From a virus: a stretch of 26,379 nt of DNA. Of the stretch, positions 1 to 26,379 are shown piece by piece. The stretch lies in the IMG/VR virus record IMGVR_UViG_3300027734_000277, positions 1 through 26,379 of that record. The stretch is one strand, 5' to 3'. The notes under the pieces were generated by a model. That model saw only the letters and a list, made by a program, of their open reading frames with translations, had not been told where the DNA came from and did no database searches. The first letter of the stretch is position 1. Each line of letters begins with the position of its first letter. The position numbers were made by a program, and so were the translations under genes.

Positions 1-1
1 G

Positions 2-505
2 GTACATGAAAATGCAGAACTAGTATATGACTCATCAGAAGATCCAGCAGCACTTGCTAGTTATAACTATTTAATAACAAAAGACAAGACTGCAATTACA
101 AAGGACCCAGTAGAATTAGTAAAGGCTATAAACCGTGCAGAAAGAAAACCAGCAAGAATACCAGTAGGATATTCAGACTCAATTTCTTTATTTGATACAC
201 AAGATAGTGGAAATGTTCAAACAATTAGTGGTGGAGTAGGATTTGCTGAAGGAACAGACTATGTTATTTTATTAGAAACTGGATATAAAGTAGTACCGTA
301 TGACATTCAAGACGCAACAAAAATGCTTATTAATGACATTAAATGTGGAAGACTTGACTATTACAAAAGATATGTAAAGATGTATAGCACAGAGCAGTTT
401 AAGATCGAATACGACAAAAGATTACTTGATGGAACTGGAAACATATTAGTAGATAAAATTTTAGATAAATACCGTAATAACATTGTTAAACCTGGGTTTT
501 TATAA
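2..505 (+). CDS. Probable head-tail connector (adaptor) protein, 5' end missing
   Basis: The frame is open from the first bases of the window to the TAA at 503-505, giving 167 residues of C-terminal sequence. The first in-frame ATG (323) would leave only 60 residues, while the codon choice upstream of it is just as gene-like, so I treat this as a gene cut by the window edge. The visible part has a polar N-terminal region, a Gly-rich stretch (SGGVGFAEG) and a helical C-terminus rich in Lys and Tyr. It is the first gene of a four-gene cassette that ends at the tail tube gene, the usual place for the adaptor that docks on the portal ring. The stop overlaps the next start (TAATG), suggesting translational coupling. 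The role rests mainly on position; the sequence shows no diagnostic motif. Confidence 0.5.
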   Translation, partial: VHENAELVYDSSEDPAALASYNYLITKDKTAITKDPVELVKAINRAERKPARIPVGYSDSISLFDTQDSGNVQTISGGVGFAEGTDYVILLETGYKVVPYDIQDATKMLINDIKCGRLDYYKRYVKMYSTEQFKIEYDKRLLDGTGNILVDKILDKYRNNIVKPGFL

Positions 506-951
506 TGGAATCATGCGAAGATACAGACTTCATGTATCCCATGAAAGCAGATGTTTACTATCCAATAGTTGAACAAGGAGCCTATGGCAATGTTCAAAAA
601 ACTTGGGTTTTCAATAAGACAGTCATTTGTAATTTTTCTAAAGATGGAACGGTAGACGAAGAAGTAAAACCAAATGTAAACATAACATTAAAAAAAGTCT
701 TAATGGGCAGAACAAAAAGAGACATTAGATTTTCACAAGAAGAAAACACAGAGGCAATAACAAACGTAGTTATAACAAACATCAGAACAAGAACAGATGT
801 TCCACTATACATAGAGACCTCTGGAGTCAGGGCTGGTAAGTCAACAATCTATGAGATAGAATCTCAGTCTGTAATCATAGGACCATTTGGAGAGCCAGAA
901 TATTATGCTTTGGCTATACGCCGTTCAGAGAACCAAGCATCGGATATCTAA
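505..951 (+). CDS. Probable head-closure / stopper protein
   Basis: A 148-residue, mostly beta-strand protein. The pattern of an early Tyr-Pro pair, an acidic/Gly turn (EQGAYGNVQKTW) and a Cys in the following strand resembles small head-closure proteins of long-tailed phages, which plug the portal after packaging. Start ATG 505 overlaps the previous stop by one base and the stop overlaps the next start in the same way (TAATG at 949-953). Order in the cassette (after the adaptor, before the neck and terminator proteins) fits this role. It could instead be another ring component; I have no catalytic or binding residue to point to. Confidence 0.45.
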   Translation: MESCEDTDFMYPMKADVYYPIVEQGAYGNVQKTWVFNKTVICNFSKDGTVDEEVKPNVNITLKKVLMGRTKRDIRFSQEENTEAITNVVITNIRTRTDVPLYIETSGVRAGKSTIYEIESQSVIIGPFGEPEYYALAIRRSENQASDI

Positions 952-1628
952 TGAGACTAGCAATCAATAACACTCAATTTAAAAAAGATATGAACAATAT
1001 AATTGAGTACTCTTTTGGATACCTTGATGGCGTTCATGCTGGTAAGGTTCAATTTTTTAATAATCTTGGTTTGAATATTTCAGAAATGTTACAAAAATAT
1101 ATTGACTCAAATGCAAGGGTAAATCCAGCAGCACTCCATCATATTTATGAATGGTATCAAGTGGGAAGCCCAAATGCAAGACTATACGATATAAAGCATA
1201 CAGTAAGCAACAATGGACTAACATTTATAACAAACTTTAAACAATCCTCATCAATTAAGGATGGATCAAATGTTCCATTTTATGAAAAAGCAAGAATAAT
1301 GGAAGAGGGAATGCCAGTAACGATTACACCAAGAAATTCTGATGTGCTTGTATTTGAAAAAGATGGAGAAACAGTCTTTACTAAAAATAGCGTTAATGTA
1401 GATAATCCTGGCGGAGATGCCACACAGGGATCATTTGAAAAAGTAATTGACTCATTCTTTACAAAATATTTTACACAAGCATTTTTAAGATCAAGCGGTA
1501 TATCACAATACCTAGAAAACCCTGTATTATATAAAAAGAATTTAACAAGAGGAAAAAAATCAGGAAGATCAAAAGGAAGAGACGTAGGATATAGATGGAT
1601 AGCAAATGCGGGGTTACTAAATGGCTGA
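951..1628 (+). CDS. Probable neck / tail-completion protein (HK97 gp10-like position)
   Basis: A 225-residue protein. The N-terminal half has a helical segment followed by a block with His-His and Trp (residues about 57-70: NPAALHHIYEWYQVGSPNAR), the kind of core seen in gp10-like neck proteins that join the head connector to the tail. The C-terminus is very basic (KKSGRSKGRDVGYRW), which could contact DNA or the acidic face of a ring. It ends with TGA inside the start of the next gene, an 8-base overlap. The family assignment is from residue pattern and position, not from a decisive motif. Confidence 0.5.
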   Translation: MRLAINNTQFKKDMNNIIEYSFGYLDGVHAGKVQFFNNLGLNISEMLQKYIDSNARVNPAALHHIYEWYQVGSPNARLYDIKHTVSNNGLTFITNFKQSSSIKDGSNVPFYEKARIMEEGMPVTITPRNSDVLVFEKDGETVFTKNSVNVDNPGGDATQGSFEKVIDSFFTKYFTQAFLRSSGISQYLENPVLYKKNLTRGKKSGRSKGRDVGYRWIANAGLLNG

Positions 1629-2214
1629 TACAGATCTATTAAATACCCCATTAATTTGGATTAATAAATACTTACAAGCAAAAGTTGCAGAACTTGCTGA
1701 TTTTGATAGACTTCCGTTTTTCCCATCAACCCCAACAACACTTGATGATTTAACCCAGTCTTTCCCACAGTCAGATGGCGTAATGTGCGTATATGATAGA
1801 TTATCAAGAATGAATAAGAATAAATTTCCACATATTAAAACGGAACAAATATTGTATTATTTTTATGCCACAGCAGAGAACTCAACAACAAATATGATAA
1901 AAATACAAGAGGCAGTCTTAAGGCTAATGGACAGATTTGATGAGACTGCAGAAGAAGTCAATAACTGGTGCTCTATTCGCAAGGTTAACCTAGGAACAGA
2001 AGAAGCCCCAAACCTCATAAATAACATGTTTTACTTTCATACCTTCAAGGTTTATCAATTAGAAGAGGCAAGAGATATTGTTGATTTTGGCACAGCCAGA
2101 ACCTATGGTGGCAATAAGTTCATCATTGAGTTTGACTATCATCAGATGCCAGAGATAAATACCCACACTTGGACCCCAAAAGGAATACCAGCAGGCGGAA
2201 AAATAACCATATAA
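1621..2214 (+). CDS. Probable tail terminator protein
   Basis: A 197-residue protein, last of the connector cassette and directly upstream of the tail tube gene, the normal place for the protein that caps the finished tail tube and joins it to the head. It begins with a helix (WINKYLQAKVAEL), followed by alternating strands and helices ending in a strand-rich region, in keeping with the alpha/beta fold of terminator proteins. The start ATG lies inside the last codons of the preceding gene (8-base overlap), implying coupled translation. The gene uses AGA for most arginines, unlike the tail tube gene that follows. Function is inferred from order and general fold. Confidence 0.5.
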   Translation: MADTDLLNTPLIWINKYLQAKVAELADFDRLPFFPSTPTTLDDLTQSFPQSDGVMCVYDRLSRMNKNKFPHIKTEQILYYFYATAENSTTNMIKIQEAVLRLMDRFDETAEEVNNWCSIRKVNLGTEEAPNLINNMFYFHTFKVYQLEEARDIVDFGTARTYGGNKFIIEFDYHQMPEINTHTWTPKGIPAGGKITI

Positions 2215-2219
2215 TAAGA

Positions 2220-2228
2220 TGTTATAAT
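2220..2228 (+). promoter_or_regulatory. Extended -10 promoter for the major tail protein
   Basis: The sequence TGTTATAAT matches the extended -10 consensus TGnTATAAT exactly. No -35 box is visible at the usual spacing (2200-2205 is AAAATA), which fits an extended -10 promoter. It lies between genes, straight after the terminator-protein stop, and would start RNA near 2235, giving an A-rich leader of about 55 bases. The same motif recurs before three other late genes in this window. Confidence 0.65.
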
Positions 2229-2274
2229 TATGTCTGAGGAAACAAAAACGCCAAAACAACTTAATATCTATTTA

Positions 2275-2286
2275 AGAAAGAGGTGA
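2275..2286 (+). promoter_or_regulatory. Strong ribosome binding site of the major tail protein gene
   Basis: AGAAAGAGGTGA is an almost complete complement of the 3' end of bacterial 16S rRNA (one G shorter than AGAAAGGAGGTGA) and stands just upstream of the ATG at 2291. It is the longest such match I noticed in the window and agrees with this gene being the most heavily expressed. Confidence 0.7.
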
Positions 2287-2290
2287 ATAA

Positions 2291-2926
2291 ATGGCTTATA
2301 GTCGTGGAACATCAACCAATATTATTGTAGGTGCTGCAGCATTCTTTATGGCAGACACAACTTTAGTACCAACAGTAACTCCATCATTCGTGGGTTCAGC
2401 ATCATACAGAGAGACTCTCTCTTCTAGTGCAACATATGACAATGTAGGTTACACAACCAACGGACTTGAAATGCAGTTCCAACCAGACTTCGGTGAAGTC
2501 CAGGTAGACCAGATTCTTGACGTTGCTAAACTTTACAAGCAGGGAATGCAAGTTAGCGTTGCAACTGCTTTTGCTGAAGCCACTCTAGAGAACCTTCTAT
2601 TGGCTCTAGCAGGCAATAACGATGATTTGACTGGAACAAAGTCTTCATCTACTGGCCGTATCTTGAACCTTTCTGCTGGTGACATTGGAGAATGTCCAGT
2701 TGAACGTGGTATTGTTGCTGTAGGACCAGGCACAGGCGACTGTGACGATTCTGCTGCAGTAGAGCGTGTATACATTGGATACCGTGCTCTATCAATTGAA
2801 AACGTAACAGTTTCAGCAAAGCGTGATGAGGCTTCAATGTTTGAAGTATCATTCCGTCTTCTACCAGAAGATACATCAGGAACATACGGAAAGATCATTG
2901 ACCGTACACACACAGTTGCATCATAA
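2291..2926 (+). CDS. Major tail tube protein
   Basis: A 211-residue beta-rich protein with an N-terminal SRGTSTNIIVGAAAFF segment, a central helix (DQILDVAKLYKQG) and alternating strands, as expected of a tube subunit that stacks in hexamers around the tape measure. The context is strong: it follows the terminator-like gene and precedes two assembly chaperones and the tape measure gene. Expression signals are also those of a major virion protein: own extended -10 promoter, near-complete Shine-Dalgarno sequence, strong terminator directly downstream. Eight of its nine arginines use CGT, against AGA in most neighbours, as in genes under selection for high translation. I cannot exclude an additional domain, but the length is normal for a simple tube protein. 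Confidence 0.8.
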   Translation: MAYSRGTSTNIIVGAAAFFMADTTLVPTVTPSFVGSASYRETLSSSATYDNVGYTTNGLEMQFQPDFGEVQVDQILDVAKLYKQGMQVSVATAFAEATLENLLLALAGNNDDLTGTKSSSTGRILNLSAGDIGECPVERGIVAVGPGTGDCDDSAAVERVYIGYRALSIENVTVSAKRDEASMFEVSFRLLPEDTSGTYGKIIDRTHTVAS

Positions 2927-2930
2927 TAAT

Positions 2931-2992
2931 GTTGCAATAATCTAGTTTTAGATTACAACTAGCCCACTTCCTTAATTGGAGGTGGGTTTTTT
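2931..2992 (+). terminator. Rho-independent terminator with a preceding hairpin
   Basis: The main hairpin is CCCACTTCC (2963-2971), a 6-base loop, then GGAGGTGGG (2978-2986), nine pairs with one G-U, followed by six T (2987-2992). Two more weak pairs can extend its base. Just upstream is a second inverted repeat, TAATCTA (2938-2944) and TAGATTA (2949-2955) around GTTT, which GTTG (2931) and CAAC (2956) can lengthen. It separates the tail tube gene from the chaperone genes. Confidence 0.9.
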
Positions 2993-2997
2993 GTTTG

Positions 2998-3006
2998 TGG
3001 TAGAAT
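2998..3006 (+). promoter_or_regulatory. Extended -10 promoter, probably giving a leaderless chaperone mRNA
   Basis: TGGTAGAAT fits the extended -10 pattern with one mismatch in the hexamer. It starts only six bases after the T-run of the terminator, so transcription stops and restarts here. The ATG at 3014 is seven bases beyond the hexamer, at or within a base or two of the expected start of the RNA. No Shine-Dalgarno sequence lies between; the GGAGG at 2978-2982 belongs to the terminator stem and would not be in this RNA. Confidence 0.55.
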
Positions 3007-3013
3007 TGATAAG

Positions 3014-3733
3014 ATGGCCACAAGAATATATAAGTCAGATATTATTACATTAATAGATGGCGAGAAGATAGAGATTTATCCCTTAAAGATTAAATATCTT
3101 AGGGAGTTTATGGAAGCATTCCATTTAATTAAACAATCAGAGAATGACCTTCAGTCAATATCCTATTTATCAGAGTGTGCAAGAATTGCTATGCAACAGT
3201 ATAAACCAGAAATTGCAAAAACAATTGAAGACCTTGAAGATAATGTTGATCTACCTACAATATATAAAATAATTAATATTGGTGGGGGCATTAGCGTTAG
3301 CGGGGAAGCAGAAGAGCCAGTAAAAGAACAGGCTTTAAATGATAAAAATAATAGTAGCGGGTGGGATGATCTAGACTTAGCAAAGTTAGAGTCAGAGATA
3401 TTTTTGCTGGGTATATGGAAAGACTATCAAGAACTAGAGGCAAACATTTCAATGCCTGAACTTGTAGCAACACTAGCATCAATTAGAGACTTAGATTATC
3501 AGGAAAAGAAATTTCTTGCAGCAATTCAGGGTGTGGATTTAGACGGGGAAACAAGTAAAGACAAAGGTCAAAAAGAGTGGGAAGACATGAAAGCAAGAGT
3601 CTTCAGCGGTGGTAAAGCAACAGATAGCAATGACGTTCTGGCATTACAAGGAGTCAACGCTCAAAAGGCAGGGTTTGGAATCGGCATGGGTCTTGACTAT
3701 GGCGATGAAAGAGACCCAAGCCTAATGAAATAA
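3014..3733 (+). CDS. Tail assembly chaperone, long form (N-terminal domain plus C-terminal extension)
   Basis: A 239-residue protein with two parts. Residues 1-98 share a domain with the whole of the next gene: IITLIDG, PLKI, LR-FM, IAM-QYKPE, IE-LED and DLPT-Y-II occur in both. After a polar linker (about 98-115) comes a region with LLGIWKDYQELEA and KKFLAAIQGVDLD and a Gly-rich end (QKAGFGIGMGLDYGDE). Chaperones of long-tailed phages are normally made as a short G-type form and a longer GT-type form by ribosomal frameshifting, and the long form brings tape measure and tube subunits together. Here the long form is one continuous frame. It lies between the tube gene and the tape measure gene, as expected. 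Its start probably lies at the 5' end of the mRNA, which would make expression lower than for the short form. Confidence 0.75.
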   Translation: MATRIYKSDIITLIDGEKIEIYPLKIKYLREFMEAFHLIKQSENDLQSISYLSECARIAMQQYKPEIAKTIEDLEDNVDLPTIYKIINIGGGISVSGEAEEPVKEQALNDKNNSSGWDDLDLAKLESEIFLLGIWKDYQELEANISMPELVATLASIRDLDYQEKKFLAAIQGVDLDGETSKDKGQKEWEDMKARVFSGGKATDSNDVLALQGVNAQKAGFGIGMGLDYGDERDPSLMK

Positions 3734-3764
3734 ATATTAAATAAATTAAAAATCAGCGTGTTCA

Positions 3765-3773
3765 TGCTATAAT
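3765..3773 (+). promoter_or_regulatory. Extended -10 promoter for the short chaperone (and perhaps the tape measure gene)
   Basis: TGCTATAAT is a perfect extended -10 match in the 65-base gap between the two chaperone genes. No -35 box is evident. The predicted RNA start is near 3780, leaving a leader of about 19 bases that contains the ribosome binding site GAGAGGAAG (3788-3796) before the ATG at 3799. I see no terminator between here and the tape measure gene, so this promoter probably serves both. Confidence 0.65.
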
Positions 3774-3798
3774 TGAGGTAACTTACTGAGAGGAAGTT

Positions 3799-4128
3799 AT
3801 GACTACAACAGTTCATGAAGAAAAAATAATTACCCTGATTGATGGAACAAAGATCAAGGTAAGACCTCTCAAGATCTCACTTTTACGTAAATTTATGAAG
3901 AAGTTTGAGGGCTTGGGGGCAGTCCAAAATGATAACGATAAGTCTATGACACTTTTGATTGAGTGTGTAGCAATCGCTATGGAGCAGTATAAGCCAGAGT
4001 TGGGGGAAAGCATTGAAAAACTTGAGGATGTAATTGATCTTCCTACGGTTTATTCAATCATTGAGGCAGCATCTGGAATTAATCTTTCAGATACCGCTTT
4101 ACTCGCTTTAGCACAAGAAGAACTTTAA
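3799..4128 (+). CDS. Tail assembly chaperone, short form (paralogue of the preceding gene's N-terminal domain)
   Basis: A 109-residue protein that aligns along almost its whole length with residues 1-98 of the upstream long chaperone, with one single-residue gap and by eye 40-50% identity. It stops at about the point where the long protein enters its linker, and no reading frame after it encodes anything like the long protein's C-terminal part. It therefore looks like the G-type form, made from its own gene. A clear Shine-Dalgarno sequence and a perfect extended -10 promoter precede it, so it should be made in larger amounts than the long form, the ratio expected of G over GT. The tape measure gene begins 20 bases after its stop. 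Confidence 0.75.
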   Translation: MTTTVHEEKIITLIDGTKIKVRPLKISLLRKFMKKFEGLGAVQNDNDKSMTLLIECVAIAMEQYKPELGESIEKLEDVIDLPTVYSIIEAASGINLSDTALLALAQEEL

Positions 4129-4148
4129 CGGTTGAAGGTTAGCGGTTA

Positions 4149-7100
4149 ATGGCAGGAGATACAAATAGCAATATTTTTATAAATATTGATACCTCACAAG
4201 CAATGACGCAACTGCGTCTTCTTGAAAAGGAACTCACTGCTCTTAACCGCTCCCTCATCGTTGGAACAAAGACTGCATCTGCAGCACAATCAAAGTACGC
4301 ACAATCTCTTTTACATAATGTAAATGCCACTGGTCAGTGGACCGCTTCAATGACAAGAATGAGCACTGCCTCTGAGCAGTTTGCTAATAGACTTGATAAA
4401 CAAAAACTTTCACTCAAAGAATACTTTAGATATGGTGCTGCATCTACCAAGACATTTGGAAAGATGTTTGGCAGTGAATTTGATACGATTGGAAAGTTAG
4501 TTGATAAGCGTGTAAAGACACTGCAGCAACAATATGTCCAATTAGGACGTGATGCACAAGGCGCTATGAACGCCATGAAGTTTACACCAAAGGCACTTAA
4601 CTATAATAATTTAACAACACAGTTAATGGCTGCAAGCCAACGTCATCAGATATTTAATAAACTTATAGATGATGGCTCAACAAAACTACTTAACTTTGGT
4701 AAGAATACTCAATGGGCTGGTCGCCAACTTATGGTTGGTTTTACTATTCCACTTATGTTGTTTGGCTCACAAGCAATTAAAACATTTAAGGAAATTGAAA
4801 CACAAGTAATTAGATTTAAAAAAGTTTATGGAGATATTTTTACAGATCAAGGAGCAACTGCTGCTGCTTTAAAAAATATTCGTGACCTTGCTGATGAATA
4901 TACAAAGTATGGACTTAAGGTTTCAGATACAATCAAGATGGCAGCAGATGCTGCAGCAGCGGGTTTCTCTGGTCAAGGACTACAAACACTTGTAGAACAA
5001 ACAAATAAACTTGCAGTACTTGGTGGAGTAACACAAGAAAAGGCATTAGAAACTACAATTGCTTTAAAGAATGCTTTCCAAATTGATACAGGCGCTATGT
5101 CTGGCACAATTGATTTCCTTAACGCCGTTGAAAACCAAACTGTTGTAGCACTTGACGATTTAACAGAAGCAATTCCAAAAGTTGCACCAGTTATTCAGCA
5201 ACTAGGTGGAGACGTAAAAGATCTTGCATATTTTATGGCTGCAATGCAAGAAGGTGGAATATCTGCAGCACAGGGTGCTAACGCACTTAAGTCAGGACTT
5301 GCATCTTTAATTAATCCAAGTAATGCTGCTTCAAAGGCTGCTGCTGCCGTTGGAATTAATATTAAGGGTATTGTTGAAGCCAATGCTGGTAATTTAAGAA
5401 ATACTGTTACATCATTTGCAAAAGCATTACAACCACTTACAGATCTTGAAAGATCAAGAGTAATTGAAAAAGTATTTGGAAAGTATCAGTTTGCTAGAAT
5501 CTCTGCACTATTAAATAACATTGGAAGAGAAGGAACACAGGCTGCTCGTGTACTTCAACTAACAAATGCATCTGTTGAAGAACTTGCAATCTTAAGTCAA
5601 CGAGAATTAAAAATTCAAGCAGATTCTCCAATGAATAAATTTGTTGGATCTGTAGAAAGATTAAAAGCAGCCATTGCTCCAATTGGTGAATTATTTGCTA
5701 AAGTACTCACACCAGCACTTGAATTTATATCAAGAATGGCTGATAAATTTAACAGTCTGCCAGATGGAATAAAAAAGGCTATTGGAATTATAACTGTTGT
5801 TGTTGGTGGACTAGGCCCACTATTCTTAATGACATTTGGCTTGCTTGCAAACGCAGTTGCAAATTCAGTTAAAGGTTTGCAGGTATTAAGAAAAGGCTAT
5901 CAACAGTTAGCCTATGGATCAAGTGATGCAGCATTAAAAACACAGTATCTATCACAAGAAGAACTAGAAAATATTTCTATTAGCAATGCGCTTTATTCTA
6001 AGCATCAACAATTATCTGCAGCATACCAACTAGAAGCAGCAGCACTTACATCTTTAACAAACGTTTATAGAGGTGCTTCTGTAGCCATGGGTGGTTTTGC
6101 AGGACAGAATCCAGGATTATTTATACCTGGAAAAGGCGGTATGCCAAGACGATTTGCATCAGGAACAACTTCAGTACCAGGTCCAAAGGGAGCAGGAGAT
6201 GTAGTTCCATCTATGCTATCTCCTGGAGAAGCAGTTATTCCAGCAAAACAGTCAAAAAAGTATTCAGGATTTATTGGTCAAATAATTAAAGACAAGGTTC
6301 CAGGTTTTGCTGGAGGGTTTATGCCTTTTGGTGCAGCAGCAACAGTTGGAAAAGGCATTCCACTATCAGCAGGCCCAGCAGCATTTCGTGAAGCACAGCA
6401 GGCTAGGTATGCAGCAAGAGATGCTGCCCGTAGAGGACTATCTTCAAACGTTGCACCAGTAGTTCCAATCTCTTCAAGACTTTCAGGAATTAGATATTCT
6501 GCTGAAGGATCAAAGGTTCGTGTTTCAGTTGGAGATGAGTCATTCTTAATTCCAGCATCAAAACTTGATAACTTTAAATCAAAACTTAAAGAAAACGAAG
6601 CCTGGATGATCGCTAATAAGCGAACAGACAATACAGAGCAAGAATTACTTCGCACAATCAAAAGAAAGGGCTATGGAGGAAAAGAAGTTTCTCCTAGCAC
6701 AATTTATTCAAGACTTCCTAAGTTTAGCAATGCAAGAAACAGTCAGCAGAATCAAGATATTGCAGATAAAAGATTTAAAGCATTGCTTAAATCAAAGAAT
6801 CCACACCTTCTAAAACTACAAAACTATTTAGTAAATGAAGAAAAAGTTTATCTTGAAAAGGTTTTAGGACAAGATATTGTTAAATCTTTAAAGGGATGGG
6901 ATGTTAATAAATTAACACCAAGTCATATTAGAGAAGTTAGATCACAAAATCGTACACCAGAAGACTGGGCACCAAGTAAAATTGCAAGAGACTGGGGTTG
7001 GTTTAACTCTGGGTTAAGAGGAACAAAATTTGCAAACATAAAGGGTGGTCATCCTCTTAATGCTGCACAAGCAAGAGAGTTGCTAACTAATCTAGGAAAG

Positions 7101-10100
7101 ACACCATTTGACAAACTTCCAAATGAAAAGAAGGCTCTTCAGGCTGCTTTAGAATATAGATTAAGTCGTAAGCCATCATACTATGATGACTTCACATTTA
7201 CAGATAATGCAATGATGAAGGTAAAGCCAATGAACTTGGCTAGTGGAATTGTATCTGTACCTGGACCAAAGGGTGCTGGAGATATTCAGCCAGCAATGCT
7301 TTCTCCAGGTGAGTCTGTAATTCCTGCAAAGCAATCTGCTAAATACATGCCACTTATTCAGTCAATGGTTGCTGATAAAGTTCCAGGGTATGAGAATTCA
7401 AACGTTAATCCATTCTCTGGAACACCAGCACCAGCAGGAATGGTATATACACCATCTGGACTATTAGTTCCAGCAGGCGGAGGACAAGCATCTGCTGCTT
7501 CAAGATCACCAGATAGAGTTGAACGAGCAATTGATAAATTCTTTGATAAACCAAGAGTTAAAAAACTTGGTGATAGAATTGATAATTTTTCAGCAAAAGT
7601 AAAAACAGCAACTCCAAAAATTGCAGACCTAGGATCAACTGCAGGTACAGCAGCAGACAGTGCAGCAAGAAATGCACAAGTTGCTTCAACAATGACAAAA
7701 GAAGAACTTAAGAATGCCCGTCAGTTAAAGCAGATGAATGGTGCTGGAAAGTCAATGGGTATTGGAATGGCTGCATCAATGCTTCCTATGATGGGAATGG
7801 CACAGGCTTCTTCAAATCCAAATGGCATGATGGCAAGAAACATGAGCACTCTAAGTTCTGTTGCTATGCTTGCAATGATTGCTCCAATGCTTAATACTCC
7901 AGTAAAACTTCTTGCTTCTGTTGCTATTGGGTATGCCGTTATTTTAAAAATGCAGTCTCAGCAAATTAAAAAAGCAATTATTGAGGGAGATAAACTATCC
8001 CAGCAATTTGCAATGACATCAACAAAGTTAGAAGAATTTGGAAAAATAACTGGAAATGTATCAGTAACCCAAGTAGAAGAACAAAAAAGACTTGGAAGAA
8101 CATCAATTGCACCAGCAGCATCTCAACAATTTGGTGAAAACTTTCTTGGATCTGAAACTGGTAAAAAGTTTAAAGAAGATTTTGATAAATTATCAAAGCA
8201 ATATGAGTCATCTATTGCTGGACAAATATCTGTTGCACAGTTAGCATCTGCAGTAAATCAAGGAGTTTTGTCTTATCTTCAAGCAGAATCTGTTATTACT
8301 AAAATGGCAAGAGATTTAAAGGATCCAAATTTAGAATTCCAGATGCAAGGACAGTTAATGAAAATCCTTGGACCAGACGGACAAGACTTATCAAAGAATC
8401 CACTTAAGGTTCAACTTGAATTAATAAAAGCAAATCAAACAGGATTTGATGCTGTAGCCAAAAATTTCCAAGAAGTTGGATCTTCACAACTGGGAATGTA
8501 CAGTAAAGGAGAGTTTGCTGGCCTTGCAGGTGGCGCAGTTGCTGGAGGTATAGTTGGACTAAAGGCTTATAATTTATCACTTGCTGCAATTGCAACAGAG
8601 GCTGGAGCAGCGACTACTAACTTAAGCCTAATGGGACAATCAATTAAGGCTATTGGTCCAGGAAGAATAACTGCAGTTGCTGCGGTACTAGGAACAATAG
8701 CAACAAGAGTATTCCAAAGAGGAAAAGAAGCAGAGGCAATTGGAGCAGCAGCAGGAACACTTCAGGGTGTTGCCTCTCAAAACTTTGCTGCTATTCAACA
8801 GTCTGCTGATGCACTAAGTAATCAGTATAGTATTCAAATAGGAAACCTCTCTCTTGAAAAAGATAGAACAACTAACTTACAAGAAATTGAAAGAATTACA
8901 TCAAGAATCACTACTCTTGAAGCAAGTAGAACAGCAGGGCTAGATGCTCTGGCTAAAAAACAACAAGAAGTTTTAGATTTATATCTAGGAGTAGTTAAAA
9001 ACTATCAGAGCAATAAAGAAGGCGTAGGACAAAGTTCTGCAGAAGTATTTACAGACCCATTTGCATTCTTACCATTTGTTAAATCTAAAGATGAGAAGAT
9101 GCTTGCAAAAACAATGGATGCTGCAATTATTGGAATGCAAGAAGCATGGAATAATAGCATAGGTTCAAAACTTCTTGGACAACAACTTCAAGGAATGAAT
9201 ATTGAAGATGTAATTAGAATATCACTTCTTGTTGAATCAAAATCAATTTCACCAGAACAAATGTTAGTTCTTAAAGATGTAGTTGAGCGCAATGGCAAAG
9301 ATATAAATCAAGTTATTAAATTTGCACTAGAAACAACAGATGCAGAAACACTTGGTAGAATTACAACACTTCTTGGAAGATTTGAAAATACTACAAAGCA
9401 AAAGGGATTCCAAAATTTAACTGATCAACTGCTTGGAAAAGATCCAGCAAAACTTAAGAGTGTTCTTACAGCCCTTGAAGAATATGCAAAGGCTCCAGAT
9501 ACAATTCCAGTAAATATGGGAATGGAAATTGATCAAAGTGATATTGATAGACTTGCTGCATTTGGTAAGGAAATTGATGGAATTAAGAAACGCTTTCCAA
9601 ATGGACAGTTTGATGCTAAGTTATTAACAAAATATCAAACAGAACTTGCGGGAGCAGGAATGCCAGCAAATGCAACATTAGATTATGTTGTAAGCAACAT
9701 AGATTACTTTATGAAACTTCCTGCAGAAAAAAGATTTGAAGCAATTTTTGCATTTACAATGTTAAAGGATGCAGACTCAGTTAAAGCAGATATTGAAAAA
9801 ACATTAAAAATTGGATTTATGAAAAAGGCTGAACAAAGAGATCCAGCAACCATGTTTGTTGATTCTGCTAGAACAGCAGCATCATTGCAATATGATGCAT
9901 GGAGAAAATCTGCAGAAGGTGTAAAGGCTTATACTACTGCTCTTAAAGAAATGGGTCTTGAATGGAAGGGCCAAGGTATAGATGATGGTTCAAAGGGTGC
10001 AGGAACATTAGGACTAGGTGGCGATGCTCCAAAGAAAGATATGTCATTCCTAAATGATCTTGCACAAAAACTAAAACTTGTTAAAGAAGGTGGCTTTAAT

Positions 10101-12617
10101 GCACTTACTCCATTAGCGTCTTTAAGAAAATTCCTTAACGATGGAGGTAAAAAATCAATAAACCCAGGACTTGATGCACAGTCTGGAGCAATTAAACAAA
10201 TAGAGACAGCAGCAAAGAAGGCTGGAATTTCTATTGATAAAGACTTCATGGAAATTATTAGAGGTTTGGATGCAGAACAGTTTAAGTTGTGGTCAGATAC
10301 TCTATTTAATATTCAAAAAAATGGAAGAATTACTGGTCTTAAAGATGACTTTATAGTTATTAATGAAGGATTCCGTAAAGCAACTATTGGCGGATACATT
10401 CAAGACGTAAAAGATGCAAGCAAAGAAATTGAGAATCAAGTTGCAGCCCATAAGTTATTAACAAAAGAAGGATATAACTCACTTGAAATTCAAAAGATAT
10501 TACAAGATGCAACACTAACTGCAAAGATTGCAGCACAAGGTGGATTGAAAGCAACTAAGCAAGAACAACAAGAATTAAATAAAGAAATAAAGAAAACAAT
10601 TGACCTTAATTATCAATTAAGTACAATCAAACTTAATGACAATATTGCAGATACAAATATGCAAATTGAGGCTTATAAGAAACTTGCTGCTGCTGGGGTA
10701 AAACAAGAAGTTATTCTTGAAATATTAAAAGATAAGTCTAATGCCTGGGCTATTGGTTCAGCAGATGCAACCGTAAACCTTAAAGATAACTTTGGTGACT
10801 TAATAGTAAAAACTAAAAACTATTCAGATATGCTTGAATTAATTAGAAAACAATCACTTACATTTGAACAAAGCACACAAGAAGCAATTGATGCTAACAC
10901 AACTGTACTTGATTTACAAACCAGAGCATTACAAAATCAATTTGATATAGCCAATATTGGACTAAAGGCTAAGATTAAAACTGCAGAAATTGATGTTAAA
11001 TCTGTTAATGAAAGTATTCAAAAAGAACAAGACAAGATTGATGCAATTAATCTTACGCTTAAGTATGATCCAAATATTGGACAAAACTTCCTTGATGACC
11101 TTCAAGAAAAAATTAATGATGCACAACGAAACATGGACATTAATTTTGATAGACCACTACAAGTTCTATCTGACAGATCAGCGGTATTATCAAATGATTT
11201 AACTTTAATTGATAAGGCTACTGAGTCAATCAATGAAAAATATGATGCTCAAGAAAAGGCACTACAAACAATATCTGAACTTAACTCTGATATTGCAGCA
11301 CAGGAAAAGAGTAGAATTTCTCTTGCTGATGCTCTGTCTCAAGGTGATATTTCAGCAGCAGCACAATTAGCAAATGATATGCGTACAACTGCAGCAGAAG
11401 CAGCCAATCGTAAATCTGGAGAATTCATTGCTGCAGCAAGAAAGGCTGAAACAGACAATCTAGTATCTGCAAGCGGTATGACAAAAGCACAAATTGAAGC
11501 AGAACAGTTTAGAATTAGCCAGCAATCTTATGCTCTTGAACAACAAAGAAAGACAGTACAAACACAGATTCTTGCATTAGAAGATCAGGTTTATAACATA
11601 ACAGAATTAAGAGAAGCAAGACTTCTATCAATTAGAGACATTGAAACAGTAATTGATGGTATTAAGTCAACTCAACTTGCAAAGGCACAAGAAAATTTAG
11701 ATAAGTTACAGGCAGAACTTGACAAGAATCAAGAAATACTTGATGCAAAACTTCTTGCAATTGAAAATGAAAAACTTGGTTGGGAATCTATACAGATTCA
11801 ACTTGATGGTTATAAGGCTAAACTAGTACAAAGTAATAATGAACTTAGAACAATGAAAGATATAATGGATTCAATTATTGCAGCAATGGCTGTAATATCT
11901 TCAATGAATTATTCATCAACAAGTGCATTTGTTTCATCTGCAGGAAGTGTAGATTCTTATGTTCAACCAGAAAATACTGCAGCATCTATTGCAGCATTAG
12001 AAGAATTTATAACAGTAGTTGAAGAACTTGATGCAGCCCAAGCAGCAGCAGATGAAGCAGCAGCAAACTCTGCAGAAAATACTGGTGGTGGGCCAGATGC
12101 TGCATATGATCGTAAAGTTGCAGCAGCAGCAGCAGCACGACTTGCTGCAGCACAGGCAGCCTATAATGCAACATTGCCTGCAATTGATCCAAATAATGTT
12201 GGCGGTGGCGGTGGAAGAGGATTCTTTGCAATGTCTTCTGGAGGAATGGTTCCAAGATACATGGCTGCTGGTGGTATTGCTGGTTATAAACCTGCAGGTG
12301 AAAAAATTCCTATGCAGATGTCTTATGGCGGAATGGTTCCTAAATATTTTGCGGTAGGCGGAATGTCAAGAGGAACAGATACTATTCCAGCAATGCTAAC
12401 TCCTGGAGAATTTGTAATGACTAAGTATGCTGTTGACTCATATGGTGTTGATAAAATGAAGGCTATTAATAGCGGATCATACGATGGCGAGAAGGTGTAT
12501 AATTATAATCTAAACGTCAATGTTAAATCTGATGCAAATCCAGAGGATATTGCAAGAGTCGTTATGACACAAATTAGACAAGTTGACTCACAGAGAATTA
12601 GGGCACAGAGGGGCTAA
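4149..12617 (+). CDS. Tail tape measure protein
   Basis: A 2822-residue protein, by far the largest here. It sets tail length during assembly and is ejected with the DNA. Residues about 200-480 match the TP901-type tape measure core (helical, with DLADEYTKYG, MAAMQEGGISAAQGANALK and GKYQFARISALL). Hydrophobic, membrane-type segments lie near residues 189-213, 544-575, 1204-1268 and 1458-1500. Residues about 2245-2580 are a long Lys/Glu/Gln-rich coiled-coil region. A SPGE/TPGE module occurs three times (669, 1030, 2739), the first two enclosing a 306-residue non-coiled domain I cannot name. The C-terminus (YNLNVNVKSDANPEDIARVV, then a basic end) resembles that of actinophage tape measures. GAAGG at 4134-4138 serves as a modest ribosome binding site. 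By the known rule of about 0.15 nm per residue the tail would be near 400 nm. Confidence 0.95.
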   Translation: MAGDTNSNIFINIDTSQAMTQLRLLEKELTALNRSLIVGTKTASAAQSKYAQSLLHNVNATGQWTASMTRMSTASEQFANRLDKQKLSLKEYFRYGAASTKTFGKMFGSEFDTIGKLVDKRVKTLQQQYVQLGRDAQGAMNAMKFTPKALNYNNLTTQLMAASQRHQIFNKLIDDGSTKLLNFGKNTQWAGRQLMVGFTIPLMLFGSQAIKTFKEIETQVIRFKKVYGDIFTDQGATAAALKNIRDLADEYTKYGLKVSDTIKMAADAAAAGFSGQGLQTLVEQTNKLAVLGGVTQEKALETTIALKNAFQIDTGAMSGTIDFLNAVENQTVVALDDLTEAIPKVAPVIQQLGGDVKDLAYFMAAMQEGGISAAQGANALKSGLASLINPSNAASKAAAAVGINIKGIVEANAGNLRNTVTSFAKALQPLTDLERSRVIEKVFGKYQFARISALLNNIGREGTQAARVLQLTNASVEELAILSQRELKIQADSPMNKFVGSVERLKAAIAPIGELFAKVLTPALEFISRMADKFNSLPDGIKKAIGIITVVVGGLGPLFLMTFGLLANAVANSVKGLQVLRKGYQQLAYGSSDAALKTQYLSQEELENISISNALYSKHQQLSAAYQLEAAALTSLTNVYRGASVAMGGFAGQNPGLFIPGKGGMPRRFASGTTSVPGPKGAGDVVPSMLSPGEAVIPAKQSKKYSGFIGQIIKDKVPGFAGGFMPFGAAATVGKGIPLSAGPAAFREAQQARYAARDAARRGLSSNVAPVVPISSRLSGIRYSAEGSKVRVSVGDESFLIPASKLDNFKSKLKENEAWMIANKRTDNTEQELLRTIKRKGYGGKEVSPSTIYSRLPKFSNARNSQQNQDIADKRFKALLKSKNPHLLKLQNYLVNEEKVYLEKVLGQDIVKSLKGWDVNKLTPSHIREVRSQNRTPEDWAPSKIARDWGWFNSGLRGTKFANIKGGHPLNAAQARELLTNLGKTPFDKLPNEKKALQAALEYRLSRKPSYYDDFTFTDNAMMKVKPMNLASGIVSVPGPKGAGDIQPAMLSPGESVIPAKQSAKYMPLIQSMVADKVPGYENSNVNPFSGTPAPAGMVYTPSGLLVPAGGGQASAASRSPDRVERAIDKFFDKPRVKKLGDRIDNFSAKVKTATPKIADLGSTAGTAADSAARNAQVASTMTKEELKNARQLKQMNGAGKSMGIGMAASMLPMMGMAQASSNPNGMMARNMSTLSSVAMLAMIAPMLNTPVKLLASVAIGYAVILKMQSQQIKKAIIEGDKLSQQFAMTSTKLEEFGKITGNVSVTQVEEQKRLGRTSIAPAASQQFGENFLGSETGKKFKEDFDKLSKQYESSIAGQISVAQLASAVNQGVLSYLQAESVITKMARDLKDPNLEFQMQGQLMKILGPDGQDLSKNPLKVQLELIKANQTGFDAVAKNFQEVGSSQLGMYSKGEFAGLAGGAVAGGIVGLKAYNLSLAAIATEAGAATTNLSLMGQSIKAIGPGRITAVAAVLGTIATRVFQRGKEAEAIGAAAGTLQGVASQNFAAIQQSADALSNQYSIQIGNLSLEKDRTTNLQEIERITSRITTLEASRTAGLDALAKKQQEVLDLYLGVVKNYQSNKEGVGQSSAEVFTDPFAFLPFVKSKDEKMLAKTMDAAIIGMQEAWNNSIGSKLLGQQLQGMNIEDVIRISLLVESKSISPEQMLVLKDVVERNGKDINQVIKFALETTDAETLGRITTLLGRFENTTKQKGFQNLTDQLLGKDPAKLKSVLTALEEYAKAPDTIPVNMGMEIDQSDIDRLAAFGKEIDGIKKRFPNGQFDAKLLTKYQTELAGAGMPANATLDYVVSNIDYFMKLPAEKRFEAIFAFTMLKDADSVKADIEKTLKIGFMKKAEQRDPATMFVDSARTAASLQYDAWRKSAEGVKAYTTALKEMGLEWKGQGIDDGSKGAGTLGLGGDAPKKDMSFLNDLAQKLKLVKEGGFNALTPLASLRKFLNDGGKKSINPGLDAQSGAIKQIETAAKKAGISIDKDFMEIIRGLDAEQFKLWSDTLFNIQKNGRITGLKDDFIVINEGFRKATIGGYIQDVKDASKEIENQVAAHKLLTKEGYNSLEIQKILQDATLTAKIAAQGGLKATKQEQQELNKEIKKTIDLNYQLSTIKLNDNIADTNMQIEAYKKLAAAGVKQEVILEILKDKSNAWAIGSADATVNLKDNFGDLIVKTKNYSDMLELIRKQSLTFEQSTQEAIDANTTVLDLQTRALQNQFDIANIGLKAKIKTAEIDVKSVNESIQKEQDKIDAINLTLKYDPNIGQNFLDDLQEKINDAQRNMDINFDRPLQVLSDRSAVLSNDLTLIDKATESINEKYDAQEKALQTISELNSDIAAQEKSRISLADALSQGDISAAAQLANDMRTTAAEAANRKSGEFIAAARKAETDNLVSASGMTKAQIEAEQFRISQQSYALEQQRKTVQTQILALEDQVYNITELREARLLSIRDIETVIDGIKSTQLAKAQENLDKLQAELDKNQEILDAKLLAIENEKLGWESIQIQLDGYKAKLVQSNNELRTMKDIMDSIIAAMAVISSMNYSSTSAFVSSAGSVDSYVQPENTAASIAALEEFITVVEELDAAQAAADEAAANSAENTGGGPDAAYDRKVAAAAAARLAAAQAAYNATLPAIDPNNVGGGGGRGFFAMSSGGMVPRYMAAGGIAGYKPAGEKIPMQMSYGGMVPKYFAVGGMSRGTDTIPAMLTPGEFVMTKYAVDSYGVDKMKAINSGSYDGEKVYNYNLNVNVKSDANPEDIARVVMTQIRQVDSQRIRAQRG
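6153..6317 (+). repeat. Tape measure SPGE module, copy 1
   Basis: Codes for residues 669-723 of the tape measure protein: ASG, then VPGPKGAGD, P-MLSPGE-VIPAKQS, KY and DKVPG. It is closely matched by the copy at 7236-7400. The match is far clearer in protein than in DNA, so the duplication is old. Confidence 0.85.
7236..7400 (+). repeat. Tape measure SPGE module, copy 2
   Basis: Codes for residues 1030-1084 and repeats copy 1 over its full 55 residues without a gap, with VPGPKGAGD and MLSPGE-VIPAKQS identical. The two copies lie on either side of a 306-residue domain. Confidence 0.85.
12240..12362 (+). repeat. Two Gly-Gly-Met-Val-Pro repeats near the tape measure C-terminus
   Basis: The 12-residue units GGMVPRYMAAGG (12240-12275) and GGMVPKYFAVGG (12327-12362) are 87 bases apart in the same frame and lead directly into the third SPGE-type module. 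A related GGMPRRFASG precedes copy 1, so the Gly-Met-Pro stretch and the module seem to travel together. Confidence 0.75.
12363..12476 (+). repeat. Tape measure TPGE module, copy 3 (diverged)
   Basis: Codes for residues 2739-2776. The core GTDTIPAMLTPGEFVMTKYA corresponds to GAGDIQPAMLSPGESVIPAK of copy 2. This version, with aromatic residues after PGE, is the one commonly seen near the C-terminus of tape measure proteins. Confidence 0.7.
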
Positions 12618-13253
12618 ATGGCTACAGCAGCGTATTTAACAGGTAGACGTAGGTATGAACGCCCCCAGGCCCTGTTGTGGTCTGAGAACCCTGGTACACT
12701 CGTTAATGGGGTATACCTGCCGACTGGCTATGAAGTACAAGGTAACTTTGATGCATCTACTGATACAGATCTAACTAATCAATTTCTTATTCTTTCAGAC
12801 CATAATCGTGGGGAATTAAATTTTACACCAACAAGAATTGAACAAAGACAAAGAACTATTAATGGACGTATGCGTTCATACCATATAGCAGATAAGTTAA
12901 CTATGTCTGTTTCATGGAGTAATTTACCATCAAGAGCATACTTTCAGGATGCAGGGTTTTTATCTACTGGTTTATCCCCTGACAAAAAAACAACAGGTGA
13001 ATTTACAGCAGATGGTGGAGCAGGCGGAGTAGAACTTCTTGACTGGTATGAAAACCATACAGGTCCTTTTTGGATGTTTATGGCATATGACAAGTACTCA
13101 AACTTTGGTAAGGCCGATGCAGACTATGGACATCTTGCTCAATATAACCAAATCATGCAGGTATATATTGCAGACTTTAATTATTCTGTTGTAAAACGTG
13201 GTGGGTCAAATCACGATCTTTGGAATATTTCGGTAACACTGGAAGAGGTCTAA
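12618..13253 (+). CDS. Probable distal tail protein (Dit-like) or first tail-tip protein
   Basis: A 211-residue protein starting directly after the tape measure stop (TAA then ATG with no gap) and ending directly before the next start. It is rich in aromatic residues and beta strands (KLTMSVSWSNLPSRAYF, GPFWMFMAYDKYSNFGK). The first gene after the tape measure usually encodes the distal tail protein, a ring linking the tube to the tip. No motif proves this, so the name rests on position and fold impression. No separate ribosome binding site stands clear of the tape measure end, so translation is probably coupled. Confidence 0.5.
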   Translation: MATAAYLTGRRRYERPQALLWSENPGTLVNGVYLPTGYEVQGNFDASTDTDLTNQFLILSDHNRGELNFTPTRIEQRQRTINGRMRSYHIADKLTMSVSWSNLPSRAYFQDAGFLSTGLSPDKKTTGEFTADGGAGGVELLDWYENHTGPFWMFMAYDKYSNFGKADADYGHLAQYNQIMQVYIADFNYSVVKRGGSNHDLWNISVTLEEV

Positions 13254-16200
13254 ATGTTTGTTAGTGAGACATTAAAGACACATTTAGAAACATCTTCAAC
13301 AGTACAGTTACAGTCATTAGTCTTGGCTGAGTGGAATATGAATATGCCAGATAATATTTATAAACTTGGGAACTATAGATATAGACCTACTGGCTCAGAT
13401 GTTCAGTACAGAACACTTCCACTAACATTTGACAATCTAGATGAAGGTAATTACTATACAGGTGCAACTGATGCAGATGTTGTTGTAGATGGAGGGTTTG
13501 ATAACTCTGGGGTACCTCAATTATTTACATCAACTAAAGAAAAATTAAAAATAATTTATTCTTTAGAAGATTGCCTAAAACCATTTAGACCACGTTCTGG
13601 AATTAATAAAGCATCTTATTTTAATAACAGATATCTTGCAAACTCTGGAGCCTCTCTTGCACAAAGACCAAGATACTATATGGCCTCAAGATATGATCAG
13701 TTTAGATATTGGTCATCATTTAGAACAGAGAACAACCTTGAAAGAGGAATTGCTAAAAATATATCAAATGGATTAAACTATATTGATGATGCTGTTCCAT
13801 TTGTAGTTTATAAAGAAAATGTTCCAGCAAATAAGATTATTGTAAAAATGCAAACAAATGTTGGCACTGTTAATATGGGAACCATGATAACCCAGTCTGG
13901 ATCTTTGGGTGATCCACTTTATGGAGTAGAAAATAAGACAACTCCAGTAAGATGGAGGGTTCAATATTTAAATAGAGATAACTGGATTGATGCATACTCA
14001 TTTGATGAAAACTCATTGCGTAGTGATGGAACACCTATTGTTCCAGAAGATGGCTATGTGGAGTTAGAGTATGGTTTAAAAATTCCAAATCAATATAAAA
14101 CAAACTTTAAATTTGCAGAAAAACTATCATCTAGCACACTGCTTCCAGAAACATCTATTAATGGATATGCCTATCTTGTTGTGCAAAATGAAAATGAAAG
14201 AGGAACTTTTTATATTTGGAGTAGTTCCAGTAATGAATATAATACATTTACACCAGAGTATGGCTGGGACCTATCAGCTGGAATTCTAAATAGTTCAACA
14301 ACTCTAGTTACAGACTTAACAAGCCCAGACTTTTTTACCAATGACGCAAACAACTCTACAACATATAGAGAGTTTTCATATATTCGTGGAATAAGAGTTG
14401 TTGTTGAAACAATGAATAAGTTTGATTGTACCTTTGATTTAATTGAAATGTCTCCAAGACTATTGGTAAACATCTCAGACAAGGTTATTGATTACAATAT
14501 TAAAAAAATACTTTCTGATATTGGATCAACATCACTACCAGTAGGTCAACTATTAGCGTCAACTGGAACTCTATCTTTATTTGATGATGATCAAGCCTTT
14601 AATGAAAATAACACTTTAAGTATAGTCTATAAATATATAAGAAAAAACATTAAGTTTAATTTTTATGAATCAATATTTGATGTTAACGGAGATGAATACT
14701 CCATTCCAATTAAGACTTTATACTCAGAAGGATTTCCACAAGCAGATGTTACTGCAGCAAAACTATCTTTAGAACTAAGGGATTTTTATTTTTTCTTAGA
14801 ATCAATGCCAGCACCAAGACTTCTTACAACACAAACATCTCTAAGTTATGCAATATCCCTTATACTTGATTATATTGGGTTTAGCAATTATGTTTTTAAG
14901 CGTGTAGCGGATGAATCAGATCCAATAATTCCATACTTCTTTATTGCACCAGATCAAAATGTTGCAGAGGTTTTAAATCAATTAGCAGTATCTACACAAA
15001 CTGCAATGTTTTTTGATGAATACAATAATTTTGTTGTAATGAGTAAAGATTATTTAATGCCAACAGAATCACAAAGAGACGTAGATTTTGTATTGTCTGG
15101 ATCAAATAATCAAACAGACTCAGGAGTAATTGAGAATGCATTTTCTGGCAACCTGCCAAATATTTTATCTATAGCGTCACAAGATAAAAAGATTTATAAC
15201 GATGGAAAGATTAATTATACAACTAGATATATTCAAAGATCCTATGGCTCAATAAAACAATCAACAATGATTGACAAAGAAAAAGCTTGGATATATAAGC
15301 CATCATTGTTATGGGAAGTTGCTGGAACAGACTCAACTAAAACAATAAATGAACTAGCTTCAAAGCAAGGAAGTTATGTTCTTGGAGCAATGCCATTAAA
15401 TTCAGATATTCCAAATACACCTCCAACTGTTCAAAAAAATGTTGTTGTAAATAATATAATTGATCTTGGAGAAAATGTATATTGGTTAACAAGAAATACA
15501 GGCTACCTTTATTCTAATGGAGAAATTATAAAGTATGATGCAGCACAGTACAATATAACTGGAATTGGAAACGTTTGGATTAGCGATAACCAAGAGTATC
15601 AAAAATATTTTGCATCTCTTCCATTTAATGGAAAGATATATCCAACGGGATTAATCAGAATATACTCAACGCCATACTACGAAACAGTTAATGGTGTAAC
15701 AAGACTTCAGAATGGTGCTGTAGTAGACCATGGACGTGGACAATTTGGAACACAGATAACTAGCCACTATGCTGGAATAAACACTTATTGGACAGATAGT
15801 GATAATGTCCGTGGTGTTGACATGAAAACACAATATTTATTTACAACTCAACTTGATGAAAATGTAACAGTACCAGCAACCTCACTTGGCGCAGCAGGCG
15901 TAAATAATGTAACTGCTAAACAGTCAACAAGAAATAGCATAATTAAAAACTTTATGGCAACAAGTGATTTGACTGATACAGACATTAATGGCTTGCTGTC
16001 TACACAAAGTGGAACAATTCAGTCATCCGCTCTTGTATTTAATGGTCCATCATTTAAGACAACAGAAACACCCCTTAACTTTGTTTCATATGTTTATAAG
16101 GAATTAAATAATGCCTATAGACATTTTGGAACAAGAATGAGAATCATAGGAAAAATTGAAAACAATTTAACTAGAACACAAACCGCAACGGGCAGTATTC

Positions 16201-17570
16201 CATATTTTCAGGTTAATGGAACACAGCCAGATCAAAACGTAAATATTGGTGGAGGCTCTGGAGGCCTTGCAGTATTGTTAAATCCAGAAACAAACAATGG
16301 ATACTATTTTGAACTAATAGCATTAACAGAAGATAATATTACTCCATATTTAAAATTAGATAAAAGCAATCAAGCAGAAGTTTCAATTAATAACGTTGTT
16401 TTTTATAAAATTAAAAAAGATTCTTCAAACACTAATGCGGTTCCAATTAAACTTTGGGGAGGCATATCAAAAGTAATTGTAGACGATGGTTTATTTTCTG
16501 GGCAGCAAAGAATGTCTGCAGAAGACAACTCAACAGTATATGACCTATCTGTAGAGTATCAAGATATTGGAAAGATAAGAAGATTTTATCTTTATATAAA
16601 TAATCAACTTATTAAAATTGTAGATGATAATGATCCTCTTCCAGTATATAATAATATGGCACTGTTTGTTCGTGGATCATCTAAGTGTATGTTTGAAAAC
16701 ATATATGCTTTATCTCAAAATTATAGTCAGAACACCTCTTTTGTTATAGGAGAAACGCTGTCTAATCAGTTTGGTAGTTCAAGTATTGATGTAAACGATT
16801 CATTTAGAAAATATGCTATGAGCGGAGTTGTTCAATCAACATATTTGTCTGGCATAAGTTCTCAACAACCACCAAATTATAATATGTACTTTGAAGAGTT
16901 TGGATCTATTATGCGAGAGTGCTCATACTTTGATATTAAATATGATCGTGCCTATCCAGCACTATATGCAAAACTATCTCCAACATTTAATAATATAAAG
17001 GGATATACATCTTCAGGATTTTATGCAGACTCATATGGTGCTGAGTTTTTAATCTTTAACTCAACAGACAAGGCATTAAATTTAGATGAAACAACTGGAA
17101 ACTTTTTAAGAATCCAAGGCATTACATTTACACAAGATACAACACACGAACTAACTGTTGATGAATTTTTTAAGAAGCGTGGAAACTTATCAGATCCAGA
17201 ACTTGTAGGAAGTACGCTTACGTATTCTCCATTAGTGGAAAAATTAAAGTATGATGAGATTAAATTAAGCAGAATCACATATGGTAAAAATGAGTTTAGT
17301 ATTGACAGCCCATACATTCAGACGCAGGATGATGCAGAAGCAATGATGAATTGGATTATTAATAAACTAATGGTTCCAAAAAAATCTGTTGGTGTTAACA
17401 TTTTTTCTATTCCAACTTTACAACTGGGAGATATTGTTACCATTGACTATAAAGACTCTACTGGAATTGAACTGGTAGCGTCAGATCTATCTCGTTTTGT
17501 TGTATATAATATAGAGTATGCTAGATCAGAATCAGGACCAAGTATGACCGTTTATTTGAGTGAGGTATAA
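13254..17570 (+). CDS. Large tail-tip / hub protein with a lectin-like region
   Basis: A 1438-residue, strongly beta-rich protein directly after the Dit-like gene. The last ~85 residues (from about 1355: DDAEAMMNWIINKL, then LQLGDIVTIDYKD) resemble the C-terminal part of gp27/Tal-type baseplate hubs, where LQ-GD is typical. Residues about 943-1156 look like a concanavalin/laminin-G-type jelly roll: NNGYYFELIALTED, RRFYLYINNQLIKIVDD and ALFVRGSSKCMFENIYAL follow the strand order of such folds. That suggests carbohydrate binding on the host surface. I saw no peptidase or glycosidase signature. The start abuts the previous stop. It probably forms the central tip, with the lectin-like domain inserted for host recognition. 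Confidence 0.65.
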   Translation: MFVSETLKTHLETSSTVQLQSLVLAEWNMNMPDNIYKLGNYRYRPTGSDVQYRTLPLTFDNLDEGNYYTGATDADVVVDGGFDNSGVPQLFTSTKEKLKIIYSLEDCLKPFRPRSGINKASYFNNRYLANSGASLAQRPRYYMASRYDQFRYWSSFRTENNLERGIAKNISNGLNYIDDAVPFVVYKENVPANKIIVKMQTNVGTVNMGTMITQSGSLGDPLYGVENKTTPVRWRVQYLNRDNWIDAYSFDENSLRSDGTPIVPEDGYVELEYGLKIPNQYKTNFKFAEKLSSSTLLPETSINGYAYLVVQNENERGTFYIWSSSSNEYNTFTPEYGWDLSAGILNSSTTLVTDLTSPDFFTNDANNSTTYREFSYIRGIRVVVETMNKFDCTFDLIEMSPRLLVNISDKVIDYNIKKILSDIGSTSLPVGQLLASTGTLSLFDDDQAFNENNTLSIVYKYIRKNIKFNFYESIFDVNGDEYSIPIKTLYSEGFPQADVTAAKLSLELRDFYFFLESMPAPRLLTTQTSLSYAISLILDYIGFSNYVFKRVADESDPIIPYFFIAPDQNVAEVLNQLAVSTQTAMFFDEYNNFVVMSKDYLMPTESQRDVDFVLSGSNNQTDSGVIENAFSGNLPNILSIASQDKKIYNDGKINYTTRYIQRSYGSIKQSTMIDKEKAWIYKPSLLWEVAGTDSTKTINELASKQGSYVLGAMPLNSDIPNTPPTVQKNVVVNNIIDLGENVYWLTRNTGYLYSNGEIIKYDAAQYNITGIGNVWISDNQEYQKYFASLPFNGKIYPTGLIRIYSTPYYETVNGVTRLQNGAVVDHGRGQFGTQITSHYAGINTYWTDSDNVRGVDMKTQYLFTTQLDENVTVPATSLGAAGVNNVTAKQSTRNSIIKNFMATSDLTDTDINGLLSTQSGTIQSSALVFNGPSFKTTETPLNFVSYVYKELNNAYRHFGTRMRIIGKIENNLTRTQTATGSIPYFQVNGTQPDQNVNIGGGSGGLAVLLNPETNNGYYFELIALTEDNITPYLKLDKSNQAEVSINNVVFYKIKKDSSNTNAVPIKLWGGISKVIVDDGLFSGQQRMSAEDNSTVYDLSVEYQDIGKIRRFYLYINNQLIKIVDDNDPLPVYNNMALFVRGSSKCMFENIYALSQNYSQNTSFVIGETLSNQFGSSSIDVNDSFRKYAMSGVVQSTYLSGISSQQPPNYNMYFEEFGSIMRECSYFDIKYDRAYPALYAKLSPTFNNIKGYTSSGFYADSYGAEFLIFNSTDKALNLDETTGNFLRIQGITFTQDTTHELTVDEFFKKRGNLSDPELVGSTLTYSPLVEKLKYDEIKLSRITYGKNEFSIDSPYIQTQDDAEAMMNWIINKLMVPKKSVGVNIFSIPTLQLGDIVTIDYKDSTGIELVASDLSRFVVYNIEYARSESGPSMTVYLSEV

Positions 17571-17572
17571 AA

Positions 17573-18073
17573 ATGGTATCAGCAACCCCAGATACACCAT
17601 CGTCAGCATCTGTTTCAAACCTTCTTCCAAAAAGCCCTACAAAGACTGCTCCAATAGATACTGTTTTATTTGATGATAACTCAATGTCTATTGAGATAAT
17701 GACTGATCTTATATTTGAAGATATTGGTGGACATGAGTTAATTAATATTGCTAGAAATGATATTGTGAATGGTCAGCAAGTATCTTATACCCCAATTAAA
17801 AATTTAGGACTAATCCAGCAGATGTACAACCCAAATAACATTTTGAGGTTACAGGCTACATCAGAAAAATATTTTAACAACTTTTCTATAAAGTTTGAAG
17901 AGAAGGTTCCTCTTGTTGGCAATGGGCCAAATGGAACAAATGTCTACATTGAAGAAGCCACTGGAGACCTAATTATTGAAGGTATTAATATTAATAAAGA
18001 TGAATTGTTTGAGGTTGAAATATCCTTAAATGGTACAATATATATAGCAAACTTTGGAGAGACTACATCATGA
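17573..18073 (+). CDS. Tail-tip structural protein of unknown detail
   Basis: A 166-residue protein with a Ser/Pro/Thr-rich N-terminus (residues 1-30) followed by a small beta-rich domain. GAGTGAGG upstream, inside the end of the hub gene, can act as its ribosome binding site. Its stop overlaps the next start (ATGA at 18070-18073). I do not recognise a family. Position within the tail-tip operon makes it a likely virion component, perhaps a connector between the hub and the fibre encoded next. Confidence 0.5.
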   Translation: MVSATPDTPSSASVSNLLPKSPTKTAPIDTVLFDDNSMSIEIMTDLIFEDIGGHELINIARNDIVNGQQVSYTPIKNLGLIQQMYNPNNILRLQATSEKYFNNFSIKFEEKVPLVGNGPNGTNVYIEEATGDLIIEGININKDELFEVEISLNGTIYIANFGETTS

Positions 18074-19227
18074 TAACTAATACTGGCAAAAATATTATTG
18101 GAAAGTATATGCTTGGTCAAGCACCAGCATACGCATCTTACCTTGCCGTTGGCTGTGGTCCAACCCCCCTACAGACTGAAGATGTTGCTGATAATTTTGC
18201 AACAAAAACAAACTTAGATTTTGAAATGTTTAGAGTTCCCATATCTTCTAGAGGATTCGTAAATGAAAACGGTATTGATAAAATTGTACTTACCGCAGAA
18301 CTACCAACAGAAGAAAGATATGAAATAACAGAGGTAGGACTATACTCAGCAGGTTCTAACCCTTCGGCAGGAACACAAGACAGTAAGACTGTTTTTGCAT
18401 TTACCCAGGGTGAGAACTGGGAATATCATACATCTTCTACATCTACACAAATTACAACAATATCAACACCACTTGATACAAACGATGATGATATTATTAA
18501 TGCAGTAGGAACAGATTCTGGAGTATTTCAGACTAATGCAGATAATTCTATTTTTTATAATACAGATCGTGTTGAAAGATATGAGCGAGCAAGGTTTTTA
18601 AATAATACAATATTGATGCAGGGGGATGACTCAGATCTAAGTTTGGGTGGTGGTGGGTCTGGTGGAGTTGACAACATTGTTATTGATTCTGGAAATCATA
18701 TACACCTTACTTCTCCAAACGTTGACTTTTCAGGAAACTCTCCAATTGATGAATTAAGGTTTGCATTTTCTTTAGTAAACAGAGATGGAGGATCTGCCTC
18801 AGTTCCAGATACAATAAGAATTCTTATTGACTTTGCAGGAACTGACCAAACAAATCCAAGCATCTATGCTAGGTTTGAAGTTAATATTGAAGACGGCGTT
18901 GATGGATATGACTTTGCAACAAACAGATACTTTGTTGTTTCAAAACAATTGCAGGAATTATATAAGAGTCAAAACTTTACATGGGATGCAGTTAACGTGG
19001 TAAAGATTTATGTTTCTATTTTTGATAGTTTAAGCGGAGGCTTGTATCCAACATCAGATTATTACATTGCTTTAGATGCGTTAAGACTTGAAAATATAGC
19101 AACTGTTAATCCGCTATATGGTTTAACAGGATATTCTGTTATTAAAAATGATACTGCATCAACTGTAATTAAATCTCCGAATACAAACAACTATATTGAA
19201 TTTAGATTTTCTATTGGTGTAACGTAA
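18070..19227 (+). CDS. Probable tail fibre / receptor-binding protein
   Basis: A 385-residue protein in three parts. Residues 1-100 resemble the N-terminal attachment domain of tail-collar fibre proteins: start MITNTGKNIIGKYMLG, YLAVGCG, an EMFRVPI-SRG block and YEITEVGLYSAG, a typical EiGLY motif. A Gly/Ser linker (LGGGGSGG, around residue 192) follows a loop-rich stretch. Residues about 200-385 are a beta sandwich with regularly alternating strands (DELRFAFSLVN, IRILIDFAG, VVKIYVSIFD, YIALDALRLE), like carbohydrate-binding modules. The layout, attachment domain plus linker plus binding domain, fits a receptor-binding protein. The start overlaps the previous gene by four bases and the stop overlaps the next start by one. 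No chaperone or lyase motif is visible. Confidence 0.6.
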   Translation: MITNTGKNIIGKYMLGQAPAYASYLAVGCGPTPLQTEDVADNFATKTNLDFEMFRVPISSRGFVNENGIDKIVLTAELPTEERYEITEVGLYSAGSNPSAGTQDSKTVFAFTQGENWEYHTSSTSTQITTISTPLDTNDDDIINAVGTDSGVFQTNADNSIFYNTDRVERYERARFLNNTILMQGDDSDLSLGGGGSGGVDNIVIDSGNHIHLTSPNVDFSGNSPIDELRFAFSLVNRDGGSASVPDTIRILIDFAGTDQTNPSIYARFEVNIEDGVDGYDFATNRYFVVSKQLQELYKSQNFTWDAVNVVKIYVSIFDSLSGGLYPTSDYYIALDALRLENIATVNPLYGLTGYSVIKNDTASTVIKSPNTNNYIEFRFSIGVT

Positions 19228-19652
19228 TGGCTGATGCTAATATTAAAAAACTTAGGGTGTTAAAGTCATCACTGCCACCAATTGATCACGATACAGAAAA
19301 ATATAATATTCGTTATAGAGTTATATCTGAAGATAGAAACAGAGTTTCTCACTGGTCTCCAATATATAATTCAGATGGCGTTGATCTTGTTGTAACAAGT
19401 GGAGCAGTATCTAAGGCAGGAAACATAATTACAGCAGTATGGGGAGATCAAAATGATTTTCCAGAATACGATGTCTTTGTTAAGTTTGACTCAAATGACT
19501 TTTTTTATCATGGAAAATCAAAAGTCCATTCGTATTCATTTTTAAAAACTGGGACTACATCGGTTAGAGTAAAGGTTCAAATCATTTCATCAAAAAAAGA
19601 AATTAAAGAAGCACTAAATATCTTCGACTCTGGCACAGTGTCTTTGATATAA
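19227..19652 (+). CDS. Small tail protein with fibronectin type III-like pattern
   Basis: A 141-residue protein. The segment YNIRYRVISEDRNRVSHWSP has the strand and Trp/Ser spacing often seen in fibronectin type III-like domains of phage tail proteins, and the rest alternates strands and turns. Such domains usually act as surface adhesion modules or spacers. Its start overlaps the fibre gene stop (TAATG), so it is probably translated together with the fibre gene and may decorate or assist it. The next gene has its own promoter inside its last codons. Confidence 0.45.
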   Translation: MADANIKKLRVLKSSLPPIDHDTEKYNIRYRVISEDRNRVSHWSPIYNSDGVDLVVTSGAVSKAGNIITAVWGDQNDFPEYDVFVKFDSNDFFYHGKSKVHSYSFLKTGTTSVRVKVQIISSKKEIKEALNIFDSGTVSLI

Positions 19653-19653
19653 T
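19645..19653 (+). promoter_or_regulatory. Extended -10 promoter before a small beta-rich tail protein
   Basis: TGATATAAT is a perfect extended -10 match overlapping the end of the preceding gene. RNA would start near 19660, practically at the Shine-Dalgarno sequence AGGAGG (19659-19664), leaving a leader of about 11 bases before the ATG at 19671. Confidence 0.6.
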
Positions 19654-19670
19654 CTAATAGGAGGAATAAA

Positions 19671-20111
19671 ATGGCAAAAGTACCACTACCTGAAAGAGGA
19701 CAACCTCTTGATGTTACATATATTTATCAGTTAGTTGAGGCAGTTAATTTTTTATCAACCCAAATATCTGATGCAACATACAACTATACAGATGTTGATG
19801 TTGTTGGAGGAGAAAAACAAAGTTTAAAAACATCTAATACAAAGTTTATTGGAAAGTTTAAATCAATTGCAAATAATGAAACGGTAACAGCAGGTCAAGA
19901 AAAATCCTACTCTATTGATTATTCTAACTTTAAGTTTCCACCAATCGTAACTTTGTCTATTGTTAATACAAGTGGTACAACAGCAGGCGCAAATACTACT
20001 GTAGTTCTTACATCTGTTACCACAACTCAGTCTAACTTTACAGTAAAGTATGGTGTATCTGGAACTGCAACTATTGGAATAAATCTAATTGCTATTGGAG
20101 TTCCTAACTAG
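19671..20111 (+). CDS. Small beta-rich virion protein, probably abundant
   Basis: A 146-residue protein. A short helical N-terminus (TYIYQLVEAVNFLSTQI) is followed by a Ser/Thr-rich beta domain ending in GTATIGINLIAIGVPN. The motif FKFPPIVTLSI and the regular strands recall small H-type lectin-like or fibre-tip domains of phages, with the N-terminal helix as a possible trimer stem. It has its own extended -10 promoter and a canonical AGGAGG, unlike its tail-tip neighbours, which rely on coupled translation. It is therefore probably needed in more copies, as a fibre, decoration or receptor-binding protein. The exact role cannot be read from the sequence. Confidence 0.5.
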   Translation: MAKVPLPERGQPLDVTYIYQLVEAVNFLSTQISDATYNYTDVDVVGGEKQSLKTSNTKFIGKFKSIANNETVTAGQEKSYSIDYSNFKFPPIVTLSIVNTSGTTAGANTTVVLTSVTTTQSNFTVKYGVSGTATIGINLIAIGVPN

Positions 20112-20112
20112 G

Positions 20113-20301
20113 ATGAGATGTAAAAGATGCGAAGGAAAAATGTTTGTTGATAGGATACATTCAAACATAGATCACTTAGAAACATATTGTGTAAAATGTG
20201 GAAATAGAAAGTTTTATCATCCACCTAACGAATCTGTGGAGGGAAAATGGTTACTGCAAAAGGAAAAATTCAGAGCGAAGCATATAATAGCGAACCTGTA
20301 A
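20113..20301 (+). CDS. Small zinc-ribbon protein
   Basis: A 62-residue protein with C3-x2-C6 and C26-x2-C29, two zinc knuckles of a zinc ribbon, and a basic, aromatic stretch (GNRKFYHPP) after the second. I start it at ATG 20113, one base after the previous stop; the earlier in-frame ATG at 20089 lies inside the previous gene and would only add eight residues before the first Cys pair. Such small zinc ribbons often bind nucleic acid or RNA polymerase, but nothing here proves it. Its last 55 bases overlap the start of the helix-turn-helix gene in another frame, so the two are probably translated together. Confidence 0.6.
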   Translation: MRCKRCEGKMFVDRIHSNIDHLETYCVKCGNRKFYHPPNESVEGKWLLQKEKFRAKHIIANL

Positions 20302-20789
20302 TTCCTGGCGGTAAAAAAATATGGTTTCTTAATGGAGACTTAGTAAGACTTCATCATAGTTCTAGATCAACAGGAATGGTAACCGTTTATAATATTAACA
20401 AAGATAGATTAGAAACTTGTTTACGTTCTGACTTTAGAAGAAATAGAAAGAAAGCCTATACTGTTGCAGAGACTGCTAAATTAGTTAATCGTCATAGAAA
20501 GTATATGCCAAGATTAATAAAACGAGGAGTCATCCCTCCTCCAGTTGGATCAAGCATTGATGGAAAAACAGGTTTTCAAATAAGAGCATATTACTCAGAA
20601 GATCAGGTCAAAGAGATTTGTGCTATACTTGCAACTATACATATTGGACAACCAAGAAAAGACAAATTAATAACAAACAACATGACTCCTACAAGCCAAG
20701 AGTTGACAAGGCGAATGGGAGACGGTATACTTACATATACGAAGACAGAAGATGGGCGATACATTCCAGTGTGGAGTGAGTCTATTTAA
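20247..20789 (+). CDS. MerR-like helix-turn-helix DNA-binding protein
   Basis: A 180-residue protein. Residues about 69-95 (KKAYTVAETAKLVNRHRKYM, then RLIKRG) form a helix-turn-helix of the MerR/excisionase type; the following residues (SSIDGKTGFQIRAYYSEDQV) look like its wing and dimer helix. The N-terminal 65 residues (WFLNGDLVRLHHSSRSTGMV) form a separate small beta domain. The C-terminal part is polar. GGAGGG at 20238-20243 marks the ATG at 20247. Helix-turn-helix proteins of this kind stand near replication genes in other actinophages. Here it lies between tail and replication modules, so regulation of either is likely, as is a role in marking a replication origin. Confidence 0.65.
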   Translation: MVTAKGKIQSEAYNSEPVIPGGKKIWFLNGDLVRLHHSSRSTGMVTVYNINKDRLETCLRSDFRRNRKKAYTVAETAKLVNRHRKYMPRLIKRGVIPPPVGSSIDGKTGFQIRAYYSEDQVKEICAILATIHIGQPRKDKLITNNMTPTSQELTRRMGDGILTYTKTEDGRYIPVWSESI

Positions 20790-20807
20790 TTATTGAATGG
20801 GTGGATA

Positions 20808-21014
20808 ATGGAAAACGATAATACAAAGGTATCTGTAACACTTGGATATACACTTAATCTAGGAAATTTTCAATCACTACGCCTTGATTTAGGAATTGTA
20901 GATTCAAAGCGTGATGGCGAAAATATAGATGAGGCTTTTGGTCGTGTCTATAAATTTGTAGAAGACAAACTTACAGAAAAAATTCAAGAAGCAAAATCTG
21001 AAATTTCAGATTAA
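20808..21014 (+). CDS. Small conserved-looking protein, function unknown
   Basis: A 68-residue protein. I choose ATG 20808, which has GGGTGG (20799-20804) upstream, over the TTG at 20793 in the same frame, which has no ribosome binding site. It has two strands (KVSVTLGYTLNLGNF, RLDLGIVDSKRDG) followed by one long charged helix. It resembles small proteins found beside replication genes in other actinophages, but I know no function for them. The stop overlaps the next start (TAATG). Part of the replication operon by position. Confidence 0.55.
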   Translation: MENDNTKVSVTLGYTLNLGNFQSLRLDLGIVDSKRDGENIDEAFGRVYKFVEDKLTEKIQEAKSEISD

Positions 21015-21322
21015 TGGCTGAGCGCAAAGACCGAATGGCTTTGCTCAGTAGGTTTAACAAGTTTTACTTGCAACGGTATGAGCAGAAGTCTAACATGAAC
21101 CTAAACGTTGAACAGTGGGCTGCTGATGCCCTTGTAGAATCATATGGTATTGCTCAGTGCTATGATATTCTTGAATATTACTTTAGTATTGCACAAGACC
21201 CCTCATGGAATTACTTTGCATACAATGCAGAAAAAATTATTAATGGTAAAGCCGAAGTAGAGCAAGACAAAAAAGAACGTCAAGAACGTAGGAAATTAGC
21301 AAAGGAGTGGTTAAGTGAATAA
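21014..21322 (+). CDS. Small helical protein, candidate helicase loader
   Basis: A 102-residue, wholly helical protein with charged ends. Its central block (VEQWAADALVESYGIAQCYD, then WNYFAYNAEKIING) faintly recalls DnaD/DnaI-type replication proteins, in which a similar aromatic helix contacts DNA or helicase. It lies directly upstream of the DnaB-like helicase gene, and the two overlap by eight bases. Its own C-terminus (KKERQERRKLAKEWLSE) is very basic. Position suggests a helicase loader or accessory factor, but no ATP-binding motif is present, and it could be any small replication protein. Confidence 0.4.
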   Translation: MAERKDRMALLSRFNKFYLQRYEQKSNMNLNVEQWAADALVESYGIAQCYDILEYYFSIAQDPSWNYFAYNAEKIINGKAEVEQDKKERQERRKLAKEWLSE

Positions 21323-22535
21323 TACAGAAGCAAAGTTAATCTCTGCAGTATTACAAGATAAACAAATTCACGTACTACTTCAAGCAAATGTTGAAACACT
21401 ATTAAGAACACATAACGATGTTTGGAACTTTATTCGTTTGTATTCTGAGAACAGTCAATGCCTGCCACCAGCAGATTTAGTTACAGAAAAGTTTAGAGAC
21501 TTTGAGCCTATTGCTGGAATTGGATCAACAAAACACCACCTTGCAGAATTACAAACCGAATATCTTAATGATAGCCTAAAAGACATTTTACGTAATGCTG
21601 CAGGAGAAGTTCAAAGCGGTAATGGCGGAGAAGCCCTTGAACATTTAATTACAAAGACTTCTGAGTTAAAAAAGAATACATCTGCTATTCGTGATATTGA
21701 TGCAACAGATCTTGGTTCTGCCGTTGCATATTTTGAAATGGTTCAGAAACAAAAAGAAAATGGTCAATTAGGAATTAAGACAAACCTTCCAGGATTTGAT
21801 AACTATCTTCCATCTGGAATTATGCCAGGACAGTTAGGCGTATTCCTTGCTTATCCAGGAATTGGTAAGTCTTGGATGGCTCTATACTTTGCAGTTCAAG
21901 CATGGAAGCAAGGTAAGTCACCACTTATTATTTCTCTTGAAATGTCTGAAACAGAAGTTCGTAATCGTATTTTTGCAATTATGGGTGAAGGTCTTTGGTC
22001 ACACAGAAAATTATCTAATGGTGAAGTTGAACTTGATATGCTTAAGAAGTGGCATTCTGATAAAGTTGCTGGTCGTCCAGAGTTCCATATTATCTCAAAT
22101 GATAGTGGTGGAGAAGTAACCCCTTCTGTTATTCGTGGAAAGATTGATCAGTACCGTCCAGACTTTGTTGTTGTTGATTATCTGCAACTTATGTCACCAA
22201 ACCAAAAGGCTGATTCTGAAACGGTAAGAATGAAGAACCTTTCAAGAGAACTTAAACTAATGTCTATTGGTGAAGAAGTACCTATTATTGCTATCTCATC
22301 TGCAACACCAGATGATGTAAAGGATTTATCAAGTCCTCCAACACTTGGACAAACTGCTTGGTCTAGACAGATTGCCTATGATGCTGACTGGGTTATGGCT
22401 CTTGGCCGTGCAACTAACAGTGATATTATTGAATGTGTATTTCGTAAAAATCGTAATGGTTTTATGGGAGACTTCTTAGTTCAAGTAGATTTTGACAAGG
22501 GTTACTACAGGTATAAAGACTATGAAGACAAGTAA
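21315..22535 (+). CDS. DnaB-like replicative helicase
   Basis: A 406-residue RecA-fold helicase of the DnaB family, which unwinds DNA ahead of the phage polymerase as a ring. Walker A is AYPGIGKS at residues 179-186 (Ala in the first place, as in bacterial DnaB), followed by ISLEMSETEVRNRI (motif H1a). Walker B is FVVVDYLQLM with Asp 288. The H3 region reads IIAISSATPDDV where DnaB has a Gln-Leu-Asn-Arg; QIAYDADWVMALGR closes the core. The N-terminal ~130 residues are helical like the DnaB dimer domain but shorter. The GTG start at 21315 is set by AAAGGAG (21301-21307). The primase gene starts within its last 14 bases. Confidence 0.9.
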   Translation: MNNTEAKLISAVLQDKQIHVLLQANVETLLRTHNDVWNFIRLYSENSQCLPPADLVTEKFRDFEPIAGIGSTKHHLAELQTEYLNDSLKDILRNAAGEVQSGNGGEALEHLITKTSELKKNTSAIRDIDATDLGSAVAYFEMVQKQKENGQLGIKTNLPGFDNYLPSGIMPGQLGVFLAYPGIGKSWMALYFAVQAWKQGKSPLIISLEMSETEVRNRIFAIMGEGLWSHRKLSNGEVELDMLKKWHSDKVAGRPEFHIISNDSGGEVTPSVIRGKIDQYRPDFVVVDYLQLMSPNQKADSETVRMKNLSRELKLMSIGEEVPIIAISSATPDDVKDLSSPPTLGQTAWSRQIAYDADWVMALGRATNSDIIECVFRKNRNGFMGDFLVQVDFDKGYYRYKDYEDK

Positions 22536-23448
22536 TATATATACACAAGAACAGATTAAGCGTGTTCTTATAGGTTCTGGAGTTGATATTGAAGCAGAAT
22601 TTGGTAATGATTTTATAATCTTTTGTCCATACCATAACAATAATAGAACCCCTGCTGGTGAAGTTGCAAAAGATAGCGGACTCTTCTTTTGCTTTGGCTG
22701 TCAGACGACAAAAAATTTAGAAGAATTGATAATGCATATGTCTGGACGAACATACTTTGAGGCAGTTCGTTATATTAAAAGCAAAGAGACAGAGCACGAT
22801 ATTGAAAAGTTAGTTAATAAAACTCTTGTAGCCACACCAGAGTTTACTCCATATGATGAATTAATATTAAAGCGTTTACACAATCAACTGCTTGCAGAAG
22901 AAAAGCCCAAGAATTATCTTAAGTATAGAAAGATTAATGATTCTTCATTTACGAAGTTTTCACTTGGCTATTCAAAAAAGCAAGACTCAGTAACTATACC
23001 AATGCATTCACCAGATGGTATGTGTCTTGGTTTTGTTGCAAGAACAATTGAGGGTAAAGATTTTAAAAATACACCAGGATTGCCAAAGGGTAAGATATTA
23101 TTTAACCTGCACAGAATCAAATCATCTGGTACAGTATATGTAGTTGAATCATCTTTTGATGCTATTCGATTAGACCAAGTAGGTTTCCCAGCAGTTGCTA
23201 CTCTGGGGGCTAATGTATCTAATTCTCAAATTAGATTGTTAGAAAAGTACTTCACAAACGTTGTACTAATTGCAGATAACGATGAGGCTGGCAGTATAAT
23301 GAAAGATAAGTTAGTTGAAAAACTTGGATCTTTGGTTACTACTATTAGACTTGATAAAAAATATAAAGACATAGGTGATATGGAAGATGAAGAAATTAAG
23401 AACTTAGAGTTCCAGTTTGACAAATCTATATCTGCTATGCTAAACTAA
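22522..23448 (+). CDS. Compact DnaG-type primase (CHC2 zinc finger plus TOPRIM)
   Basis: A 308-residue primase that makes RNA primers for the lagging strand. The zinc-binding domain is C35-x2-H38 and C57-x2-C60 (CPYH and CFGC). The TOPRIM part has VVESSFDAIRL with Glu 209 and IADNDEAGS with Asp 252 and Asp 254, the metal-binding residues. The RNA polymerase region between is short, so it is much smaller than DnaG (about 580-600 residues), and there is no helicase-binding domain like that of DnaG. I start at ATG 22522 rather than the TTG at 22492, which lies further inside the helicase gene and lacks a binding site. Helicase and primase sit side by side and overlap, as expected for a joint replisome. 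Confidence 0.85.
   Translation: MKTSNIYTQEQIKRVLIGSGVDIEAEFGNDFIIFCPYHNNNRTPAGEVAKDSGLFFCFGCQTTKNLEELIMHMSGRTYFEAVRYIKSKETEHDIEKLVNKTLVATPEFTPYDELILKRLHNQLLAEEKPKNYLKYRKINDSSFTKFSLGYSKKQDSVTIPMHSPDGMCLGFVARTIEGKDFKNTPGLPKGKILFNLHRIKSSGTVYVVESSFDAIRLDQVGFPAVATLGANVSNSQIRLLEKYFTNVVLIADNDEAGSIMKDKLVEKLGSLVTTIRLDKKYKDIGDMEDEEIKNLEFQFDKSISAMLN
23417..23446 (+). promoter_or_regulatory. Candidate promoter of the single-strand binding protein gene
   Basis: TTGACA (23417-23422) is a perfect -35 box, followed after 18 bases by TAAACT (23441-23446), a weaker -10. An overlapping alternative, TGCTATGCT (23433-23441), has the extended -10 TG. Both lie in the end of the primase gene and would start RNA just before the Shine-Dalgarno sequence AAGGAG of the next gene. 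Either would let that gene be made in excess of the helicase and primase. Confidence 0.4.
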
Positions 23449-23472
23449 TATAACAACACGAAGGAGAAAAAT

Positions 23473-24129
23473 ATGAGTATTGTAAAGGGATTAAAGAACA
23501 TCGAAACCCTACTCGAAAAGCCAAAGTATGATGAGAATGCACCAAAGGTTAAGTGGCTAAAACTTGCCGATGGACAATCAGTAAAGATCCGATTCATTGA
23601 AGAGTTGGACGAAGATTCTGCAAACTATAATGCAGAGCGTGGACTTGCACTAGTTGTTAAGGAACACACAAATCCAAAGGACTACAAGCGTAAGGCTGTA
23701 GATACAATGGAAACAGAAGGTCGTGACTGGGCAGAAGAGATGCATCGCAAAGATCCAAAGGCTGGCTGGAGAGCACGTCTTCGTTTCTACTGCAACGTTC
23801 TTGTAGACGACGGCATTGAAGCACCATATGTTGCAATCTGGAACATGGGTATTAGCAAGCAGTCATCATTTAATACAATTCGTGAGTATGCTCTTGAAAC
23901 AGGAAGCATCTCTAACGTACTATGGAAGTTAAAGCGTAATGGTCAGGGAACTGAAACTAATTACACACTAATTCCATCAGCACCAGATAAGGAACCATTT
24001 GCTTGGGGAGATATCAAGCCATATCCACTAGAGTCTGCATTACGCAAGATTCCATACGCAGAACAAGAAGCGTTCTATTTGGGGTTTGACACTCCATCTG
24101 TAACTTCATCTACCAACACAGATTGGTAA
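23473..24129 (+). CDS. Phage single-stranded DNA-binding protein
   Basis: A 218-residue protein resembling the gp32-like binding proteins of actinophages: WLKLADGQSVKIRFIEELDE, a later VVKEHTNPKDYKRKA, then RLRFYCNVLVDDGIEAPYVA and KLKRNGQG, a positively charged beta-barrel surface. It coats single strands exposed by the helicase. The only cysteine is in RFYC, so no zinc site of the gp32 kind can form. The protein ends in DW, an aromatic end comparable to the partner-binding tip of other SSBs. A strong AAGGAG (from 23461), a candidate promoter and CGT/CGC for nearly all arginines point to high production. It lies between primase and polymerase genes. Confidence 0.7.
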   Translation: MSIVKGLKNIETLLEKPKYDENAPKVKWLKLADGQSVKIRFIEELDEDSANYNAERGLALVVKEHTNPKDYKRKAVDTMETEGRDWAEEMHRKDPKAGWRARLRFYCNVLVDDGIEAPYVAIWNMGISKQSSFNTIREYALETGSISNVLWKLKRNGQGTETNYTLIPSAPDKEPFAWGDIKPYPLESALRKIPYAEQEAFYLGFDTPSVTSSTNTDW

Positions 24130-24130
24130 T

Positions 24131-26379
24131 ATGAACTACGTAGGCTTACACGTACATACCCATTACTCACTATTTGACGGCGTAGCAACTCCAAAAGAGT
24201 ATGTTGACCGTGCTAGTGCTTTAGGTATGCCAGCAATCGCAATCACAGACCATGGTACGTTATCTGGTCATCGTGAGATGTATCGCATGGCTAAAGAAAA
24301 GGGTATTAGGCCGATTCTAGGTCTAGAAGGATACATGTGTGCAGACATATCTGATAAACGAGATAAGTCTGAAAGAGAAGGTCAACAAGATCTTGTCTAT
24401 AACCACATTATCCTTCTAGCCAAGAATAAATTAGGTTTAGAAAACCTTAACAAGATTAGTGAACTATCATGGACAGATGGTTTTTTTAAGAAGCCAAGGT
24501 TTGATTTTGATATTCTACAAAAATATCGTGAAGGTATTATTGTAACCTCTGCTTGTCCAAGTAGTGTTATTGTTAAGGCTTTAGAAGAAGAAGAGTTTGC
24601 TCTTGCTAAAAAGTATATTCAATGGTTTAAAGATACTTTTGGTAGCGACTACTATATTGAAGTAATGCCACATAATGAAGCCCAGATAAATAAGTACCTA
24701 ATAGAACTTGCAGATGAGTTTAATATTAAGGTTGTTGTTACACCAGACTGTCACCATGTTGACCAATCACAAAGAGAAGTACAAGAGTTTAAGTTGTTGC
24801 TTAACACACATGGCAAAGTAAATAAAGAAGCAACATATGAAAAGTCAAAAAAGCAACCAGACATGATGAAGCGACTTGACTATCTATATGGAGAAGATCG
24901 CCAGATAACATTTAACAAGTTTGACATTCACCTTTTGTCTTATGAAGAGATGAAGGCAGCGATGGAATTGCAGGGTATTGATAGACCTGACATCTATGCT
25001 AATACACTACTACTAGCAGATACAGTAGAAGACTATGAGATACAAGATGGACTAAACCTGCTACCAGTTCAATACAAAAGCCCAGATAAAGAACTTGCTA
25101 AAATATCTTTAGAAGGCTTACAACTAAGAGGTTTGTCAGAAAACAAAGAATACCTAGATAGACTTGATGAAGAACTTAAGATTATTAAAGATAAGAAGTT
25201 TGCACCATACTTTCTTGTTGTTCAAAGCATGATTGCTTGGGCTAAGAAGGAAGGTATTATGGTTGGTCCAGGTCGAGGATCTGCTGCTGGTTCTTTAGTC
25301 TGCTACTCACTTGGTATTACAGATATTGATCCAATTAAATATGGTCTGCTGTTCTTCCGATTTATTAATCCAGAACGTAATGACTTTCCTGATATTGATA
25401 CAGATATTCAAGATAACAGACGTGATGAAGTTAAAGACTATCTTGTTAGACAATATAGACACGTTGCATCTATTGCAACATTCCTTGAATTTAAAGACAA
25501 GGGTGTTGTACGAGATGTAGCAAGAGTACTAGACATTCCTTTAACAGATGTAAACAAGGTTTTAAAGTTAGTAGATACTTGGGATGAATACTGTTCATCA
25601 AAGACTACTGTTTGGTTTAGAGAAAAGTATCCAGAGGTGGAGGTTTATGGTGAACAATTACGTGGTCGTATTCGTGGTACTGGTATACACGCTGCTGGTG
25701 TGGTCACTAGCAAAGATCCGATTTTTAGGTTTGCTCCAATGGAAACGAGATCTAGTCCTGGGTCTGATGAACGTATACCTGTGGTTGGTGTCGACATGGA
25801 AGAGGCTGAACGCATCGGGCTTATAAAAATTGATGCACTTGGTCTTAAAACATTAAGTGTTATTCAAGATGCAGTTGCTATGATTAAAGAAAATCATTAT
25901 AAAGATATTGACTTAGATTCTCTTGATCTTGCAGATGCAAAGGTTTATGAAATGCTTTCTGATGGATATACAAAAGGTGTCTTCCAGTGTGAAGCAACAC
26001 CATACACAAACCTTCTTGTTAAGATGGGTGTAAAGAATTTTAATGAACTTGCTGCATCAAATGCACTTGTTCGTCCTGGTGCTATGAATACTATTGGTAA
26101 AGATTATATTGCTCGCAAACATGGCAAGCAAAATGTATCTTATATTCACCAGATTATGAAAGAGTTTACGGAGGATACTTATGGCTGTGTTCTTTACCAA
26201 GAGCAAGTTATGCAAGCATGTGTACACCTTGGACAAATGTCCATGTCGGAATCAGATAAAGTTAGAAAAATCATTGGCAAGAAGAAGGATGCTAAAGAGT
26301 TTGATGTATACAAAGAACAATTTGTCAAAGGTGCTTCTGCCTATATTACTCCCAATAAGGCTCTTGATCTATGGCACGA
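24131..26379 (+). CDS. dnaE: DNA polymerase III alpha subunit (DnaE type), 3' end missing
   Basis: The frame is open from ATG 24131 to the window end, 749 complete codons. The N-terminal PHP domain has all nine metal-ligand positions filled: H7, H9, D16, H41, E66, H92, C142, D206 and H208. The C-family polymerase core follows: GPGRGSAAGS from residue 379, the catalytic PDIDTDI with D421 and D423, and KIDALGLKTL with the third Asp, D568. Later blocks (FQCEATPY, ALVRPGAM, YQEQVMQ) fit the fingers region. It replicates phage DNA independently of the host alpha subunit. The start is one base after the previous stop and lacks a good ribosome binding site, so production is probably low and coupled to the binding protein. 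Full DnaE proteins have about 1100-1200 residues, so roughly a third lies outside the window. Confidence 0.95.
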   Translation, partial: MNYVGLHVHTHYSLFDGVATPKEYVDRASALGMPAIAITDHGTLSGHREMYRMAKEKGIRPILGLEGYMCADISDKRDKSEREGQQDLVYNHIILLAKNKLGLENLNKISELSWTDGFFKKPRFDFDILQKYREGIIVTSACPSSVIVKALEEEEFALAKKYIQWFKDTFGSDYYIEVMPHNEAQINKYLIELADEFNIKVVVTPDCHHVDQSQREVQEFKLLLNTHGKVNKEATYEKSKKQPDMMKRLDYLYGEDRQITFNKFDIHLLSYEEMKAAMELQGIDRPDIYANTLLLADTVEDYEIQDGLNLLPVQYKSPDKELAKISLEGLQLRGLSENKEYLDRLDEELKIIKDKKFAPYFLVVQSMIAWAKKEGIMVGPGRGSAAGSLVCYSLGITDIDPIKYGLLFFRFINPERNDFPDIDTDIQDNRRDEVKDYLVRQYRHVASIATFLEFKDKGVVRDVARVLDIPLTDVNKVLKLVDTWDEYCSSKTTVWFREKYPEVEVYGEQLRGRIRGTGIHAAGVVTSKDPIFRFAPMETRSSPGSDERIPVVGVDMEEAERIGLIKIDALGLKTLSVIQDAVAMIKENHYKDIDLDSLDLADAKVYEMLSDGYTKGVFQCEATPYTNLLVKMGVKNFNELAASNALVRPGAMNTIGKDYIARKHGKQNVSYIHQIMKEFTEDTYGCVLYQEQVMQACVHLGQMSMSESDKVRKIIGKKKDAKEFDVYKEQFVKGASAYITPNKALDLWH

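Follow-up and report, generated by a model that had tools for sequence, protein, structure and literature searches.

Frameshifting in tail assembly chaperone genes is widely conserved, and chaperones of the gpG/gpGT kind are absent from virions; the tail chaperone genes of T4 are genes 26 and 51. In lambda, both forms come from a single gene by -1 frameshifting, at a gpG/gpGT molar ratio of about 30:1 (PMC5009743). In some T4-like phages a short gene and a fused long gene take the place of frameshifting, according to a study reported in PMC10885494 (Vladimirov, Gautam and Davidson, 2022), so that, on that account, separate short and fused long genes are not new in principle. Microbacterium phages of cluster EA have two chaperone ORFs, separately expressed without evident frameshift (PMC7302621). 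Our search of the open-access literature returned no description of a duplicated case related to actinophages, nor of a leaderless arrangement.

The window, that is, the whole stretch of DNA analysed (26,379 nucleotides), is a 26.4-kb virus record with a G+C content of 36%. By sequence and predicted structure, two adjacent genes in it encode gpGT-like and gpG-like tail assembly chaperones; the phage is long-tailed and a relative of the actinophage family Stanwilliamsviridae (Table 1). A previous reading of the sequence alone (the sequence-only reading) had proposed a long and a short gene with a common N domain, the long form lying in one frame and nothing after the short gene being able to provide an extension by slippage. 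Both ORFs are as claimed: the two N domains share 50% identity (70% positives, E=2e-32 over ~100 N-terminal residues), the long ORF holds the N and the C domain, and a C-domain profile search found no match downstream of the short gene in any frame of the plus strand. The arrangement of N + C followed by N is not an accident of assembly, since 246 fetched loci, with 168 distinct protein pairs among them, show it again.

Table 1. Positions of the features of the chaperone locus in the window.
Feature	Position	Strand	Remarks
Major tail protein homologue, upstream neighbour	2291..2926	+	profile matches to phrog_2175 (E=7e-34) and to phrog_885, major tail protein (E=2e-4); annotated major tail proteins matched in tblastn
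Intrinsic terminator, gap between major tail protein and long chaperone genes	2961..2988	+	11-pair stem and T-run; -22.2 kcal/mol, z=-5.9
Extended -10 TGGTAGAAT (TGG-TAGAAT) of the long gene	2998..3006	+	ends 7 nt before the long ATG; predicted leaderless transcript
Long tail assembly chaperone, gpGT-like, 239 aa, N + C domain in a single frame	3014..3733	+	phrog matches, tblastn, fold match
TTTAAAT, canonical heptamer in the long gene	3334..3340	+	-1 frame gives an immediate TGA; not conserved
C domain of the long gene	3359..3730	+	alignment with -1-frame C domains of Streptomyces phages
-35-like TTAAAA of the short gene's promoter	3746-3751	+	
Extended -10 TGCTATAAT (TGnTATAAT type), short gene's own promoter	3765..3773	+	TATAAT in relatives
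Shine-Dalgarno AGAGGA of the short gene	3789..3794	+	
Short tail assembly chaperone, gpG-like, N domain only, 109 aa	3799..4128	+	phrog_10504 E=1e-21
Tape measure protein, 2822 aa	4149..12617	+	20 nt past the short gene; homologous to annotated tape measure genes that relatives have in the same place

The chaperone identity draws on several kinds of evidence that agree with each other. Profile searches of both proteins, a check proposed in the sequence-only reading, matched phrog_10504 with the N part of the long protein (E=1e-20) as well as with the short one, and phrog_10474 with the C part (E=1e-14). In tblastn against annotated phages, 132 records were found (127 Streptomyces, 5 Rhodococcus; best E 8e-25), many of them annotated as tail assembly chaperones. 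The AlphaFold model of the long protein has a pLDDT of 84-90 across most of the N domain, and its fold matches, among the predicted viral structures of BFVD, a tail assembly chaperone of an uncultured phage (E=9e-4) and N15 gpGT (E=0.017, probability 0.93); chaperones of other phages match less well. Pfam gave no family above cut-off for the pair, the PDB nothing usable by sequence search and no significant match by fold search, and the bacterial genomes scanned for the long protein contained no relative. As expected of the gpG/gpGT kind, the genes stand directly between those of the major tail protein and the tape measure, the two forms have a common N domain with a C-terminal extension in the longer one, and both are homologous to annotated tail assembly chaperones. 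The tape measure ORF of the window is very long; by the usual rule of about 0.15 nm of tail per tape measure residue, the tail would measure roughly 420 nm. By analogy with lambda, the N domain would bind the tape measure and the C domain the tail tube protein (PMC5009743).

About 400 related loci, collected from annotated phages and IMG/VR scans, were sorted by one uniform classification. Two states were found: a duplicated state (246 loci), in which the major tail protein gene is followed by N + C in one frame and then by N, and a frameshift state (132 loci), in which the C domain follows an N gene in the -1 frame; the two states are not combined in any of the about 400 loci. The same contig gives some loci more than once, and the distinct protein sets number 168 duplicated and 111 frameshift; the conservation counts given below refer to distinct sequences, among which related ones nevertheless remain, and the loci are non-independent samples. 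Loci with a missing part are cut by a contig end, and no complete relative with a fused long gene lacks the short one. One locus, L386, was considered as a carrier of two short genes and set aside, its overlapping frames suggesting an indel in one short gene. The frameshift products that the sequence-only reading had proposed for related actinophages do exist in related Streptomyces and Rhodococcus phages. A single N gene is followed there by a C domain in the -1 frame; this holds for all 18 cultured or isolate relatives examined, and in Emma1919, Sham, NiceHouse and Francesca the chaperone is annotated as a two-piece join. Uncultured close relatives are also of the frameshift type, with CCCAAAC-type heptamers. 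In two loci (L271 and L189) the gap between the major tail protein and N genes extends to 1196 and 520 nt, respectively, compared with about 85-120 nt in relatives, perhaps through insertion of a gene, for instance one for a homing endonuclease.

The two states differ in their slippery sites, as shown by the comparison with related phages that the sequence-only reading had called for. A canonical zero-frame heptamer lies within the N/C overlap in 101 of the 111 distinct frameshift loci (75 CCCAAAC, 15 CCCAAAT, 6 AAATTTG and 5 GGGAAAN), against a background of 19 in 10528 codons upstream. The other 10 belong to Streptomyces phages of the Boydwoodruffvirinae or near relatives (L002, L164, L167-L169, L172, L173, L176, L177 and L179). 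Loci of this type typically have CCCGGAA at the place of CCCAAAC, so that their frameshift site may be non-canonical, and several of the records annotate the N and C parts as separate genes. At the duplicated loci, any heptamer near the junction is found in 3/168 short genes and in 22/168 long genes, where the heptamers are of ten kinds and the DNA is A-rich. Two other runs were rejected as slippery sites: the GGTGGGGGC run at 3281-3289 contains no canonical X XXY YYZ in register and near relatives have GGTGGCGGT, while the AAA AAA run at the junction of many long genes (encoding NKKS) is mostly T AAA AAA and is broken by synonymous and amino-acid changes.

The expression signals of the two genes are conserved and opposed. 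The terminator before the long gene has counterparts in the same gap of 20 sampled relatives, with terminator-like energies from -20 to -28 kcal/mol. A -10 element scoring at least 5 of 7 is located 5-10 nt before the ATG of the long gene in 144 of 145 distinct relatives (at least 6 in 128), while random ATGs from the loci reach at least 5 in 644/12450 cases (5%) and at least 6 in 102/12450. The element lies 6-9 nt from the ATG in relatives, and a -10 ending 5-10 nt before an ATG places the transcription start at or next to the start codon; the transcript of the long gene is predicted to be leaderless. This element departs from consensus: TATAAT occurs in 23 of 149 distinct relatives, the usual form being TAGAAT, TAAAAT or TATACT, and the -35 match is poorer than in short genes. 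No good Shine-Dalgarno precedes the long genes (matches of 0-4 nt, mostly 3). Among the 20 genes listed in the window, no other has a close -10 of score 6 before its ATG.

Short genes, in contrast, are preceded by TATAAT in 150 of 152 distinct relatives and by a Shine-Dalgarno match of 4-8 nt in 141/141. The N genes of frameshift loci have a promoter type and a Shine-Dalgarno like these, and the nearest of them show a mean identity of 54% to the short proteins and 42% to the long ones. For these reasons the ancestral locus seems to live on in the short gene, and the long gene seems to be the copy that acquired an in-frame C domain, its leaderless start having arisen perhaps by deletion of the leader. 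Some duplicated loci (L028, L119, L133-L137, L142, L146, L151 and similar ones) have only 26-28 nt between the long and short genes; the TATAAT of the short gene there overlaps the end of the long gene, so its TAA can be the long gene's stop codon. Further TGNTATAAT boxes are present in the window at 2220-2228, some 60 nt upstream of the gene for the major tail protein, and at 19645-19653, where the gene at 19671 follows after 17 nt and has an AGGAGG; the three matches to TGNTATAAT are not above chance by count.

Phylogenetic trees indicate the direction of change. With cultured outgroups only, the N domains of long and short genes each form one clade, and the two are mutual sisters (100/99). 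When uncultured frameshift relatives are included, long genes (100/97) and short genes (100/94) again form one clade each, and the clade that encloses both (97/96) also contains 15 frameshift genes, with an unsettled branching order; forcing long and short genes together costs 0.17 log units, a constraint that the AU test does not reject (p-AU 0.49). In the tree of the major tail protein the duplicated phages form no clean clade (L295 falls inside and L303 outside; p-AU 0.25), likely because of recombination or long branches, and for this reason a second neighbour, the gene in the tail-terminator position, was used. In its tree the duplicated phages are one clade (98/90) that adjoins frameshift phages, with only frameshift phages outside. 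The outgroups (Rhodococcus, two Streptomyces subfamilies and a second uncultured clade) all use the -1 arrangement. Duplicated genes are thus nested inside a frameshift lineage, which bears out the proposed change from recoding to duplication; duplication replaced recoding apparently once, and one duplication within a frameshift lineage is the simplest history. The virus L295 (N 6001-6327; C 6300-6650) is of the frameshift type, and its major tail protein groups with those of duplicated-type viruses, including the window, while its gene in the tail-terminator position groups with frameshift viruses; adjacent tail genes may have recombined here.

Other histories can be read into the same trees. 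The second copy might be a xenologue, acquired from another phage by recombination and not by tandem duplication, and the sister relation between long and short genes, unsettled once the uncultured relatives are included, leaves room for it, as does the possible recombination of tail genes in L295. Both copies, however, fall in the same well-supported clade and are sisters when the intermediates are left out, which makes an origin by transfer unlikely. A change of this sort is in principle reversible, so that the duplicated state could be the older one and frameshifting its derivative, and the major tail protein does place a frameshift virus, L295, close to duplicated ones; nonetheless, with the -1 arrangement in every outgroup, such a reversed order is hardly credible.

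Apart from its history, the present working of the locus could also be explained differently. The sequence-only reading had named a slippery site in the long gene, giving a truncated form, as something that would speak against it, and such a site is found in the window: TTTAAAT is canonical, the TGA that follows at once in the -1 frame would release an N-only protein, and the fold of the 92 nt downstream is somewhat more stable than that of shuffled sequences (-20.0 kcal/mol, z=-2.8). Recoding might in this way persist beside the short gene. Yet relatives whose long proteins are 99-100% identical have CTTAAAT or CCTAAAT instead, and since a synonymous change removes it there, the site is not maintained. 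Moreover, the few junction heptamers of the long genes are of mixed kinds on an A-rich background, and a truncated product would be redundant, given that every complete relative has the short gene; residual frameshifting is accordingly quite improbable. About equally improbable is that the short gene is a paralogue with a new task and no equivalent of gpG, the long form working alone. The divergence of the N domains (39% mean identity between long and short) could point in this direction, but the short gene retains the ancestral promoter type and Shine-Dalgarno, its N domain is closer to the frameshift type than that of the long form, and it is never missing where the long gene is fused.

The explanation preferred here, an ancestral -1 frameshift followed by duplication, with the N + C fusion upstream, N alone downstream and a ratio most likely set by initiation, is highly probable as a whole. 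In the ancestor a single gene would have supplied both forms, ribosomes slipping into the -1 frame at a CCCAAAC-type site. One of its lineages would then have duplicated this gene; the upstream copy would have become an in-frame N + C fusion, and the downstream copy would have lost the C domain but retained the N domain together with the promoter type and Shine-Dalgarno of the ancestor, the slippery site disappearing from both. The ratio of the products would now most likely depend on initiation, the long gene standing after a terminator with a weaker, leaderless start, and the short gene having an extended -10 of consensus form, with a good Shine-Dalgarno, besides lying downstream of the long gene's promoter.

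In this sense, initiation and not slippage probably sets the long/short ratio. That unequal initiation, from a leaderless sub-consensus promoter for the long form and a consensus promoter with a Shine-Dalgarno for the short one, took over a ratio formerly set by slippage is reasonably likely. The suggestion that promoter and start strength determine the ratio has strong comparative support in the opposed conserved signals, whereas the ratio itself stands as a prediction. In Mycobacterium smegmatis, leaderless reporters were expressed at lower levels than those with either 5' UTR tested, partly via the mRNA level (PMC7148126), a result that fits a scarce long form without proving it. Because translation of leaderless mRNAs can equal that of some leadered ones (PMC7148126), the direction of the ratio, like the abundance of each chaperone form, is what we infer. 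Since both states survive among relatives, the switch and the setting of the ratio are directly testable, and close relatives that still frameshift allow the swap, the loss of the slippery site and the new regulation to be traced step by step. All this suggests that what selection maintains is the proportion between the two forms and not the mechanism of recoding; if initiation did take over the ratio, the benefit of recoding could be studied by comparing living relatives of the frameshift and the duplicated type.

Compared with known systems, the pair resembles lambda gpG and gpGT in having a short N and a long N + C form encoded beside the tape measure gene; lambda uses one gene with -1 frameshifting, while the window has two genes. 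The chaperones of Stanwilliamsviridae (Streptomyces phages such as Emma1919 and Sham) are clearly homologous to those of the window in both domains, and those of Trinavirus (Rhodococcus) more distantly. Both occupy the same place, between the major tail protein and the tape measure; unlike the window, they have a single N gene, and their C domain is read in the -1 frame. The window lacks the combination that defines the Stanwilliamsviridae type, namely a single N gene, a -1 C domain and a slippery heptamer. The cluster EA phages of Microbacterium are like the window in that their chaperone ORFs apparently work without frameshift, although they are not described as an N plus N + C duplication (PMC7302621). 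As far as PMC10885494 describes them, some T4-like phages have a similar arrangement, with a short N gene and a longer N + C gene instead of a frameshift, and the window has the short gene, the fused long gene and the want of a conserved slippery site that mark this kind. They are unrelated, contractile-tailed phages, likened here by arrangement and with no claim that the pair belongs to the T4 lineage, and the window differs from them in its adjacent genes, its surviving frameshift relatives and its split between a leaderless and a Shine-Dalgarno start. What is new in the present case is the independent origin, the survival of frameshift relatives for comparison, and the conserved, opposed expression signals of the two genes.
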